A stretch of 64,000 nucleotides of DNA from Methanosarcina sp. ERenArc_MAG2 (GTDB lineage: Archaea; Halobacteriota; Methanosarcinia; Methanosarcinales; Methanosarcinaceae). The notes below the pieces were generated by a model. It was given only the letters and a program-made list of their open reading frames with translations. It was not told the DNA's origin and searched no databases. Made by a program: the position numbers and the translations under genes. The stretch spans positions 372,001-436,000 of the forward strand of contig JAMXHR010000010.1 in assembly GCA_023955635.1 (NCBI GenBank), given 5' to 3'. Of the stretch, positions 1 to 64,000 are shown piece after piece (position 1 is the first letter of the stretch; every line of letters begins with the position of its first letter).

Positions 1-1
1 T

Positions 2-427
2 AAGCTTCGGATGAACATAGCATTGACTCCATCTGATCTTAATGAACTGGAGAAAATGCTTTCCGAAAGCGGCATAGGAAAACCGGAAGATATTGTTCGT
101 GCTAAAGAGGAGAAAGGTTTAGGCCTGTTCGTACGCTCACTTGTAGGGCTGGACCGTGAAGCTGCAAAACAGTCTCTTGCTACATTCATATCAGGAAAAA
201 CACTAACAGCTAACCAGATAGAATTCATGAACCTGATAATAAACCACCTTACCGAACACGGAGTGATGGATACTGCGTTACTTTACGAATCTCCATTTAC
301 TGACCTTACACCTCAGGGTCCTGATGGGCTTTTCACCTCGGTTCAGGTGGATGAATTAATAGCAGCATTGGAACAGATAACTGCAACAGCATTTGTGTCT
401 CCAGGTCTGCAACAAATAATTGCATAA
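2..427 (+). CDS. hsdR: Type I restriction enzyme R subunit, C-terminal end (partial)
   Basis: This is the 3' end of a gene that enters from the left; the frame is open to base 2 with no stop, so the ATG at 11 is internal. The ~140 residues match the C-terminal helical region of EcoEI-type HsdR (an SLVGLDREAA stretch followed by a helix-rich segment ending near LAALEQ-type sequence), which contacts the methyltransferase core. The motor and nuclease domains, and any hsdM/hsdS genes, would lie outside the window. HsdR is the translocase/endonuclease of type I restriction. No further restriction gene follows. The family call rests on recognition of the C-terminal sequence alone. Confidence 0.85.
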   Translation, partial: KLRMNIALTPSDLNELEKMLSESGIGKPEDIVRAKEEKGLGLFVRSLVGLDREAAKQSLATFISGKTLTANQIEFMNLIINHLTEHGVMDTALLYESPFTDLTPQGPDGLFTSVQVDELIAALEQITATAFVSPGLQQIIA

Positions 428-548
428 AGATCTTTTGAACTACGTTAGATAATTCTTTAGACAATAGATAACAGAAAATTGTCTCCGCACTGCGGAGATA
501 TTGGCAACCAGGTTTGTAAGTGTTTTATTGAAAAATTCCCTTGAAAAC

Positions 549-681
549 AGAATTCATGGTCTTAATTTGTTTTGAAAATTACTCTTTTTCAGACCTATTT
601 TTACTTTTTGGGGAGGCGCCGCCAGGCAAGCTGGCGGATGTATACATTACAATCTGACTGAAAAACGATTTCCGGGGTTAA
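549..681. repeat. Imperfect direct repeat, copy 1 (upstream of sodC)
   Basis: A stretch of about 135 bp starting AATTCATGGTCTTAATTTG and ending in CTGACTGAAAAACGATTTCC recurs at about 1851-1985 with many substitutions. Both copies hold a GC-rich inverted motif in an AT-rich setting. It contains no open frame. It may be a degenerate mobile element or an RNA-forming repeat. The rest of 430-1050 shows only this repeat and a short tandem duplication. Confidence 0.6.
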
Positions 682-707
682 AATATATCACCTGACTATA
701 GTTTCCA

Positions 708-751
708 TATTAATTGGTTTTTAGAAGTGTATTAATTGGTTTTTAGAAGTG
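708..751. repeat. 22-bp tandem duplication
   Basis: The unit TATTAATTGGTTTTTAGAAG plus TG occurs twice in perfect tandem (708-729 and 730-751). It lies in the non-coding region upstream of sodC. Confidence 0.85.
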
Positions 752-1075
752 TAATTAGTTAGTTTGCTATAGATCAGGATTTTAAGAGTTAATTTGAAAC
801 CATGTAATATAATTGTAGTTATATAATAACTATTTTATACTACACCGACGTTTATTTGTCCAAACGTACGTTTACGCGACATTCTTTGAATAACTGACTT
901 CCAGCATGCAAAAACATATTATCAAGAATACAGGTATTACGCCGGTGTCAGGAAGGAGACGGAATGTTCTATACGGCCTGTTACAGAATGGGAGATAAGT
1001 ATCCGCCTCAGCCATAATGAAAACAGGCAAACTTCTTTTACATCAAAGTTGTCATTTTTTAGGGGGAATAAGCTG

Positions 1076-1636
1076 ATGAAAACTGGACTGGTATTACTGA
1101 TGATCATCTCGGCAGTGCTGATGTTTGCAACTGCGGGCTCTGCCCAGGAAAACACAACAGATAACACCACAGACAACACTACAGATAGCGCCGTAGCTAT
1201 TTTAAAGGATGCACAGAACAATACTGTGGGATTTGCTACCTTTAACGAGGACGACTTTGGCCTGGTTCGCATACAGGTTCTCGTTAGCGGCCTGACACCT
1301 GGCCTACACGGCATACATATCCACGAAAGTGCAAACTGCACCGGGCCGTCATTCACTTCTGCCGGCGGGCATTACAACCCTCTGGGTAAAGAACATGGTT
1401 TCGTAAATCTCAAGGGACCGCATGCCGGTGATCTGCCCAACCTTGTAGTGGGCTATGACGGCACAGGAGATATGGACTTCATCACTAACCTTGTGACACT
1501 GTCACCCGGACAGACCACGCTATTTACAGCCAACGGCACTTCACTGATCATCCATTCTGGCCCTGACGACCAGATCACAAATCCTGCCGGCAATAGTGGC
1601 GAGAGGATTGTCTGTGGGGTTATCGAGAAAAAATAA
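1076..1636 (+). CDS. sodC: Exported Cu/Zn superoxide dismutase
   Basis: Converts superoxide to peroxide and oxygen outside the membrane. The start at 1076 is chosen because AGGGGG lies 9 bases upstream (1061-1066) and the protein then begins with a classic signal peptide (MKTGLVLLMIISAV). The mature N-terminus carries three NTT sequons in tandem, possible N-glycosylation sites. All metal ligands are visible: HIHE (two copper His), the bridging His in GGHYNP, the zinc His in GPHAGD with its following Asp, and the last copper His in LIIHSGPDD. The two disulphide cysteines (ESANCTG and RIVCGV) are present. Length of 186 aa fits exported family members. It stands alone between two related ~135-bp repeats. 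Transfer from bacteria is plausible but not shown here. Confidence 0.93.
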   Translation: MKTGLVLLMIISAVLMFATAGSAQENTTDNTTDNTTDSAVAILKDAQNNTVGFATFNEDDFGLVRIQVLVSGLTPGLHGIHIHESANCTGPSFTSAGGHYNPLGKEHGFVNLKGPHAGDLPNLVVGYDGTGDMDFITNLVTLSPGQTTLFTANGTSLIIHSGPDDQITNPAGNSGERIVCGVIEKK

Positions 1637-1646
1637 TTTTTTCTTT
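1625..1646 (+). terminator. A/T-rich palindrome over the sodC stop codon
   Basis: The sequence GAAAAAATAATTTTTTC is a palindrome spanning the TAA stop and ends in a T run, which fits archaeal termination. Confidence 0.4.
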
Positions 1647-1850
1647 AGTATGGCAAAAATTCCACAAAAACAACATCATAGACACACAAAAATTGATAAT
1701 TTCCAGTAAAATGAGAAAAAAGCTAAAAGGATTCACATTTTACTGGAAAATATACCTCATCAAAAGGCTTTGCTTGAATTCTATCTGCTTATACCTGACC
1801 CATTCTGCTTCAGGTTTCAGCCGATACTTTTTGAATTCTTGCCCCAGGCG

Positions 1851-1985
1851 GAATTCATTGTCTTAATTTTGTTTGAAAATTATCCTTTTTCAGATCTATT
1901 TTTTACTTTTTTGGAGAGGCTCCACCAGGCTAGTTGGGGGAGGAACTTTGCACAATCTGACTGAAAAACGGTTTCTGGTGTCAAG
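1851..1985. repeat. Imperfect direct repeat, copy 2 (downstream of sodC)
   Basis: Second copy of the repeat at 549-681, in the same orientation and ending in CTGACTGAAAAACGGTTTCT. The pair brackets sodC. Confidence 0.6.
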
Positions 1986-2745
1986 GAATAGCATGATTGG
2001 TAAAGCTCAAATCCAGAATACCAACTTCAAAATGTAATCGTAACCTTTCCTAAAAATAAAAGAAAATCAGTATCCTCTTCAAATTGAGTGGAAAGCTCTG
2101 ACTTTCAACTCAATTCGCTTTTTTCTCTGATCAGTTTCGCTAGAGATATCATCTCAAATGTACTGCTCACTCTATCAAATATGTAATCATATGCACTTAC
2201 ACTCAGTTTCTTTGCTGTCTGAACAATCGTCATAAATGTGTCGTTTGCCCTTGTTCCTTCATCTGTTTTTGTTTGAAGGCTCACATCTCTTTTTCTGACC
2301 TTTGCTCTCGCCGCTAACTCTGCTGCATTGTTATGCAGCGGTACCTCTGGTAAAATCAATGTCTTCAAGAGATGTTCCTTGTTCTCTTTTGTTTTACAGA
2401 TTCTTTCATCCAGCTTTTCATACCCTGTTATAGTCGAAAACACTTGATCAAACTTCGTGGATAATTGTTTCGCGATCTCTGAATCGGGATTTTCTCTAAA
2501 TTCACAGAGTTCCCCATAAAAGTCCCAGTATCTGTCCAGAAAAGCTTCCAGCTTTTCTTTATGGTAAGGTACTATTGGCCTCAATTTCTTGTAGTTTCTT
2601 CCATCATGAATCCAACAAAGAGCATGATGATATGCAATTTGCTTGAATTGACGTGCGTCATCACTCAGAAGGAAGGTAACCACAGGTATGTCTGTACTTT
2701 GATGATATGCCGCAATTGCACAGGCTTCAAGAACTTTCTTCTTAG

Positions 2746-4033
2746 GGCTCGTCACAAAATAATTTAATTAACTCACTCCATTCTTTGGTTTGAATGTGTA
2801 ATTCCATTCTCCGTGAAACTCATCAAGTATAATGCCCAATTTTTCAACCTGTTTTTTTTCGATTTTAATTCCTGTTGGATACTTATTCGTGTCTAACATG
2901 CATTTTACTTCAAGCCCTTTTGATGTAGTTGTTGCTGCAATAAGGTTTACAACTACTTCATAGCTTGTTAGTGGTTTTCCTCTCCAATTAAGAGTAATCT
3001 GAGAAAATAGTCTATGCTCTATTTTATTCCATTTACTTGTACCTGGAGGAAAGTGGCAAACCGAAATCTCCAATCCGATTTCATCCGTTAATTTTTGTAA
3101 TTCTGTTTTCCACAATTTTACTCTTGATCCATTGCTTCCCCCACAATCTGCAGTAATTAAAAGTTTTTTTGCATCAGGATATGATTTACACCCCATTAGA
3201 TTCCACCATCTACGTATACTTTCAACTGCAAAAGACGCTGTATCATGATCTATGCCGACGTTTACCCATCCCTCATTATTAGCAATGTCGTATACCCCAT
3301 ATGGATTTACCTTTCCCAGTTCTTTATCCTTAAAATCATATACATTGACAAGTATTGGATCTTTTTTGGACGCAATTCACGGCCAACATTCTTGAAATTT
3401 CCGATTAACTCTTTCTTTTTAGTATCTACTGAGATTACAGGCTGATGTTCACCTTGAAATATTTTACATTTTTCACTTATATGCTCAAATTGTTTGTCAC
3501 GATCAGGATGCTCAGTTCCTTCTATGGTTTTCTTATTCGCTTGTAAACTGTAACCAAGCATGTGAAGCATATCCGCAACTCTTGTATGGCTTACTTTATG
3601 TCCGATATTCTGAAGTTCCCCTGCTATATTTCGAAGACTTTTACAAGTCCAGAGTAAAGGAGATTCCGGATCCCCACGACTTGTTGGTTCAATAAGTGCC
3701 TCAAGATCGGACAAAAGAGTAGGGTCTTTCTCAACAATCTTTTTACGACCTCCTCCAGGAGCACGTATTTTATCATCAGAAAGAGATTTGCCACTTTCCA
3801 GTTCAGTGCAACCTTTTTTAATTGTATTTTCAGAAATACCAGTTGCACGAGAAACTATGCTGATGTTGCCTTTGCCAATACTAAGCGCTTCTGCAGCTGC
3901 AAATAAACGTTTGCTTTTTTCATCAAGAAAAGGTTTTAGCAAGTTATATTTTTTGGAAATAATTTCCTCAAGCATATAGACCAAATAGGATTAACTTATA
4001 TAAAAAAATACTCAATCTATTTTGTTACGAATA
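2746..4033. mobile_element. ISAzo13-family insertion sequence
   Basis: A 1,288-bp insertion flanked by CTTAG at 2741-2745 and 4034-4038 (5-bp target duplication). The ends are imperfect inverted repeats sharing TCGTnACAAAATA. It carries one transposase gene on the minus strand. Excision of the element plus one CTTAG restores the host transposase frame exactly, which fixes both boundaries. Confidence 0.88.
2768..3984 (-). CDS. ISAzo13-family transposase (one apparent frameshift)
   Basis: The N-terminal part (from 3984) has an HTH-like segment (SIVSRATGISENTI) and a basic stretch APGGGRKK. The catalytic part shows VISVDTKKKELIGNF, then after the frame break TADCGGSNGSR and a C-terminal PPGTSKWNKIEH, all typical of ISAzo13/Rhodopirellula-type transposases. 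The frame breaks at a run of six T (3362-3367 on the plus strand). One extra base gives a continuous protein of about 405 aa through VNPYGVYDIANNEGWVNVG. The element may therefore be intact and only mis-sequenced. Confidence 0.85.
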
Positions 4034-5327
4034 CTTAGTAGTTTTATATCCATTAACCGAGAACAAATAATCCAGTTTTCGACGCATTTCTGCGTCACTG
4101 AATATTTTGTTTTTAACAGAAGAGAGCTTTTCCGTCCATATTTGGGAAACATTAAACGTTTCCATCAGATCAAATGCTTCATTATTAAAGCAGTACGTTT
4201 TTTCTTTTCCACATAAAAGTACATCTAAAATATTTTCTCGACTCTTGTTGGGAACTGTAAAATAAGCAGCATAATAAGGATTACAAAGGATCTGAGTGTA
4301 GTGATTGCTACCATTGACTCTTGCACCTGTATCATCTATCTGCTGATAAGGCGTAGCTTTTAGACCTTCCAGAAAGATCTCAGCTTTCTCCTGATGGAAT
4401 ACATCAGCATTTTTTGTCAAAATTCGAGAAATAGTGGCTTTGGATATAAACGCCAATATTTTTCAGAAACTCATGTATTTTGGGCTCTGAAACATTAGCA
4501 ACATGATTAAGAGTTATTATAAGAGATCTGATTCCAGGGCCAAATTCACCTTGGATACTACCTGGAAGTTCACCTGAATATGTTTTGTGAGAAGAAGGAG
4601 AATAAAAAATCTCTATCCTGAAGTTGGTGTTCATAGGTTTTATGGAAATGTCCTGAATTATTACGTCCCTGTAACCTTTAGAATATGCATCGGTGGGTAA
4701 GACGGACCTGTCAACTTTACACGTCTCAATTCGATGAATCTCTATTTTATCCAGTTTTGATTTAGATTTCTTGCTCTATGGAAAACGTCTTTTTCGTCTC
4801 TCTTTTTCAGAAGAAATGTCATCATTCTTTTTAGAGCCGCGAATATTAGGTTTGGTTTGTTCACCTTTGAGTAGGTTGATTTCGTCTCGAAGATTTTGAT
4901 TATCGGCCTTAAGGAATTAGATCTCTTCGTTCTGCTTTTCAGTGACAGAAAACAGAATACGAAAAGATGTGGCATATCTTTCATCCTGAATTTCATCAGG
5001 ATTAATATCCAATGATGACAGCAATTCCTTGAGGGTTTCAAGATCCATTTTTTTGCTCCAAAATATGATAAGAGGAAATGGAGAAACAATTATATTTTTT
5101 CTGCGATTGAAAACCCATAAAATTTGAAGAGGATACAATTAATAGATATATACAAGTTGTATTTTTTTCGGAAGGTTTATTTACTCCGTTTTTATAGAAA
5201 GAGTCAGGAACGTTTTCAAAGGAAGGCCCTTATTTCAATATAGAATCCATAGATTATGTTTGAGTGAAATACGAACTTTCTAATTAAAACATGTATAATT
5301 AAGGCACGTTTCAAGGAAGGGATTTTT

Positions 5328-5822
5328 ATGGAACAGCCGGAAACACGTATAATCTTTCGGGAGGTACAGGATCTGCGCAATAATATTTTTCTGGTTTCTG
5401 TCCTTTATCCTGCAATCCTGCTCTGGTATATAGAGATCCACCATCTGGTCTTCGGAAAACCTGCCGGGGTTCAGAATATTCATGACATATACTTATTTGC
5501 GCTCTGGATTATTTTCGGGTTATTTTTCCCTCTAGTATTCTACTGTACAAAACATATAACTGAAGTCAGAAGTGATGGAATATACATCCGTCTAATACCT
5601 CTGAATCCTTCTTTTAAAAAGATTCCCTTCTATATAGTTGAAGAATGTAAAATTAAGGCTTATGACCCCCTGACAGGGAAAGAATCTGATGCATCGCAAT
5701 CTTCTAAAAGAGTTAATCTAGTTGTAATCCTGAAGCTCATTTCCGGCAAAAAAATGCTTATCAGCTCCAGAAAACCCGAAGAGCTCTACAGAGCAATCAA
5801 GCAAGCTTCAGCACAGTACTGA
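5328..5822 (+). CDS. Two-TM membrane protein of unknown function
   Basis: The 164-aa product has two hydrophobic segments (about residues 22-42 and 54-74, FALWIIFGLFFPLVFYCT) followed by a C-terminal soluble domain of about 85 residues. That domain has an alternating beta pattern (SDGIYIRLIPLN, NLVVILKLISGKKMLISS) resembling bacterial PH-like/DUF6141-type membrane proteins. AAGGAAGGG lies about 6 bases before the ATG and supports the start. It stands alone, so the context gives no clue to function. Confidence 0.75.
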   Translation: MEQPETRIIFREVQDLRNNIFLVSVLYPAILLWYIEIHHLVFGKPAGVQNIHDIYLFALWIIFGLFFPLVFYCTKHITEVRSDGIYIRLIPLNPSFKKIPFYIVEECKIKAYDPLTGKESDASQSSKRVNLVVILKLISGKKMLISSRKPEELYRAIKQASAQY

Positions 5823-6014
5823 AAATTCCTGCTTTTTACATTAATTGCCGGCTTGTTTACCTCTATTCCCATTTTTAAAACCCTTAATTTTTGCTCGGGA
5901 ATATTGTCCGAAGTCGAAAGCGTAAAAAAGCAAAACCTTATATGGAACTTAGTAACTGTTGAAATTAACTAATTAATAATTTAAGGAAAACATTTTTTAG
6001 AAGGTAGATATAAA

Positions 6015-6649
6015 GTGGTATGGGGGATAGATTTTTCCCCGAAAGGAACTGAAGCTCTTTACAGAGAACAGGATGGAAAACTCTTGATCGAGCTTGAGCT
6101 GCATAGTATAATGCAGATTTTCAATTCTTTTGATCCTGCCCCTTTTCACGAAAAAGAGCTTGATAAAAATGCAGAAGTATATATCTATAACACAGTTGCA
6201 GAATTCCCTCTAAAAAAACCTCTTGAAATTGTGATATATGTCCCCCTTCTGAATTTGATGGAGAAACCGGACGCACTCTTAAAGAAGCAATCAAGAATCA
6301 CTTTTCATACAGGGAACTTCTCACGGAAATAGAATTGAGGCGGCTTCTTCAGCGTGGGAGGAGAAACATGACAATTGCTGTTGTTTTTCTCTTTCTCTGC
6401 CTGCTCATAATCCGAATTCTATCAACTTTTGAAGGAGGTCTTATAAAGACCATGCTTTCCGAAGGACTGACTATTACCGGATGGGTTGCCATGTGGGAGC
6501 CAGCGTATGTTTTCCTCTATGGATGGTGGCCCATTGTGCAAAAAAGAAATATTTACAGGAAGATCTTAGGCATGCACGTAAGTGTCATACCTGGTTCTCC
6601 AGGTGGGGTAAAAATGACAGACAGCCGCTTTTTACCGAATAAAGGCTGA
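6015..6649 (+). CDS. Conserved protein with C-terminal membrane segments (one apparent frameshift)
   Basis: The first half is soluble and ends in EIVIYVP. The second half has two hydrophobic segments (MTIAVVFLFLCLLIIRIL and the GWVAMWEPAYVFLYGWWPI region). The two halves are in different frames. Adding one C to the CCCCC run at 6242-6246 joins them as YVPPSEFDGETGRTLKEAI, giving about 211 aa. I recall the GWVAMW..FLY.WWPI pattern as a widespread uncharacterised membrane family. The start is GTG at 6015, after a possible TATA element near 5937. Function unknown. Confidence 0.7.
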
Positions 6650-6779
6650 CTGCAAGATAGCGGCCCGGAAAAGCCGGATTTTTTACTTCCCTTTTAGTGC
6701 CCTTTTTAGTGCCCTTTGTACTGAAGACCATAAAAGGATAAAGAACATATCTCTCAATTAAAAATAAGATTTAAAACTT

Positions 6780-7810
6780 TCATTTGAATATCCGAGCATC
6801 CACAACCATGTGCAGAACGCCAGGGGAGTATTTTTTAATCCTGCGGGCCTCCAGAATCTCTACTTTTTTCCCAAGGGCGTCGGCAGCTTCTATTATCCTT
6901 TCCTGAGGCCTGATTTTGGCGAGCTTCTCAGGGACTGTTTCATGGTAGTGCAGAATCCCTCCGTTTTTCTTTAGAGCTTTTATAGCCGGCTCAAGATAAT
7001 GATGAGTGGTCCCCACGTAACCCATAAGCACGCGGTCGGCTGTTCCTTCCGGAGCAACCTTCGAGCAATCTCCACATATAGGGAGAAAAATATCCTCCGC
7101 TTTATTTAGCCTGATATTTTCCTTCAGGTATGCAAAGGACTCAGGATTAATCTCAATGCCTGTAATTTTTTTCGGCCTGGAATGGACAGCCATGGGAATT
7201 GAAAAATACCCTATTCCTGCAAACATATCCACAATTATTTCCCCTTCTCCCAGCCTGCTCATCCGTTTTCGCTCATTCAGGTTGCCTTTGGAATACATCA
7301 CCTTTGTTACGTCCTGCTTAAAAAACAGCCGTGCTCTTTATGGATGGTTTCTGTCCCGCTGCCGAGAAGGAGTTCTCTTATAGGCTGGCGGAACTGCCCT
7401 TCGATTCCGAAGTCTCTTACAACGCTCCTGCACTTCGGGTACATAGAGAGAAGGGTGTCTGCTACCCTTATTTTTTTGTCCTCAAGCGTTTCCGGAATGC
7501 TGACTATTATTATGTCCCCAACGATCTGCCAGCCGGAGGGAACATTTGCAAGTTTGTCTTCAGAGAGGAAATCTATAATATATTCTTTCAGAGACGATGG
7601 CTTTTTAGAAAATTCCGGATTTTCCTGGTCGGTTATCGGAAAATCTCTTATTTTTCCTATTGCAGCTTCAGTGACAGGGATTTCCAGGCAAGTGCCGCTC
7701 TCATCCTGAGTTTTTCTGATTTTTCTTGTAGTATCGAGGAATTTTCCGGCAATTGCTTTTTTCCTGATTTCTTCCCCTTTTTCTGGGGAAACCCGAATTA
7801 TTCTGTACAT
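6780..7810 (-). CDS. taw2: tRNA(Phe) wyosine-pathway aminocarboxypropyltransferase (one apparent frameshift)
   Basis: In archaea Taw2 transfers the 3-amino-3-carboxypropyl group of S-adenosylmethionine onto 4-demethylwyosine at position 37 of tRNA-Phe. Seen here: an N-terminal substrate-binding part with SGWQIVGDIIIVSIP, then the SAM fold motif DMFAGIGYFSIP, GIEINPESFAYLKENI, and DRVLMGYVGTTHHYL where the related Trm5 has an NLP motif. The absence of NLP favours Taw2 over Trm5. The frame breaks at six A on the plus strand (7320-7325). One added base gives HGCFFKQDVTKVMYSKGN and a 343-344-aa protein of normal length. The pathway is housekeeping, so the break is probably a sequence error. Confidence 0.85.
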
Positions 7811-8089
7811 TGGAATTGTAGGATAACCTGCATGAGATTAATGTTTTGTGTTTGAATTCTTTTGTAAATTAATTTCTATAAAATAACCTATTTGGTTTGA
7901 AGTACACTTACATACTGAAAAAAATAAACTAATAAAAAGCATAAATAGTCAAAGACAAATACATATTTTAGCTGTTTAGGTTTCTTGGCCGCCCATTTCT
8001 GCCCGATTGGTGTTTTTTCAGGGCTAAATCAATAATAGATTCCTTTTTTCGAAGATCATAGTAGAGAAAGTGCCTTAATGGTCACAGAA

Positions 8090-8227
8090 TTACATACACG
8101 CACTGAAACTCAAGCTGTCAGGGTCGATGTCTTTCTGAGTTTTAACGGCACATTCTATGCAGAGCTTTTGCCCTTTAATAGTTATAATATTCTCAACCTC
8201 TCTTCCGCAGCTTTCACATTTTCCCAT
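8090..8227 (-). CDS. Small zinc-ribbon protein, 45 aa
   Basis: The frame reads MGKCESCGREVEN, then KLCIECAVKTQKD, ending SFSACM. Two CxxC pairs (KCESCG and LCIECA) 19 residues apart form a probable treble-clef/zinc-ribbon. Small proteins of this form are common in Methanosarcina, but the function is unknown. The gene is monocistronic, facing away from taw2 across a non-coding gap (7811-8089) in which I see nothing else. Confidence 0.65.
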   Translation of the reverse strand: MGKCESCGREVENIITIKGQKLCIECAVKTQKDIDPDSLSFSACM

Positions 8228-8630
8228 GTTGTTTCACCCTTAAGCAGTGATTTAAATTCTCTCATAATGCATAGACATTCTCAGGATATAATTTAATTCC
8301 TGAAAGATAAAATTTTACCGTTGAAAAAATTATTAAAAGTAGGTCTAAGCAAGCAGATCTTCTAAGCAGGCAGATCTCGATAACAAAATCGTTAACAAAA
8401 TATTGGCAAAAAAGGTCATTTAAACCGAAACTGTGAAAGCTGAACCGGCCGTAAACTGCCGGTAAAAAAGGCACCGATGGAAAAATCACTTTCCGTATTT
8501 CAGTCCCAATTATTCAGAATTTATTATGGCCTCTTCAGGCGTACATTTTGCCTTACCTTTTTTCTCTACCGCATAGGTGTTGCTAACTACCCCATAGTGG
8601 GTAGAAAAGAATAGTTGGGTCTGTCTTAAA

Positions 8631-8884
8631 ACTGACTTTCCGCAGATGTCTTCAAAAAAATAACATTTTTCCTGTTATCGTTTTTGGAGAAATATTCGAA
8701 AATTTGCAGTTATTATCTTTACTGAAGCTTAAGAAAATGGCTGCTATAAGTCCTAAATGAAGGCAAAGGGTCGAAAGTTTTGGAAAAAATTCAAAAACAC
8801 ATTTTGAGTAACCAAGTCGGTTTTCAGAAAAAACGATAGCAGGAAATATTATGAAAATTGAAAGGACATCTGCGGAAAGTCAGT
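8631..8884. mobile_element. MITE family A, copy 1 (254 bp)
   Basis: Perfect 20-bp terminal inverted repeats (ACTGACTTTCCGCAGATGTC and complement) with flanking TAAA at 8627-8630 and 8885-8888. A second 254-bp copy lies at 38136-38389 with only a few differences. It encodes no protein and would need a transposase in trans. Confidence 0.9.
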
Positions 8885-9059
8885 TAAAAGCCCCTTTTCT
8901 GCTTATTTGATACAGGCTCTCTCAGAACATGATCCGCAGGTGGAAATTGTATTCAGACATTTAATACAGAAGCCCAAAAAGATATCAGACCATTGCGTTT
9001 CTTGTTGTTGGCTCAGGGTATGTCCAGAAATAAGAGGGGAAGATTTGAGGAATTTCGGG

Positions 9060-9140
9060 TTATACCAGTAACAGGCCGATTAGCAAAACCAACAAGAACA
9101 TTAAACCATACGTGCCAACTATCATCTTATTTTGCTGCAT
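9060..9140 (-). CDS. Micro-membrane protein, 26 aa (paralogue of 9661-9777)
   Basis: Reads MQQNKMIVGTYGLMFLLVLL then IGLLLV, a short polar N-terminus followed by one transmembrane helix. GGAAAG lies about 6 bases before the ATG. A related protein 0.5 kb away has the same MQQN start, the same VLIGL core, the same Shine-Dalgarno context and a shared 17-bp element in the upstream leader. This conservation argues for a real small gene family. The function is unknown; a membrane regulator or a small toxin-like peptide is possible. Confidence 0.6.
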   Translation of the reverse strand: MQQNKMIVGTYGLMFLLVLLIGLLLV

Positions 9141-9201
9141 AAGGAACTTTCCATTCAGATTATGTCCTATATATCTCCGATAGCTGATCAGTTATTTTTT
9201 C

Positions 9202-9218
9202 AACAAACCGGAATCCAC
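9202..9218 (-). promoter_or_regulatory. Conserved 17-bp leader element, copy 1
   Basis: AACAAACCGGAATCCAC (plus strand) lies about 60 bases upstream of the 26-aa gene and recurs exactly at 9827-9843 upstream of its paralogue. A TATATAAG-like box lies further upstream near 9290, so this element would lie in the transcribed leader or between promoter and gene. Confidence 0.5.
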
Positions 9219-9660
9219 TATTGTATTTGCATGAAACTGAAATAAACACTTTTCTATATATATTCAAAAATGGATTTTTCTATCACAGCTTCTTATATAC
9301 ACGGGAGAATGTACATTTTCCAACTTTGTGGACCCTAAATATTTTTGCAGGGAAATTACATTCGAAAAAACTGGTCCTAAAGCCTGAGGAAAATGGAAAC
9401 TTCTTTTCCAAGCCTGCAAGTAAGCTGCAACTGTTCTCCCTGCTAAGAAAAGCCCAGGGAAAACCAGGAGAATTCTGAGATCTCTGAGGTTAAAGGAAAC
9501 TTTAAACTAATAGGAGCCGCAAAGAAAATACTCGGCTCCGGCCCATACAACTTTTTTGCATCTGCGCTTCACGGTAACCAGGCAGTTATGCCCTAGAAAG
9601 AACTCAATCCTTCTTAAGACTGAATTCCGGAAGCATTCCTTAACTCGCAAGGGGTAAGGA

Positions 9661-9777
9661 TCAGATGAAGCACAAACCGATTAGCACTAACAAAGTAAAC
9701 AGTACACTGAAAGTCCCGATTATCACTTTGTTTTGCTGTATCATTTTGTTTTGCTGTATCATTTCATTCTGTTGCAT
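9661..9777 (-). CDS. Micro-membrane protein, 38 aa, with duplicated N-terminal repeat
   Basis: Begins MQQNE, followed by tandem MIQQNK repeats, then VIIGTFSVLFTLLVLIGL as one transmembrane helix. It is a paralogue of the 26-aa protein at 9060-9140. GGAAAGG precedes the ATG. The internal MIQQNK duplication (18 bp) suggests recent slippage. Between the two paralogues, 9220-9660 shows no gene I can support. Confidence 0.6.
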   Translation of the reverse strand: MQQNEMIQQNKMIQQNKVIIGTFSVLFTLLVLIGLCFI

Positions 9778-9826
9778 ACGAACCTTTCCGATCAGGATTA
9801 TTAGATAACTATTTATTTAATTGTTT

Positions 9827-9843
9827 AACAAACCGGAATCCAC
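9827..9843 (-). promoter_or_regulatory. Conserved 17-bp leader element, copy 2
   Basis: Exact copy of AACAAACCGGAATCCAC found at 9202-9218, about 50 bases upstream of the 38-aa micro-membrane gene. A TATA-like stretch (ATATATGGTTTATAT on the minus strand) lies about 75 bases further upstream. Confidence 0.5.
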
Positions 9844-10245
9844 TTTCCTATGTATGCGAGCAGAGGATAAAAACATTCCTATCTGTATCAAAATAAGGAT
9901 TTCTTTCAATGCAATCTCATATAAACCATATATTATACAGGAAATCTTTGTTATCTCTTTGAAAATTTGCTCTGTAAATCCGGGGGTTGATTACTGCTGC
10001 ATTCCGATATCCGGCTCGTTGGATAGGTTTCTATTCCCGTATGATTGCCTGTGCAAGAACCTGGTATGATACCACATCTTTGAAAAACAGCAGAATTGAT
10101 ATCCAGACTTGCGGCGGAATCGAAACTCCTTATATTCAAATTGTCTGCATGCCTGTATCGACCCATCGTATATGAGGGCCTGTCCCGCTTGGCACGCTGA
10201 CAAAACGGAAAGGAGGAGGTGTCAATCTGAATAAAGAGATCTGAG

Positions 10246-11440
10246 ATGGTTGCGGAAACTGTATATAAGCCTCTTAATGGGAGCCCGTCCATCTGGATGC
10301 AGAAAAAAGCAGTAATCTACAAGCACTGTGAGGTTTGCCCGAAGTTATGTCCCTATGATGTGCTGGAAATGATTGAAGTAGAAGACAACGGGGAAATAAA
10401 AATCACTGACACGGGCCCGGCTGCGGATACAAGCCCGGTTAGCTCTACTGCATCTCATAAAGACCTTTCCGGGTCAAGAGAACCTGTGCCTTCTTTATAT
10501 TCTTCGAGCATGAGATTGGTGGCAACTCCTATACCCCCACATATTTTTCATAGAGGTCTCTTCTGTCCTTAATATGATAGCTCTGGCTGTTCAGGTCAAT
10601 GTAGAGTACGTTTTTAAGGCCCTGAATATTTCCTATGATTTTGAGTTGATCTATGCCCTCGGGTCAAATCTGGGAGTAACTGATCCCGAAGCTGTGCTCG
10701 AACTGATCGACGCCTGTGAAAAAGCCGGAGTCGACATAATCAGCATGGGAGTTATACTCGTCTTATACTCGCCTGGGCCACAGAAATGCAGCGGCGTGGA
10801 AAAATTTCCACCGACGAGACTATGGGGCTCGAACTTTCCTGGGGAAATAAAGCTGCATATCTCAGGGCGATAGATCTTGTAGTCCAGGCGCCGAATGACT
10901 TCTATGCAGCCCTGGGCAAGGGTGTGAATTATGCCTCTAAAAAGTACGGGGAGAAGAATTTGCAGTCCAGCTGGGAGGTCTGGAAATTCCCGGTTATCAT
11001 ACAGGGCTTGGAAACGTGTTTGGACTTAGTGTGGGTTTCCGACATTCCCATCTTGACAATGCAGGCTACGCAGCAGACTAGGCTGCATTTAACCGCCCGC
11101 TTTCGGATGAAGAAATTGTTGAACATATAATAGAGGAAGAAGACCGACGCAGTGTCCTGAACTGCATGGTTTCCTGCCTTTTTGCCAGAAACGTCTACAC
11201 ATACGAAAATATAATTCTGGCCCTTAAGTCTATAGGGATAGAAAGAACCGAAGAAGAATTGAAAGAACTGGGCAGGGACATTTTCAGGAAAAAATACGAA
11301 CTAAAAAAGAAATTCGGCTTCAAGTTCGAAAACCTCACTCTCCCAAAAAGGTTTTTGAAACTGCCTCGACCACCGGGATGCTCGAGGAAGAAAGAGTTAG
11401 AAGAGCAATTGAGCTGTATAGAAAGAAAAGAGGAGTGTGA
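10246..11440 (+). pseudogene. Aldehyde ferredoxin oxidoreductase (AOR family), decayed
   Basis: AOR enzymes use a tungsten/molybdenum pterin and a 4Fe-4S cluster to oxidise aldehydes. Recognisable AOR sequence includes CEVCPKLCPYD (cluster-like cysteines), IYALGSNLGVTDPEAVLELI, WATEMQRRGKISTDET, ELSWGNKAAYLRA and GLEIPGYHTG. The N-terminal pterin domain is missing. Unrelated sequence interrupts the gene at about 10415-10625. An 11-bp imperfect duplication (TATACTCG repeated near 10750) shifts the frame. Another shift lies near 10962, an amber TAG stands at about 11078 inside AADxAAFN, and a last shift near 11375 leads to LEEERVRRAIELYRKKRGV. Several lesions are not homopolymer changes, so this is a genuine pseudogene. 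Confidence 0.8.
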
Positions 11441-11521
11441 GGCATTATAAAGCAGTCACACGCTCAAAGGTCTGAAGAATAATAAAAAAATCTGAAAATT
11501 GTGCTTTGAAGAGTATCATGG

Positions 11522-11600
11522 TCAGAGATCAAATGTTAGACGATCAGAAATCAAATGTTAGACGATCAGAAATCAAATGTTAGACGATCAGAAATCAAAA
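11522..11600. repeat. 22-bp tandem repeat, about 3.5 units
   Basis: The unit GATCAGAAATCAAATGTTAG plus AC repeats between the AOR pseudogene and the symporter gene. The units abut without spacers, so this is not CRISPR. Confidence 0.85.
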
Positions 11601-11610
11601 GTGAGAGCTT

Positions 11611-13011
11611 TCAGATGCTAGAAATTCGGCATCTGCAGTAATCCTTTCCTTCAGCCTTTTCTCCAATCAGCCGGTCCATAACTTTACATGTGACAAGATC
11701 TCCTGCTACATTTACTGCAGTCCTGCACATATCAAGAATCCTATCGACTCCCATGATGAGAGCTATCCCGTTTGTAGGAATTCCGACACTGCTAAGGATC
11801 AGGGCAAGGACAATAATCCCCACACCAGGGATTGAGGGTGTCCCTATGGAAGCTGAAACAGCCATGACCATTACTATCAGAACCTGAAAAGGTCCAAGAT
11901 GTATCCCGAAAACCTCAGCCAGGAAAACAGTGGCTACGCCCTGATAAAGGGCAGTTCCGTTCATGTTCGCAGTTGCGCCGAGAGGAATTACGAACTGAGA
12001 AATAGAAGGTCTTACACCCAACTTATCCTCTGCGGTTTTGAGCGTAAGGGGCATAACTGCAGCAGAACTTGAGGTGGAAAAGGCAAGAAGCATGACATCC
12101 TTAATAGCCTTCAAAAAATTAAATGGATTGTATCTGGCAACAAAAAAAACGATCAGAAGATTAAAGCACATCAGGAGCAAAAGGCTTGCAAGCACTGTGC
12201 CCAAATACACCGCCATTCCCATCAGGGCATCGATCCCAAGTTTTATAGTAAACTTTGTAAGGAGCCCGAAAACGGCAATAGGGGCAAGAGACATGCTCCA
12301 TTTGACTACAGTCATGCAGATGGCCTGCACTGAGTTCAGGAAGTTGACCATTGGAGACGACTGCCCCTTATCTAGAGAAACAAGAGCGACACCTATGATG
12401 ATTGCGATGATAACAACCTGTAGCATTTCTCCACTAACCATGGCTCCAAGGACATTGGAAGGAAAGAGACCTCCTACAAGTAAAGAAGGGAGATTCAGAA
12501 TCGAAGGGTCGAAACTTAAGCCTGTGGACGTTGTATTGACCTCGTCCCCCAGCGCACTTTGAACAAGATCTCCACTTATAAACCGCCCCGGTTGAATATA
12601 AAGCGCCATTCCCAGCCCTATAGCAGTCGCAATTGCAGTTGTCATTATAAAATAAACTGCTGTCAAAAGCCCTGTCTTTTTGAGTTCACTCATACTCTGC
12701 GAGGCTACCCCAAGGATAATTGAAGCAAAAACAAGAGGGATAACAATCATCTTCAGAAGCGCGAGGAAAATATAACCCGGAAGAGCAACCCATTCTCCGA
12801 TTATTTCTGCAGAAACCGGATCAACATACCCTCCGAGAGGCCCGAGAAAAAGTCCCAGAACTATCCCAAGCCCCATGCTTATCAGGATTTTCAGCCAGAG
12901 CTTCTTTTCAAGCAGGCCGTGAAGGTGACGGTTCAGGCTTTTGAGGTAATTATTGTGCCTTAAATCCAGGGGATAGGAATATGAATGATACCCTCGGCAA
13001 TTCCGTTGCAA
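11611..13011 (-). CDS. Dicarboxylate/amino acid:cation symporter (DAACS/SLC1 family)
   Basis: A multi-pass carrier taking up dicarboxylates or acidic amino acids with Na+ or H+. Family signatures are visible: KMIVIPLVFASIILG, the serine-rich hairpin FSTSSSAAVMPLTL, NMNGTALYQG (the NMDGT-like substrate/sodium motif) and SIGTPSIPGVG in hairpin 2. The core is intact and of normal length. The start is unclear: the first transmembrane helix begins at KKLWLKILI, and the only in-frame start codon upstream is TTG at 13011, which lies inside a tandem duplication. No ATG fits. The N-terminal ~30 residues are therefore doubtful. Confidence 0.88.
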   Translation of the reverse strand: MQRNCRGYHSYSYPLDLRHNNYLKSLNRHLHGLLEKKLWLKILISMGLGIVLGLFLGPLGGYVDPVSAEIIGEWVALPGYIFLALLKMIVIPLVFASIILGVASQSMSELKKTGLLTAVYFIMTTAIATAIGLGMALYIQPGRFISGDLVQSALGDEVNTTSTGLSFDPSILNLPSLLVGGLFPSNVLGAMVSGEMLQVVIIAIIIGVALVSLDKGQSSPMVNFLNSVQAICMTVVKWSMSLAPIAVFGLLTKFTIKLGIDALMGMAVYLGTVLASLLLLMCFNLLIVFFVARYNPFNFLKAIKDVMLLAFSTSSSAAVMPLTLKTAEDKLGVRPSISQFVIPLGATANMNGTALYQGVATVFLAEVFGIHLGPFQVLIVMVMAVSASIGTPSIPGVGIIVLALILSSVGIPTNGIALIMGVDRILDMCRTAVNVAGDLVTCKVMDRLIGEKAEGKDYCRCRISSI

Positions 13012-13149
13012 AGTACTTTCTTTTCCTCTAAGATTTCATGTGTGAATTCTTTCGGATTAGGGATATAATGATACCCTCGGCAATTCCGTTGCAAAGTACT
13101 TTCTTTTCCTCTAAGATTTCATGTGTGAATTCTTTCGGATTAGGGATAT
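12984..13149. repeat. 83-bp perfect tandem duplication at the 5' end of the symporter gene
   Basis: Two identical 83-bp units (12984-13066 and 13067-13149) cover the symporter start region. Since 83 is not a multiple of three, any frame through it is shifted. With one unit only, the minus strand reads a 43-aa frame from 13171 (MKGKDHHYIPNPKEFTHEIL, ending IPIPWI). Confidence 0.9.
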
Positions 13150-13572
13150 AATGATGGTCTTTGCCTTTCATGGGATCACAGAAAAAAATGTTGGAAAACT
13201 CAAACGTTCAGTTCTTTGTTTAGAAATTTAGCCTAATTGGATATTACTTTCAACATTAAATTATATAAAAGCTTAGAAAAATACATAACAATACTTATGT
13301 TGAACTGTTTTCACAATTATAAATATCCTTTCATACAATAATTGTACGAAAGGTTTGAATGGAATTTAAGGAACAATCGATGAGAATGATATGATTACGC
13401 TCTTTTCAAAAGCCCTGTTGATTACGTCGAGATTTAACTTTGATATTATTTTTTACAAAGATCCCCTGCTCAAAAGGAAGCACCTGTTCCGGAAAGATAA
13501 CATTACCTGCTGCATGGATTAAGACAAAGATTCAGGCCATCTACTCATTAGCCCAAGGTTGCTGATGGAATC

Positions 13573-13708
13573 TTACTCCACTATCGCATGGGCGAAATAT
13601 GATAAACAGCATACTGGCCGGCCTTCATTGACCCCCTGGAAATAGGTTTTTTTATAATCCTCACTGGTTACATTGCGAACCTGGGAAAAACCGCGCTGAG
13701 CAATGAAC
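13573..13708 (-). pseudogene. C-terminal remnant of a SAM-dependent methyltransferase
   Basis: The minus strand reads AQRGFSQVRNVTSEDYKKTY, then FQGVNEGRPV, ending YFAHAIVE and stop. This closely matches the C-terminus of the methyltransferase at 14313-15233 (AERGFSRVQNVTAEEYKKMY). Only about 44 residues remain, joined tail-to-tail with a TetR remnant on the other strand. A third fragment lies near 25530. Confidence 0.75.
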
Positions 13709-14289
13709 GCCTCAAGCTACACGCATTATACTTCGAAATTCTCGGGATGACAGTACACAAACCTGAAGTTCAGAAAAAATCGATCGAAGGTATCCTCTTC
13801 AAATTCAAGGGAGAATTTTCCAACCAGAAAAATATGCAACAATTTTGTCATACAGTTCTAAAGTTGAATGCATCGACTGATAATGTTTTTTAGACTTGGC
13901 TAAATTTTTAAATTTTCAGCGAATATGTGAAATTTACTTTTACCCATACAATTTGAAGAGGATACGATCGAAGGCATGAAGCGTGGCATTGACCAGCCAA
14001 CCCTTGAAATCACATAACAGCAGCAAAAAGGCCTTATTTCAGCCAAAACCGATCCACGGACCCTTGCAGTCGCTCTTGTGTCATTATTCAACGGCATGCG
14101 GGTTCTTATTCTTCTTGGTGTCCATTGGGGGAAGTCCGTTCTCGCTGGATCGAAATACTCAGGAATTTATTCGGGATAATGGAAAAAGGGGAAAAGGCAG
14201 AGTGCCCCGGGGATTGTAAAAGATTTGAGAATTGCAATAAAGAATCAAGGGAGCCCAAAGTAAAAGCAGAAACAGGAAAAAATGAATAA
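13709..14289 (+). pseudogene. C-terminal domain of a TetR-family regulator, split by a MITE
   Basis: Reads LKLHALYFEILGMTVHKPEV, then SIEGMKRGIDQ after the MITE, an in-frame TAA, ISAKTDPRTLAVALVSLFNG, and after a frame break near 14130 EVRSRWIEILRNLFGIMEK, ending TGKNE. This is the ligand-binding region of a TetR-type repressor; the DNA-binding half is missing. The 176-bp MITE at 13790-13965 lies in the middle of it. Confidence 0.7.
13790..13965. mobile_element. MITE derived from the IS66-like element (176 bp)
   Basis: The ends are GTATCCTCTTCAAATT and complement, the same as the IS at 2070-5136. It is flanked by a perfect 8-bp duplication GATCGAAG (13782-13789 and 13966-13973), the length expected for IS66-type transposition. 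It has no coding capacity. Confidence 0.92.
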
Positions 14290-14312
14290 AGTAGGTATTT
14301 GAATCTGATTTT

Positions 14313-15233
14313 TTATTCGATCGTCGCATGAGTAAAAAATAAAAGATTGCTTACTTTCCGGTCTTTATTTACTCCGTGGAAGTACATTTTTTTGTACTCT
14401 TCAGCAGTCACGTTCTGAACTCTGGAAAAGCCTCTCTCCGCAAGAAAAGGCTCGACCATTCCTTCTTTAATGCCGAATTTAAGTGGCTCTCCCTGTTGTA
14501 CCGTATAATCCAAGATATTTCTTCCCGCTTCCAGTTTGCATGTCCCGTCGACTACTGATTCAGGATAGTAATCAAACAGGACAGCGCTTCCCTTACCTGA
14601 ATTCTTTGCAATAAAGGATAATGTCTCGTCAACCGCTTCGAGAGGAATGTACATGACAAGCCCTTCCATAAGGAAGAGAGTTTTCAGTGACCTGTCGAAT
14701 CCCTGTACAATCAGTCGTTCGCCAAGGTTTTCGATCTCAAAATCAACAGGAACATACATAACGCACTCCGGGAGAAAACCGAAAATTTCTTTGACCTTTT
14801 CTATTTTTACACTTTGAGTATTCGGATGGTCCACTTCAAACACTTTCACTTTTCCTTTCAGGCCTTCAATCCTGTATGCTCTGGTATCATACCCCGCACC
14901 CAGGATGACCAGCTGGCGAAGTCCCTCGTCAATCGATGTCCTGACAAAATCGTCAAAATACCTGACTCTGGCCCGAATAGAATTGGCAAGGCCCGGGAAA
15001 AGACGTTCGTAGTATTCTGACATCTCTTTTGTCTTATCCGGGTTGGATGCTGCGAATGCCAGTACTTCCGGGTCAACGAAATGGACGGCATAAGGGTCAT
15101 AACAAATGCGTTCGCCCTCTGGTTTTCTCGATTCTGCAACTCTGTGGAGAGCAATCATCTCAGCCATTTTACTGGATCCTTTTCTGTTCGTGTTCGTTTC
15201 ATTTGAAGCTGTGAAACTTTTTGGTTCTTGCAT
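14313..15233 (-). CDS. Class I SAM-dependent methyltransferase (LCMT/PPM1-like)
   Basis: The product is about 306 aa. SAM-binding features are LVILGAGYDTRAYRIEG (motif I) and VFEVDHPNTQSVKIEKV (acidic strand-2 region), with LFLMEGLVMYIP and AVLFDYYPESVVD, as in the TIGR00027-type family related to leucine carboxyl and O-methyltransferases. The start at 15233 (MQEPKSFTASNE) is preceded by GGAGAGG at 5 bases; longer in-frame starts upstream have no such site and overlap the next gene. The upstream gene on the same strand is an alpha/beta hydrolase, so the two may be co-transcribed. Substrate unknown. Fragments of related genes lie at 13573 and 25530. Confidence 0.85.
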   Translation of the reverse strand: MQEPKSFTASNETNTNRKGSSKMAEMIALHRVAESRKPEGERICYDPYAVHFVDPEVLAFAASNPDKTKEMSEYYERLFPGLANSIRARVRYFDDFVRTSIDEGLRQLVILGAGYDTRAYRIEGLKGKVKVFEVDHPNTQSVKIEKVKEIFGFLPECVMYVPVDFEIENLGERLIVQGFDRSLKTLFLMEGLVMYIPLEAVDETLSFIAKNSGKGSAVLFDYYPESVVDGTCKLEAGRNILDYTVQQGEPLKFGIKEGMVEPFLAERGFSRVQNVTAEEYKKMYFHGVNKDRKVSNLLFFTHATIE

Positions 15234-15321
15234 AACATCCTCTCCTTTTCTGAATACTTTGTACTTGATTTTGGTTGTCTCAGTATTTTCTATGTCTGAT
15301 ATCGCAAAAATAGATCTTTTA

Positions 15322-16083
15322 TCAGGCGGCAGGTCGTGAAGCTTTCTCCTTTGTTTTTGCATCGACCTCTTCCAAAAATTCGATAACAGGCATAACCAGC
15401 AGATCCGGCTTTGTTCTTATGAATAAATGGTCTTCTTCAACAAGGACCAGCCTGGAGCCTGATATCCCTTCTGAAAGCTCCTCGGCACATTTGACCGGCG
15501 TGGAATTATCTTTCGTTCCGTTCACTATGAGCGTGGGCGCAGTAATTTTACCCAGCAGGTCCATGCCGTCGAACTCCTTGAGTGCATCGAACTGCCTGAT
15601 GAATGATTCGATGCTCGGCGGGTATTTGCCCATTGCCTCCAGAAATCCGGGTTGCGTAATCATTGTCTGCAATCTTTCAAATGATAAGGTAGCTTGCGGA
15701 TCATCCTTGTGAGGCGACCGGGCAGCAGCTACGTTCAATATCAGGCTCCTGACCCAGTCTGGGTATTTCGCAGCGATCACAAGCGCGATGCGTGAACCCA
15801 TAGAGATTCCGAGAAAGTGGGCGCTCCTTATTCCGATGGCATCTATTAGGCCGATCGTATCTCGGGCCATCATCTCAATCGAGTAAGGCTCATCAGGCTT
15901 ATCAGTCCTGCCTGTACCACGGTTGTCAAAGAAGACCATTTTGTATTTTTTATTCATTTCGATTTTCAGGTAATCGACAAACGAAGAGATCTCTCCACTG
16001 ATTCCCCAGATAACCACAAGCGGCTCACCTTCGCCGTGAATCTCGTAATACATGTTTATGTCGTTGACTTTTACTATCGGCAT
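15322..16083 (-). CDS. Alpha/beta-fold hydrolase
   Basis: The product is 253 aa. The nucleophile elbow is GISMG, the catalytic acid is likely in NGTKDNSTP and the catalytic histidine in EEDHLFI. The oxyanion region IWGISGEISSF and DNRGTGRTDKPD are typical of small cytoplasmic esterases and lyase-like hydrolases. GGAGG lies about 6 bases before the ATG. It lies directly upstream of the methyltransferase gene. The substrate cannot be deduced. Confidence 0.88.
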   Translation of the reverse strand: MPIVKVNDINMYYEIHGEGEPLVVIWGISGEISSFVDYLKIEMNKKYKMVFFDNRGTGRTDKPDEPYSIEMMARDTIGLIDAIGIRSAHFLGISMGSRIALVIAAKYPDWVRSLILNVAAARSPHKDDPQATLSFERLQTMITQPGFLEAMGKYPPSIESFIRQFDALKEFDGMDLLGKITAPTLIVNGTKDNSTPVKCAEELSEGISGSRLVLVEEDHLFIRTKPDLLVMPVIEFLEEVDAKTKEKASRPAA

Positions 16084-16190
16084 TTTTAAACCTCCAATTT
16101 TAGTTTTAGGGGTGTTCTCTCATCCTTGTGCTGCCAGGATCTTTCAAAACAAAGAGATATTCGTGGCAGGAGGAAACACCCTGAGCAATA

Positions 16191-17643
16191 TCACTCGATA
16201 GCCTTCTCACTTACTTTTTCCGGGAAACCCATATATTCAAACGTCCGATTCCGTATCCAGATCATATTCGGCTCCCGGGAAGAGCCGTTATTTTGTGTCG
16301 GCTCGGCAAAGGTAAGTGAAAATACAATCCTTCCGCCGGCCCCGATCCCTCCGAGGATCAACGGGACTATCTCACTGATTGCCGGCAAAAAGACCATGCG
16401 ATCGATCCAGAGATTTCCGTACGTCACTTGGAGATTGAGTCTCCCTAAATTTGAAGGAATTGTACCAGGAGTCATGTTTTCATAATTGCGTGTAAACGAA
16501 AACGCCACATTTTTCTTATCCCGGGCAAACCGTGACAGGTTGTCGGTCCGGGAATACGCTTCAGGAGTAACTTTAAAAATGGTCCAAAACTGGCAAAAGC
16601 ATCAATGAAGGACGGCTCAAAACCCAGGACTTCCAGACCTGTCGAGTCCAATTTTTCCACACGTTTGTGTACCTCTTTATGCAAAACAGCAACATTCTCC
16701 CAGAAGGGCTTTTTTGCATCATAGGTATACGAGAAGCGCGGAGCTCCGACACAGAGGCAGAATACATCGCCAACCTGTGTAGTTGCATGTCTTCTCAGGT
16801 CAAAGGGGACAGAAACCAGCTTGAAGTTTTTGGTAAATGGGCCTGATATATCATCATGTGCTGCAATACATGCTGCAGTCACTGCCGACCCTACCGAAAC
16901 TCCTTCCTTCCTGCATTTTTCTGAAAAAATCTTTGACTCCTGGGGATCAAGCTCGATTAATACAGCGCCACACTGCTTTTTTCCCAGTAAGCCCTGGTGA
17001 TCGCAGCATAATCGGCCTGGAAAAAGTAGTGTGGGCTCTTTCTCCATTTCCTGTTGGCATTGTACACAAAAAACCGGGTGAGAATTGCAGCGACAGAAAA
17101 ACCACTTTTTCTTGGAAGTAATTTCATAATGTCAGGAGGATTGAGTACAGCGACCTTGCATTCAGGATCAGCGTAACTGATTAAAATATCCCGGACCAGA
17201 TTTGCCAGTGCCCTCCCATCACAGATACTATGGTTACACATAATGATAAGGTCTGACACGTCAGGGGAATGCAACAGCACGAACCGAATCAACGGACCTT
17301 TTTCCAGTTCAAACGGGATCCTGTGTTCACATTGAATCTCTTCAAATCACTGAGTATCTGAAGTCCTCTTTATAACCCTTAATGGAAGAGCAGGAACATT
17401 ATCATTGGAAAACCAGGCGTCATGCCGGTCGCCAAATACAATCTTCGCTCCGACCAGCGGATGTATACGACGGACCGTATCCAGTGCACGGAGCAGCTCC
17501 TGTTCCGACACATTTCCGATAATCCGTGAAACAATCGATACATTATACCCCGGAGTATGTAGGAAAACACGCTCAAGATTGGTCACACGGCGTATACATC
17601 CCGGAATTTCCGCATTCTTATCCGCATGTTCATTCTGTGTCAT
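16191..17643 (-). pseudogene. Condensation/alcohol-acetyltransferase-type acyltransferase with one nonsense codon
   Basis: The condensation-type active-site motif HxxxDG appears as CNHSICDGRAL. Start at 17643 (MTQNEHADKN). An in-frame TGA at 17347-17349 sits where a Trp would fit (TQxFEEIQCEH, then FELEKGPLIRFV). Two further frame breaks are repaired by adding one base to homopolymers at 16977-16982 and 16575-16579, giving YWEKKQCGAVLIELDP and FFKVTPEAYSRTDNLSRF. The corrected protein is about 484 aa. Members of this superfamily transfer acyl groups to alcohols or amines. If the TGA is also an error the gene is intact. Methanosarcina reads UAG, not UGA, as pyrrolysine, so no recoding is expected. 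Confidence 0.7.
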
Positions 17644-17943
17644 CACAGCACCTTCATTTTTCAACATTATCGAATTACACACTTTTTCGCGGAATACACA
17701 ATGTCAGGAAAAATGAGCGGATGGCTTGTGTGAGCAGTTCAAGCTCTTCCGTCTAATCGAACTGTCCGCCTTTTCATATCAGTTCAGTGAGACATTGCAA
17801 AACCGTTCGTCATCGAATAAAATTTATTCAATTTCCATTAATAACATTCGTTATTCTGATGGTTGTTTCCAGTAATCACATCATAGAGTTTTCTGCGGTT
17901 CCGTAACCTGGTGATTCAACGTTTACCGCTGGAGAATTCCATT

Positions 17944-18597
17944 TTAATTATCACATTCCTTTTCAGGGAATCGAGCAACTGCCGGGCAGAGGAATTTTGG
18001 CAACATCTCAACATATTTGTCGTAACTTATCCCTTGTGTCGCAAAACCATTTTTCATGGAGGGATCAGGGGAGACAACATTAAATGTAATCATTTGGAGA
18101 TACATCCCAAGCAGCGTGGGATCCAGGTCGTTTCTGACAGACCCGTCTTCGATTCCCTCCCTTACAGCTGCGTGAACAAGGGGAATATATTTCATGGAGA
18201 CTTCCATCATCATTCGTGCGTCTTCTGCGTCAATCCTCTGAAAGAGTTGCGGCCCGAAAGTGGTGGCCATATCGTTATAGTCGGCATTTTTCTGTGCATA
18301 TTCAATGTACCAACGGATCAGTATCTGAATTTTTTCGAAACCTGTTTTTCCTTGGCTCATTTTTTCTGTCAGAATTTTACCAAACTCTATCCATTTCCGG
18401 GAGATGATGGCAAAAAACAGCGAGTCCTTGCTTTTAAAATAAAGATAAAGCGTACCTTTGCCAAGCTCCACCTCTTTAGCTATTTCTTCCATGGAGACGC
18501 TGTCGAAGCCCTTGGAGAAGAATAACTTCTCAGCGGCATCGAGAATAACATTCTTTCTTTGCTCTTTTTCTCTTTCCTTTCTGTCAGCAGTTGCCAT
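17944..18597 (-). CDS. TetR/AcrR-family transcriptional repressor
   Basis: The N-terminal DNA-binding domain shows the classic pattern: [20 protein letters not shown], then EIAKEVELGKGTLYLYFKSK. The C-terminal ~150 residues form a variable ligand-binding domain. A perfect palindrome (ATGACTnnnAGTCAT) lies 30 bp upstream and is a good autoregulatory operator. The divergent or downstream target is unclear; the acyltransferase gene on the same strand could be controlled by it. The region 17644-17943 between them has no supported gene. Confidence 0.92.
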   Translation of the reverse strand: MATADRKEREKEQRKNVILDAAEKLFFSKGFDSVSMEEIAKEVELGKGTLYLYFKSKDSLFFAIISRKWIEFGKILTEKMSQGKTGFEKIQILIRWYIEYAQKNADYNDMATTFGPQLFQRIDAEDARMMMEVSMKYIPLVHAAVREGIEDGSVRNDLDPTLLGMYLQMITFNVVSPDPSMKNGFATQGISYDKYVEMLPKFLCPAVARFPEKECDN

Positions 18598-18628
18598 TAT
18601 CTTTACCTATATGACCAATAACCAATAT

Positions 18629-18643
18629 ATGACTATCAGTCAT
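18629..18643. promoter_or_regulatory. Candidate operator of the TetR regulator
   Basis: ATGACTATCAGTCAT has perfect 6-bp arms around a 3-base centre, about 32 bp upstream of the TetR start codon, overlapping the likely promoter. TetR-family proteins usually bind such palindromes near their own gene. Confidence 0.55.
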
Positions 18644-18763
18644 TAAAAAAATGAGAGTCAAACAGTATAAGGTTTCTGCTTTTTATCGATTAGTCATGCT
18701 AAATCTGAAAAAGGCTGGACATACACAATTGAGCCTTTCTCAGGAGTGCTAACTGTGTAGAAA

Positions 18764-18842
18764 ACCAGATGTGTAGAAAACCAGATTATGCCCTATGAAG
18801 TCCTTCAGTTCGGCAATCTCTGACGAATAAAAATCGATATGG
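18764..18842 (-). other. Fragment homologous to the small frame at 22074-22223
   Basis: The minus strand reads DIDFYSSEIAELKDFIGHNL. The DNA closely matches 22068-22130 (shared TTTTTATTC, CAGAGAT, GGCATAATCTGG). Two tandem copies of TGTAGAAAACCAGAT precede it. It looks like the tail of a short gene family, with no start visible here. Confidence 0.4.
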
Positions 18843-18885
18843 GTTGTATCTCCTCTCGAAGAGGAGAATTAGCCCTGAGTTAACT

Positions 18886-19332
18886 CTAAATGTCAAACTT
18901 CTGATTGAAATATGTTTCTCTTACAGACTTTGCTTTCTCTTGAGCCCATTTCTCCAAGCCCACCTTCCTAATCAGTGCCAGATTATACACCTTTGTGTTG
19001 TGTGGAACCGTCGATGCAAGGTCTGCCCAAGGATGAAGGTTGTCGCAAGGGAAATCAGAACAATCGGCGCACGATTCGATATCTTTTGAACTGATGCACT
19101 TATATACTTTACACAGTCCTAGCTCGTGCGTACGACGGATAGGGATGAGACCGTTTTCTCTTCGGCATCCTTTACAAACAGCTTCTTCAACTGAAAGCTT
19201 ATATCCAGCTGAGAAAACTCCTTCCTGTATTTGTTTTCTAAGCTCTTCATTATCATTTGCCAAATAAAAAGGACAATTAAAGCAATCCAGACCGCACGGT
19301 GCGGTCATTTCTCTCAATTCTTCCAAATCCAT
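18886..19332 (-). CDS. DUF3795-type cysteine-rich protein
   Basis: The product is 148 aa and has eleven cysteines: APCGLDCFNCPFY, VCKGCRREN, GLCKVYKCIS, ESCADCSDFPC. This arrangement is typical of DUF3795 proteins, common in methanogens and anaerobic bacteria and presumed to bind zinc or an iron-sulfur cluster. The biochemical role is unknown. AGGGG lies before the ATG. It lies between two TetR regulators on the same strand. Confidence 0.85.
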   Translation of the reverse strand: MDLEELREMTAPCGLDCFNCPFYLANDNEELRKQIQEGVFSAGYKLSVEEAVCKGCRRENGLIPIRRTHELGLCKVYKCISSKDIESCADCSDFPCDNLHPWADLASTVPHNTKVYNLALIRKVGLEKWAQEKAKSVRETYFNQKFDI

Positions 19333-19415
19333 AAAGTTACCCCTTATACCTCAATATACTCGTATTTGATTGCCTAAGTCCTGAAACAGTCCTGGTTTCA
19401 ATTATGCCATCTCTT

Positions 19416-20107
19416 TTAGTGTGTGGAATCTAACTTTTTGGCACGGATGTTCTCATCCCCATCTTCGGTATGCATGACCACGCGGTACGCAAGATCGGCG
19501 ACTTCCAGATTGAATTGTTGCATAGTAATCCCATGAGTTTCCATGAACTTTTTTATAGAGGGACTCATGTGCGGGATACCTATGCTGATCAAGCCAAATA
19601 AGACCGCTATTAAAAGTGGATTCGCATCAGATCTAAAGGTCCCATCTTCGATGCCGTTTTTTATTATCGAAAGTATTATCCTGTAGTTCTCACAGGAGAA
19701 CTCAATGATTTCTTTTGCATCGGGACTCATATCTTTGTCATTCGACAGGTCAAATCTTCCTGACCAGAAATGAACATGGGCTTTGGCATAGTCTGGGTAT
19801 TCCTGGCTAAACCTGGCGGTTGCCAGGTTTATTGCACCGACCTTGAGACCACTAGTCTGCGCGTTTTTTAATTCCTCCGTGGTTATAGCGCGGAAGATTT
19901 TGACTCCACGATTAACGACAGCAAAAAAAGCGACTCTTTATCTTTGAAGTAATAATACAACGCAGGCTTACTCAACTCAACTTCACTTGCAATCTCATCC
20001 ATTGAGACGTTATCGTAACCTCGTGAAAAGAAAAGTTTTTCAGCAGCATCAAAAATGTCCTCACGTCTCTGATCTTTTTCCCGCTGTCTTCGTTCTGCTA
20101 GTGCCAT
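19416..20107 (-). CDS. TetR/AcrR-family repressor (one apparent frameshift)
   Basis: The N-terminus reads [20 protein letters not shown], then [20 protein letters not shown], a standard TetR helix-turn-helix. The frame breaks at seven A on the plus strand (19923-19929). One more base gives [20 protein letters not shown], aligned with the neighbouring regulator's SLFFAII, and continues into [20 protein letters not shown]. The corrected length is about 230 aa. An inverted pair AGTAAAT/ATTTACT upstream (about 20143-20172) may be its operator. The gap 20173-20712 is AT-rich and shows no gene. Confidence 0.82.
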
Positions 20108-20712
20108 TTTTACATCACCTTGCTCACCTGAGATTAAAATACAGTAAATGTACTAATGGTAGATAATTTACTCAAGGACTATTTTTTACTATGAGTCAAA
20201 TGATGATAAATGTTTCGATTCTTAATTAATAGACTTAATTAACACATAGAGAATTAAACCTTAATTTCATCAAGAAACTATAAACTTACAGGCAAGAATA
20301 GCTATTGAAGTCTTGGAAACCTCAAAACAAGAATGAAATGGGGTTTGGAATCAGCTTGAAATGTATTAAGAAAAATAAAACATGTAAGATATTGAAAACT
20401 AAAGCCATAAATGAGAAAAATAAACAAAATCTAAAACAAAGATTTGATTTGACTTCTCTGATTCTGTTGTAAACTGAATTTCTATGCTTTATTTGCAGAT
20501 CTAAAAAAGAGTAACAAACATTGCTTTTGAGAGTTTTGTTGCAAAATAACTTGCTGGCTTGAGTTTTGCACCAGAATTAATTTTTTGGCTTAATTTACAT
20601 TTATAGATACAGAAACGAGGATTCTTTCATCCTTTCTCAACTTTCTTTTTACTTCTTGTTTAAATAGCGTTATTAAACTAATTATTGAGAACTGGCGCTG
20701 ATGCTTGTCTAT

Positions 20713-21026
20713 TTATTGCTGATATGTAAATCTTATAGTGAATTTTGTCCCATTGTCTCTTTTCAGTTCAAGTTCTCCTTCTAACTGATCTACGAGAGTA
20801 GTTGCTAATTGTATACCAAGACTGTCAGGATTTTCCAGATCAACAGTTTCAGGGATACCTATTCCATTATCTGAAACTTCCATAATAAAATTGGTGTCCT
20901 TTAAACCCTCATTATTGTTCCCTGCTCTATTATCTTTGCTTTCTCTGGATTCTTCTCTACAGAGTTTTATTTGAATTATCCCATCATCTCTGTCGGTAAA
21001 TGCGTATTTTAGAGAGTTTGAAACTA
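20713..21026 (-). pseudogene. Histidine kinase ATPase domain, truncated by a MITE
   Basis: The fragment keeps the N box (ALVSNSLKYAF), the G1 box (SDNGIGIPE) and the C-terminal GTKFTIRF strand of an HATPase_c domain, as in the many Methanosarcina sensor kinases. Everything upstream, including the phospho-acceptor helix and sensor domains, is missing: the coding sequence runs straight into MITE B at 21024. Beyond the MITE lies an unrelated methyltransferase, so the 5' part was lost by deletion or recombination. Confidence 0.85.
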
Positions 21027-21278
21027 GTGCATCGATTCCAAAGTATGTCATAAATGAATTTTTTGAAAACCGCGGAAAGCACAGAAGATACGGAAATAAG
21101 TAGTAAAAGCGTGGTTCTTCCGTGCTTTCTGTGTTTTCCGTGGTTGTATCCAGATCAAATCACTCTGTAACCAGCTCATTTTCCTTGTTACAAAATTCCA
21201 TGTTACTTAAAATAATATTTGCGTCATAAGCTGTAATTATTTGCTTATTATGTATTTATTTGAGAATCGATGCACTAG
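21024..21278. mobile_element. MITE family B, copy 1 (255 bp)
   Basis: The ends are CTAGTGCATCGATTC and complement. The internal sequence includes a long hairpin (CCGCGGAAAGCACAGAAG near one arm, CTTCCGTGCTTTCTGTG in the other). Nearly identical copies lie at 41111-41365 and 62417-62674. All three carry CTAG at both ends, so CTAG is either part of the ends or a fixed target. Confidence 0.9.
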
Positions 21279-21282
21279 TTCT

Positions 21283-21846
21283 TTATCTGGAACCAGGCTT
21301 CAAAAGCGCTGCCCTGCTGAGGGAGAGCTTAGGTTCAGAGACCTGTTCCAGACCCATGGATCGGGCAACTTCCAGGGTGCTGTCAAAGTCAGACTTTGAG
21401 ACATGGAATTTAGGCTCAACGATCAAAAATCTGCCATCAGGCTTGAGACGAGAAGCGACTTCGCTCAAAAAACTCATTTTATCCGGGACCTCATGGACCA
21501 TGTAGAATGCCAGGGCAAAATCCACCATCTCGGAGATGCCTAACTTTTCCTGTTGGGCTTTATGAAGTATGATACGAGAACTAAGCCCCTCACGCTCACT
21601 TTTACTCTTAACTATCTGAAGCATCTCCTCCTGAATATCCACTGAGATGACCTTTCCTTTTTCACCCACCAACTTTGCCATTGCCAGGGAAAAGAAACCA
21701 GGTCCGCAGCCCAGATCCATAACAACCTGACCTTCTTTGACATATTCGCCAACAATTTTGTAAGGATTTTGCAAAAGCCTGCGAACCCAGTTGTCAAGGG
21801 TCCAGGCTCTCTGATAGGAGCATACGTCCGTAGATTTGTTCGCCAT
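21283..21846 (-). CDS. Class I SAM-dependent methyltransferase (UbiE-like)
   Basis: The product is 187 aa with motif I VVMDLGCGPGFFSLAMA, ISVDIQEEMLQIV (acidic residue binding the ribose) and RLKPDGRFLIVEP. Its size fits single-domain small-molecule methyltransferases, often arsenite- or quinone-type, but nothing fixes the substrate. AGGAAGGG lies about 6 bases before the ATG. The stop is 5 bp from MITE B, and the gene may end slightly differently from its relatives because of the insertion. Confidence 0.87.
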   Translation of the reverse strand: MANKSTDVCSYQRAWTLDNWVRRLLQNPYKIVGEYVKEGQVVMDLGCGPGFFSLAMAKLVGEKGKVISVDIQEEMLQIVKSKSEREGLSSRIILHKAQQEKLGISEMVDFALAFYMVHEVPDKMSFLSEVASRLKPDGRFLIVEPKFHVSKSDFDSTLEVARSMGLEQVSEPKLSLSRAALLKPGSR

Positions 21847-22073
21847 TTTTTCCCTTCCTTTAATTTACGGTTTTTTTCTTTAGTATTTTTAAGGTTAAAC
21901 TGAAGAATAAAGAGAATTAAGCCTTTAGCTGCCTGAAATGTTGTTATTAACCATGGTATTTTATTGTAACTGAGTTTATATTAAAGTTTGTAAGTCCTAT
22001 GCTTATGAATCTCAGTTCCCTTTTCAATGACTTTATAAATTATATTCCTTGCAAATAGTAATATAAAGCCAGA

Positions 22074-22223
22074 TTATGCCTTACGGGTTCCTTCATTCCG
22101 GCATCTCTGATGAATAAAAATGCAGTTTTCAAGAATGGCTTTAACTTCCTGTTCGGTAATTCCTTTTTCAAATTCAATAGATAAACTACCTACTTGCGGT
22201 TCTTGAAACGGGCTCTTGCACAT
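22074..22223 (-). CDS. Small protein of 49 aa, uncertain
   Basis: Reads MCKSPFQEPQVGSLSIEFEK, then GITEQEVKAILENCIF. The segment GSLSIEFEKGITEQEVKAIL looks like a real short alpha/beta domain. Its 3' DNA is shared with 18764-18842, where the protein frame differs after the ILEN region, so one of the two has a frame change. Function unknown. Confidence 0.4.
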   Translation of the reverse strand: MCKSPFQEPQVGSLSIEFEKGITEQEVKAILENCIFIHQRCRNEGTRKA

Positions 22224-22459
22224 CAACCGGGCTCTGTATATTAGCTGACGCTTTCATAAATAGTCCTCCTTTTAGGAACTCTTTCTGAGCGCTTGCAGCG
22301 GGGCTTGGAGCAGTTAGTTATGTAAGAAAGGCGGAGTAATAAATTGCACATGTTTGTTCTTAGCTTTAGAGACTTTTTATTATTTTCTGGTCTTCAGACT
22401 TTCTCTCATATCATACAAAACAATAATATTTTAATTATATTGATATAATATAGTTGTGA

Positions 22460-22633
22460 ATGGGAAAAGGGAACCTCGCAATAGACAAATCAATGGCAAA
22501 AACGGTTGTTGACGGAAAAATAATAATTCCTTTACCAAAGGTTTTGGTTGAAAATCGATACTACCCTATGTTCTTTGTATATTCTCCTACTCTTTATGAT
22601 TTGTATCTCCGTAGGCTTTTACAGATCCTTTGA
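22460..22633 (+). CDS. Hypothetical 57-aa frame, weak
   Basis: ATG at 22460, reading MGKGNLAIDKSMAKTVVDGK, then IIIPLPKVLVENRYYPMFF. It has no clear ribosome site and overlaps the 3' end of the opposite gene by 15 bp. It may be a fragment of a larger lost gene or chance. Confidence 0.2.
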   Translation: MGKGNLAIDKSMAKTVVDGKIIIPLPKVLVENRYYPMFFVYSPTLYDLYLRRLLQIL

Positions 22634-23136
22634 ATTGTGAACATAAATGTATATTATAATAGCTTCCATTAAGAAAATTCCTGCAATAATCGTAAGAACA
22701 ATGTGAGATATCTGGAACGTATATAATCCGACAGTTGCTATTAAGATTTGTATAATTGTTAAAAAAGAATTAGTATATTAGTAAATTTCTGGTGTCGGAT
22801 CTTTAGTTCTTTTTCAATCGAATCTAGTCTATTTAGTTCATTTATGCCGAAATTATATTCATCTATGCCGAATCCGTCGGAGCCTGTCTCATAGAAGTCT
22901 ATTTGCCGTTTTATCCATTGTTCCGTAGGTTCTCCAGTCTGTGAATCTACAGGAATATCTAAACTTTTTAACATATATTTAGGAATGTAATGAGATAGAA
23001 CCGAAAAGTATTCATCCGGTTTTTCAATCGGAGCTACCTCAATAATATACCTGGATTTCGTATCTCTTACTTCCTCAGTTACTTCCCAAATGTAGCCTCG
23101 ATATTCTTTATCTCCGAATTTATCCATATAATCCAC
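22619..23136 (-). CDS. Unknown protein with soluble N-terminus and two C-terminal TM helices (one apparent frameshift)
   Basis: Starting at GTG 23136 (or ATG 23127) the protein is soluble and acidic for about 120 residues (DKFGDKEYRGYIWEV, SHYIPKYMLKSLDIPVD), then reaches a stop just after FTNILILF. Adding one base to the six-A run on the plus strand (22761-22766) continues the frame into LTIIQILIATVGLYTF and VLTIIAGIFLMEAIIIYIYV, two membrane helices, ending SKDL at 22619. The corrected length is about 172 aa. Function unknown. Confidence 0.6.
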
Positions 23137-23739
23137 TTTTAATTACTGAACTTAAGCTTTTTTCTGTGGTTAATGCAACTTGTGGATTGCAGAGAGATTT
23201 ACAGTTATCCTTCGCTACTTGAGCTTCTTAAAGAGAGACTACAAATTATTCCTGAAAAGCCATTTTGGAGTACGTTTTTAAATTTTCTAAAATCGTCAAA
23301 AATAGCATTCATCCTGATGTCGGTCAACTGTCATCAATCAAAAATCGAATATAATCAAAATTTACGTTTGCGTACCCCGCCGAAAGCAATAGATATTTTC
23401 GCACCATGCTCTCGAGATAACAATATTCCTACAGTTCTGGAAGGTTCCATCCGATAGTAAGCCGTCGGAATAAAATAAAAACGGTTCTTCGCTGTTTCGA
23501 GTGGGTAATTAATATCTGTTGTCTAAATATGGGAGTATCATACATAAAATTTAGAAACATTTGTTGTTGAAAATCACATTTAAGCTTGATGTTTCTCTGT
23601 TTGGCCCGGGTACATTCTAACCAAGCAATTATTTTCAACACATACAAAACAGCGAAAAGACATAAAAACTCAAAGTATACAACTGTGTCCGAGTTATTCC
23701 AGGGAAAAATATTTACAAAATGTTAACAAACACTGTGAC

Positions 23740-24369
23740 ATGAATTTCGGATTTTTAATTTTTCCAGGAATGGAAGAGCTGGATCTGGTCGGGCCGTGGG
23801 AAATAATCTCACTCTGGAGCAAATTTGCTCAGGGGCCTGAGAAATGCCTCATGGTTGCCGAGAATCCAGGACCTTTGATCTGTAATAAGGGAATGTCCGT
23901 AAATCCTCATGTTACCTTTAGGGATTGTCCTCCACTGGATTTTCTTCTGGTGCCGGGCGGCGAAGGCGCAAGCAGAGAGGTGGATAATCTGTCTTTGATT
24001 CAATTCGTTGCCGGACAAGCTAAAGGTTGTAAAGCTGTGTTTTCAGTCTGTACTGGCGCATTCATTCTTCATAGGGCTGGTTTGCTCTCAAATAAGCGAG
24101 CTACTACCCATTGGGCTTCACTGCAGAAGCTACGAGATTTAGGTGACGTGGAAGTTGTGGAAAATCGAATTGTACAGGATGGAAATATCTGGACCTCGGC
24201 AGGCATTTCCGCCGGTATCGATCTGGCACTTGCATTTATTGAATACATTACAGATGAAAAAACAGCGGGTAAAATTCAGCTCGGTGCCGAATACTACCCA
24301 TCCGGAAAGTCGTATGGCATGATGCACCAGCTTCCGCAGGCTCCTGAATATATGAGGAAAAGGGACTGA
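23740..24369 (+). CDS. DJ-1/PfpI superfamily protein (isonitrile hydratase-like)
   Basis: The product is 209 aa. The nucleophile elbow is VFSVCTGAFIL with its reactive cysteine, FLIFPGMEELDLVGPWE carries the conserved glutamate, and RATTHWASLQKL follows, as in isonitrile hydratase/ThiJ-like proteins and the N-domains of AraC-type regulators. No DNA-binding domain is attached. It may hydrate isonitriles or glyoxal-type electrophiles; the substrate is not determined by sequence. It converges on the nitroreductase gene. Between 23140 and 23739 I see only degenerate repeat sequence. Confidence 0.88.
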   Translation: MNFGFLIFPGMEELDLVGPWEIISLWSKFAQGPEKCLMVAENPGPLICNKGMSVNPHVTFRDCPPLDFLLVPGGEGASREVDNLSLIQFVAGQAKGCKAVFSVCTGAFILHRAGLLSNKRATTHWASLQKLRDLGDVEVVENRIVQDGNIWTSAGISAGIDLALAFIEYITDEKTAGKIQLGAEYYPSGKSYGMMHQLPQAPEYMRKRD

Positions 24370-24384
24370 AAGTCCCTCAAAACT

Positions 24385-25199
24385 TTACTGCCACATAACC
24401 TCAAGGGGCTTCCTGAGGGGGATTCCATATATTTTGTACTGTGGGTGGCCGAACATCATTGCGTAGGCACTTTTCCGTCCTGCTGGTAGGTCGAGTTCCT
24501 TTTGGAGAGGCTCATAAGAGGTTGCAGCCGCTGCAACAAAGCCTGCCCAGCAGGTGCCGATACCGAATGCCGGAGCAGCGACATCGAAATGGGTGAGGGC
24601 GATGATAGCATCGACAACTGCAACAGGGTTTCCTTCAGGAATATGGGCAAAGAGCAGGTGAGAAGCGCCACGGCAGATGACATCGTTTCCTTGCTCCCAC
24701 GCCGAAATAAGCATCGGTACGTATCCGCTCATCGGATGGGCGGTGTTCAGCAGATTCTCCATCCATTCGATAGTGAGCTCGGCAATTTTCCGGACTTTTT
24801 TGGATCCTGGACAACCAGCCAATGCACCGGCTGACCGTTGCCTCCAGATGCGGCGTAGCGGGCAATATCAAGGACTTCAAGGATTTTCTCTTTTGGCACA
24901 GGCTCTCTGGTAAAATGCCGCACAGACCTGCGTTTCTTGAGGTATAACTCCATGTCCTCTGGAGAGACAGTGCTTGCACCGGCCAGCAGGGGAACCTTCT
25001 CATCGGGGAGATTCAAGAGAAGAGCCTGAGATGGGCAGAAAGCCTCGCAGTGTCCGCAATAGAGACAACGTGCAACGTTTGCTTCCTGCGTTTGTGGGAG
25101 ATGAGCCTCATCAGCTGAATCGATAATGCCTGATGAGCATACCTTTGCACAAATGCTGCACCGTGTGCAAAGATCCTGATTAACAATAATGTGAGTCAT
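24385..25199 (-). CDS. Ferredoxin-domain nitroreductase (one apparent frameshift)
   Basis: The N-terminal 2x[4Fe-4S] domain shows CTRCSICAKVC and CLYCGHCEAFCP. The nitroreductase domain follows with KKRRSVRHF (FMN phosphate binding) and, in the other frame, TCWAGFVAAA and KSAYAMMFGHPQYKIYGIP. The frame breaks at six T on the plus strand (24796-24801). One added base gives VQDPKKVRKIAELTIEWM and a ~270-aa protein of normal length. Start 25199 (MTHIIVNQDLC) is preferred over the one three codons upstream. Such proteins use ferredoxin electrons to reduce nitro or quinone-like compounds. Confidence 0.88.
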
Positions 25200-25310
25200 A
25201 AGTATCAAAACCTGCTAATAGCAATATATAATCAGCCAATATTTATTTACTTTTCTTTATTTCTCTACATGTGAAGTTTCACTTACTCGGTCACTGCCTG
25301 CACAAGGAAA

Positions 25311-25380
25311 TCAAAGTTGCGCTGGCGCACCCCGCTGCAAGCAACGGGGTATGTTCGCGCCACCGCTCGAAATTCCGTTA
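25311..25380. repeat. GC-rich hairpin repeat, degenerate copy also near 23360-23430
   Basis: Holds GCGCACCCCGCTGCAAGCAA followed by CGGGGTATG, a short stem-loop, then GCGCCACCGCTCGA. The stretch at about 23360-23430 aligns with it but has lost the GC content. A further hairpin (CCCCGCAGCAAGCTAGCGGGG) lies at 25486-25507. They are probably ends of degraded insertion elements. Confidence 0.4.
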
Positions 25381-25529
25381 AAGGAAATAATAACCCTAAA
25401 CAGTTTAGTTTGAGCAGAAGTTAACAACCGAAAAATGGAATTGATAAATTATATAATCATCAACGGTTACCGGGGAAGTTTCCATCCCCGCAGCAAGCTA
25501 GCGGGGTATTCGACTGAAATAAAGGTTGC

Positions 25530-25735
25530 ATACTCTCTGTCTTTGCTAATTTCGTGGGAGTATATTTCTTTATACTCTTCAGCAATCATATTCAGCAATC
25601 TGGAAAATCTCTTCTCCTTAAGAAAAGTTTCGACCATTCCTTCGTTAACATTGAATCATTCCTTCTTTAATACCGAATGGCAGAGGCTCACCCTACTGTG
25701 TCATCTTTATGGAATCTCGAGCCGGAACGTTGACA
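25530..25735 (-). pseudogene. Remnant of a SAM-dependent methyltransferase gene
   Basis: The plus-strand sequence CGTGGGAGTATATTTCTTTA followed by TACTCTTCAGCAATC parallels CGTGGAAGTACATTTTTTTG and TACTCTTCAGCAGTC in the methyltransferase at 14313-15233, and the match continues through GACCATTCCTTC. It has internal duplications and stops. It is the third copy of this C-terminal region in the window. Confidence 0.65.
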
Positions 25736-25792
25736 GGGAAATCGAGGATCTGCAGGACAACAGCAGAGTACGGGACATTTGTTTATACATGC

Positions 25793-25911
25793 TAGGACTT
25801 ACGCACTTGAAGTACCAAATCAACTGCAGTAGGCTTACAACTTCCAGAAATTCAGATTCTAAATCTGATGGCTACTGTGCTTGATTTTGAATCTGAAGTG
25901 CGTAAGTCCTA
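25793..25911. mobile_element. MITE family D, copy 1 (119 bp)
   Basis: The ends are TAGGACTTACGCACTT and complement, flanked by CATGC on both sides (5-bp target duplication). A related copy lies at 53222-53339. The flanking non-coding stretch 25912-26679 shows no gene. Confidence 0.85.
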
Positions 25912-26679
25912 CATGCTTTAAAGAGAGAGGAAATGAAAACCTGATTTTTCATCCTTGTTACAAACTAATAATTATTAAAATATCCCAACTCAGACCCATT
26001 ATAGCAAATAGTTGTTTTCAATCAAGAAGAATAAACTGCAGACCTATCTGACCCGTACAAGGCAGCTGTTTTAAGTCGTTCTTGTTACGCTCGGCGTAGA
26101 GAGTGGCATTGCAAACAAAAATGGAGATGGAAGAAAAAACCAGTAAGTAAAAACTGTCGAAGAAGCCGTAAAAACAAACAAAAAACGAACAAATCAAATT
26201 CTATCTATAAAAATACTCTTTTTCGAATCTCTTTTGGTAGCGTGTCTAATATTCTATAAATTGGAAATCAAATTTATTTAGAATTTATATCATTTGGTTT
26301 AATGACTTTTTGAGATTTATTAGTTTACAGAACTTTGGTACACTGTCCTCTGGTCTTGATGAAGTCAAATATCTTAATCAATGATTTGAGATATTTCTAT
26401 AATATTGATACATTTTCCTTGGATATTTTGACTTTTGTTCATCATCCATATATTTACATGCTATTCTAATATTTTTGCAATGGAACCACCTATGCTCTCT
26501 AACAAGGTGTGAAAATTCTGCTGATAATACGAGCGAAGGAGCTTAAAATAGCCTTAAATTAGCTCGGAGTTATTGCAGGTTCTGTATAACGAATGTATAC
26601 AGGATATTGACTATGTATATCATCTCTACATACGGTGTGTATTCCCCGTGTTAATCCTAAAATTTTCTTGAGATTTTTA

Positions 26680-26790
26680 TCAGGTTGCCTTCTTTCGTTT
26701 CAATACAAACCCCACAACGGCCATAATCACAATCGCAACAACCCAAAATATAACAGTGACGGGGTTTATTGTTTTTTTAAGTAAACTCAT
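26680..26790 (-). CDS. Small single-TM protein, 36 aa
   Basis: Reads MSLLKKTINPVTVIFWVVAI, then VIMAVVGFVL, with a positively charged tail KRKKAT. One transmembrane helix flanked by lysines, N-terminus probably outside. GAGGGATG lies just before the start. It lies in a long intergenic region; 26791-27260 contains no other convincing gene. Function unknown. Confidence 0.55.
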   Translation of the reverse strand: MSLLKKTINPVTVIFWVVAIVIMAVVGFVLKRKKAT

Positions 26791-27260
26791 TTTTCATCCC
26801 TCAAGATAACAAACATTGTTTTACTCATTCTTCTCGAGATTCGGGATTTCCATAGAATAAGGAGCCCCACACAGAATCAACCAGGTAGGAAATAAGCATA
26901 ACGGTTTGGATATTAATTTAATTAAAAAATAAATAAACTTCTATATTCAAATTCTTAAGAAGGGAGAGTGAATATGGATGCTGAAGAAATTCGAGTGAGC
27001 TTCAAGCTTTCAGCCCAGGAAAAAGTATAATCTCCAGTTTTGATATTCAAGGAGATCTGTTTCTTCCCTTTCTGCTTTCATTAAAATCGGGAGGTTCCTG
27101 GAGTTATGCTACCTAAGAGACAAACACCATTGCAGTAAAGGATGTAATCACCTATTATAATGAAGAAAGCAAGACTGGCTATTGTTATATCTTAACTATT
27201 TTTACTATAATCTACTTCTAATTACGCCATTTTGAAATCTGCATTATTGATATCTGAGCT

Positions 27261-28328
27261 TCATACTCTTTGTAAATAAAATGCTATTGGGAACCCTATC
27301 AACGTTGGGATCCAGAAGGAAAACATCCTGTAACCGAGTATGACAACAACAGCAATTGAGTCAGGTACCCCAAGGCCTGTGTAAAGAGCAGCCATCGTAC
27401 TCTCCACAACACCTACCCCTCCGGGTAGGAAAAAGGCCATTTTTCCAAAGAGAAGAGGAAGTCCGTACCCTACAAGCAGGATTTCTGGTCCTACAGGATA
27501 GCCTGCAGCTATGAAAAAGAAATAAAGAGTTAACATATCAAAGCCCGTATTAATCACAGCCCCCAAAAGAGGGCGTTGCAATCCTTTTTTGCCAAGCATC
27601 TCAAGGGCTGCAAAAATTCGACTTACTGAGTTTTCGGTTGAAGCAGGCGTGTAGGTTTTATGCCGGACCCGGGAAAAGTAAGTTGTTATCCTGATAAGTA
27701 TGAGTGTGAAGCCTGCCCTGTTTTTTATCCCCCAGTTAATTGCTACAAGGCCAATGCCAAGTAAAGCGAGGATCAGGAGAAAAGTGAAGAACTGTACAGA
27801 AGAAAGTTTGTGGGTTAACAGTAGATGCAGCATTCCAACTATAGCCAGTATCATTAAGATTGCATTGTTGAAAATAGTGGGCAAAGTGCCTGCAAGCCCT
27901 GAACCCTCGGCGCTGACGCCGTATTTCCGTACCCATCGATAAGTCGCTGCAGCATTCCCGAAGGTGCCTCCTGCCAGCATGCCTATGCTTGAAGCTGCTA
28001 GTGTAATTAGAGCTCCTTTTAATACTGAGATAGTCTGGTTTACTATCCTTACGATTGAATTTATAAGATAACCGGCTCCCATGTAACTGATAATCTGGGC
28101 AAGGGCAGCGAACAGCACAGCCCATAAAGCCATTGTTTTAATGACATGGAGAGACGCTTCAACCGAAGCAAGCTGGGGAATAATAAGATGGACAGCCAGC
28201 CCCACCAGGATAAGAGTTGAGAGATAGCGACCTGCCTTTAAGACCAGGGGTGGAGGATAAAGCAGGCTTTTATGGTCATTAGATTCATTTTTTAGATATT
28301 TAGTGCCCCCATTCTTGCTAATAACCAT
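27261..28328 (-). CDS. Flippase-like integral membrane protein (UPF0104/LPG synthase TM family)
   Basis: The product is 355 aa with about eight hydrophobic segments. The family signature FFLPGGVGVVESTMAALYTG lies near the C-terminus, with GTFGNAAATYRWVRKYG in the middle, as in the PF03706 family. The archaeal glycosyltransferase AglD C-terminus and bacterial lysylphosphatidylglycerol flippases share this fold. It probably moves a lipid or lipid-linked intermediate across the membrane. The start at 28328 includes a polar leader of about 25 residues; no ribosome site clearly decides it. Confidence 0.83.
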   Translation of the reverse strand: MVISKNGGTKYLKNESNDHKSLLYPPPLVLKAGRYLSTLILVGLAVHLIIPQLASVEASLHVIKTMALWAVLFAALAQIISYMGAGYLINSIVRIVNQTISVLKGALITLAASSIGMLAGGTFGNAAATYRWVRKYGVSAEGSGLAGTLPTIFNNAILMILAIVGMLHLLLTHKLSSVQFFTFLLILALLGIGLVAINWGIKNRAGFTLILIRITTYFSRVRHKTYTPASTENSVSRIFAALEMLGKKGLQRPLLGAVINTGFDMLTLYFFFIAAGYPVGPEILLVGYGLPLLFGKMAFFLPGGVGVVESTMAALYTGLGVPDSIAVVVILGYRMFSFWIPTLIGFPIAFYLQRV

Positions 28329-28493
28329 TAAAAACCCTCTGATCCTGAACGTCTCATTTCACCCGTGTTTTCTGGCAGCCACTTCTCTAACATTATAAGT
28401 TGTATTGTTTCCTGAATAAGATCAATGTAATCGAATAATTTAGTTAAGTAAAACATCACAGCCTTTAATTATTATTAAGGATAATCCTTTTCT

Positions 28494-28766
28494 ATGACAG
28501 AGATTGTATATTTCTTTTTTCCTATTATTTATGCTGTTCTTAATGCAGCTTCTTTTGCCCTGTATGGAATAGACAAATTCAAGGCAAGAAGCGAAAAGTG
28601 GAGAATTTCAGAGCAGATCTTGCTAATCGCTTCTCTCTTCGGGCCGATAGGTGCACTGCTTGGCATGCAGCATTTCAGGCATAAGACCCAGAAACCCCTG
28701 TTCAAATTCCTGGTACCTACATTAGTAGGAGTTCACATATTTTTAGTGATATGGGCCTGTCCCTAA
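28494..28766 (+). CDS. DUF1294 membrane protein
   Basis: The product is 90 aa with three hydrophobic segments. The central motif FALYGIDKFKARSEKWRISE, followed by LFGPIGALLGMQHFRHKTQK, is the DUF1294 signature. Function unknown. It is divergent from the flippase-like gene with a 165-bp shared upstream region. Confidence 0.88.
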   Translation: MTEIVYFFFPIIYAVLNAASFALYGIDKFKARSEKWRISEQILLIASLFGPIGALLGMQHFRHKTQKPLFKFLVPTLVGVHIFLVIWACP

Positions 28767-28865
28767 GCCTAAATTCTTATATATTACATAAAAAAGAACA
28801 TTTTTTGGCGTTTTGCACCTTAACCGAATCCACATGAATATTATTTATATTTTTTGTAAAATGTT

Positions 28866-29064
28866 GACTCAGTACCAAAATCCAGTGATGAACGTAAAAT
28901 TAAAAATCACTAGATTTTGTAATTGGTTACAATCCTTGTGATTTTACTTCTAGGTTGAAGCCTTTAGATATCGAATGTTAATTTTGATTGGAGGCTGAAT
29001 TCTTCTTACGAATTCAGATTTTCAATCAAGAAATGCAAAAATCACTAGATTTTGGACCAGAGTC
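28866..29064. mobile_element. MITE family E, copy 1 (199 bp)
   Basis: The ends are GACTCAGTACCAAAATCCAG and a matching inverted end closing in AGAGTC; the inner parts ATCACTAGATTTTG repeat in both arms. A copy of the same length lies in inverted orientation at 61844-62042. The rest of 28767-29335 shows no gene. Confidence 0.8.
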
Positions 29065-29335
29065 TGCAGAATCTAGGTATTATTAATGGACCGCCTGGAA
29101 AAAACATAGATAGAAAAAATACAGAGCCTGCTCTTTACATAAATTGTTTCCATTCTTGCAAAAGCAGTAATTACCGGTTACATACTCTTACGTAGTCGAA
29201 AAACTTAAAAATATTTCAGAGATACTGAGACAGTCTTCCCATCCCTACATTTTTATGAGCCTTGGGGAAGCTGGGATTTCTTCCCCTTAACTCAATCAAA
29301 AAATAGTTTATTTAATTACTTTCCTTAACTCGTTT

Positions 29336-29881
29336 TCACTTTGTAACGAAGACCATTGCAGCTACAACAGTGGTCCATTTTCCGTCCTTATCGCCTTTTG
29401 CGGTCTGGCAAATATGGAAAGTATCGAAGATATGCCCGCTTGCCTTATACACCTGCTCTCTTTCATGCCAGGCCATCTCAGCATCAAACTCTATGCCCAG
29501 AGTTGTTGCGAGCATGGTTGCTGCCAGGTCTTCAGCGTATTCTCCTGCAATTATTTCTTCTTCTCCAAAAGAATGGTGTTCAGAAATATAGCCGTAATTC
29601 TCTTCATTTACAGGGACAGCAGTTCCTATTGCTGAAGCCATCAAACGGTGTGGCTCGTTGGTATCATTCCTTGCGAGGACACAATGGACAATGGCACCGG
29701 GTCTCAGCTCCAGAAGACCTTCTTCTTTAGGTACCAGTTTGCAATTGGGGGGCAGAATGCTTGAAACGCTTACAAGGTTATACTTCTCTATTCTTGCAGC
29801 CCTCAGTGCAAGTTCAAAGGATGCTAATCTGTCCTTATGGACCCCGGTACCTTTTGTCAAAAATGCTTTTCTTGGGATCAT
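29336..29881 (-). CDS. pdaD: Pyruvoyl-dependent arginine decarboxylase
   Basis: Makes agmatine from arginine, the first step of archaeal polyamine synthesis. The proenzyme self-cleaves at a serine to give a pyruvoyl group; the site is in NLVSVSSILPPNC. GEEEIIAGEYAEDLAATMLA and EREQVYKASGHIF match the family core. At 181 aa it is slightly longer than the Methanocaldococcus enzyme. It is monocistronic; the 250-bp region toward the next gene shows nothing else. Confidence 0.95.
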   Translation of the reverse strand: MIPRKAFLTKGTGVHKDRLASFELALRAARIEKYNLVSVSSILPPNCKLVPKEEGLLELRPGAIVHCVLARNDTNEPHRLMASAIGTAVPVNEENYGYISEHHSFGEEEIIAGEYAEDLAATMLATTLGIEFDAEMAWHEREQVYKASGHIFDTFHICQTAKGDKDGKWTTVVAAMVFVTK

Positions 29882-30159
29882 GTTAACTCCTTAAGTGTAT
29901 TTATGCGTCTGCTGTGCGATTTCCATTGTATAAGCAACCAACATACGCATAAATGATTTAAAAGTTTTTTACAGTTGTAATCTAAATTGCTGGGCTGATA
30001 GTCCCCTACTTTTATGTCTCAAATGTACAGCAAAGTTATGAACTTTATCCTCTTCATTCAAAGTTTCCAGAAACAGAATGCTCCAAGGGAGATCTGCAAT
30101 CCGGAGACTATGTTGGAGACTGTATTTGTTCAGTCAGCTCTTTACAGCTTTTATCATTC

Positions 30160-32117
30160 TTATTCTGCCTTTTTACATATTTTTTCGTAGACATTGGAAT
30201 TTGCAATTCCTTCGAAAATAAACCTGGTTTCAAGAGGATTTTCGCCTGCATGAGTCATTATATCTATTTTTTCTACATTAACCGTAACCTGACCAGGGGA
30301 GAACCCTGCCTCTGTCATGTAATCAAGAACCAGTTTCCTCCCAAAACCTTCAGCAAATTCCATTGCTTCGCTCCTGATAACAAAATGCCGCCTTCCTGCA
30401 GGAGTGTATACAAAGATCCCTTTTGTCCTGAGATCATACCTTGACTCACTGTAAAGCGTACGCACCGTTATTTCAACCCTTTTTGTCCCCTTTCCTGCGA
30501 GAGCTCCAGCTGCATTTCCTACATCGGAATATTCAGGAACAATAATTTTGATATCAATCAATTCATTGAGTTCATTTACATACGCTTTGACCGGGCCTCC
30601 AAGGAGGACAACAGGAATATCCACCTTAAAACGGGAGAAAAACTCTCCATCAAGTATTTTCCCGATTTCGGCCCTATCCACGCCTTCCATCAGAAACGCA
30701 AGGAGGTCTTTTGCCATATTCCTGGCAAAAAGCCTCTTTACGTTTATACAGAATTCGTGCCTGCCAGTCCCTATGAAGTTTGCAAGCAGACCAGCCCCTA
30801 TTTCCGAGGCTTCGGAATTCCATTCCGTATATTCTCCAAGCACATGGAGGGCATCTGTAGGGGTAAAACCTATTGCCTGGATAAGCCGCTTCCGGATTAG
30901 AGAATCCATTACTTTCTTCGAAGGGAGAATATTTCTATCCCAGTAGACGTCTTTGAGGGAAAGCGGTTCATTTTTTATATGGGAAAGGAGTTCTTCTTCT
31001 TCCCGGCTCAAATTGACAGGTTTTTGCTGTGTCCGGACAAAGAATTTTGTTGCCTGGATATGCTCGTTCAGTTTGAGCCTGTCCGGAATCCAGCGTTTTT
31101 TCAGGGTACTCATGAAATCGGGATACAGGACTGCTGCCCTGCAGAGCGGGATAACCCGCATTGGACCTATGTTTATATTGCTGCCCTGCACCCAGATATG
31201 GCTGTCCCCGCCCATGGCTGAGGTCTCCATGCGCAACGCCCTGACTTTGGTTTGCCAGCCGCCTACAACTGCTCCTGTTTCGCTGAGGTAAGGAAGCCCC
31301 TTATAGATCATCGAGACATCCGTGCTCGTTCCTCCCACATCAATGACTGCGCAGGTCTCAAGCCCGGACAGGTAAGAGGCCCCGAGAAGGCTTGCAGCAG
31401 GACCGGAAAAGACCGATTCTATGGGTCTTTTCATGGCTTCGTGCATGCTCACTACAGATCCGTCACAGCGAAGCATGGCAATTCTCGGGTTGAACCCTCT
31501 TCTCCCGATCTCACTTACTACCGTCTTCAGGAAGCTCTCTGCTACAGGTAGGAGCTGGGCATTCAGATAGGCTGTAACTCCCCTTTCGTAGGCTCCGAGA
31601 GACTGCGCAAGTTCGTGCCCGCAGACGGCAGGCAGTCCTGTAAGTTCGTGGATCAGGGCTCTTACCCGCAGTTCATGCTCCGGATTTCGTACGCTGAAAT
31701 AGGAGGATACTGCAAAAGCCGAGACTCTGTCCTTTATCTCAAGCACGAATTTTTCTACTGCGAAAAGGTCCAGAGATGCGGTTTCGTCCCCATTGCTGTC
31801 GTGTCCCCCTGTATCTTTATGCAGTTTTCAATCCCAGAATCTGCTGGGATATCATAATCCCCAATAAGGATCAACCCTACAGGATGCCCTGTTTTTTCGA
31901 GGAGAGTATTTGTAGCAAGAGTAGTCGAAACCGACACGGTAGTCACGAGTTTCAACTTTTCCCCGTCGAGTCCGTCAATTGACTCCTTTATTCCCTCAAG
32001 AGGTTCAGGATACGTTGTAAGTGCCTTGTTAGAACATACAACTTTTCCATCCGAGTTCCGGATTAAAACCGAATCCGTATATGTCCCACCGGCATCAATG
32101 CCCAGACCGTATGCCAT
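30160..32117 (-). CDS. Hydantoinase A/oxoprolinase-family protein, paralogue 1 (one apparent frameshift)
   Basis: ATP-dependent ring-opening family related to N-methylhydantoinase A and 5-oxoprolinase. The N-terminus GIDAGGTYTDSVLI is the phosphate-1 motif of the actin-like fold; VIDVGGTSTDVSMI is the second. The frame breaks at five C on the plus strand (31805-31809). One added base gives KIQGGHDSNGDETASLDLFA, matching KGGHDHHGAELVSLDMEA in the intact paralogue. The corrected length is about 653 aa. Both paralogues are on the same strand, 285 bp apart, with no hydantoinase B partner nearby, so the substrate is uncertain. Confidence 0.87.
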
Positions 32118-32402
32118 TTTTAAGATCTCCTTCTGTTTACTTTGATTGTGCCATTTGTAATGCTTTCTAATGTATTTGTGGTGTAATTTGCAGTATAATT
32201 CTGCTATCCTTACGCCATACCTGCGCCATCCACGTCATCTTTGATGTGCCGCCGTCCCTGAGAGAACAGGCCATAAGTCAATTCGGTCTGCCCTGCTGAA
32301 GATCCGTTTTTCAGAACCGGATTTCGAGTTCGGAAACAGGATGTGGATAAAATTAATTTTTAAGTAATTGCCTTAAAGAGTTGTCCTGAATACTCAAAGG
32401 TC

Positions 32403-34325
32403 TCAGGTTTTAGGCATCCCGACCCCGACAAAAACTAGCTTTGTCTCTACAGGTATAGTCCCTGCTTCACTGAGAGAAATATCTTTTCTGCTAACCTCGA
32501 CCTGGACCTGCCCTTTGTCGAGCCCGGCTTCGGTCATATATTCCATGACAAGTTTTTGTCCGAGAACCTCTGCATATTCCAGAGCTTCTGGATAGCTTCC
32601 GAAGGTTTCCCTGCCCCGAGGCGAGAAAAGAAGAACAAGCCTTTTCCTGTCCTTTGAGTAGGTGCTTTTGATAAGGATTTCAATCCTTTTTATGCCCTTG
32701 CCCATGACAGCTCCTACAGCATTTCCTACTTCCGAATATTCCGGGACTATGATATCGGCATCAAGAATCTGCTTCAATTCTTCGATGTATGAGACTACGG
32801 GGCCTCCTATCAGCACCACAGGTATTTTCATCCTGAACTGCATAAACCTGTCGGAGAGGAGGATTTTTTCGATTTCCCGGGAAGGAACGTCTTTTAAGAT
32901 GAAGGATACCAGGTCTAAGGCCATATTCCTCGCAACGTCATTTTTGATCTGTTTGCAGAGTTTGATATGGTCTATCTGCGTATAGCGTTCCAGGAGTTTT
33001 GCTCCCACTTTTGAGGCTTCTTTATCCCAGGCTGTGTATTCCCCAAGCACATGCAGAGCGTCGGTCGGGGTAAAACCGATTGCCTGGATAAGGCGTTTTC
33101 TTATAAGCGAATCAAGAAGGCCCGGAGAGAGCGTTTTCTGGGTCTCCCAGAAGATATCGTTTAGAGACGTCGGAAAATCCTCTATCCTGTCAAAGAGTTC
33201 TTTCTCAAGTTTTCCGAGGCCTGAAGCTTCAACTCCTGTCTTTATGAAGAACTTTGTGGGTTGCATATTTTCTTCAAGGTGCATGGCTCCCGGGATTCTC
33301 CCTTTTCTCAGAGCTTCAAGAAAGCCCGGATATTTGACAGCTGCAACACACAGAGGAATAACCCGTCTGGGACCAATATTTATTTTCAGGTTCCTGACCC
33401 AGATATGACTGTCTCCTCCCATTGCTGATGTTTCCATCCGGATAGCTTTTACCTTTGTCTGCCAGCCTCCGACTATAGCCCCTTCCGCACAGAGCTCGGG
33501 TAGCCCGTTTTCGAGCATGGAAACGTCCGTACTTGTCCCGCCTACATCAATGACTGCGCAGGTCTCAAGCCCCGACAGGTACGATGCTCCTACAAGGCTT
33601 GCTGCAGGACCCGAAAAGATGGATTCTATCGGCTTTTCCAGGGCTTCGTTAATGCCAACAACCGAACCGTCGCATTTGAGCATAAGGAGCCTGGCATTCA
33701 TTCCCCGCCCGGAAATCTCTTCCTTTATTGAACGAATAAACTGGTTTGCAATGGGGATAAGCTGAGCATTCAGGTAGGCTGTAATCCCTCTCTCATAAGC
33801 TCCAAGGTCAAGGGAAAGTTCATGCCCGCAAACTACAGGCAGTTCTGTTAGCTCCTGGATGCGGGTTTTAATTGCCAGTTCATGAACAGGGTTTCGGATA
33901 CTGAAGTATGAAGAAACCGCAAAAGCAGAAACGTTATCCTTTACCCGATGTACAAAAGCTTCCAGAGCTTCCATATCAAGAGAAACCAGTTCAGCTCCGT
34001 GATGGTCATGTCCTCCTTTTATTACAGTATGGAATTCGACATGCATATTCTCCGGAATTTCGTAATCCCCTACCAGGATAAGCCCCACAGGATAGCCATT
34101 TTTTTCAAGAATTGTATTTGTAGCAAGAGTCGTTGAAACCGAAACCATTTTTACATCTTTTAAATATGTTTCATCAAGCCCGTCGATGGAGTTTTTTATT
34201 CCTGCAAGAAGGTCAGGATAAGTGGTAAGCGCCTTATTCGAATCCATCACTTTGCCATCGGAGTCCCGAATGATGATCGAATCTGTGTAGGTGCCTCCTG
34301 CGTCAATGCCCATGCTGTACTGCAT
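32403..34325 (-). CDS. Hydantoinase A/oxoprolinase-family protein, paralogue 2 (intact)
   Basis: The product is 640 aa, intact, and closely similar to paralogue 1 along its whole length. Actin-fold motifs are GIDAGGTYTDS, VSTTLATNT, VIDVGGTSTDVSML and GGDSHIWV. A C-terminal domain follows. GGAGGCAT lies just upstream of the ATG. The pair probably arose by tandem duplication. Substrate unknown; such archaeal proteins act on five-membered cyclic amides in known cases. Confidence 0.9.
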   Translation of the reverse strand: MQYSMGIDAGGTYTDSIIIRDSDGKVMDSNKALTTYPDLLAGIKNSIDGLDETYLKDVKMVSVSTTLATNTILEKNGYPVGLILVGDYEIPENMHVEFHTVIKGGHDHHGAELVSLDMEALEAFVHRVKDNVSAFAVSSYFSIRNPVHELAIKTRIQELTELPVVCGHELSLDLGAYERGITAYLNAQLIPIANQFIRSIKEEISGRGMNARLLMLKCDGSVVGINEALEKPIESIFSGPAASLVGASYLSGLETCAVIDVGGTSTDVSMLENGLPELCAEGAIVGGWQTKVKAIRMETSAMGGDSHIWVRNLKINIGPRRVIPLCVAAVKYPGFLEALRKGRIPGAMHLEENMQPTKFFIKTGVEASGLGKLEKELFDRIEDFPTSLNDIFWETQKTLSPGLLDSLIRKRLIQAIGFTPTDALHVLGEYTAWDKEASKVGAKLLERYTQIDHIKLCKQIKNDVARNMALDLVSFILKDVPSREIEKILLSDRFMQFRMKIPVVLIGGPVVSYIEELKQILDADIIVPEYSEVGNAVGAVMGKGIKRIEILIKSTYSKDRKRLVLLFSPRGRETFGSYPEALEYAEVLGQKLVMEYMTEAGLDKGQVQVEVSRKDISLSEAGTIPVETKLVFVGVGMPKT

Positions 34326-34632
34326 CTAAATGCCTCCTGTTCATTTTTAGAATTGGGGTTCATGAAATAGCTCATGAGAACAAAATTGCGAGAGATATAT
34401 AAGTTTAAGATATATAATAATTGGCTGGAGATTGATATCGTACCCGACTGAATAAAAGATCTTGAAGCTTGTAAAAGTAATTCATAAATTCACTTTTCAG
34501 TCCCAAATTGTATATTTAAAGCCCAAAATTTATATAAACCATTAAATTAAAATTCTCCTTTGAGCAGAGGTTATAAGAAAGTGCCTTAAAGCTTAAAATA
34601 AACCCATTAAAAGCCTTTACAAACCGATTGAG

Positions 34633-34830
34633 TTGATGGGCATGAAATTTGCGGAAATATTCAACCAGCTTAAAGAGCTTGAAAAAAAATTCAATGAAAT
34701 CAAGTATCCACCTGAGACTGCTTTTCAGCCATCCTTCTCCTCTAAGATTCGAAAAGCGGGGCAGGATATTTTAAATCACCACCTGCCTGCATTTGAGATT
34801 GATGAACTTCTCAAAAAGGTGGAGCAATGA
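34633..34830 (+). CDS. Putative antitoxin of a RelE/ParE-type pair
   Basis: The product is 65 aa, largely helical (MKFAEIFNQLKELEKKFNEI), ending FEIDELLKKVEQ. Its last codons overlap the toxin gene by ATGA, implying translational coupling. No DNA-binding fold is obvious; the assignment as antitoxin rests on size, order and overlap. The start may be at the second or third Met of MMGMKF. Confidence 0.7.
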   Translation: MMGMKFAEIFNQLKELEKKFNEIKYPPETAFQPSFSSKIRKAGQDILNHHLPAFEIDELLKKVEQ

Positions 34831-35108
34831 CATACAGAGTAGCCCTTCACCCTTCAGTCCGTAAAAATCTTCAACAACTGTGCCTGTTTGACAGGCCAGA
34901 GTATGATTACGTGAAGCAACGCCTCTTCCTCCTTGCTTACAGGCCGGAAATGGGCTTTCCCCTTGAGGCTGAGTTCCAGGGAAAATGGAGGATTCATATA
35001 GGGCCTTTTGTGCTGGTCTATACTTTTGACAGTACCGCAAATATCCTTACTCTGCTAGTTTTTGAGCACTACACGAGGGCGTATGATATGTATACAGCTT
35101 ATGCCTGA
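34827..35108 (+). CDS. RelE/ParE-family toxin
   Basis: The product is 93 aa. The fold signature YRVALHPSVRKNLQQL, then PLEAEFQGKWRIHIGPFVLV, with a C-terminal LLVFEHYTRAYD, is typical of RelE/ParE superfamily toxins that cleave ribosome-bound mRNA or poison gyrase. It lies directly downstream of and overlaps the putative antitoxin. Confidence 0.85.
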   Translation: MTYRVALHPSVRKNLQQLCLFDRPEYDYVKQRLFLLAYRPEMGFPLEAEFQGKWRIHIGPFVLVYTFDSTANILTLLVFEHYTRAYDMYTAYA

Positions 35109-35456
35109 GTATACTGCTTATGGCTGAAATCCAGTAAGTGTTTCCTGATATGCTGACATAATTCTCAACACTGCCTGTTTTCTATTTGTGTCGGATTTTT
35201 AGCATCTAACCGTTGCTTTATCTTTCAGATTGATATTTATCACGAGCCAATACCGGAACTCAAGATTTGTTTCTTTGAATCTCATCTTGAATGAGCAATT
35301 GAGTATCCAATCATGAAAACATTCCTGGAAAATCGATCGATTCTTTTCCTGCGAGGAGCCTCTGAACCGTTACATCATAATATTTCAGTACTAAGGCCTT
35401 TATAGCCACACTCAAGTATCACGAATGATTTAAGCATTAATGTACTATCAGGATAC

Positions 35457-36411
35457 ATGCAAGCAATTGAGGTATCTCATCTAATCAAAAAATTCGGCTC
35501 TCTTACAGCACTCAATGATATTAATTTCTCAGTTGAGGAGGGAGAAACATTTGGTTTTTGGGTCCCAATGGTGCTGGCAAGACCACTACCATTCGTATTT
35601 TGACCGGAATTTCGAGACCTACATCTGGAAAGGCAACCATTTTTGGCCATGATATTGAACACGATACTATTGCTGCACGGCAGTCCATGGGTATTGTGTC
35701 CGAGAACTCAAACGTGTACGATGACCTGACTGCATGGCAGAATATGATGTTCTCCGCTGAACTTTACCATGTGGGACGAAAAGAGCGAGAAAAAAGGCAA
35801 ACGAGCTTCTCAAGAAGTTCGAGTTATACGACCGGCGCAACGACAAAGCTCACGGTTTTTCAAAGGGAATGAAACGGCGTCTGACGCTTGCGATGGGACT
35901 GGTCAACAGCCCGCGCCTTCTGTTCCTGGACGAACCCACCTCAGGGCTCGATGTACAGAGCAATCTCATTATCCGGGATGTGGTCACGGATCTCGTCCGC
36001 GAGGGTGTCACGGTTTTTTTAACGACGCACAATATTGAGGAGGCAAATATCATGTGTGACCGGGTAGCGATCATCAATAAAGGAAATATTGTTGCAATCG
36101 ATGCACCTGAATCCTTGAAAAAGACCATCCAGAGTATGCAGTCGATCGAGGTCTCGTTTGACCACAATTCTGCAGATCAGCTGGATGAATTACGCCGTCT
36201 CCCCATGGTGAATAACGCACAAAAAGAAGGTGACAAGTTTAAGCTCTATACTGAAGATCCATCTGAAGTTATCGATGCCATGATGGCTTACGCCCATGTA
36301 CACAACCTTAAAGTGATAAGTATCACGACTCTTGGCCCGAGTCTCGAGGATGTATTCATACGGTTGACAGGTCTGCAGAGGGCAGGTGATGGAGTCCGTG
36401 CAATCGATTGA
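35457..36411 (+). CDS. ABC-2-type transporter ATP-binding protein (two apparent frameshifts)
   Basis: Starts at 35457 ([16 protein letters not shown]). The Walker A motif [14 protein letters not shown] follows only if one T is added to the T run at 35555-35559. A second break at six A (35790-35795) is repaired the same way, giving [19 protein letters not shown]. The signature is [13 protein letters not shown], Walker [13 protein letters not shown], and the H-loop TTHNIEEA. The corrected length is about 319 aa. It overlaps the permease gene downstream and forms an export system, probably for drugs or lipids. Confidence 0.9.
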
Positions 36412-37165
36412 TCATGAAAAGTGGACAAAACGTCTTTCCCGCGAGATGTCTGCTGCATGGGCGATCGCCAGAAAGGACATGCGTATCTACTACCTCAAGC
36501 CCAATATCATCGTATCCGGAATCTTCTTCCCGCTCTTTATGTTCCTGGCCTTTGCCCTTGGGAAGAACGTCCCGCCCGGTACCCTTATCCCGGGGCTAAT
36601 CTCGATCACTCTCCTGTTTTCGGCTTCATCTATAGAACCGGTCTCGATACCTATCGAACGGCGGGTAAAGACCTTTGAACGCCTGCTTTCGGCACCGATC
36701 TCCTTACATTCACTGGTGTCGGGTGAAAGCCTGAGTGGTTTTCTCTATAGTCTTGGCATTGCCTGTCTACCACTCGCCGTGGGCGTCATTGTGTTCGGTA
36801 CACCTATTGTAAATGTACCGATCCTTGTTATTTCCATGTTACTTACCGCGTTCTGTTTTGCGACGCTTGGGACACTGTTTGCTGCATATCCCACCGAAAA
36901 CGTGGGTGAGGTTATGTCCCTGCTCAACACGGTCAGGCTGCCGCTTATTTTTATTTCCGGTGTTTTTATCCCGATATCTACTATGCCCAAGATCGGCCGG
37001 GAGATCGCACTGATATCCCCACTTACTTACGGGAATGATCTGATTGAGTATGCATATACAGGTAAATCGCTTTTTTCACCATTGCTGGATATTATAGTGC
37101 TGGTGATCTTCATACTCATTTTCCAGATCACGGCAAATTACCTTTACAAGAAGTTTAACGAGTAA
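36389..37165 (+). CDS. ABC-2-type transporter permease
   Basis: The product is about 258 aa with six transmembrane segments. IARKDMRIYYLKPNIIVSGI is typical of the N-terminus, FERLLSAPISLHSLVSGE is the conserved cytoplasmic loop, and LPLIFISGVFIPISTMP is the C-terminal ABC-2 motif. It overlaps the ATPase gene by 23 bp, supporting co-translation. Substrate unknown. Confidence 0.92.
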   Translation: MESVQSIDHEKWTKRLSREMSAAWAIARKDMRIYYLKPNIIVSGIFFPLFMFLAFALGKNVPPGTLIPGLISITLLFSASSIEPVSIPIERRVKTFERLLSAPISLHSLVSGESLSGFLYSLGIACLPLAVGVIVFGTPIVNVPILVISMLLTAFCFATLGTLFAAYPTENVGEVMSLLNTVRLPLIFISGVFIPISTMPKIGREIALISPLTYGNDLIEYAYTGKSLFSPLLDIIVLVIFILIFQITANYLYKKFNE

Positions 37166-37399
37166 ATGGGGAGTAGCAAAAAAGTATCCGGCATCAACCG
37201 ATATTAAATAAGGAATTGATCGAAGTTTCTGCTGAGTTTCCTATTGCTAAAAGCTCCGTTATTTCGCTAAAAATTCCTCTATATATTTTTTTAAAAATGA
37301 GAGTGTTAATGGCACATTAGTATTAAAGATAAAGCCAAAAATTAAAGAAAAGTAATTAAATGAATGATTGGAAACTTATTAAAAGCTGAGGAAGCCCGG

Positions 37400-38135
37400 A
37401 TGAATAAAAAAGACAGCATCAAAGCCTGTGGCAGGACAATAAACTACGAAATAGTATACAGTAAGAAACGGAATAAAGCCTCAATTGTAATCAGTCCCGA
37501 CCTGAAAGTTGAGTTCCGGGCTCCGCATGGCATTAGTTCTGAAACTATAAGAAAGATGGTTAATGAGAAGGCCGAATGGATACAAAAAAGCTTGAATGGT
37601 TCGAGGTAAACAGGCTGCCTGATCACAAAAAGCAGTATTGTGAAGGTGAAATCTATCTTTATCTCGGCAGGGAATATCCTTTGAAAATCATAGCCTTCGA
37701 TGATGTTAAAGAACCCATCGTATCTGTTAAAGATTCTGAACTGAATTTCGTAGTCCCAAAAAAGCTTCTGAAGACATGCTTCCTCTCCTGATAAAAAAAG
37801 CTGTCTGGAATTTCTATAGCAAGCGTGCCGAAGAAGAAGTCGAGAAGATTCTGAAGGTTTATTCAAAAAAACTCGGGATAGCTCCTCCGACTTTTAAGGT
37901 AAAGCATCAGAGAAGGAGATGGGGAAGTTGCTCTGCAGACAATGTTCTCAGGATTAACTTTCAGCTTGTAATGGCCCCGCCCGAACAGCTTGAGTACGTG
38001 GTAGTGCATGAACTCTGTCATGTGATTGAGAAAAATCATTCCGCAAGGTTCTGGAAACTGGTCAAACAACTGATGCCTGATTATGAAGTATACAGGAAAA
38101 GCCTGAAAAAAGAAGGCTGGAAATATATGCTTTGA
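37400..38135 (+). CDS. YgjP/SprT-like zinc metallopeptidase (two apparent frameshifts)
   Basis: The C-terminal part has the zinc motif VVHELCHVIEKNHSARFW and the family signature QRRRWGSCSADNVLRINF. The gene is split into three frames. Adding one A to the runs at 37584-37589 and 37758-37763 gives EWIQKKLEWFEVNRLPD and VVPKKASEDMLPLLIKKA, producing a continuous protein of about 245 aa, normal for the M48-related DUF45 family. Start 37400 follows GAGGAAG. The TGA stop lies within the 4-bp target duplication of MITE A. Confidence 0.87.
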
Positions 38136-38389
38136 ACTGACTTTCCGCAGATGTCTTCAAAAAAATAACATTTTTCCGGTTATCGTTTTTGGAGAAATAT
38201 TAGAAAATTTGCAGTTATTATCTTTACTGAAGCTTAAGAAAATGGCTGCTATAAGTCCTAAATGAAGGCAAAAGGTCGAAAGTTTTGGAAAAAATTCAAA
38301 AACACATTTCGAGTAACCAAGTCGGTTTTCAGAAAAAACGATAGCAGGAAAAATTATGAAAATTGAAAGGACATCTGCGGAAAGTCAGT
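38136..38389. mobile_element. MITE family A, copy 2 (254 bp)
   Basis: Same length and ends as 8631-8884, with flanking TTGA at 38132-38135 and 38390-38393. It is inserted exactly at the stop codon of the YgjP-type gene, so the protein is unchanged but the 3' untranslated region is replaced. The stretch 38394-38603 has no gene. Confidence 0.9.
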
Positions 38390-38603
38390 TTGAAGCATTA
38401 ATTTACAGATTTAAAAATTTGCAGAATCATAGTTACGGACGTTTGAGCAGGTACCCTTCAAAACAGATTAAGAGTCTTTACAGATTCTCGAATCTCTTCC
38501 TTTTGCAGATATCCATTCTTTATACACAGCATCTTTTATTTTTCGATCTTTTTTAATTTTATCCTTTATCTCTACATCTTTTAGTTTTTAGTCCCCTCTT
38601 TAT

Positions 38604-39022
38604 TTATTCAGCGAAGGCTTGTAATTCCTTTCTTTCTCTAATACCGTAATTTAGCGTTATCCCCACTAAAAGTACAGCTAAAAAACAGTACTTTTGGACA
38701 GAACTCCTCGTATATCTGTGCAAATCCTCCATAGAGTATGCTTTCTTCGCCAATTTGAATATGTCTTCTATAATTGATCTTACAGATCTGAACTCTTTCC
38801 ATTTACTTATTAACTCTTTAAATTTTGCAATTATTCCTTTGTAAAGATTTATTTCTTTTTCATTGTTTATTTTTAAATCAAATATTTTCAGAGGATATCT
38901 CAGCATATTGAAAAGTTTCTTAAAATTGTAGTTTTTTCTCGGGAAAATTAAAGGCACCACTCTAAACTCTCTGACAGATATTGCGCAGTTTTCATAAGAA
39001 TAGTACTATCAGCATAGATAAC
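38604..39022 (-). pseudogene. C-terminal fragment of an IS4-like transposase
   Basis: Reads [18 protein letters not shown], then after a one-base break [16 protein letters not shown], followed by EFRSVRSIIEDIFKLAKKAY and a final hydrophobic helix. This resembles the C-terminal half of DDE transposases of the IS4/ISH3 type common in Methanosarcina. The 5' half is missing and the fragment is fused in frame to rsgA. Confidence 0.7.
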
Positions 39023-39361
39023 GTCTCCTGCTGCCCCTCTTGAGAGGCAGGTCCTCCTGGGCAGGATATTCACAACCATACGTGAGCCCAGTTCCGGTTG
39101 GTCAAGCAAAACGACAAAATCCCCTACAACCGGCTGCTTCCCAATCTTCTGAAGTGCACCGGAGATTCCCGCCTGTACGACAGCCCCAGAGACAAGGACC
39201 TCGCAGACCGTTTTATGCCTTGATGCAACTCTTCCGGCAATGTATGGGCCTTTGTAGACAGAAAATGCCAGCTCAAGATCCTTATTCCATCCTGGAATTT
39301 TATCGGCATCACAGCGAACTGAATTATGACCTGAACTTTCCGTTTCGCTATGATTGTTCAT
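39023..39361 (-). pseudogene. rsgA: Ribosome small-subunit GTPase RsgA, N-terminal OB-fold only
   Basis: Reads [20 protein letters not shown], then [15 protein letters not shown] and [18 protein letters not shown], the OB-fold domain of RsgA, which normally precedes the circularly permuted GTPase domain. The GTPase and zinc domains are gone; the frame runs into transposase sequence. RsgA helps mature the small ribosomal subunit. Start 39361 is chosen as the Met before [11 protein letters not shown] longer in-frame N-terminus (to 39499) does not look like RsgA. Confidence 0.8.
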
Positions 39362-39633
39362 AAATGGAAGTATCCGATTAAATGGATAAATCTTTTGATA
39401 TTTTGTCCTGAAAAAATTCAATTGTGCCTGAAAATTCCTTCTTATTCCGGCTTGTGCGAAAGGGGAAAAGTGACAATTCTCAATGCCGCTTCTTTTCAAG
39501 AGTAATCACTAATTAATTGATTATTCATATACGTTTGAGTCTACGAAAATTTAATAGAATAGATAGGTCAAATATCTATGAAATAAGTGGGATTTATATT
39601 CAATAACTTTAGAAATATTATGTGTGATTAAAT

Positions 39634-40965
39634 ATGTATGATCTATTTAATAAAAAGTTAGACGATCTAGTTTTTGACGATTTATACGATTTGATTGAAA
39701 ATGAAGTTAAAGAAGGTTTTTATGTTGAGTTTAAAAGCGATTTTCAAAAAGGTCAACATATCGCAAAATCACTAGCTTCTTTTGCAAATACTCACGGCGG
39801 ATGGTATTTCATAGGAGTGGCTGATGAAGATAAAACAAACATAGCAAAAGATATAGTTGGGTTTGATATCAAGAAGCATAACCAGCCTCAAGAGTCTATT
39901 CGTCAAATATCTAGAGAACATATACATCCGGTCCCTTTTTTTGAAATGAAACTTTTAAAAAGTAGTGAAGAGAAATATGTTTTAGTTATTTTTATTCCAG
40001 AAAGTTTCGAAACTCCTCACATTTTAAGTGATGGAGTTGTTTATTTACGTAATGGAGAAGAATCCAATCCAATAAAAAATGGTGATAAATACACTCTTGA
40101 TAAATTATATCAAAAAAGTTTATATTTAGAATCGAAATTAAATAGTTTTTTGAAAAATCCTTTTGGGGTCACATATTGGGAAGAAAAAGAAGAAATTCCA
40201 TTTTTAAATGTGTGCCTTTTACCCACGAATTTTAATGAGTTGGAATTCAAAGACTTTTACGAAGATTTCTATCTTGAAAAACTTATTGAAATGATTAATC
40301 ATGAAGAATATTTGTTCGATAGTGAAAGTGGAATTACTTTTAATAGTTATTATAAAAGCATTACTCGAACCCCTCATTCAATTATTTTTAGAGATGTGTC
40401 GAATGGGATTAGCTCTCGTAACCAGACTTTTGAACTTTTCTACAATGGAGCTGCCAGAATAAAAATTCCAATCCCTTATACCATTATAGAAACACCCTTA
40501 AGCGAAAATAATTCGCAAACTCCTTGTATAAAACTTCTGTATCAAAAACTTGGAGAAAATCTTAGTCAATGCAAGCTTGTGGACATTGGTTCCATGCTTT
40601 TTAGTATTACATGGACAGTTAAAAAATACTCAAGATTTATTAATGATAATATGAGTTCTCAGACCAATACGCTTTCAATATTTGAAATGGAGAACATTTT
40701 TCAATTAATCCCATTTGTTGAGTCTGAATCTTTTATAGAGCATGCGGAAAAGTATAATGTGCCTATATCTATGTATAAATATAAAAAAGTCCCTGACGAA
40801 TTAAGTTCAAAAAGATGGATTGAATTAGAAAAATTAGATAATCTTGAGTTTAGGATTTTGGATGCCTTTAAACTGGTTTTAGGTTTACCTGTTGATACAA
40901 AGATTTTCTCTGATTCTCTTATACATTTTATAGAAAAACATAAGAGTGCTGTAGAAAGTCCATGA
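39634..40965 (+). CDS. AlbA_2/Schlafen-type putative nucleic-acid-binding protein
   Basis: The product is 443 aa. The N-terminal ~150 residues carry the AlbA_2 signature: YVEFKSDFQKG, AKSLASFANTHGGWYFIGVA and DGVVYLRNGEESNPI. Schlafen-type AlbA_2 domains bind or cut RNA/DNA and occur in phage-defence and stress proteins. The remaining ~290 residues (acidic, beta-rich) are not recognised and may sense a trigger. The gene is very AT-rich compared with 27-38 kb, consistent with transfer. It is the first gene of the accessory region. Confidence 0.82.
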   Translation: MYDLFNKKLDDLVFDDLYDLIENEVKEGFYVEFKSDFQKGQHIAKSLASFANTHGGWYFIGVADEDKTNIAKDIVGFDIKKHNQPQESIRQISREHIHPVPFFEMKLLKSSEEKYVLVIFIPESFETPHILSDGVVYLRNGEESNPIKNGDKYTLDKLYQKSLYLESKLNSFLKNPFGVTYWEEKEEIPFLNVCLLPTNFNELEFKDFYEDFYLEKLIEMINHEEYLFDSESGITFNSYYKSITRTPHSIIFRDVSNGISSRNQTFELFYNGAARIKIPIPYTIIETPLSENNSQTPCIKLLYQKLGENLSQCKLVDIGSMLFSITWTVKKYSRFINDNMSSQTNTLSIFEMENIFQLIPFVESESFIEHAEKYNVPISMYKYKKVPDELSSKRWIELEKLDNLEFRILDAFKLVLGLPVDTKIFSDSLIHFIEKHKSAVESP

Positions 40966-41058
40966 AATTGATTTCTTTAAATCTTTGTCTCCTCTGACCA
41001 AAGATAGAAGATCTCTTAGAGAGGTGGTCCCATGCTTGCGAGAAGCAAAACCCGGAAG

Positions 41059-41090
41059 GGAGGGAAGGCTTGCCTTCCCTCCTTTCAAAA
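41059..41090 (+). terminator. Strong terminator-like stem-loop after the AlbA_2 gene
   Basis: A perfect 10-bp stem (GGAGGGAAGG, loop CTTG, CCTTCCCTCC) followed by TTTC. The whole GC-rich block 40978-41090 stands out in AT-rich surroundings and may also be a small RNA with its terminator. Confidence 0.65.
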
Positions 41091-41110
41091 TTTAGTTTAT
41101 TTGTATCTTT

Positions 41111-41365
41111 CTAGTGCATCGATTCCAAAGTATGTCATAAATGAATTTTTTGAAAACCGCGGAAAGCACAGAAGATACGGAAATAAGTAGTAAAAGCGTG
41201 GTTCTTCCGTGCTTTCTGTGTTTTCCGTGGTTGTATCCAGATCGAATCACTCTGTAACCAGCTCATTTTCCTTGTTACAAAATTCCATGTGACTTAAAAT
41301 AATATTTGCGTCATAAGCTGTAATTATTTGCTTATTATGTATTTATTTTGGAATCGAAGCACTAG
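41111..41365. mobile_element. MITE family B, copy 2 (255 bp)
   Basis: Nearly identical to 21024-21278. The ends are CTAGTGCATCGATTC and GAATCGAAGCACTAG, with one mismatch in the right arm. Confidence 0.9.
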
Positions 41366-41503
41366 TGAGAAAATGAGTTTTGTTGACTATTCTACAGACC
41401 TTTGTATATCAATAAAATTAGGCTATGGAATTTTTAGTGAGAAGGAATACATTGGAAAATAGATATAACACCTTCCGAATTATCAATTTAAAGCTTTAAT
41501 TAA

Positions 41504-41697
41504 AGAGCCTATCCCAAAACTTCGAATTTGGAATAATCTCTCTAATCATGAAAATCGTTTTGAAACTTTATAGATTTGGGAATAAAATTGGTTCCCTGAA
41601 TCTCGAATTTTGAACGATCAATCGAGTTTCTTATCATGGAATATAGTTCTGAAACTTTTATTGATTTAAGAAGAATCTTGGTTTTGGGACGGGCTCT
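41504..41697. mobile_element. MITE family H, copy 1 (194 bp)
   Basis: The ends are AGAGCCTATCCCAAAACTTC and TTGGTTTTGGGACGGGCTCT, an imperfect inverted repeat. A shorter degraded relative lies at 43267-43395 on the other side of the dGTPase gene. Confidence 0.7.
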
Positions 41698-41719
41698 TAC
41701 AATATTTTTGTCAAATTAG

Positions 41720-43177
41720 CTATAATTCAACCCTTTTAAACGAAAAGGATTCATATTCTTTTATTATGAAACTATCTGTCATACCGGCTACGTAATCCCA
41801 AATTAAACATTTTTTGGCAATAGATTCTGAGTCACTTAATCCTAATTTTTCTCCAAATTCTAAACCAGATTGATATGATCTCTTTAGATGAGGTCGCAAC
41901 CAACTGTCAAATATATTTAAATTAATTTCGTTTCCCGTCGAAGATAGTGCTTTATACAAAATCTCTGCAAGCTCGTCACACATTTCTTTTCCTTTTAGAT
42001 CCCACCGGGCTATATCTTTCATATTTGTTGGTATTTTTTCATAAGTCTTGAATATATCATCTAAGCATTTTAAGGCGTCTTGAATATTAGGTTCCATGGA
42101 TAATTGTTTACTTAGTTCCAGTAAACCTTCAAAAGAGCCCGTATAATATTGTCTTAGGTAATTTAAGCGATCATTTTCATCTATATTCCATATATAGTGA
42201 ATAAAGTTTCCAACTATAGGTATAGATAGACTCAAAATAAGCTTTGTATACGTTCTTTCAACTTTCATAACTAGAGAATTGTCATTTAGTGCATCCTCTA
42301 AAGTTTTTGAAAAAGTTTGATATATATCAATTAAGTTAAATTCTTCCATTTTTTGTCTACATAGTTCATTTAAAAGCGTATCTTTTACCTTATTATAAAA
42401 GTTTAACATTTCACTAAAACTTGTTAGACGCCTTAGATCTTCGATGTCATGAGAAAATTGAGCAATTTCATCAGCTATTGAAACTATAGTCCCTTCTAAG
42501 GTTATAGGAGAACAATAATCAAATAAAGTTTTCATTGTTTCGTATGAGTCTTCATTAATTCTAGTGTTGCCTGCACTAGCTTCCATAAATACTGGATAAT
42601 AGCTTTCAAAGCATTTTTTATAAAATTCTCTATCCGATTCTTCAATTTTTGAGTGTTTCAGGATCCCATCTAATGTAGATAAAGTTAGATTTAAACCATA
42701 GTAATCTGGATAATATTGTTTTTCAAGGAAACAGCAGATTTTAAGACTTTGAAAGCTATGTTTGAGTTTTTTCTCCGGAAAACTTCCATGAGCTTCACCA
42801 TTCTTTAAAAAATCGCATAATGATCTCTCCCCAACATGTCCGTAAGGTGTGTGCCCTAGATCATGCCCTAAAGAAATTGCCTCAATCAAATCGATATTAA
42901 TTTTTATTTTTATTTCATTTTGTAGGTAATTCCCGATGGAAGATGCTATTTGCATAACTTCTAGAGAATGTGTGAGTCTGCTTCTTATGTGGTCACTAGT
43001 TTTTAATCCTGAAACCGTAACGACTTGTGTTTTCCCTGCCAATCTCCTGAAAGATCTTGAGAAAAGTATTCTATCTCGATCATGAAGATATTCAGATCTA
43101 TGATCAAAATCAGTACTTGTTTCGGCTATTAGTCTAGATTGGAGGTTTTCAAAACTAGTTTTGCTCACATTCGCCAT
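41720..43177 (-). CDS. dGTPase-like HD-domain triphosphohydrolase
   Basis: The product is 485 aa. HD-domain metal ligands: RSRLTHSLEV, SLGHDLGHTPYGHVGE and ADEIAQFSHD; FSRSFRRLAGKTQVV is the dGTPase N-terminal signature. These enzymes split dNTPs to nucleoside and triphosphate. In defence settings they deplete dNTPs during phage infection. The gene is AT-rich and lies between two related MITEs in a region with other conflict genes, so a defence role is plausible but inferred. The start at 43177 is an ATG-like Met before ANVSKTSFENLQSR; no clear ribosome site was seen. Confidence 0.9.
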   Translation of the reverse strand: MANVSKTSFENLQSRLIAETSTDFDHRSEYLHDRDRILFSRSFRRLAGKTQVVTVSGLKTSDHIRSRLTHSLEVMQIASSIGNYLQNEIKIKINIDLIEAISLGHDLGHTPYGHVGERSLCDFLKNGEAHGSFPEKKLKHSFQSLKICCFLEKQYYPDYYGLNLTLSTLDGILKHSKIEESDREFYKKCFESYYPVFMEASAGNTRINEDSYETMKTLFDYCSPITLEGTIVSIADEIAQFSHDIEDLRRLTSFSEMLNFYNKVKDTLLNELCRQKMEEFNLIDIYQTFSKTLEDALNDNSLVMKVERTYTKLILSLSIPIVGNFIHYIWNIDENDRLNYLRQYYTGSFEGLLELSKQLSMEPNIQDALKCLDDIFKTYEKIPTNMKDIARWDLKGKEMCDELAEILYKALSSTGNEINLNIFDSWLRPHLKRSYQSGLEFGEKLGLSDSESIAKKCLIWDYVAGMTDSFIIKEYESFSFKRVEL

Positions 43178-43266
43178 CTTCTAAAATTATATTTCAACTT
43201 GCCAATAAAATTATAACTAGTTCATTGTTTGTTGACTTATAATAATCTTTCGAAAAATATGTTAAT

Positions 43267-43395
43267 GAGCTGATCTCAAAATTCAAAATTGCTTTTCTGA
43301 ATCTTATTTTGTAAGCAATTAATCGAGTTTCCACCCTGAAAAATAGTTCTAATACTCTTATTGATATGAAAATGAACTGGTTTTGGGACGAACTC
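43267..43395. mobile_element. Degraded MITE of family H
   Basis: Left end GAGCTGATCTCAAAATTC and right end GGTTTTGGGACGAACTC are diverged inverted repeats. Internal GAGTTTCC and AGTTCT segments align with 41504-41697. Confidence 0.5.
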
Positions 43396-43436
43396 AAATA
43401 GATATATCGTTAATTGATCATTAGAGATAACACACT

Positions 43437-45715
43437 TCAAGTTAACTGCTTAATAATGTCTTCTCTGTCTTTCAGTAATAAATAACCTTTAATTTTTCGA
43501 GCTAATCTTTCCGGAAGCTTGGATAATTTGGTAATGTGCTTCCCCTTTATTCTTATTAAATCGTCCTTCAGTTCCGCATAAGAAATTTCCTGCAAAGGAA
43601 TCGTAATTTTGTGCATTGCACCAGTGCCTAAAATTTCAGTTCCTACAGAGATCTCAATTTCTTCTTTTATACCAGGTTTCAGAGAGATAATCACATAATC
43701 CACTTTTTCCTTTATCTCCTCAATATCGTTTTTAAGCTCATCCACTGTTTGTTCCATGTATAATTTAGGAATCAATGGAATAATAGTAGATATGATCCCA
43801 TATTGCTTGGATATATCTTTTTGTTTTCTGATTTGTTGAATTCTATTGAAAATATACTGATTCTCTGGTATTCTTGGGACGCTCGATTCTAAAGTAAAAA
43901 TCAAGTTTTCCAGATTAAAAGCCATTTCTTCCTGACTGCTGATTTCCCATCTTTGGATTTCTCTATTAATAGTGTATGCAATTTCTTCTGTAACAGTCCC
44001 TCTAGCTTCCTTGCACGCAATCTTTGCTTTCTTTTGAATCTCTTCGAGAAGTCCTTTTAGATTTCTGTCCAGTATAGGCAGCCCTTTTCTCATTGCTATT
44101 GTTGCGAAAGGTGCTTTTTCTTCACTATCTCTCATGAGTTCTGCTGCACGATTACAATATTGTCTATAAAAATTGAGCTCGCTTTTTTTGCCTCTAAATC
44201 TAGATTTTCTAGATTTTGGACTTCTTTTAGTGCATTTGCAAGGTTCTCCACAGCCTCAAAGAGCAATTTTTTGCTTTTTGAGTCTTTAACGGCATTTTTT
44301 GCTTCAGAAAGATATTTTTCCACCTCTTCTTTAGCTTCCTGGTTTCTGAAGACTATTGTATGAAAAGAACTGTAAAAAGGAAGGCAAAATTGAGACGGAT
44401 TAGATAATAAGTATTTAGACTCCTGTGCTGCTTTTTCAAAAAACTCAATTGCTTTTTCCAATTTTTCTTTGTAATCTTCTTCTTTTTCTGCCTGAGAAGC
44501 CTCGAATATAGAAACTTTTCCAAGAGAATGGTTTGATTGGGACCTCACAAGAATGTCTTCATCATTGGTCAGTCTATGTAGGTCATTAAATGTCTGTTGT
44601 TTATCTGGCACTTGAGAAAACACAGAACCAAGAGCAGAGGCAACCCTATACCTCACATACCTGTCTTCATCGATGGTCAGTCTTATTAAATCATTCCATG
44701 CTTGTTGTTTATCTGGCACTTGAGAAAACACAGAACCAAGAGCAAAGGTAGCACTATACCTCACATCACTGTCTTCATCACTGGTCAGTCTATGTAAGTT
44801 ATTCCATGCCTGTTGTTTATCTGGCACTTGAGAAAACACAGAACCAAGAGCAGAGGCAACCCTTTTCCTCACATCACTGTCTTCATCATTTGTCAGTCTA
44901 TGTAAGTCATTAAACGCCTGTTGTTTATCAGGCACTTCAGAAAAAACAGAACCAAGAGCAAATGTAGCACTATACCTCACAAAATGATTTTCATCATTGA
45001 TCAATATAAGTAAATCATTCCATGCCTGTTGCTTATTTGGGACTTGAGAAAAAGCAGAACCAAGAGCTTCAGCAGCTCTTTCCCTCACAAAGTGATCTTC
45101 ATCGATGGTCAGTCTTATTAAATCATTCCAAGTCTGTTGTTTATCTGGCACTTGAGAAAAAGCAGAACCAAAAGCTTCAGCAGCTCTTTTCCTCACATCA
45201 CTGTCTTTATCATTTGTCAGTCTATGTAAGTCATTAAATGCCTGCTGTTTATCTGGCACTTGAGAAAACACAGAACCAAGAGCTTTAGCAATCCTTTTCC
45301 TCACAAGACTGTCTTCATCATTTGTCAGTCTATGTAAGTCATTAAATGCCTGCTGTTTGTCTGGTACTTGAGAAAACACAGAACCAAGAGCAAATGTAGC
45401 ACTAGACCTCACAAGACTGTCTTCATCATTAGTCAGTCTATGTAAGTCATTAAATGCCTGTTGTTTATCTGGCACTTGAGAAAAAGCTGAACTAAGAGCT
45501 TCCGCAGCCCTATATCTCACATCACTGTCTTCATCATTAGTCAGTCTAAGTAAATCATTCCATGCCTGTTGTTTATCGATATGAATGAGAAGAAATTCGT
45601 TAATTGCTCTAACTCATGTATACGCTGTTGTGGATCATCGCTTAGACATTGATTGTGAATTTTCTTTTGGTCGACCAACTGCCAAACACCATAAAATCAT
45701 ATCAAGTTGGTGCTT
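43437..45715 (-). CDS. HEAT-repeat protein with helical C-terminal domain (apparent frameshift; degraded 5' end)
   Basis: At least nine near-identical 36-residue HEAT repeats (pattern VRxxAAxALGSxFSQVPDKQ followed by QAxNDLxRLTNDEDS) precede a helical segment (EKAIEFFEKAAQESKYLL, VENLANALKEVQNLE). The frame breaks at seven T on the plus strand (44183-44189). One added base joins EAKKSELNFYRQYCNRAAE to the C-terminal ~230 residues, ending in EEIEISVGTEILGTGAMHK and ELKDDLIRIKGKH. The 5' end aligns with the start of the neighbouring HEAT gene (GVWQLVDQKKIHNQCLSDD) but has a TGA and a frame change, so the start is lost or misread. HEAT arrays are protein-binding scaffolds. Function unknown; paralogous to 46220-48752. 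Confidence 0.75.
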
Positions 45716-45753
45716 AAAAGTTTTCCTGTTCGGTTTATAAGATACAGATTTCT

Positions 45754-46239
45754 CTATTCCTGTTTTTCGTTTGCAAGCTCGTATCTAAGTTCATTTAAGA
45801 AAAAAAGACTGGTTATTACATCGTAAGTTGAAGACAAAGAAAAAATCAATATAACTAAACCTAAAGCAAAAAATATTCTTTTTTGAACATCTATAAAGCT
45901 AGGAGACAACTCAGTATCGTAAATTACATAAACAACATTTGATAAAACAAAACTGAAAAAGATTATTTTCGCATCTAATTTTGTATTTTTTATAAATTCA
46001 AGGAAAACGTCTCTCTCTTTATTTTGAAAATTTGCTTTAAGTTGTAATAAATCTCTTGAACTCAACAAACCGAAAATAATTGCAAGACTAGCAAGTATAC
46101 CACTAAGCAAAATACCTAGTAAATTTGGTAATAAGGATAAATATTTGATTTCATTACTCAAGGGTATAAAAAAAGCCAAGGCTATAGAAGCTATTATTGA
46201 AATAACTATTAGTATAATATCATTTTTTGAGTTTTTCAT
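45754..46239 (-). CDS. Four-TM membrane protein, candidate effector partner of the HEAT/RexA-like protein
   Basis: The product is about 161 aa. Four hydrophobic segments: IILIVISIIASIALAFFIPL, LLPNLLGILLSGILASLAII, IIFFSFVLSNVVYVI and IFFALGLVILIFSLSSTYDV. A charged loop (KANFQNKERDVFLEFIKNTK) separates the second and third. ATG 46239 lies inside the end of the upstream gene (20-bp overlap), so the two are translationally coupled. Size and topology resemble RexB, the ion-channel partner of RexA in lambda abortive infection. The resemblance is structural only; I see no sequence proof. Confidence 0.7.
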   Translation of the reverse strand: MKNSKNDIILIVISIIASIALAFFIPLSNEIKYLSLLPNLLGILLSGILASLAIIFGLLSSRDLLQLKANFQNKERDVFLEFIKNTKLDAKIIFFSFVLSNVVYVIYDTELSPSFIDVQKRIFFALGLVILIFSLSSTYDVITSLFFLNELRYELANEKQE

Positions 46240-48752
46240 CAGTAGGATCAACCAATAGTGAGTTTAGATTTAAATCGGTAAATACCCTTTTAACTTCTTC
46301 AGGAGTGAAGTTTTCAAATGCTATTGATGTCTCTAGTTTTTTCATACATTCATCTTTTTTACTGCATATTGTTATCTTTTTATTCTCACCCCATTTGATT
46401 CCCCTTAATTTCCATACTCCTCCACCTTTTGTGATCCATTCGAGTGCTTGATTCAAGAATTTATCATTTTGAGATATTTGTAATTTCCCTACATTGTTTG
46501 AAAGTTTATGAGTTAAAGTTGTAACATTATATGGTCGATAATAATTTAACATCTCTTTCATATTTTCTTGTGTATGCCCTAAAAAGTTAGGCATATGCAT
46601 TTCAAAAGTTATATCATACAGCTGCTCAAAACTACTAACAGTCTTCCAAAAAACATCTTTTCCGGTTAATGGTTCGATGTAAACAATATATCCATATTCA
46701 TTTAATAAATTATTTAAATGTTTTCCAATTTGTTTAATTAAAGACTCGTAGCTTCTGGAAATATATATATCTACTTCTAATAATATTAATTGGTGGCTAC
46801 GATTCCAAAGAAAATGTACGTAAGGATAAGCTTTATGTTCTTCATCTATGAATTTTACACGCTGATTATTTAGAGTTTGTACTGTTGAAATACTCCAAAT
46901 GTCGCCACCTAGCAACTCCTTTTTACTTCCAAAAATAAAATTTCCAAAATGCAATAGAGGTTCTTTCTTGTTCTCTGGAATATATTTACGATTTTCCATT
47001 AATTGTTTTTCAGCTAGTTCTATAGCGGAGCCATCAAATTCTTTTTTTATTAATCTTCCTTGAGTAGAAGAGACAAAGGAAAGCAAAGCAACGTAAAAAT
47101 TCAGGCCATCTCCCTGCCTTTCCTGTATAATAGAGCATTCAATTTCTTCAATAGCAGTTCCTTGAGATGTCTGACACACCGTCTTTGCTTTTTTTGGATT
47201 TCTTCAATAAGCCTTTTTATATTTCTATCCAAAATAGGTAGCCCTTTTCTTAGAACTTCTGTATCAAACGGAGCTGTTTCATCAGTATCTTTCATCATTT
47301 CTACAGCATGATCAAAGTATTTCCTATAGAAATTAAGCTCACCTTTCATCGCCTGCAAATCTAGATTTCCCAAATTCTGGACTTCTTTTAATGCTTCTGC
47401 GAGATTTTGAACAGCTTCAAAAAGCTGTTTTTTGCTCTTTGAGCCTTTAATTGCAGATTCAGCTTCTCCCAGATATTTGTTCACTTCTTCTCTAGCTTCT
47501 TGTTCTTTAAAAATTATTGTATAAAATGAGCGATAAAAAGGAAGACAAAATTGAGCCGGATTATAGTAAGATACTTCCTTTGCTGCAGTTTCGAAAAATT
47601 CTATTGCCTTTTCTAATTCTTTTTGTAATCTTCATCTGTTTCTGACTGGGAAGCCATGAATATTGAAGCTCTTCCAAGAGAATGATTTGAGGATGATCTC
47701 ACATTACTGTCTTCATCCTTGGTCAGTCTAATTAAGATGTTCCATGCTTGTTGCTTATCTGGCACTTGAGAAAACAAAGAACTAAGAGCTTTGACAGCAC
47801 TTTTCCTTACATCAAAATTTTCGTTATTGGTCAGTCTAAAAAAGTCATTCCATGCCTGTTGTTTAAATTCGTCTGGTACTTGAGAAAATGAAGAACCAAG
47901 AGCTTCAACAGCCCTAAATTTCACAGAGATGTCATTATTTGTTGTTAGTTTAATTAAGTCATTCCATGCCTGTTGTTTAAATTCGTCTGGTACTTGAGAA
48001 AATGAAGAACCAAGAGCTCCAACAGCCCTAAATTTCACAGAGGTGTCATTATTTGTTGTTAGTTTAATTAAGTCATTCCATGCCTGTTGTTTATCAGGAA
48101 CATAGTAAAATGCTTGATTGAGGGCGGAAGTAGCACCAAACCTAATATTAACGTCTTGATTACTGGTGAGTTTAATTAAGTCATTCCATGCCTGTTGTTT
48201 ATCTGGCAGTAACGAAAAATCACATCTTAATACCATTAGCACTCGGAGACACTCTTTCGGATTATCGCTAAGAAGTTGATTGTGAATTTCCTTTTGATCT
48301 ATCGTTTGCTCAAGAGTTCTATTAAATAAACCATCCCACGCCTGTTGCTTATCTTGGGCATGAGGAAACGCAGAACCAAGAGTATCAGCAGCAATAGACC
48401 TCACACTACTGTCTTCATCATTGGTTAGTCTATGTAAATCATTCAATGCCTGTTGTTTAAATTCATCTGGCACTTGAGAAAACAAAGAACTAAGAACTTT
48501 GACAGCACTATACCTCACGCTCCATTCTTCATTATTAGTCAGTCTAAGTAAATCATTCCATGCCTGTTGTTTATCCTGTGTGGATGAGAATAAATTCTTT
48601 AATTGCCTTGATATATGCATAAATCCTTTTAAATCATCCCTCAGATACTGTTTGTAAATTTTTTCGTTGTCGACCAACTGCCAAACACCACAAATATAAT
48701 AAAAGCTAATGGTTAAAAATTTTCCTTTTTGGTTTTCAAGAATAGAGATCAT
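46220..48752 (-). CDS. HEAT-repeat protein fused to a RexA/DUF4747-like C-terminal domain (two apparent frameshifts)
   Basis: The N-terminal ~360 residues are HEAT repeats of 36-38 residues (SQVPDEFKQQAWNDLIKLT is duplicated). The frame breaks at five T (47620-47624) and at seven T (47189-47195) on the plus strand. Adding one base at each gives YKKELEKAIEFFETAAKEV and EIQKKAKTVCQTSQGTAIEE and a single protein of about 844 aa. The last ~300 residues begin LNFYVALLSFVSSTQGRLIK and contain VIYIEPLTGKDVFWKTV, ITFEMHMPNFLG and TLTHKLSNNVGKLQIS. That pattern (paired alpha/beta halves, FW then PN then a SNNxGxL step) is what I associate with RexA/DUF4747-type abortive-infection proteins. The paralogue at 43437 has the same scaffold but a different C-terminus, so the C-terminus looks like a swapped effector or sensor domain. 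Confidence 0.72.
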
Positions 48753-48859
48753 AGATCTTTTTGCGAACCATTCTGTATCAATAAAGGTATACTGTAAAAC
48801 CTACGTATTCTGAAAACATAACTTTAAGAAAAGTAAAAATTAGTGAACTACTGATTAAT

Positions 48860-49120
48860 CTACACTTCATCCAGGTATCTCTGCAGCTTATCCGCAAGTT
48901 TGCCAATATGAATACCATCAACAAATGCATGATGAACCTGGACTGCAAACGGCATCAGAAATTTGCTTTCTCTTTCATGATATTTTCCCCAATCAAATAT
49001 GGGTTGCGCTTTTTCCCTGTTTCCGAAATCCGTGTGCGAAATATGCGTAAACGTTATCCACGGAAAGGCTGAGAATTGATATACATCGTTTTCTACAGGT
49101 CCTGTAAAATATAGCGGCAT
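48860..49120 (-). pseudogene. C-terminal fragment of a chloramphenicol acetyltransferase-type enzyme
   Basis: Contains the active-site motif HHAFVDG and FSAFPWITFTHISH of CAT-like trimeric O-acetyltransferases, ending KLQRYLDEV. About 86 of the usual ~210 residues are left. The 5' half is cut off about 35 bp from the start of the integrase gene, so this point is a likely junction of an integrated element. Confidence 0.8.
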
Positions 49121-49154
49121 ACGTTAATATATCAGTTGCTAGAGAGGATATATT

Positions 49155-50516
49155 ATGAAAATTTTCTATTTAAAGCAGGACTTTACTGTACAACAATGGC
49201 TTGAGATAGTAAATATTAGGGAAAACACAATAAATAGTTACCTACTTGGTATGCAAGCTTACACTGAGTTTACTAATAAGAATCCTGAACAATTGCTAAA
49301 CGAAGCCGATAAAGAACAAGACGATAACATAAAAGTCAGAAACAGGGCTGTAAACAAATATCTGTATGGATTCAGGAACCACTTGCAGCAACAAGGACTT
49401 GCACCACTAACAATTAAAAATTATATTAATGGTGCTAAATCATTCTACAGGGCTTTCGACATTGAATTTAAATCAGTTAAACAAGAGGGAGTCACTGTAA
49501 AACAAGAAAACAGGAAAATACCAACTATTGAGGACATCAGGGACGTTTTGAAAGTCTGTGATCCTTTTGAGAAAGCGTTAATCTTAGTTGGTTGCAGTAG
49601 CGGACTAGACGGAAGCACAATCTGTAATATTACAGTCGAACAGTTTAAAAAAGGGTATGATTCCAAAACTGGCATAACTACTTTAATTTTGCGAAGACAA
49701 AAGACTGATGTGGACTTTGTAACTTTTTTAACTCCAGAGGCTTCTGAAGCTGTTTGGAACTATTTGAACTACAGAGCAAGAACCGTAGACACTACATTAA
49801 AAAACAGATTAGATCAACTTGCAAAACAAAAGGTTTATGCGGACACTAACTATCTGTTTATCCTCAGAAAAGTACATGTTGACTTTCTCAAAGATTTTGA
49901 CGAAGAGAAGCGAAAGATTAATAGATCTCCTTTAATGAAAATCTACCGTGAAATCTCCACAAAAGCCAATAAAAGTACAGAAAAAGGTAAATTTAACTAT
50001 ATACGCTCTCACAACTGTCGTAAGTTCTTTGATAGTACAATGCTCAATAATGGATGTGACTATCTCCACACAGAAGAGTACATGGGCCATGCTCTCCCAG
50101 GTACACAAGGACATTATTTTACACCTAATGTGGATGAATTAAAAACATACTATACTAAATTTATACCTTACTTGACAATTCAGAAAAAGCTAAATGTTAG
50201 TGAGTCTCCTGAATATCAAAGTATAAAAAGTGAAAATGATATACTCAGAGCAGAAACAGCTAAGCATGTTGTAGAGAGAAGCGAATTAACAGAATTAAAA
50301 GCAGAAATGGATAGAATAAAAGCAAGGGAATTAGAAGTTGAATATAATAAACAAGAGATTCAAAAAGCACTAGCAACTTTACATTCTACACCACTGCCAG
50401 AACTTGACCCAAATGCAACATCAGAAGAACGAGAAATGTATCAAAAAATGCTCAGTAAACACTATGAAAACCAGTCATATCTAAAGGCTATAAAAATGAT
50501 GGTCGATATGAAATAA
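49155..50516 (+). CDS. Tyrosine recombinase/integrase with C-terminal coiled coil
   Basis: The product is 453 aa. An N-terminal SAM-like core-binding domain (NTINSYLLGMQAYTEF, NHLQQQGLAPLTIKNYINGA) precedes the catalytic domain. Visible catalytic residues: RSHNCRKFF (HxxR) and EEYMGHALPGTQGHYF (late His and the nucleophilic Tyr). The first catalytic Arg, usually in a TGLRxSE motif, is not evident: the matching stretch is GCSSGLDGSTICNI with Asp instead. Either the Arg is supplied elsewhere or the enzyme is altered. A C-terminal coiled coil (ENDILRAETAKHVVERSELT) follows. GAGAGG precedes the ATG. It abuts the truncated acetyltransferase, as expected of an element integrase. No attachment site or tRNA was found. 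Confidence 0.85.
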   Translation: MKIFYLKQDFTVQQWLEIVNIRENTINSYLLGMQAYTEFTNKNPEQLLNEADKEQDDNIKVRNRAVNKYLYGFRNHLQQQGLAPLTIKNYINGAKSFYRAFDIEFKSVKQEGVTVKQENRKIPTIEDIRDVLKVCDPFEKALILVGCSSGLDGSTICNITVEQFKKGYDSKTGITTLILRRQKTDVDFVTFLTPEASEAVWNYLNYRARTVDTTLKNRLDQLAKQKVYADTNYLFILRKVHVDFLKDFDEEKRKINRSPLMKIYREISTKANKSTEKGKFNYIRSHNCRKFFDSTMLNNGCDYLHTEEYMGHALPGTQGHYFTPNVDELKTYYTKFIPYLTIQKKLNVSESPEYQSIKSENDILRAETAKHVVERSELTELKAEMDRIKARELEVEYNKQEIQKALATLHSTPLPELDPNATSEEREMYQKMLSKHYENQSYLKAIKMMVDMK

Positions 50517-51191
50517 TATAAGGTTCTCTGTGACTACCCTCAAAACATTTTATTTTTCTACTTTTTCAATATTCTTTCTTCTATCTAAATTTTTATTTCT
50601 ATGTCACGATAATAATAACAACAACTTAATCGTATCAGATTTTTTATATCTCTTAGTAAAATTTAAACACATGTCTGACGTAATAATATATAATGTTTGC
50701 GAAAGATTTTGATGAACTGCTGCAATATAATAATTAAATCTGTTCATATAGTTTGAGCTTATATTATATATACTCTAAAATTTACACATATGGACGTGAG
50801 TTTCTAAAAATGTGTGTTGCAGTAGATTTTTTAAGTTGGATTTAAGAAGTCAATTTCATCTCAAGGATGCAAGACTCTTTAACATTCCAAATAAAAAGAA
50901 AATAATAAAAACAACGGTTCCGTTGCAAAAAAATTATGAAAAGGATTTACTGAAATAATAGAAATGTAGGAGTATATGTTATGCCAGTAAATTCCTTTAA
51001 ATGGAAACATTATGCAGGGGAGATTATTTTACTAAACGTCAGATAGTACTTAAAATATTCACTAAGTTATAGAAATTTAAAGGAAATGTGGGACACTGCT
51101 TTCTGTAAATGCCCGAAAAGTGAGTTTTAAACAAAATATATTTTTACGGAATTAAATAATATTAACAGTTATATCCTTTAAATAATATATC
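50517..51191. other. AT-rich intergenic region with one IS6-like end
   Basis: No gene is supported. GGTTCCGTTGCAAAAA at 50916-50931 matches the terminal sequence found at 60417, 58158 and 62694, here without its partner. A TATA-rich promoter for the helicase gene probably lies near 51140-51175. Confidence 0.5.
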
Positions 51192-53153
51192 ATGGCTATG
51201 AATCAGACAAAGTTTATAGAATGCTGTGAACCAAGAATCCGATGTTTAGCAGGTCCTGGCACTGGTAAAACGTGGTCAATCAAGCAGAGAGTTAAAAGAT
51301 TATTGACCCAAGACGGAATAGAAGGTTCAAGAATATTTGCTGTAACTTTTACAAAACTTGCGTCACAACAGTTAAAAACTGAATTAACGGAAATGGAAGT
51401 TAAAGGCTCTGATGCCATTGTCGCATCTACTCTTCACTCTCACGCCCTTCGTATTTTAAACCATGAACAAGCAATTGAGAGCTTAGAAAGGGTTCCTCGC
51501 ATCTGCTATGAATATGAAATGAAACCTCTTTCTGCAGATTTAAGTATGGCATTTGAAGGGCGAATCAAACCCGTAGATGCCCTTTTCAAAAAATTTGAGA
51601 CTATGTGGGCTCGAAATCAATACGAGATAATACGTAGTGCTTCAAAGCCTGAAGAGATAATTTTTGAAGATGAATATCAATCTTGGATGCGTTTTCACAA
51701 TGCAATGACAGTTAAGGAGTTAATAACGTTAGCAGTTAAGTTCCTTAAACAAAATCCCATTAATGATGCTGTTTCTGAGTTTGATCACATAATTGTAGAT
51801 GAGTATCAGGATCTTAATTGGGCAGATCAAGCGCTGATTGAGTTAATCGGTAAGGATTCGAAAATTGCAATCTTAGGAGATGATGATCAGTCAATCTACT
51901 CCTTCCGTTATGCTGATCCGGATGGAATAAGGATTTGGTTATCGCGTCAAGAAACTAGAAAAGAGGATGTTCAATTAAATGTATGCAGAAGATGTGATGG
52001 AAATATAATCTCTATAGCAAATTCGTTGATAAGAAACAATAGTGGCAGAGGGGAGAAAAAGAATCTAGTCTCTGAGGAAGATAGAAAGGACATTGGAGAT
52101 GTGAATTTAGTTCAGTGGAACACGAGAGAACAAGAGACTAAAGGTCTTGCTTTAGGAATCAAAAAGCTATTGGAGAAAGACATGGTCCCGGTAGGCGAAA
52201 AAATACTCGTCTTAGTTCCGAGAAGAGATTTTGGGCAATACTTAGTGAAAGAACTTGAAAAACTCGGAGTAGTGGATGTTAACCTCCACACTAAACCCGA
52301 TTGGGAAAATAAAATTATGGGTGAGAATTTATCACTTCTAATATTACATGAAACTCCAGATGACCTTGTCGCACTTAGATACTATTTGGGATTAGGACAT
52401 GATAAATGGAGAAAAGTTGAATATAAAAAATTACGCCAATATTGCCAAGAAAATGATCTGGAACCTTGTGATATCCTAAGTAATCTTGAGTTATGTAACA
52501 AATTACATGTTAGTGGCTTGCGAAAGAGATGGGAAGAACTCCAAAGTAAACTAGAAGAGATATCTGATGTAAATCAAGATGAATTGCTTGATTTACTTTT
52601 GCCATTGGAGGGACCTACAAAAGAGATTTCTGAAAAAGTTAGATATATGAAACAATTTGATACAGAAAATAAAAATATTAAAGATTTACTTACTGAAGCA
52701 ATTGTTTCTATTGGAGAGGAAACTGATAAACATAAAGTGAACATTATGACTATACATGGAGCTAAAGGGCTAACTAGTCATACTGTGATATTAACAAGTC
52801 TTATCAATGGACTATTGCCTAGAAATCCCAATCCTAAGAGTAATGACGATATATCAAAATTTGAAGAAGAAAGAAGGCTGTTATATGTTGGATTAACTCG
52901 GGCTAAACATAGATTAGTTTTTTCTTCTTTTAGAAAAATCAAATCTAGTGAGAGTCAAATATTAAATTTATCACTTAATAGCAGAGATCGTTATTGCAAT
53001 ACAACCTCAAGTAAATTCATTTCAGAGTTCAGTCCAGATATTCTTCCGGTTTTAGCTGGTGATAAGTGGTTGTTTTCGTTTGATTCACATAAAGTCTTAG
53101 AGGTTGTCTTAAAATTCAAACCATTTCTACAATTGGATAATAAGCAACATTAA
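51192..53153 (+). CDS. UvrD/Rep-family (superfamily 1A) DNA helicase
   Basis: The product is 653 aa, intact. Helicase motifs in order: CLAGPGTGKTW (Walker A), AVTFTKLASQQLK (Ia), ASTLHSHALRI, IIVDEYQDLNW (Walker B), ILGDDDQSIYSFR (III), MTIHGAKGLTSHTVI (V) and EEERRLLYVGLTRAKHRLVF (VI). It is shorter than housekeeping UvrD and resembles solitary or GajB-like helicases of defence islands; no OLD-type GajA partner is adjacent. The last ~17 residues (VVLKFKPFLQLDNKQH) are encoded by a MITE (53101 onward), so the native C-terminus was replaced. Confidence 0.9.
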   Translation: MAMNQTKFIECCEPRIRCLAGPGTGKTWSIKQRVKRLLTQDGIEGSRIFAVTFTKLASQQLKTELTEMEVKGSDAIVASTLHSHALRILNHEQAIESLERVPRICYEYEMKPLSADLSMAFEGRIKPVDALFKKFETMWARNQYEIIRSASKPEEIIFEDEYQSWMRFHNAMTVKELITLAVKFLKQNPINDAVSEFDHIIVDEYQDLNWADQALIELIGKDSKIAILGDDDQSIYSFRYADPDGIRIWLSRQETRKEDVQLNVCRRCDGNIISIANSLIRNNSGRGEKKNLVSEEDRKDIGDVNLVQWNTREQETKGLALGIKKLLEKDMVPVGEKILVLVPRRDFGQYLVKELEKLGVVDVNLHTKPDWENKIMGENLSLLILHETPDDLVALRYYLGLGHDKWRKVEYKKLRQYCQENDLEPCDILSNLELCNKLHVSGLRKRWEELQSKLEEISDVNQDELLDLLLPLEGPTKEISEKVRYMKQFDTENKNIKDLLTEAIVSIGEETDKHKVNIMTIHGAKGLTSHTVILTSLINGLLPRNPNPKSNDDISKFEEERRLLYVGLTRAKHRLVFSSFRKIKSSESQILNLSLNSRDRYCNTTSSKFISEFSPDILPVLAGDKWLFSFDSHKVLEVVLKFKPFLQLDNKQH

Positions 53154-53377
53154 TTTCAAATTCATATAGTACATTTTTCCGAAATTCAGGTATATTGACC
53201 TTAAAGATAGTACTTCATCCCAAAGACTTACGCACTCGAGGTATAAAATCAAGTACAATAAACATCACAGTTTAAATATACATTTTAGACATTTAACGGT
53301 TTAATGCTACAGTTTTTCAATTTGAATGCGTAAATCCTATCCCAATTGTAGACTCAAATTTAATTTTAAGACAGGCT
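53101..53377. mobile_element. MITE family F, copy 1, split by a MITE of family D
   Basis: The ends AGGTTGTCTTAAAATT and TTTTAAGACAGGCT match the family at 60166-60325; the internal sequence CCATTTCTACAATTGGATAA aligns too. A family D MITE lies inside it at 53222-53339, flanked by TCCCA on both sides. Confidence 0.75.
53222..53339. mobile_element. MITE family D, copy 2 (nested)
   Basis: The ends AAGACTTACGCACTCGAGGT and GAATGCGTAAATCCTA are a diverged form of the 25793-25911 copy. The 5-bp duplication TCCCA flanks it. The region from 53378 to 53705 shows a hairpin-forming stretch (CCTGGCACAGTACCAGCG) and no recognised gene. Confidence 0.72.
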
Positions 53378-53705
53378 CTTAGAGACTGTTTAAAAAGACA
53401 TTTTTCTTGGCTTTGTACCTGGCACAGTACCAGCGAAGCTGTCACCAGGTGCAAAGTAGATAGTAACAAAATTTGAATGAGTTCTACACCCTCTGTTGTC
53501 AACCGCAAAAAAATTAGGATTTTCTGAATATCCCAGTCTGTATTTTTCTTTTTCCGTTAAGATTTTATCAAATAGCGTTGACCTAGTTTGCACTTAATAA
53601 CAGCTTCGCTGGTACGAGGCCTTTTATGTGAAAAGGTAGCTATTTTTTGGATTTTGGCAGCATGTATATATTTTATAAATTTACTGCTTAATGCAGGTTA
53701 ATATC

Positions 53706-55550
53706 TTAAGATAATGAATCTAACTGGAAGAAGCCATATCTTCCAAAATCTGGATTGTGAGTAAAATGATGATATGTAATTTTATCCAATAAATCCTCTG
53801 AAGGATCCTTATTATCAAGAACAATAATTTGAAAGTCATGTGTAATAGATGCAAGATCCTTGTAAAATCCTTCTTTAATAGAAACCTTTACTTCATCATC
53901 TTTCTGTCGTGCATCTCCTCTCGATATGTGGTAAGAGGAGAATCAATCACTAGGCAACATGGATGGTAAGTTTCTTGAATCCGACAGTATTTCATTAAGC
54001 AAATCAAAAACGCACTACAAAGAATAGCCCTATATCCCTTTCCATAATTGCCCCTAGCCTTACCATTTATAATGAAATCCATTTTATTGATGTCAAAAAC
54101 TAAATTATCTACTTTCATTCCCCACGTATTTAATTGTTGTTTCATTTGGTCGGCTAGTTTTTGATAGTGGACTTCTGGTAGTCTTCTATTATCTGTTTCA
54201 TCATTTTTTTCTCAGCGAGTTTCAGTTTATACTCCTGAAGTTCAATCTCATAACGGGAAACAGCTTCTTTTGTATCTGCAAGTCTGGCTATGTCTTGATT
54301 AAGTGTTATAAATTTCTCAAAATCCTCTCTAAGCACTTTATTTATTGGTTTCAATTTGTTCTCAATTAAAATGCTTAGTTGACTTAGTGATTGCTGAAGT
54401 TCCGATTTACTCTTAAGATAATAATTTAGTTCTTCTTTTATATCATTTTCAGTCGAGAGTAGTTCTTCTCTTTTAATAGATATTTTTATTTTTTCATGAT
54501 TCATTGACTCGATAAGTTTTTCGTTACTCTGCTCTAAATAATTTTTAATTTTTATTGAATCTATGGTAGTTCCACATATTGGACAGGGCACACTAGGAAG
54601 TTGCGAGAGTAAATATTCTCCTTCAAGCATAAACTCAAGTCTATTAATATCTGATAGATAGTGAGCATTAAGTATTGAAAAACGTTGTACCAGTTCCCTT
54701 AAATGAGTTATATGAGAATCAATGTGAAAAATATTTTTTAATATATACGTTCGTTCATTTTCCTCATTACTGATCCGTTGATTAGATTCATTAATACTTC
54801 TACTAAGCTCATCGATTTTAATATTCATTTCTTTTTGGCTGAGTTTTGCAACTTTTTCAGATAATATAACATCTTTTTCCTTTTCAGATTCCAATAGGCG
54901 CTCTGTTAACTCTATCTTACCTTTAATCATGCTTTTGTAAAGTTTGGGATCATCAATGGAAGCTAAATTTTCGTCATCTTCGCCTGAAAGGAACAAATTA
55001 AACAATGATTTTTCAACCGTTCTCTCTGAATATTGACCTTCATATATAGGAGAACGTTCTGCAGTAATTTCATTTTCATCTATCAAAAAAGTTTTTTAAC
55101 GTCGCTAAACCTTATTGGTCTTTTTTTATCTTTTTTTCCTTTAATTGCTTATTATGCAGCCCAATAAGTTTTAGTAAAAAAACAGAAATGTTGTCTTCTC
55201 TTTTACTGCTGTGACTAGAAGATAGACTTTCTATTAAAATATTGTTGTCTGCCTTATCAATTTCCCCTTCTGTCATATATATAGTAGAGTCTTGAAAAGT
55301 ACGTTTAAGAGTATACTTCTTGCCATTATAGCAATTTAACTGCATCCAGACACATTCATAACCTTCTGCTTCTTCTATATCCTTGGGGGGTATCGCCACC
55401 CATTAGGTAGTTTATGCAACTAAAAATGTAGGATTTTCCTGTATCTGATGGACCTGATACCACATTTAGACCCTTATCAAAGTCTATGACAGCATCATTT
55501 TTGCCAGAACCCGTAACTTTTATTAACTTTATGTAGAAACCCGGTATCAT
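53706..55550 (-). CDS. ABC-three component (ABC-3C) system ATPase, SMC-like (several apparent frameshifts)
   Basis: An ATPase of a biological-conflict system. Walker A is GPSDTGKSYIF near residue 32, a long coiled coil follows with a zinc-hook-like CPICGT, and the distal ATPase half has GKGYRAILCSAFLICL and LVIDSPLTTY (Walker B). The C-terminus ends in ITYHHFTHNPDFGRYGFFQL. The frame breaks are at 55386-55391 (one base too many in G6), 55131-55137, 55085-55090, 54204-54210 and near 53903 (each one base short). The corrected protein is about 614 aa. The upstream genes are the middle component and the CTD component, overlapping by a few bases. Confidence 0.85.
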
Positions 55551-56035
55551 GATGAATGTGTCTCCTCAATAAATTCACTTCCCCAATTAGTTAAGTTGTT
55601 TTTTATAAAAGAATCGAGTTGTTTATCAGTCATATTATTAAATTTTTTAATAACAAGGTCAATCCTATTAATTAATTCTTGAGAATATTCACTTCTAAAA
55701 TATTCAATGAAATTTATTGCGCTCTTATTAGCAAGAAAGTTTACTCCTGTTTTATTGTATTTGATAGCAATCAGTTCCTTTGCTTGGAGCAAATGAAGCC
55801 CCTCTTGTATCACTTCGCGTTGGATGATTATCTGACAAGAGCGGTTTGGTATAGCTGGATGTAAACTTTCGACTTCTTCAGAAAAGTCTCCTGTATGTAA
55901 AGCCAGGTAGTTATAATAAATGAGTCTTTGAGTATCCAATGACTTAGGGTATACTTTAGCTAAAATAAATAGAGTACGTAATCCAGATTCAAGTGGACTG
56001 TTGAAAAGAGTTATTTTATCTATTTTGTCGTCCAT
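55547..56035 (-). CDS. ABC-3C system middle component
   Basis: The product is 162 aa, intact. NSPLESGLRTLFILAKVYPK, QRLIYYNYLALHTGDF, LHPAIPNRSCQIIIQREVI and GLHLLQAKELI match the middle-component (MC) family as I recall it. A winged-helix fold is expected. It overlaps the ATPase start by 4 bp and the CTD gene end by 16 bp, indicating a tight operon. Confidence 0.85.
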   Translation of the reverse strand: MDDKIDKITLFNSPLESGLRTLFILAKVYPKSLDTQRLIYYNYLALHTGDFSEEVESLHPAIPNRSCQIIIQREVIQEGLHLLQAKELIAIKYNKTGVNFLANKSAINFIEYFRSEYSQELINRIDLVIKKFNNMTDKQLDSFIKNNLTNWGSEFIEETHSS

Positions 56036-56620
56036 ATTATATCATCGCGCTCGTTTGCTAAATGATGGCATATCCCTTGCTTGTCTTGTGGGAGAAGTTC
56101 ATCTTTGAGTGCATTTCCCTCAAAAGGTATTTGAGAAGCCACAGTCAATGTACTATCAATTTTACTCTTACAGGAACAGTGATGACTTTCAATAACAGGT
56201 ATAATGCTGTAATAAATACCTTCTTTTAGTTCCTCAAAAGCAGTTGATCCGGGAGGCAGATTATCTCTACTAAATTGCTTTAGCATTTCCGCAGAATAGT
56301 AAATTTCTCTTTGCCTATTGAGATGTCGAAGTAACTTTTCATTTTTATTCAAATCATCTTTATGTGATATTTGCTTACTTTCGTCTTCTGAATAAGCATT
56401 GAATAATTTCTTGATATATATCTGCTCGCTCTTTTTTATCATTTTGGAAATTGTTACAATCTCTCTAGGTTTAACCTTTAATCCACCACCAAATCGTGGA
56501 GCATAATAGACTGTCTGTTGAAGTTGATCAATTATCTTTTCTGCTGGAATGATACGGAAAATAGAAAAGTCACATTGATCAATAAATGCTTTTAACTCTG
56601 GTGTAAGTTCTATCCGCTTA
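56020..56620 (-). pseudogene. ABC-3C system CTD component, 5' end lost at an IS5-family insertion
   Basis: Reads RIELTPELKAFIDQCDFSIF, then RIIPAEKIIDQLQQTVYYAP, RFGGGLKV and, near the end, QGICHHLANERDDIIW. These are the hallmarks of the C-terminal domain shared by ABC-3C proteins (RFGGGL and GICHHLAN). In intact systems this follows an N-terminal effector domain such as a nuclease or peptidase. Here the frame is open up to the IS end at 56621, and on the far side of the IS the sequence does not continue it. The effector domain is therefore missing. Confidence 0.82.
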
Positions 56621-57507
56621 GAGCGTGTCTTAATATTCCTTTATCATCCGCTTGATTTTTTTATACGAGCCAGTCTTCTAATCATTATATGAAGCATTGC
56701 AGCATATATTAATGCTTGACTTGATTCTGTTAATCCTTCATAATCTTTACTCAAACGTCGATATCTACCTAGCCATCCAAATGTACGCTCTACTACCCAT
56801 CTGTGAGGAAGTACCTTAAAACCTTTGATGTCATCGCTACGCTTTACGATTTCCAACATCCAACCACAAACTACTTTGACCCAATCAACCAGTTGACCGG
56901 AATAAGCAGCATCAGCCCAAATAAGCTGCAATCGAGAAAATTTCCCCTTAATTTGTTCCAGAACAAGTTTAGCTCCATCTCGATCCTGGATATTTGCTGT
57001 ATGAACTATAACTATCAACAGTAGCCCTATTGTATCCACTAGAATGTGGCGCTTTCTCCCTTTTACTTTCTTGGCAGCATCATAGCCGCGTACTCCTGGC
57101 GTTTCTGTAGTTTTAACTGACTGGCTATCTAAAATTGCAGCACTCGGTTCTGGTTTTCTTCCATATGCAATTCTCAGTTCAGTTCTCAGTGTAGCATTTA
57201 TACGTTCCCAAAATCCAGTAAGTCTCCAAAGACGGAAATAGTGGTAGACAGTTTTCCACGGTGGGAATTCGTGGGGTAACATTCGCCATGCACAACCCGA
57301 ACGTAGCAAATAAAAGATGGCGTTCAATATTTCTCGATAGGAATGAACGCGTTTTCTACCTCGATTCGTGCTAGGACTGGGGAGATGAGGCTTAATTATT
57401 TCCCATTGTTTATTAGATAAATTACTATGATAAGGAGTTCTTTTATTTTGTTCTGGCATGAACGAACAATCAGTGTGTCAAGGATTATATAATTTTAAGA
57501 CACGCTC
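56621..57507. mobile_element. IS5-family insertion sequence (887 bp)
   Basis: Perfect inverted ends GAGCGTGTCTTAA and TTAAGACACGCTC, with TA on both outer sides as a 2-bp target duplication. It contains one intact transposase gene. It has separated the ABC-3C CTD gene from whatever lay upstream. Confidence 0.9.
56644..57459 (-). CDS. IS5-family transposase (intact)
   Basis: The product is 271 aa. DDE-type catalytic core: AAILDSQSVKTTETPGVRGY, GRKRHILVDTIGLLL, LIWADAAYSGQLVDW and RWVVERTFGWLGRYRRLSKD. The N-terminal GRKRVHSYREILNAIFYLLR with GCAWRMLPHEFPPW is the HTH region of the IS402/IS1031 groups. The frame is complete in one piece, unlike most IS5 genes that need a frameshift, so the element may be active. 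Confidence 0.95.
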   Translation of the reverse strand: MPEQNKRTPYHSNLSNKQWEIIKPHLPSPSTNRGRKRVHSYREILNAIFYLLRSGCAWRMLPHEFPPWKTVYHYFRLWRLTGFWERINATLRTELRIAYGRKPEPSAAILDSQSVKTTETPGVRGYDAAKKVKGRKRHILVDTIGLLLIVIVHTANIQDRDGAKLVLEQIKGKFSRLQLIWADAAYSGQLVDWVKVVCGWMLEIVKRSDDIKGFKVLPHRWVVERTFGWLGRYRRLSKDYEGLTESSQALIYAAMLHIMIRRLARIKKSSG

Positions 57508-57682
57508 TAAGTCAGCCTGCTTAGTACGCACAGTATAGAAGTGACGATAGAAGTGACGAATCGTTATCATGCGGCTCTTCGCATTGGACTCATCAAGCTC
57601 GACCTTACAGACACAGGATAAGGCCCAGCACGGGGAAAGTCAATTTGGTTTTCTTTTTATTCTATTGTATCATTAGAAAGGA

Positions 57683-57698
57683 TTTTTGCAACTGAACC
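57683..57698. repeat. Solitary IS6-like end
   Basis: TTTTTGCAACTGAACC is the right-end form of the GGTTCnGTTGCAAAAA repeat. No left partner is visible before 57507. The stretch 57508-57682 shows no supported gene. Confidence 0.45.
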
Positions 57699-57760
57699 CT
57701 TGGGGGGTATGTAAAAATATCCTTTTTTCAAAATTATCTAAAAGATTGCTGAAACAATAA

Positions 57761-57951
57761 TTACCTTTTTTCAGAATTAATTCTACGAAATAAAATCATA
57801 ATATAGACTATCCAAAAAAACATTAGAATGGAGTCAATTAATTCTGATTTACCAAATACAATAAATAATATAGTTGAAATTAATACGAAAATTATTAAAC
57901 CCCAAATAAAAAATTTTATAAACAAAATGTATTTATTTTTTTATAATCCAT
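57761..57951 (-). CDS. Small two-TM protein, 63 aa (one apparent frameshift)
   Basis: ATG at 57951 reads MDYKK and then, if one A is added to the seven-base run (57936-57942), NKYILFIKFFIWGLIIFVLI, STILFIVFG and SILMFFWIVYIMILFRR, ending NSEKR. It has two transmembrane helices and a basic C-terminus. Without the correction the frame stops after a few codons. It sits alone in the accessory region, and such small membrane proteins are frequent effectors or immunity proteins. Function unknown. Confidence 0.45.
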
Positions 57952-58157
57952 ATTAATACCTTTATGGAGTCAAACATCGCTCAAATTAACCTGTTTTTCA
58001 TTATATTGAAAAATATTCTGAATACAAATCTAACCTGTAGATATATTGATAGGTGTTCTTATTACATTTGATAAGATATGATTATCTTCTTTATACATCT
58101 GGCATATAAAAGAGTGAGCCTGATTTACAGTCCAAAATTGTCAATAAACGAAAAAAG

Positions 58158-58233
58158 GGTTCTGTTGCAAAAAATCTGGCTCCCTTGCAAAATCAGCAAA
58201 AACCTTCACAATTAGTAAATTTGAGTACTCTCA
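58158..58233. repeat. Left end of an IS6-like MITE (family G), truncated
   Basis: GGTTCTGTTGCAAAAAATCT followed by GGCT and CAGCAAAAACCTTCACAA parallels the left 60 bp of the element at 60417. The rest of that element is absent and MITE H-like sequence begins at 58234. Confidence 0.5.
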
Positions 58234-58372
58234 TTAAGAGCCTATCCAAAAAGTGGTTACCTGCTATAACTTTTACAATATGTAATATGCAAAATCGGAA
58301 TGGATACCCTGATATCATAGACCTATTTTAACTTTTCAACATGCATTACTGACTTTTCGGATAGGCTCTTAA
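58234..58372. mobile_element. MITE with TTAAGAGCCTATCC ends (139 bp)
   Basis: Perfect 14-bp inverted ends at 58234-58247 and 58359-58372. It has no coding capacity. Its ends resemble family H, but the interior differs. Confidence 0.75.
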
Positions 58373-58436
58373 TACGGGGTATGGCAACGATTCTTTCTTT
58401 TTGGAGCCACTTAATAAACATAGAATGAACCTTTAT

Positions 58437-58649
58437 TTACAAATCTTTATTAAGATAATTTTTATTCCACACAATTTTTGATTTTCCTCTTTTTTCGGCA
58501 ACGCCTCCAAAAATTTCAATCTGCTTAATTCGTTTTAATCTATTTTTTTCTATTGTACATACTAGTTCGGGAATTAAACCTGAATTCACTAGTTTTCTTA
58601 TTCTAAAGTCTTCTGAATAAACACATATATGTATGTAACCAATTAACAA
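58437..58649 (-). CDS. Hypothetical 70-aa protein downstream of the HEPN-like gene
   Basis: Reads from a TTG at 58649: LIGYIHICVYSEDFRIRKLV, then IPELVCTIEKNRLKRIKQIE. It follows the HEPN-like gene by 14 bp on the same strand, so it may be co-transcribed, but it has no clear ribosome site. It could be a small partner protein or the remnant of a longer gene. Confidence 0.4.
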   Translation of the reverse strand: MLIGYIHICVYSEDFRIRKLVNSGLIPELVCTIEKNRLKRIKQIEIFGGVAEKRGKSKIVWNKNYLNKDL

Positions 58650-58663
58650 ATACCGAGAAATGT

Positions 58664-60076
58664 CTATTTTTCTTGCTTTTTTCTCGCACTCTTAATCACA
58701 TTTTTGATTATTAATTCATAATTCTCTCTTATTAAATCATCAAGTGTAGAATTTTGAGTTACTTTCACAATTACCACCCCTTTTACGATGCTATAAAAGC
58801 CATTTCTATGAATCATTGTGTCTCTTATTTCGAGGGATATGGGATTGAGAGCAACCTTCATTTCAGCTATTTTTAGAGGCACATGAATTCTAAAACTTGA
58901 TACCAAAGTTGAAAATTTTAAAAATATTTTGGGCACTTTTAATTTAGGAACAAAAAAGATTAAGTTGTCTTCAAGAACATTTGAATAATCAGTTGTTTTG
59001 GTATTATTTTGAGTCCTTTGCTTTTTCAATTCTGTGCCATTAAATGCAGCCCATCCTAACAATGAATATTTTGAGATAAGTTGAAAAAAATATCTTTCAT
59101 AACCAGGAGCATATTTTTCAGCTAGGAACGCCGAACGAAAAACATTAAAATTTAATTTTAAGGGATCAAGAAAAGTATTTTGAGAAATAATCAACAACTG
59201 GCTTCTGTTATCAACAGTTTTTGACTCAAAGCATCTCTTGATTTCCCATCCTGGAGCATTTAACTCAGCTTTTAACTCTTCTATTACTACGGGAAAAGGA
59301 ATTTTAATTCCATATTTTTCTAAAAGATCAAGATTTGTGAAGTAAAATAAACGAAGTCCAAGGGATAAACCGTTGCAAATATCGAGCATTTCATCGAAAA
59401 AATCGATTATTCGTCTAGAGTTCATGTCCAAAGACACATTTTTATCGTGATATATTGTTGTGCTTGGAGGTTTATATGTAATTTTTCCGTGTGCTATAGC
59501 ATTTCTAATCGCATTGCAGTAAGGACTTGTTAAATAATTGTACTTAGTAGTTTGTTTCAATTCTTCAACTCGCTGAAATAAATCAAATCCTTCAAGCTTT
59601 GCGCTTCTTTTAATTCTTTGATAACAGCTGAGAGGAAATATCAAATTTGAATATGTTGCTTCTGTTAACCTCAAATAAGAGGGATGGAAGTAAGTGTCCA
59701 ATAATGTAATTAGTTCATATTCATTGGGAGGTACTTTTGTATCGTGAAAATTTAAGGAGTTAATGTCTTCTAGTGATGTTAACGCAAAAAAGGAATAATT
59801 ATTAAATTCATTAAGAATCAAAAGAAGAGACTGGATGTCATTTGATTTAAGATCTTCAAGGAATTGAAAGATATCGTAACAAGCTTGTTTCTTATAAAAT
59901 TTTTCAGGTTTATGTTCAATATATTTCCATAGTGATAAATACTTTTCGTGTGTACACTCCTTCAATAGTGGGATTTCAGAGACGATTTCCTTTAACCTTA
60001 CTTTTTGCAACTCTTTGGTTAAATGATTAGTTCCAAAAAGTTTTTCTAAATCTACATGATCTTTATTGGATACCAT
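58664..60076 (-). CDS. Uncharacterised 470-aa protein with a HEPN-type RX4H motif
   Basis: The family is not recognised. It is helical, soluble and lysine-rich. Residues 191-196 read RNAIAH within CNAIRNAIAHGKITYKP, which fits the RX4-6H active-site motif of HEPN ribonucleases and the typical RN.IAHG context. The C-terminal ~200 residues are mixed alpha/beta (FVPKLKVPKIFLKFSTLVSS). It sits in an AT-rich accessory region among conflict genes, so a defence RNase is a reasonable hypothesis. The codon use is very AT-rich. Start: ATG 60076 with a weak upstream region. Confidence 0.6.
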   Translation of the reverse strand: MVSNKDHVDLEKLFGTNHLTKELQKVRLKEIVSEIPLLKECTHEKYLSLWKYIEHKPEKFYKKQACYDIFQFLEDLKSNDIQSLLLILNEFNNYSFFALTSLEDINSLNFHDTKVPPNEYELITLLDTYFHPSYLRLTEATYSNLIFPLSCYQRIKRSAKLEGFDLFQRVEELKQTTKYNYLTSPYCNAIRNAIAHGKITYKPPSTTIYHDKNVSLDMNSRRIIDFFDEMLDICNGLSLGLRLFYFTNLDLLEKYGIKIPFPVVIEELKAELNAPGWEIKRCFESKTVDNRSQLLIISQNTFLDPLKLNFNVFRSAFLAEKYAPGYERYFFQLISKYSLLGWAAFNGTELKKQRTQNNTKTTDYSNVLEDNLIFFVPKLKVPKIFLKFSTLVSSFRIHVPLKIAEMKVALNPISLEIRDTMIHRNGFYSIVKGVVIVKVTQNSTLDDLIRENYELIIKNVIKSARKKQEK

Positions 60077-60165
60077 TCATATACATAATAATTTATGATT
60101 TTTTAAGTTCTTCCTTTTTTCCATCGCTTGAAAGTGTTATTTTTACACCCATAAATTTCACATAG

Positions 60166-60325
60166 CAGGCTGTCTCAAAACTCGACCCATTTCTACAATT
60201 AGATAATGGGCATTGTTGACTTTAAACTCAAATAGGAAATTATTCCGAAATTCAGGTATAAATTAACCTTATAGTAGAAGATTTTATCCCAAATGTAGAA
60301 TTAAATGTAGTTTTGAGACAGCCTG
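60166..60325. mobile_element. MITE family F, copy 2 (160 bp)
   Basis: The ends CAGGCTGTCTCAAAACT and AGTTTTGAGACAGCCTG are nearly perfect inverted repeats. The interior aligns with 53101-53377 once the nested MITE is removed. Confidence 0.85.
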
Positions 60326-60416
60326 TATTTTATCAGTTTAGCTTCTATTGCAATTTTACAGAACTTTTGGTACACTGTCAGAATAGGCAGTGTGCCTATT
60401 TTTCTGTAAAATTTAC

Positions 60417-60565
60417 GGTTCCGTTGCAAAAAATCCGGCTGTTTTACCAAACCAGTGAAAAACATCACAAATGGGATATTTATATGCCATAAACATGCCA
60501 ATAATGATACAAAAAGCAATAGTTATAGCCTAAAAAGGCAGTAAAATTATTTTTGCAACAGAACC
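60417..60565. mobile_element. MITE family G with IS6-like ends (149 bp)
   Basis: GGTTCCGTTGCAAAAAAT and ATTTTTGCAACAGAACC are inverted ends of the GGTTCTGTTGCAAA type typical of IS6-family elements. It overlaps the last five codons of the pentapeptide-repeat gene. Confidence 0.8.
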
Positions 60566-61791
60566 CAATTAGGTCTTTTAAAAAGGGCAGGATATTTATC
60601 TTTTAGTAGTATGAAGAGTTCTTCGTTTAATTTTGCATTATAAAGCGTTTTTACATTGGAAAGTTGATTAAATGATAAATTCTGAGTCTTTTCAAGATTA
60701 ACTCTTTCAAGATTAGCTCCGTTAAGGTTAGCTTCTTCAAGATTGGCTTCTTCAAGATTGGCTCCTTCAAGATTAGCACCTTGAAGGTTAGTTTCTGTAA
60801 GGTTAACCCCTTGAAGTTGAGCTCCGTTAAGGTTAGTCCCCTTAAGGTTAGCCCCCTTAAGGTTAGCCTCTGCCCAATTATCTTTTTTTCGAAATTTAGC
60901 CCCCTTAAGGTTAGCCTTTTGAAGATTAGCCTTTTGAAGATTAGCCTCTGCAAGTTCAGCATTTTGAAGGTTAGCTGCTACTAGAAGGTTAACCCCTTTA
61001 AGGCAAGCATTTTGAAGATTGGCCCCTTGAAGTTTAGCTTTTTCAAAGACAACTCCTGAAAGTTTAGCCCCTTGAAGGTTAGCCCCTTGAAGGTTAGCCC
61101 CTTGAAGGTTAGCTCCTTCAAGATTAACCCCTGCAAAGTTAGCCTTTTGGAGGTCAGCTTCTCGTAGATAAGCTCCTTGAAGATCTAAACCATTCGTCTC
61201 TCCTAAATTAAAGGAACACCTGCGTCTTTTAATGACCGTAAGAATCGCTGAAATATCCAAAGATATATTTTGTTCAATGAGTGAGTTTTTCCTAATATAA
61301 GCCGTTAAAATTTCCATAATTGACCAGTAGTCTTTATCGGATTCCTTTGAAATTCTTTCAAGAGCATATATTCCACCTAATTTTTTTACCAATGAAGAAT
61401 TATCTCCTAAAGAATTATCTCCTAACTGATCAATAGCCTTAGTAAAACGTTCAGTTATCTGGCCTTCCTTGGCAATTATAATATTTTCCCAAGTGAAATA
61501 AAGACCAAATAATAGAACACCACCACCAATTAGTTGAGCTAGCGTAGTAAAGAATTGAATGAACGTAACACGGTACTGGTTTTCGAGATCGGCTTTGGAT
61601 GTGGTGTTAGTTATTTCATACCTAGACACTTGAAACTCTGGGATTATTTGTACAAATGCGAAAAAAATGAGTATGAATATAAATACCAAAAATATATACT
61701 TTCCTGGACGTTGCCTCGCCTTCTCATAAACTACTGATAAAGAAGGAATTTCAGCTTTTTTATATTTTTCATTTGACTCCCTTAATGCCAT
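60547..61791 (-). CDS. Membrane-anchored pentapeptide-repeat protein
   Basis: The product is 414 aa. Two hydrophobic segments (about residues 33-52, YIFLVFIFILIFFAFVQII, and 92-114 around LAQLIGGGVLLFGLYFTW) are followed by a linker with ERFTKAIDQLGD. Then about 35 pentapeptides of the A(N/D)LxX type (EGANLQGANLQGANLQGAKL) form a right-handed beta-helix. Similar membrane pentapeptide proteins with the ERFTKAIEQLG linker are common in bacteria and methanogens. Some act as defence or channel-gating modules, but the function here is unknown. The last residues VLLQK and the stop codon come from the end of MITE G, so the native C-terminus was altered. Confidence 0.87.
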   Translation of the reverse strand: MALRESNEKYKKAEIPSLSVVYEKARQRPGKYIFLVFIFILIFFAFVQIIPEFQVSRYEITNTTSKADLENQYRVTFIQFFTTLAQLIGGGVLLFGLYFTWENIIIAKEGQITERFTKAIDQLGDNSLGDNSSLVKKLGGIYALERISKESDKDYWSIMEILTAYIRKNSLIEQNISLDISAILTVIKRRRCSFNLGETNGLDLQGAYLREADLQKANFAGVNLEGANLQGANLQGANLQGAKLSGVVFEKAKLQGANLQNACLKGVNLLVAANLQNAELAEANLQKANLQKANLKGAKFRKKDNWAEANLKGANLKGTNLNGAQLQGVNLTETNLQGANLEGANLEEANLEEANLNGANLERVNLEKTQNLSFNQLSNVKTLYNAKLNEELFILLKDKYPALFKRPNWVLLQK

Positions 61792-61843
61792 AACCTCTTC
61801 CCCAAAATCTTATGTATTTGTTTATATATTATTTAATTCTGAA

Positions 61844-62042
61844 GACTCTGTTTCAAAATCTAGTGATTTTTGCATTTCTTGATTGAAATTCTGAATTCGT
61901 AAGAAGAATCGGGTCTTTAATCAAAATTAATATTCGAGATCTAAAGACTTCAATCAAGAGAACATGTTCAAAGAATTATAACTAATTTCAAAATTCAGTG
62001 ATTTTTTAGTTTACACCAATCACTGGATTTTGAAACTGAGTC
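61844..62042. mobile_element. MITE family E, copy 2 (199 bp)
   Basis: Inverted relative to 28866-29064 and the same length. The ends are GACTCTGTTTCAAAATCTAG and a close inverted match ending TGAAACTGAGTC. Confidence 0.82.
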
Positions 62043-62335
62043 ATTATGAACTAAACTAAATATTACTAGGCTAAGAAAGTATATTCTGCTTTTCAGGATT
62101 TGGTTTTTAAAATTGTATCGATTTACAGTCGGGATCTATCAAACCTGCAAGAAATACAGCTACGTTTATTCATAAAATGTAGCTATTTTTGGGATTTTTA
62201 GCTAATTTTAATTGATTTGCATATCTCTTTTAACTCAAAATAGCCACGTTTTAGAATTATGTAGCTATCGGTGCGAACTCCAAATACCCATAAAAAAAGC
62301 AACATATATTAATCAACACCGGTAAAATTAACACA

Positions 62336-62416
62336 ATGATAGATGAACCAGATACAGACATGATCAAAGATAGAATAACGACAATGATCGGCTTTTCAGG
62401 AATCCTAGCAGGAATT
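62336..62416 (+). pseudogene. N-terminal gene fragment interrupted by MITE B
   Basis: ATG at 62336 reads MIDEPDTDMIKDRITTMIGF, then SGILAGIL and runs into MITE B. It looks like the start of a small membrane-linked protein. The downstream coding remnant at 62742 could be its continuation or a different gene. Confidence 0.4.
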
Positions 62417-62674
62417 CTAGTGCATCGATTCCAAAGTATGTCATAAATGAATTTTTTGAAAACCGCGGAAAGCACGGAAGATACGGAAATAAGTAGTAAA
62501 AGCGTGGTTCTTTCGTGCTTTCTGTGTTTTCCGTGGTTGTAATATCCAGATCGAATCACTCTGCGACCAGCTCGTTTTCCTTGTTATAAAATTCCATGTG
62601 ACTTAAAATAATATTTGCGTCATAAGCTGTAATTATTTGCTTATTATGTATTTATTTGAGAATCGATGCACTAG
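62417..62674. mobile_element. MITE family B, copy 3 (258 bp)
   Basis: Same ends as the copies at 21024 and 41111, with about a 3-bp insertion near the middle. It interrupts the open frame begun at 62336. Confidence 0.9.
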
Positions 62675-62741
62675 TAAACACAGTAAACGTACTGGTTCCG
62701 TTGCAAAAACTGTTAACTATTTAATAATTTAAAAAACTTTT

Positions 62742-63044
62742 GAAAGTAAACTTTACATTATCCAGAAGTTCCGCAAACTCAAAAGATGGTTAAAAAACTG
62801 GAAAAACTCTTTTTTAGTTGACCTAAAAACTCGGATACAGGCACCTTATAACCAGCTAGCTACCATCAGGTCTAAAGAAGAAAAGCACAGTTCTACATTA
62901 AAGGAAGAGCTGGAGAAAGCTCATCAGGATAAAGATAATATCCAAAGTCTCTATGACAATTACATGCGACAAATACAAACGTTGATTCAACAGAAGGCGA
63001 TTGAAGCACCTGGAGCTAAGAAGCCATGGTGGAGGTTCTGGTAA
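62742..63044 (+). pseudogene. C-terminal coiled-coil fragment ending in WWRFW
   Basis: The frame, without a start codon, reads KFRKLKRWLKNWKNSFLVDL, then KEELEKAHQDKDNIQSLYDN, ending KKPWWRFW. A coiled coil with an aromatic C-terminal tail is typical of plasmid or phage replication-linked or HTH-coiled-coil proteins, but I cannot name the family. The IS6-like end at 62694 lies 48 bp upstream and probably caused the truncation. Confidence 0.45.
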
Positions 63045-63143
63045 CTTCATCTTCAAATTTTTGAATAATAAATCCCCCCACTACCCTTTAGCGTCGATCT
63101 TTTTTTTGTCTTTCAATTTAGGGTTTATTTACTTTTAGAATAT

Positions 63144-63921
63144 AGTTCCGTTGCAAAAAATCTTAATATTTAAGCAAAAATTTATTTCCATAGGAATAAT
63201 TGTTTTATAACCTGAGTTTGACAGTTTGATTTTTATGTTGAAAGATTGTTTTCATATCTGTTGAAATAAGTAATATTATTTCACCAAATTTTTGCCCATT
63301 TTTTACTATTCAATTTGACAGATGATTCTCTTTCTCTTGATGGCTATTTTCATAGTTTTTGATCAAATTTTTGGTATAGAATTTGACAGATAGCATGAAT
63401 ATCAGATAAAATACAGATACTATCCAAAAAGTCAGGTGCCAAAAGTGCTAAAATGGGACAAAAATCTCTACTAATTTACCTTATAGTGATTGTGAAGCTG
63501 GAAAATCAGAGGCAATTTGATGAAATTTATGAATACTGTCAATTGATTTTTGACAAAAAATTGAAGCTTCTCACTAAATTTAATTTGTACTGTCAAACTA
63601 AGGTTATAAAATGATTTAAAACATTGACCTTTTAGGTCTATGTGGCACTGTCAAGTCTACGAGAGTTAATGAATTTGTTCAGCTACTGTCGAGCCTATAA
63701 ATTATCTATCTTCCATAGACTTAACGGTACTAGAAATCCCAACGTTTTGTCATAAAATGTAGCTATATATCATTATTAATCAGTCCTCGATGGCCTTAAA
63801 AGTCCTACAGCTGTAATGATCCAGACAAATACATCGGTTTTGCCAAAACAGGTGATTGGTATTTTTTAGACTAAGATAACGATTTATCCAGAATCATGGA
63901 TAATTTTTTTGCAATTGAACC
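63144..63921. mobile_element. Region bounded by IS6-like ends, no transposase left
   Basis: AGTTCCGTTGCAAAAAATC at 63144 and TTTTTTTGCAATTGAACC at 63904-63921 are inverted. The spacing of about 780 bp equals an IS6 element, but there is no transposase frame inside. Instead the interior carries the palindromic repeat element at 63203-63611. Confidence 0.45.
63203..63611. repeat. Long inverted-repeat element with multiple TGACAG/CTGTCA motifs
   Basis: Ends TTTTATAACCTGAGTTTGAC and GTCAAACTAAGGTTATAAAA form an imperfect inverted repeat of about 22 bp. Inside, TTTGACAGAT occurs near 63316 and 63380, and its complement (CTGTCAA) near 63537 and 63589. No open frame. It is probably a MITE, possibly built by nested insertion. 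The remainder to 64000 shows nothing coding. Confidence 0.55.
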
Positions 63922-64000
63922 AAAGAGCCAATTGTTAGAGATAGTGGTAATAAAAGTCATATAGAGATGTAAAAGTTGTAATGTTTGCAATTCAATCAAA

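What the first reader, a model, noticed from the sequence alone, without database searches (positions are those of the whole stretch)
45754..48752. Candidate new defence module: HEAT-repeat scaffold fused to a RexA-like domain, coupled to a 4-TM protein
Seen: after repairing two homopolymer breaks, 46220-48752 is one ~844-aa protein with HEAT repeats and a C-terminal ~300-residue domain. The next gene is a 4-TM protein whose ATG lies inside it. Known: lambda RexA (sensor/activator) and RexB (4-TM channel) form an abortive-infection pair. Inferred: here a HEAT array could act as a sensor for the RexA-like part, which then triggers the membrane effector. I know of no described RexAB system with a HEAT sensor fused on.
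Basis: partly seen in the sequence, partly recalled or inferred. Interest (0 to 1): 0.88.

Follow-up and report, generated by a model that had tools for sequence, protein, structure and literature searches.

The report
Archaeal RexAB-like pair fused to HEAT repeats
In a methane-producing archaeon, a two-gene module resembling phage lambda's RexA and RexB anti-virus pair has taken the place of the tail of a repeat-rich protein whose relatives carry other, swappable tails, which suggests, but does not prove, an immune receptor that trades effectors.

Summary
The anatomy is real. Minus strand, in gene order: a HEAT array with a conserved linker; a ~295-residue domain in frame with the linker's last residues; an overlapping four-helix membrane protein. 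Two single-base losses at A-runs split the HEAT part (probably assembly errors); the joint to the C-terminal domain is not split. That domain matches no curated family above cut-off and not lambda RexA by sequence, but its predicted structure (pLDDT 61) has lambda RexA (8TWQ) as top PDB match, the only one under E 0.001. Relatives are free-standing genes; in all 20 testable loci (window included, about 14 independent) a hydrophobic gene follows. So this is a RexAB-type module, also in other archaea, E. coli prophages and a Vibrio phage. The HEAT fusion was seen only in this genome. Its context is the surprise: the HEAT-linker family (42 of 111 genomes of the window's family) has varied C-termini, including a nucleosidase matching a PADLOC defence-effector model, and they differ between species at one chromosomal site. 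Best reading: RexAB was captured as one more effector of a receptor-like family. Rival: accidental insertion, with RexA still started on its own. New variant of a known kind; function untested.

The parts
47613..48752 (-). HEAT1: HEAT-repeat array (ORF of 379 aa)
   Evidence: HEAT_2 E 9.1e-22; repeat units 108-114 nt
47105..47612 (-). HEAT1: helical linker, profile columns 1 to 131 (about 145 by eye) of 190; split by a single-base loss at an A-run near 47195; its junction with the array is split by another near 47620
   Evidence: three-frame translations; family alignment A5; linker match E 9.5e-66, columns 1-131
47104..47128 (-). Joint between HEAT-linker homology and RexA-like homology; a CTG stands at the relatives' start-ATG position, with an AGGGAG Shine-Dalgarno-like stretch just upstream
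   Evidence: start regions of the window and eight relatives; HEAT1/HEAT2 repeat D8 ends at 47128
46220..47104 (-). RexA-like domain (~294 aa)
   Evidence: relatives; model and fold matches; 14-member alignment
45754..46251 (-). 4-TM RexB-like membrane protein (ATG at 46239, overlapping the upstream gene)
43437..45742 (-). HEAT2: downstream tandem paralogue with linker and small C-terminal domain, also frame-broken by apparent single-base losses
   Evidence: repeat families D4, D5, D6, D8; its 232-aa C-terminal piece is 80% identical to part of an unbroken 792-aa open frame in G013

Best explanation
The locus is a RexAB-type phage-exclusion module captured by a member of an archaeal HEAT-linker family with exchangeable C-terminal effectors. 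Shown: a predicted RexA/RdgC-like fold, a downstream 4-TM partner, an in-frame joint to the HEAT linker, and C-termini that differ among HEAT-linker proteins, even at one orthologous chromosomal site. Inferred: the HEAT array recognises a viral protein or complex; binding frees or clusters the RexA-like domain (by analogy a dimeric, non-specific DNA clamp), which opens the RexB-like channel; membrane integrity is lost, growth stops and infection aborts. Fusing the array to RexA would give the module a new trigger.
For: Fold: Foldseek against 350,542 PDB chains gives 8TWQ chain B first (E 1.6e-4, prob 0.99, the only match under 0.001) and 8TWQ chain A second; VIA lists CENP-N (rank 1), RdgC 2owy (9), RexA 8twq (12) and Iml3 4it3 (28); RdgC, IML3 and CHL4 are RexA relatives named in PMC11077077. 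Architecture: of 27 loci examined, all 20 with an intact RexA-like ORF and sequence beyond it (window included, about 14 independent) have a hydrophobic gene within -38 to +126 bp on the same strand, including distant ones (L014, L124). Context: in the three E. coli records viewed the pair sits between a prophage-type integrase and icd (32 of 5426 genomes hold it); another pair is in a Vibrio phage annotated with a PM2-like capsid protein. Modularity: C-termini after the shared linker include PNP_UDP_1 (Pfam E 5e-22; PADLOC 'PN-superfamily Effector' E 7.6e-20) in 6 of 90 ORFs, coiled coil plus a hydrophobic helix, and a small domain; at one conserved site they differ between species. HEAT1's linker shows no sign of decay: mean pN/pS 0.38 (11 comparisons) against 0.34 among other members (55 pairs).
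Against: Model confidence is modest (pLDDT 61) and TM-scores to 8TWQ are low (0.25-0.27); VIA Z values are under 8 and tied with unrelated folds such as a TATA-binding protein and Aha1; the E. coli relative's model failed (pLDDT 41). No sequence-level link to lambda RexA or RexB. The fusion is in one genome, needs two single-base corrections to join the array to RexA, and lacks the last part of the linker that the PNP- and TM-tailed relatives keep. RexAB-like sequence was found in 1 of 80 HEAT regions examined. No function was tested.
Confidence: 0.55

Rival explanations
1. Accidental capture: a mobile RexAB-type cassette landed in the 3' end of a tandem HEAT gene. RexA is still made on its own from the CTG (or the upstream GTG), and the HEAT1 remnant is not part of the system.
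For: Relatives are free-standing genes with their own ATG (and the eight shown); the CTG lies exactly at that position with an AGGGAG motif upstream; the joint falls inside the linker, not at its end; as sequenced, the HEAT frame ends at a TGA that overlaps the CTG; only one genome among those searched has the arrangement.
Against: The joint is in frame with the ancestral HEAT frame; there are no further stops in the HEAT1 pieces; linker pN/pS is like that of other members. CTG starts are rare (recalled).
Confidence: 0.33
2. The HEAT-linker proteins are not immune receptors but scaffolds or housekeeping proteins, and the RexA-like domain is a DNA-binding part used for something else (for example RdgC-like recombination control).
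For: RexA and RdgC share a fold and RdgC acts in recombination and replication restart (PMC11077077); the commonest C-terminal domain of the family is unknown; I know of no HEAT-linker protein with a tested defence role.
Against: Constant linkage to a hydrophobic gene, prophage and phage carriage, a match to a PADLOC effector model in sister proteins, exchange of tails at one site.
Confidence: 0.2
3. The locus is a decaying pseudogene cluster: both HEAT genes are broken by real mutations.
For: Several single-base breaks lie in the two HEAT genes; a transposase and a cut gene are in the neighbourhood.
Against: Breaks are single-base losses at or near short runs; the HEAT genes of this genome on C14 and C2 look split too, while most listed relatives are open; ORFs are short in samples of this genome (median 202 against 281 aa); among printed rows four ABC domains are cut in this genome and none in two relatives; the rexA-like and 4-TM ORFs are intact.
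Confidence: 0.15

Closest known systems
RexAB_pp (PP_5643-5644) of Pseudomonas putida prophage P1, PMC12894663
   Same: Two adjacent prophage-type genes, a predicted RexA-fold protein and a predicted 4-TM membrane partner; there too BLAST gave no functional clue
   Different: There RexA is free-standing; here it is fused to a HEAT-linker protein in an archaeon. Its sequence was not compared here.
Phage lambda RexA/RexB (Pfam PF15969/PF15968; PDB 8TWQ)
   Same: Predicted fold of the C-terminal domain, gene order, hydrophobic partner
   Different: No detectable sequence similarity; lambda RexA (279 aa) carries no HEAT array
RdgC / CHL4-IML3 (CENP-N/CENP-L) fold group
   Same: Matches in the same structural searches
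   Different: Not coupled to a membrane gene and not defence systems (recalled)
HEAT-linker-PNP proteins (for example L069 2066-5536, 1156 aa)
   Same: Same HEAT array and linker; effector-like C-terminus (PADLOC PN-superfamily Effector)
   Different: Nucleosidase-type tail within one gene, instead of RexA plus a second membrane gene
NTPase conflict systems with swappable effectors (eLife 2020, PMC7159879; three passages seen)
   Same: Repeats and exchangeable effector domains; a few archaeal occurrences, such as Methanosarcina mazei
   Different: No NTPase domain showed in the HEAT-linker pieces scanned (lists capped at 25 rows, full-length relatives not scanned with Pfam)

Membership tests
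RexAB-type exclusion system | RexA/RdgC-like two-domain fold in the first protein | tested here: met
   Foldseek top PDB match 8TWQ, E 1.6e-4, prob 0.99; RdgC, RexA and Iml3 listed. Caveats: pLDDT 61, Z under 8, low TM-scores; a second model, of the E. coli relative, failed
RexAB-type exclusion system | Adjacent gene for a membrane protein with about four TM helices | tested here: met
   Window gene has 4 hydrophobic segments; all 20 testable loci, window included, have an adjacent hydrophobic gene (crude hydropathy, 2-5 segments each)
RexAB-type exclusion system | Non-specific DNA binding by the RexA protein | not testable with these tools
   needs a gel-shift assay
RexAB-type exclusion system | Abortive infection through membrane damage by RexB | not testable with these tools
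   needs phage or virus challenge
Lambda RexA sequence family (Pfam PF15969) | Sequence match to the family | tested here: not met
   No PF15969 hit at E<=1 for the window protein nor at E<=0.1 for four relatives, while lambda RexA itself hits at 1e-97; hhalign probability 0.5-0.7%
Lambda RexB sequence family (Pfam PF15968) | Sequence match to the family | tested here: not met
   No hit for the window protein nor for three relatives, while lambda RexB hits at 8.5e-92; hhalign probability 0.1%
   No hit at E<=1; no profile-profile or fold comparison with DUF4747 was made
HEAT-linker family (defined here, alignment A5) | HEAT array followed by the conserved helical linker | tested here: met
   HEAT_2 E 9.1e-22; linker columns 1-131 of 190, E 9.5e-66
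HEAT-linker family (defined here, alignment A5) | Complete linker (190 columns) before the variable C-terminus | tested here: not met
   Homology stops at column 131 in the profile match, about 145 by eye

The most novel reading that the evidence does not exclude
HEAT-linker proteins are an undescribed family of archaeal intracellular immune receptors, apparently without an NTPase domain: closely similar, fast-changing HEAT repeats read the invader, a fixed helical linker transmits, and the C-terminal effector (nucleosidase, membrane helix, a small unknown domain, or here a whole RexAB relay ending in a separate channel protein) is exchanged by recombination at fixed chromosomal sites. The window caught a transfer of the phage-borne RexAB module into that receptor family.
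Probability: 0.33. Interest if true: 0.85.

Novelty: new variant of a known kind. Interest (0 to 1): 0.6.

Why it matters
RexAB was discovered about seventy years ago and how it is activated is still unknown (PMC12894663, Discussion). A RexA fused to a repeat array, if functional, would separate the trigger from the relay and make the question testable by swapping arrays. RexAB-type pairs in archaea would widen a system that, by that paper's count, has been described five times. A receptor-like family with exchangeable tails in methanogens that can be manipulated genetically (recalled for Methanosarcina) would be a new handle on archaeal immunity.

Tried and rejected
Sequence routes to RexA: hmmscan against Pfam, PADLOC, PHROGs and NCBIfam (for the window; 44, 45, 107 for relatives), phmmer/hmmsearch against the PDB and hhalign gave no RexA or RexB match. 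Only weak rows came up: PHROG 32558, unknown function, E 0.01, for the window RexA-like protein; Pfam PRA1, E 0.0013 but under its cut-off, for the 4-TM gene of L018; PADLOC MTase_II, E 4.4e-4, on the linker piece. I count none of them. In two of the three hhalign runs against RexA the weak best alignment runs through a shared G-x-x-V-x-I-E-P-L stretch; I do not count that either.

Dropped rows: L125 (profile match at E 9e-4) is DnaG primase, a false positive. L022, L023, L027 and L030 end at the rexA stop and cannot be scored for a partner; L013 and L029 have broken or cut rexA (both do have the hydrophobic gene). L005 (E 0.003) was not followed. In one search I took the wrong domain hit for several proteins; one search replaces it.

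Searches for a second HEAT-RexA joint: an exact 26-base pattern in viral contigs, 0 hits; blastn of the whole locus in plasmids, no match; genome contigs with the single protein, none. Viral-contig scans with two relatives found nothing; one with lambda RexA found only close lambda relatives (11 loci).

Considered and rejected: DUF4747 (no Pfam hit); a PD-DEXK or LmuA relation of the HEAT part (those PADLOC hits fall on the query's HEAT repeats); the 4-TM gene downstream of cut HEAT genes in five genomes as another RexB-like partner (408-505 bp away, not compared further).

Literature on HEAT-linker or HEAT-RexA proteins: searches showed nothing on topic in their listings (held open-access library only); that is not proof of absence. 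Apart from PMC12894663, PMC11077077 and PMC7159879 all papers were seen only as listings.

Full report
WHAT IS THERE. The minus strand between 48752 and 43437 holds, in order: HEAT1 array (47613-48752), its linker, a RexA-like domain (46220-47104), a 4-TM gene (45754-46251, ATG at 46239 inside the previous gene), and HEAT2, a tandem paralogue (43437-45742). HEAT repeats are genuine (Pfam HEAT_2 E 9.1e-22 for HEAT1 and 1.2e-56 for the long piece of HEAT2) with units of 108-114 nt; of the eight other HEAT2 copies of a 300-nt repeat block, seven are 80-86% identical to the reference copy and one 66%. HEAT1 and HEAT2 share their N-terminal region and linker at 72-77% DNA identity; HEAT1 homology stops at 47128 and RexA homology starts at 47104. 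The ORF 46220-47179 carries both sides of the joint without interruption, so that joint is in frame as sequenced.

NAMES.

THE FRAME BREAKS. HEAT1 is split twice and HEAT2 at least twice, each time consistent with one lost base at or near a short run. The genome has 18 contigs and is 87.6% complete, probably a MAG. In ten 20-kb samples its ORFs are shorter than in ten samples of the relative G013 (median 202 against 281 aa; fraction in ORFs of at least 250 aa 0.40 against 0.57). Among the ABC-transporter domains printed, four are cut or hold stops in this genome (C2:442785, C13:6080, C10:136062, C17:290545) and none in G013 or G015; not all rows were printed, so this is a partial count made by eye. 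My attempt at a direct orthologue test found one shared gene, unbroken, and says little. The other HEAT genes of this genome, on C14 and C2, also look split, whereas most listed relatives have open frames of 400-1300 aa. I therefore think the breaks are mostly assembly errors; this is an inference.

WHAT THE C-TERMINAL DOMAIN IS. No curated model matches above its cut-off. Relatives exist: G096 (42% identity), G091 (40%) and G052 (22%); Vibrio phage PQ189321 (29%); E. coli CP099174 (20.5%); more through the profile. The profile search finds it in 4 of 111 genomes of the window's family, 6 of 392 sampled genomes of the phylum, and 4 of 369 in the class of L019, of which one is a false positive. 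In its genus only the window's genome has it (none in the 29 others searched). The eight relatives compared begin with ATG where the window has CTG. The AlphaFold2 model (9 sequences, pLDDT 61, pTM 0.54) gives 8TWQ, lambda RexA, as Foldseek's first and second PDB matches (E 1.6e-4 and 0.029, prob 0.99 and 0.57); nothing else is below 0.001. The VIA second look has CENP-N, a TATA-binding protein, Aha1, RdgC, RexA and Iml3 at Z 7.4 down to 5.4. The RexA structure paper (PMC11077077; abstract and sections 18-19 read) names RdgC, IML3 and CHL4 among RexA's structural relatives; that CENP-N is the counterpart of CHL4 is recalled. Z values below 8 can arise from common arrangements, and unrelated folds score as well here, so I lean on Foldseek's isolated top hit plus the recurrence of the RexA group. 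In the viral library four uncharacterised phage proteins match at E 1.7e-10 to 3.3e-7 (best TM 0.60). The model of the E. coli relative failed (pLDDT 41), so the fold rests on one model.

THE PARTNER. Of 27 loci examined (window included) have an intact RexA-like ORF with sequence beyond it, and all 20 have a hydrophobic gene right after it (gap -38 to +126 bp; 2 to 5 hydrophobic segments by a crude scan, the 2 in L011 on an ORF that looks cut). Several are near-identical (L007, L024, L025, L026, L028, L206, L207, the E. coli type), so the independent number is about 14. In the three E. coli records viewed the pair lies between a prophage-type integrase and icd; 32 of 5426 E. coli genomes hold it. 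This is the layout of RexAB_pp of Pseudomonas putida, where phage protection, DNA binding by RexA and RexB-dependent membrane damage were shown and the folds were predicted (PMC12894663; abstract, section 8 and Discussion read, other passages seen). That paper counts five RexAB-like systems; the word archaea does not occur in its main text.

THE HEAT-LINKER FAMILY. A linker profile (A5) hits 42 of 111 genomes of the family. From 80 fetched regions I took 90 distinct ORFs, pieces of split genes included: 54 fall in one cluster of tails that mixes a small domain (which I call beta-type by eye; no structure was predicted) with coiled-coil and hydrophobic tails, so it is not one clean type; 6 carry a PNP_UDP_1 nucleosidase (Pfam E 5e-22 for the one scanned; PADLOC 'PN-superfamily Effector' E 7.6e-20 and 8e-20 for the two scanned; that this model stands for CBASS effectors is recalled); 14 have tails under 20 residues; the other 16 have short, coiled or hydrophobic tails. 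At the site between a tRNA nucleotidyltransferase (cca) and a DNA glycosylase (ogg) (gene names recalled from the sequences, not from a call), eight genomes have a HEAT-linker gene between both flanks (L061, L063, L066, L068, L069, L126, L128, L143); its tail is a PNP domain in L069, a long tail with a hydrophobic helix in L126, and the small domain or other in the rest. RexA-like or RexB-like sequence occurs in 1 of the 80 regions, the window's own. HEAT1's linker evolves like that of the others (94 codons, mean pN/pS 0.38 against 0.34), although most of that divergence may predate the fusion.

MECHANISM. Shown: the anatomy, the pairing, the structural match (one modest model), the variety of tails. 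Inferred by analogy with lambda and P. putida: the RexA-like domain senses or relays and the 4-TM protein breaches the membrane. Speculative: the HEAT array provides the trigger. Against a purposeful fusion: the joint lies inside the linker and a CTG with an AGGGAG motif remains at the old start, so RexA might still be made alone.

NOVELTY. A RexAB-type pair is a known kind; its archaeal occurrence and its joining to a HEAT-linker protein are not in the papers that my searches listed (held open-access library only). It is not filed under the lambda RexA/RexB sequence families, because those tests were not met.

Noticed in passing
window 41720-43177 (-): HD-domain protein matching the PADLOC dGTPase model (E 1.1e-62), directly downstream of HEAT2: a possible dNTP-depleting defence gene.
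   Followed up: no
window 51192-53153 (+): UvrD-type helicase matching GajB models (E 1e-49); no GajA-like neighbour was looked for.
   Followed up: no
window 39634-40965 (+); 48860-49120 (-); 49155-50516 (+); 56644-57459 (-): Schlafen/AlbA_2 protein, C-terminal remnant of a chloramphenicol acetyltransferase family gene, phage-type integrase, IS4/5-type transposase: mobile or defence island character.
   Followed up: partly
L070 5945-6199 (window's genome, C14): A HEAT-linker-PNP gene of the same genome is interrupted by a stretch of about 250 bp with inverted GCAGGTCGAC-like ends, perhaps a MITE.
   Followed up: no
L160, L162, L165, L166, L168: In five genomes of the window's genus the HEAT-linker protein ends near linker column 102 with a conserved short tail, and a conserved 145-153-aa gene with four hydrophobic segments lies 408-505 bp downstream.
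   Followed up: partly
L006 2178-3543 (Vibrio phage PQ189321): RexAB-type pair near the start of a 13-kb Vibrio phage record classed as Vinavirales, with a gene noted as like the PM2 capsid protein.
   Followed up: partly
L013 (G359) 1277-2353: Archaeal copy with a broken rexA-like gene but an intact hydrophobic partner gene.
   Followed up: no

What the first reader, a model, noticed from the sequence alone, without database searches (positions are those of the whole stretch)
58437..60076. Unrecognised 470-aa protein with a HEPN-like RNAIAHG motif
HEPN ribonucleases share RX4-6H, and the sequence CNAIRNAIAHGKI fits the motif and its context. The rest of the protein matches nothing I know. Its setting next to an ABC-3C system and small membrane genes suggests a defence RNase. 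A 70-aa frame 14 bp downstream could be its partner.
Basis: partly seen in the sequence, partly recalled or inferred. Interest (0 to 1): 0.6.

Follow-up and report, generated by a model that had tools for sequence, protein, structure and literature searches.

The report
Rare, mobile HEPN-like RNase family candidate
The window holds one copy of a rare, uncatalogued, horizontally moving protein family whose most strictly conserved motif matches that of HEPN RNA-cutting enzymes, so it is probably an unnamed anti-virus RNase; the small 'partner' gene is really its own tail, cut off by a probable sequencing deletion.

Summary
The 470-aa frame and its R191-NAIA-H196 motif are real. The 70-aa 'partner' is not a second gene: homologues that reach this region carry the same sequence as their own C-terminus, so the gene encodes about 545 aa, broken here by one missing base. 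That break is probably an assembly error: 9 of 29 conserved genes checked in this assembly are frame-broken, all 14 breaks being 1-base deletions.

I found eight relatives: six archaeal, two on Bacillota plasmids. Pfam, NCBIfam, PADLOC, PHROGs and PDB hold no significant match. Across all nine sequences R, N and H of RNxxxH are invariant: three of only seven invariant columns. The gene is sporadic (0.4-3% of genomes searched), has no conserved partner, and keeps 28-35% GC even where its archaeal surroundings have 38-52%, so it travels. Some copies sit beside CBASS, a Schlafen-type defence candidate, or nuclease genes.

Best reading: an unnamed HEPN-type RNase family, probably a one-gene defence effector whose C-terminal module also occurs on a different protein. 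Activity, trigger and target are inferred.

The parts
58664..60076 (-). First 470 codons of the gene: N-terminal helical region, HEPN-like core and most of the C-terminal part
   Evidence: ORF; homologues L002, L005, L010, L021 (51-64% for the closest), purifying selection by codon position
59489..59506 (-). R191-N-A-I-A-H196, the RNxxxH (Rx4H) motif, candidate RNase active site
   Evidence: R, N and H invariant in all nine sequences of alignment A3
59660..59662 (-). E139, conserved acidic residue upstream of the motif, candidate for the HEPN helix-2 acidic residue
   Evidence: E in 8 of 9 sequences, Q in L014; helix placement only from a low-confidence model
58650..58690 (-). Reading-frame break in an A-rich stretch; one base fewer than a continuous frame
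   Evidence: Continuous frame in homologues; 14 of 14 breaks elsewhere in this assembly are 1-base deletions
58437..58649 (-). C-terminal end of the same protein (the '70-aa partner'), ending in the WN motif of the C-terminal module
   Evidence: Profile A3 matches it at positions 464-540; 53-55% identity to C-termini of L021 and L010

Best explanation
The gene encodes a protein of about 545 aa belonging to an unnamed family of HEPN-type RNases. A helical region around residues 115-250 carries the catalytic R191-N192-x3-H196 motif and probably works as a dimer, as HEPN RNases do. The C-terminal 150-170 residues (ending in a WN motif) form a module that also occurs on another protein and probably senses or binds the trigger. 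It would act as a one-gene defence effector: silent until a virus or plasmid is sensed, then cutting RNA without metal and stopping growth. Shown: the family, the invariant motif, purifying selection, the colinear C-terminus, the patchy and AT-rich mobile distribution, the absence of a conserved partner gene. Inferred: HEPN fold, RNase activity, dimer, trigger, defence. In this assembly the frame is broken, most likely by a sequencing deletion.
For: RNxxxH invariant in nine sequences from archaea and Bacillota, 3 of 7 invariant columns; residue after R is N as in most HEPN families (PMC3710099); upstream acidic residue in 8 of 9. Two subfamilies aligned over 477 columns, E 1e-14. Gene GC 28-35% against 38-52% around it in archaea; two plasmid copies; rare and patchy. 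Neighbours: CBASS cyclase and 4TM effector in Priestia, Schlafen-like PDC-S50 candidate in Leuconostoc, NucS-like nuclease in G446. C-terminal module shared with another protein family.
Against: No significant match to any HEPN profile: pEK499_p136 E 0.027 on one member only, hhalign prob 0.4% with pEK499_p136 itself, 0.3% with an LA2681 protein and not at the motif. Structure models unusable. PADLOC does not know the family. Defence neighbours come from few loci without a control set. Several archaeal copies stand among housekeeping genes.
Confidence: 0.58

Rival explanations
1. A HEPN-like fold that has a binding or regulatory role (RNA or nucleotide binding, or an accessory of other defence systems such as CBASS) rather than RNase activity.
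For: Many HEPN domains are not toxins; in Priestia the gene lies downstream of a CBASS operon that already has an effector.
Against: R, N and H are invariant in all nine sequences, unlike HEPN families that have lost activity.
Confidence: 0.15
2. Not a HEPN protein: RNxxxHG belongs to an unrelated fold (for example another enzyme or a DNA-binding protein).
For: No profile or fold match to HEPN.
Against: Motif spacing, the N after R, and the upstream acidic residue agree with the HEPN definition; helices before the motif are at least compatible (weak).
Confidence: 0.2
3. In this organism the gene is a dying pseudogene: the one-base break is real. (Compatible with the family being a HEPN RNase elsewhere.)
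For: The three closest relatives each carry one lesion: an in-frame TGA in L002 and in L010, an IS insertion in L005, and TGA is an ordinary stop there.
Against: 1-base deletions are everywhere in this assembly, about 14 in 30 kb of conserved coding DNA; the rest of the gene is under purifying selection.
Confidence: 0.25
4. A programmed -1 ribosomal frameshift at the A-AAA-AAG heptamer joins the two frames.
For: The heptamer lies in the right frame just before the stop (sequence), and a slip there gives the right length.
Against: Homologues read through this place in one frame; the same kind of break occurs all over the assembly.
Confidence: 0.03
5. Two-gene toxin-antitoxin pair, 470 aa plus a separate 70-aa partner.
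For: Two abutting frames on one strand.
Against: The 70-aa frame is the C-terminus of the homologues; no conserved small neighbour gene in relatives.
Confidence: 0.01

Closest known systems
HEPN superfamily RNases (Pfam clan CL0291; PMC3710099), nearest by weak score pEK499_p136 (PF18736)
   Same: Rx4H motif with N after R; acidic residue upstream; mobile, defence-type settings
   Different: No significant profile match (E 0.027 for one member); about 510-565 aa with a large C-terminal part, whereas pEK499_p136 is 166 aa
ApeA and Abi-type single-gene HEPN defence proteins (from general knowledge and PMC3710099)
   Same: Would work alike: one large protein, HEPN motif, no partner
   Different: Motif lies in the middle of the protein, not at the end; no Pfam or PADLOC model of those families matches
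Unnamed protein family A8 (L076-L078 in archaea, H40 in Paenibacillus)
   Same: Shares the C-terminal module with subfamily A5 (hhalign E 9.5e-8, prob 94)
   Different: Different N-terminal domain and, in two of the three, an extra C-terminal region; no library match; direct comparison with the window's own subfamily not significant

Membership tests
HEPN superfamily RNase | Rx4-6H motif with polar residue after R | tested here: met
   R-N-x3-H invariant in all nine sequences
HEPN superfamily RNase | Conserved acidic residue before the motif (helix 2, in many families) | tested here: inconclusive
   E139 kept in 8 of 9, but its place in helix 2 rests on a low-confidence model; the usual Ex3[KR] form is not obvious
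HEPN superfamily RNase | Four-helix up-down bundle with the motif at the end of helix 3 | tested here: inconclusive
   Models with mean pLDDT 36 and 43, fold search meaningless
HEPN superfamily RNase | Significant profile similarity to a known HEPN family | tested here: not met
   such similarity is often weak between HEPN families, so this lowers but does not exclude membership
HEPN superfamily RNase | Metal-independent RNA cleavage dependent on R and H | not testable with these tools
   Needs biochemistry
Toxin-antitoxin pair (HEPN/MNT type) | Conserved adjacent antitoxin gene | tested here: not met
   No neighbour shared between loci; the 70-aa frame is the C-terminus
ABC-3C defence system | Being one of its components (ATPase, middle component, CTD) | tested here: not met
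   No ABC-3C Pfam match for this protein while neighbours match MC2 and CTD6; an IS transposase lies between; no ABC-3C gene seen beside the other family members

The most novel reading that the evidence does not exclude
A new class of single-protein immune RNase, shared by methane-cycling archaea and Bacillota plasmids, in which a HEPN effector is joined to a C-terminal recognition module that is also attached to other effectors, so that the module would be a general sensor of invaders.
Probability: 0.25. Interest if true: 0.65.

Novelty: new variant of a known kind. Interest (0 to 1): 0.42.

Why it matters
If right, a coherent HEPN-type RNase family that current defence libraries miss is ready for a direct test, with intact plasmid-borne members in Priestia and Leuconostoc that can be cloned. 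The module shared with a different protein points to a possible common sensor. It is also a caution: in uncorrected long-read assemblies a lost base can make a protein's tail look like a partner gene.

Tried and rejected
Partner-gene idea: rejected by the homologues. Halocatena plasmid hit (E 3e-3): lies inside a gene annotated cytochrome P450, taken as chance. Viral contigs: six scans, no relative; phages none. Structure: the predictor's rule admits only the window and loci from certain tools, so only the window and L002 went in; models are poor and the PDB fold search is meaningless. PF18736 search in relatives rang nowhere, controls included, so uninformative. dN/dS could not be computed (saturation); codon-position identities were used instead. 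A second motif R418-DTMI-H423 is kept only in the close relatives (L002, L005, L010) and lost in L021, so not a family feature. Literature searches found no description of the family, in an open-access library only.

Full report
OBSERVATION. The frame at 58664-60076 (-) is real, starts with ATG and encodes 470 aa with CNAIRNAIAHGKI, R191 to H196. Neither the protein nor the family profile matches Pfam, NCBIfam, PADLOC, PHROGs or PDB significantly. R-x4-6-H alone is not informative (71% of shuffles of this protein contain it), but RNxxxHG is (0.06%).

ONE GENE, NOT TWO. In the Methanococcoides MAG relative (L002, 64% identical) and in L010 and L021 the protein continues in the same frame into the sequence that the window carries in the 70-aa frame 58437-58649. 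Profile A3 finds both window frames as the two halves of one match, positions 1-472 and 464-540. The protein is therefore about 545 aa, and the two frames are separated by one missing base in an A-rich stretch near 58650-58690.

WHY THE BREAK IS PROBABLY TECHNICAL. I took 360 kb plus the window and 40 kb beyond it from the same contig, and 400 kb of a complete genome of the same genus (G077). Of 29 conserved G077 genes found in the window's assembly, 9 are split between frames, 14 changes in 30 kb; the reverse comparison gave 2 of 31. All 14 are 1-base deletions in the window's assembly, many in or beside homopolymers. At that rate a gene of 1.64 kb has a 53% chance of at least one break. The host genome is also listed as only 88% complete although it is in 18 contigs, which lost frames could explain (inference). 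A true pseudogene is not excluded: the three closest relatives each have one lesion, an in-frame TGA in L002 and in L010 and an IS inserted near the C-terminus in L005, while TGA is an ordinary stop in those regions. Intact members exist: L021, L011, L020, L013, L014.

THE FAMILY. Homologues: L002 and L005 (same family as the host), L010 (same order), L011 (same class), L021 and L020 (same phylum), and plasmid genes of Priestia megaterium (L013, hypothetical protein WP_318619393.1) and Leuconostoc mesenteroides (L014, WP_140683465.1). Identity to L002 runs from 64% down to 15%. They form two subfamilies (A6: window, L002, L005, L010, L021; A5: L011, L020, L013, L014), which align over 477 columns with probability 98.4 and E 1e-14. 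In the nine-sequence alignment seven columns are invariant: N105, Y133, R189, N190, H194, R326, I420 in L002 numbering. Three of the seven are the motif residues; chance about 4e-5 for a given 6-column window. E138 (E139 in the window) is kept in 8 of 9. Dense, universal conservation of RNxxxH amid otherwise diverged sequence is what a catalytic motif looks like.

HEPN OR NOT. [quoted passage not shown] The first is met. The second is plausible. The bundle could not be tested: only the window and L002 could be given to the predictor under its stated rule, and the models have mean pLDDT 36 and 43, so the PDB search means nothing. Their secondary structure (helices before the motif, motif at a helix end, then a hairpin and a long helix) is compatible but weak. 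Profile similarity to known HEPNs is not significant; the paper notes that HEPN families share little beyond the motif. I therefore file it as probably HEPN, not as an established member.

C-TERMINAL MODULE. The last part (A5 columns about 335-545, ending WNPN) is shared with another family in three archaeal genomes (L076-L078) and a Paenibacillus plasmid, with a different N-terminal domain. For the window's subfamily the direct comparison is not significant, so the link rests on the A5-A6 homology. A module carried on two different N-terminal parts suggests a sensor or targeting domain (inference).

SETTING. Each archaeal copy sits in a different place and I saw no shared neighbour. Gene GC is 28-35% whereas the archaeal loci have 38-52%; the contrast is greatest in L021 (31 against 51%) and L011 (30 against 52%). 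This, the patchy distribution (3 of 112 genomes in the family, 7 of 393 in the phylum sample, 1 of 232 in the order of G400) and two plasmid copies show a travelling gene. Neighbours of defence type: CBASS cyclase and 4TM effector in Priestia, Schlafen-like PDC-S50 candidate in Leuconostoc, a NucS-like nuclease in G446 and, by eye, a type IIG-like restriction enzyme there and a Fic-like protein beside L011, and the ABC-3C system in the window, separated by an IS transposase. With nine loci and no control set this is suggestive only. In the window the gene lies among five short elements with terminal inverted repeats that occur in several copies in the contig.

MECHANISM. Most likely a one-gene immune RNase: the C-terminal module senses an invader, the HEPN part (probably dimeric) cuts RNA with H196 and R191 in the active site, and growth stops. 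Shown: gene, motif, selection, mobility, absence of a partner. Inferred: fold, activity, trigger, defence.

NOVELTY. I found no description of the family in the libraries or open-access papers searched. It would be a new variant of a known kind (HEPN RNases), not a new category. Interest is moderate because activity is untested and the family is rare, but intact plasmid members make it easy to test.

Noticed in passing
whole contig, e.g. window 16194-17643, 24388-25202, 30181-32120, 35457-36408, 37400-38132: The assembly loses single bases often: 9 of 29 conserved genes are frame-broken, all 14 breaks 1-base deletions. Any split or truncated gene in this window should be read with that in mind.
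   Followed up: yes
53888-56442 (-): ABC-3C defence system with CTD6 and MC2 components; its presumed ATPase is split over four frames (53888-54145, 54154-55086, 55112-55399, 55356-55550), probably by the same kind of deletions.
   Followed up: partly
58233-58373, 60166-60325, 60417-60565, 61844-62042, 62417-62674: Five short elements with terminal inverted repeats (MITE-like), four of them present in several copies within 464 kb of the contig, cluster around the gene.
   Followed up: partly
L002 codon 363, L010 codon 85, L005 1258-1414: Each of the three closest relatives carries exactly one lesion (TGA, TGA, IS insertion) in an otherwise intact gene; could mean the gene is costly to keep, or chance. 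Not explained.
   Followed up: partly
L076, L077, L078; H40 (Paenibacillus plasmid), H41 (Enterococcus): Second uncatalogued family sharing the C-terminal module; its N-terminal part has an AFVLKGKS stretch that looks like a PD-(D/E)XK nuclease by eye only. In Paenibacillus an LA2681-family HEPN gene lies about 0.9 kb downstream.
   Followed up: partly
L013 4641-9548: Priestia plasmid: CBASS cyclase (SMODS) and 4TM effector followed by two unknown genes and the family member, all on one strand; possibly one defence cluster.
   Followed up: partly
49155-53153 (+): Tyrosine-recombinase-type integrase followed by a UvrD-like helicase; a possible island boundary.
   Followed up: no
60547-61791 (-): Pentapeptide-repeat protein with hydrophobic N-terminal segments upstream of the gene.
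   Followed up: no
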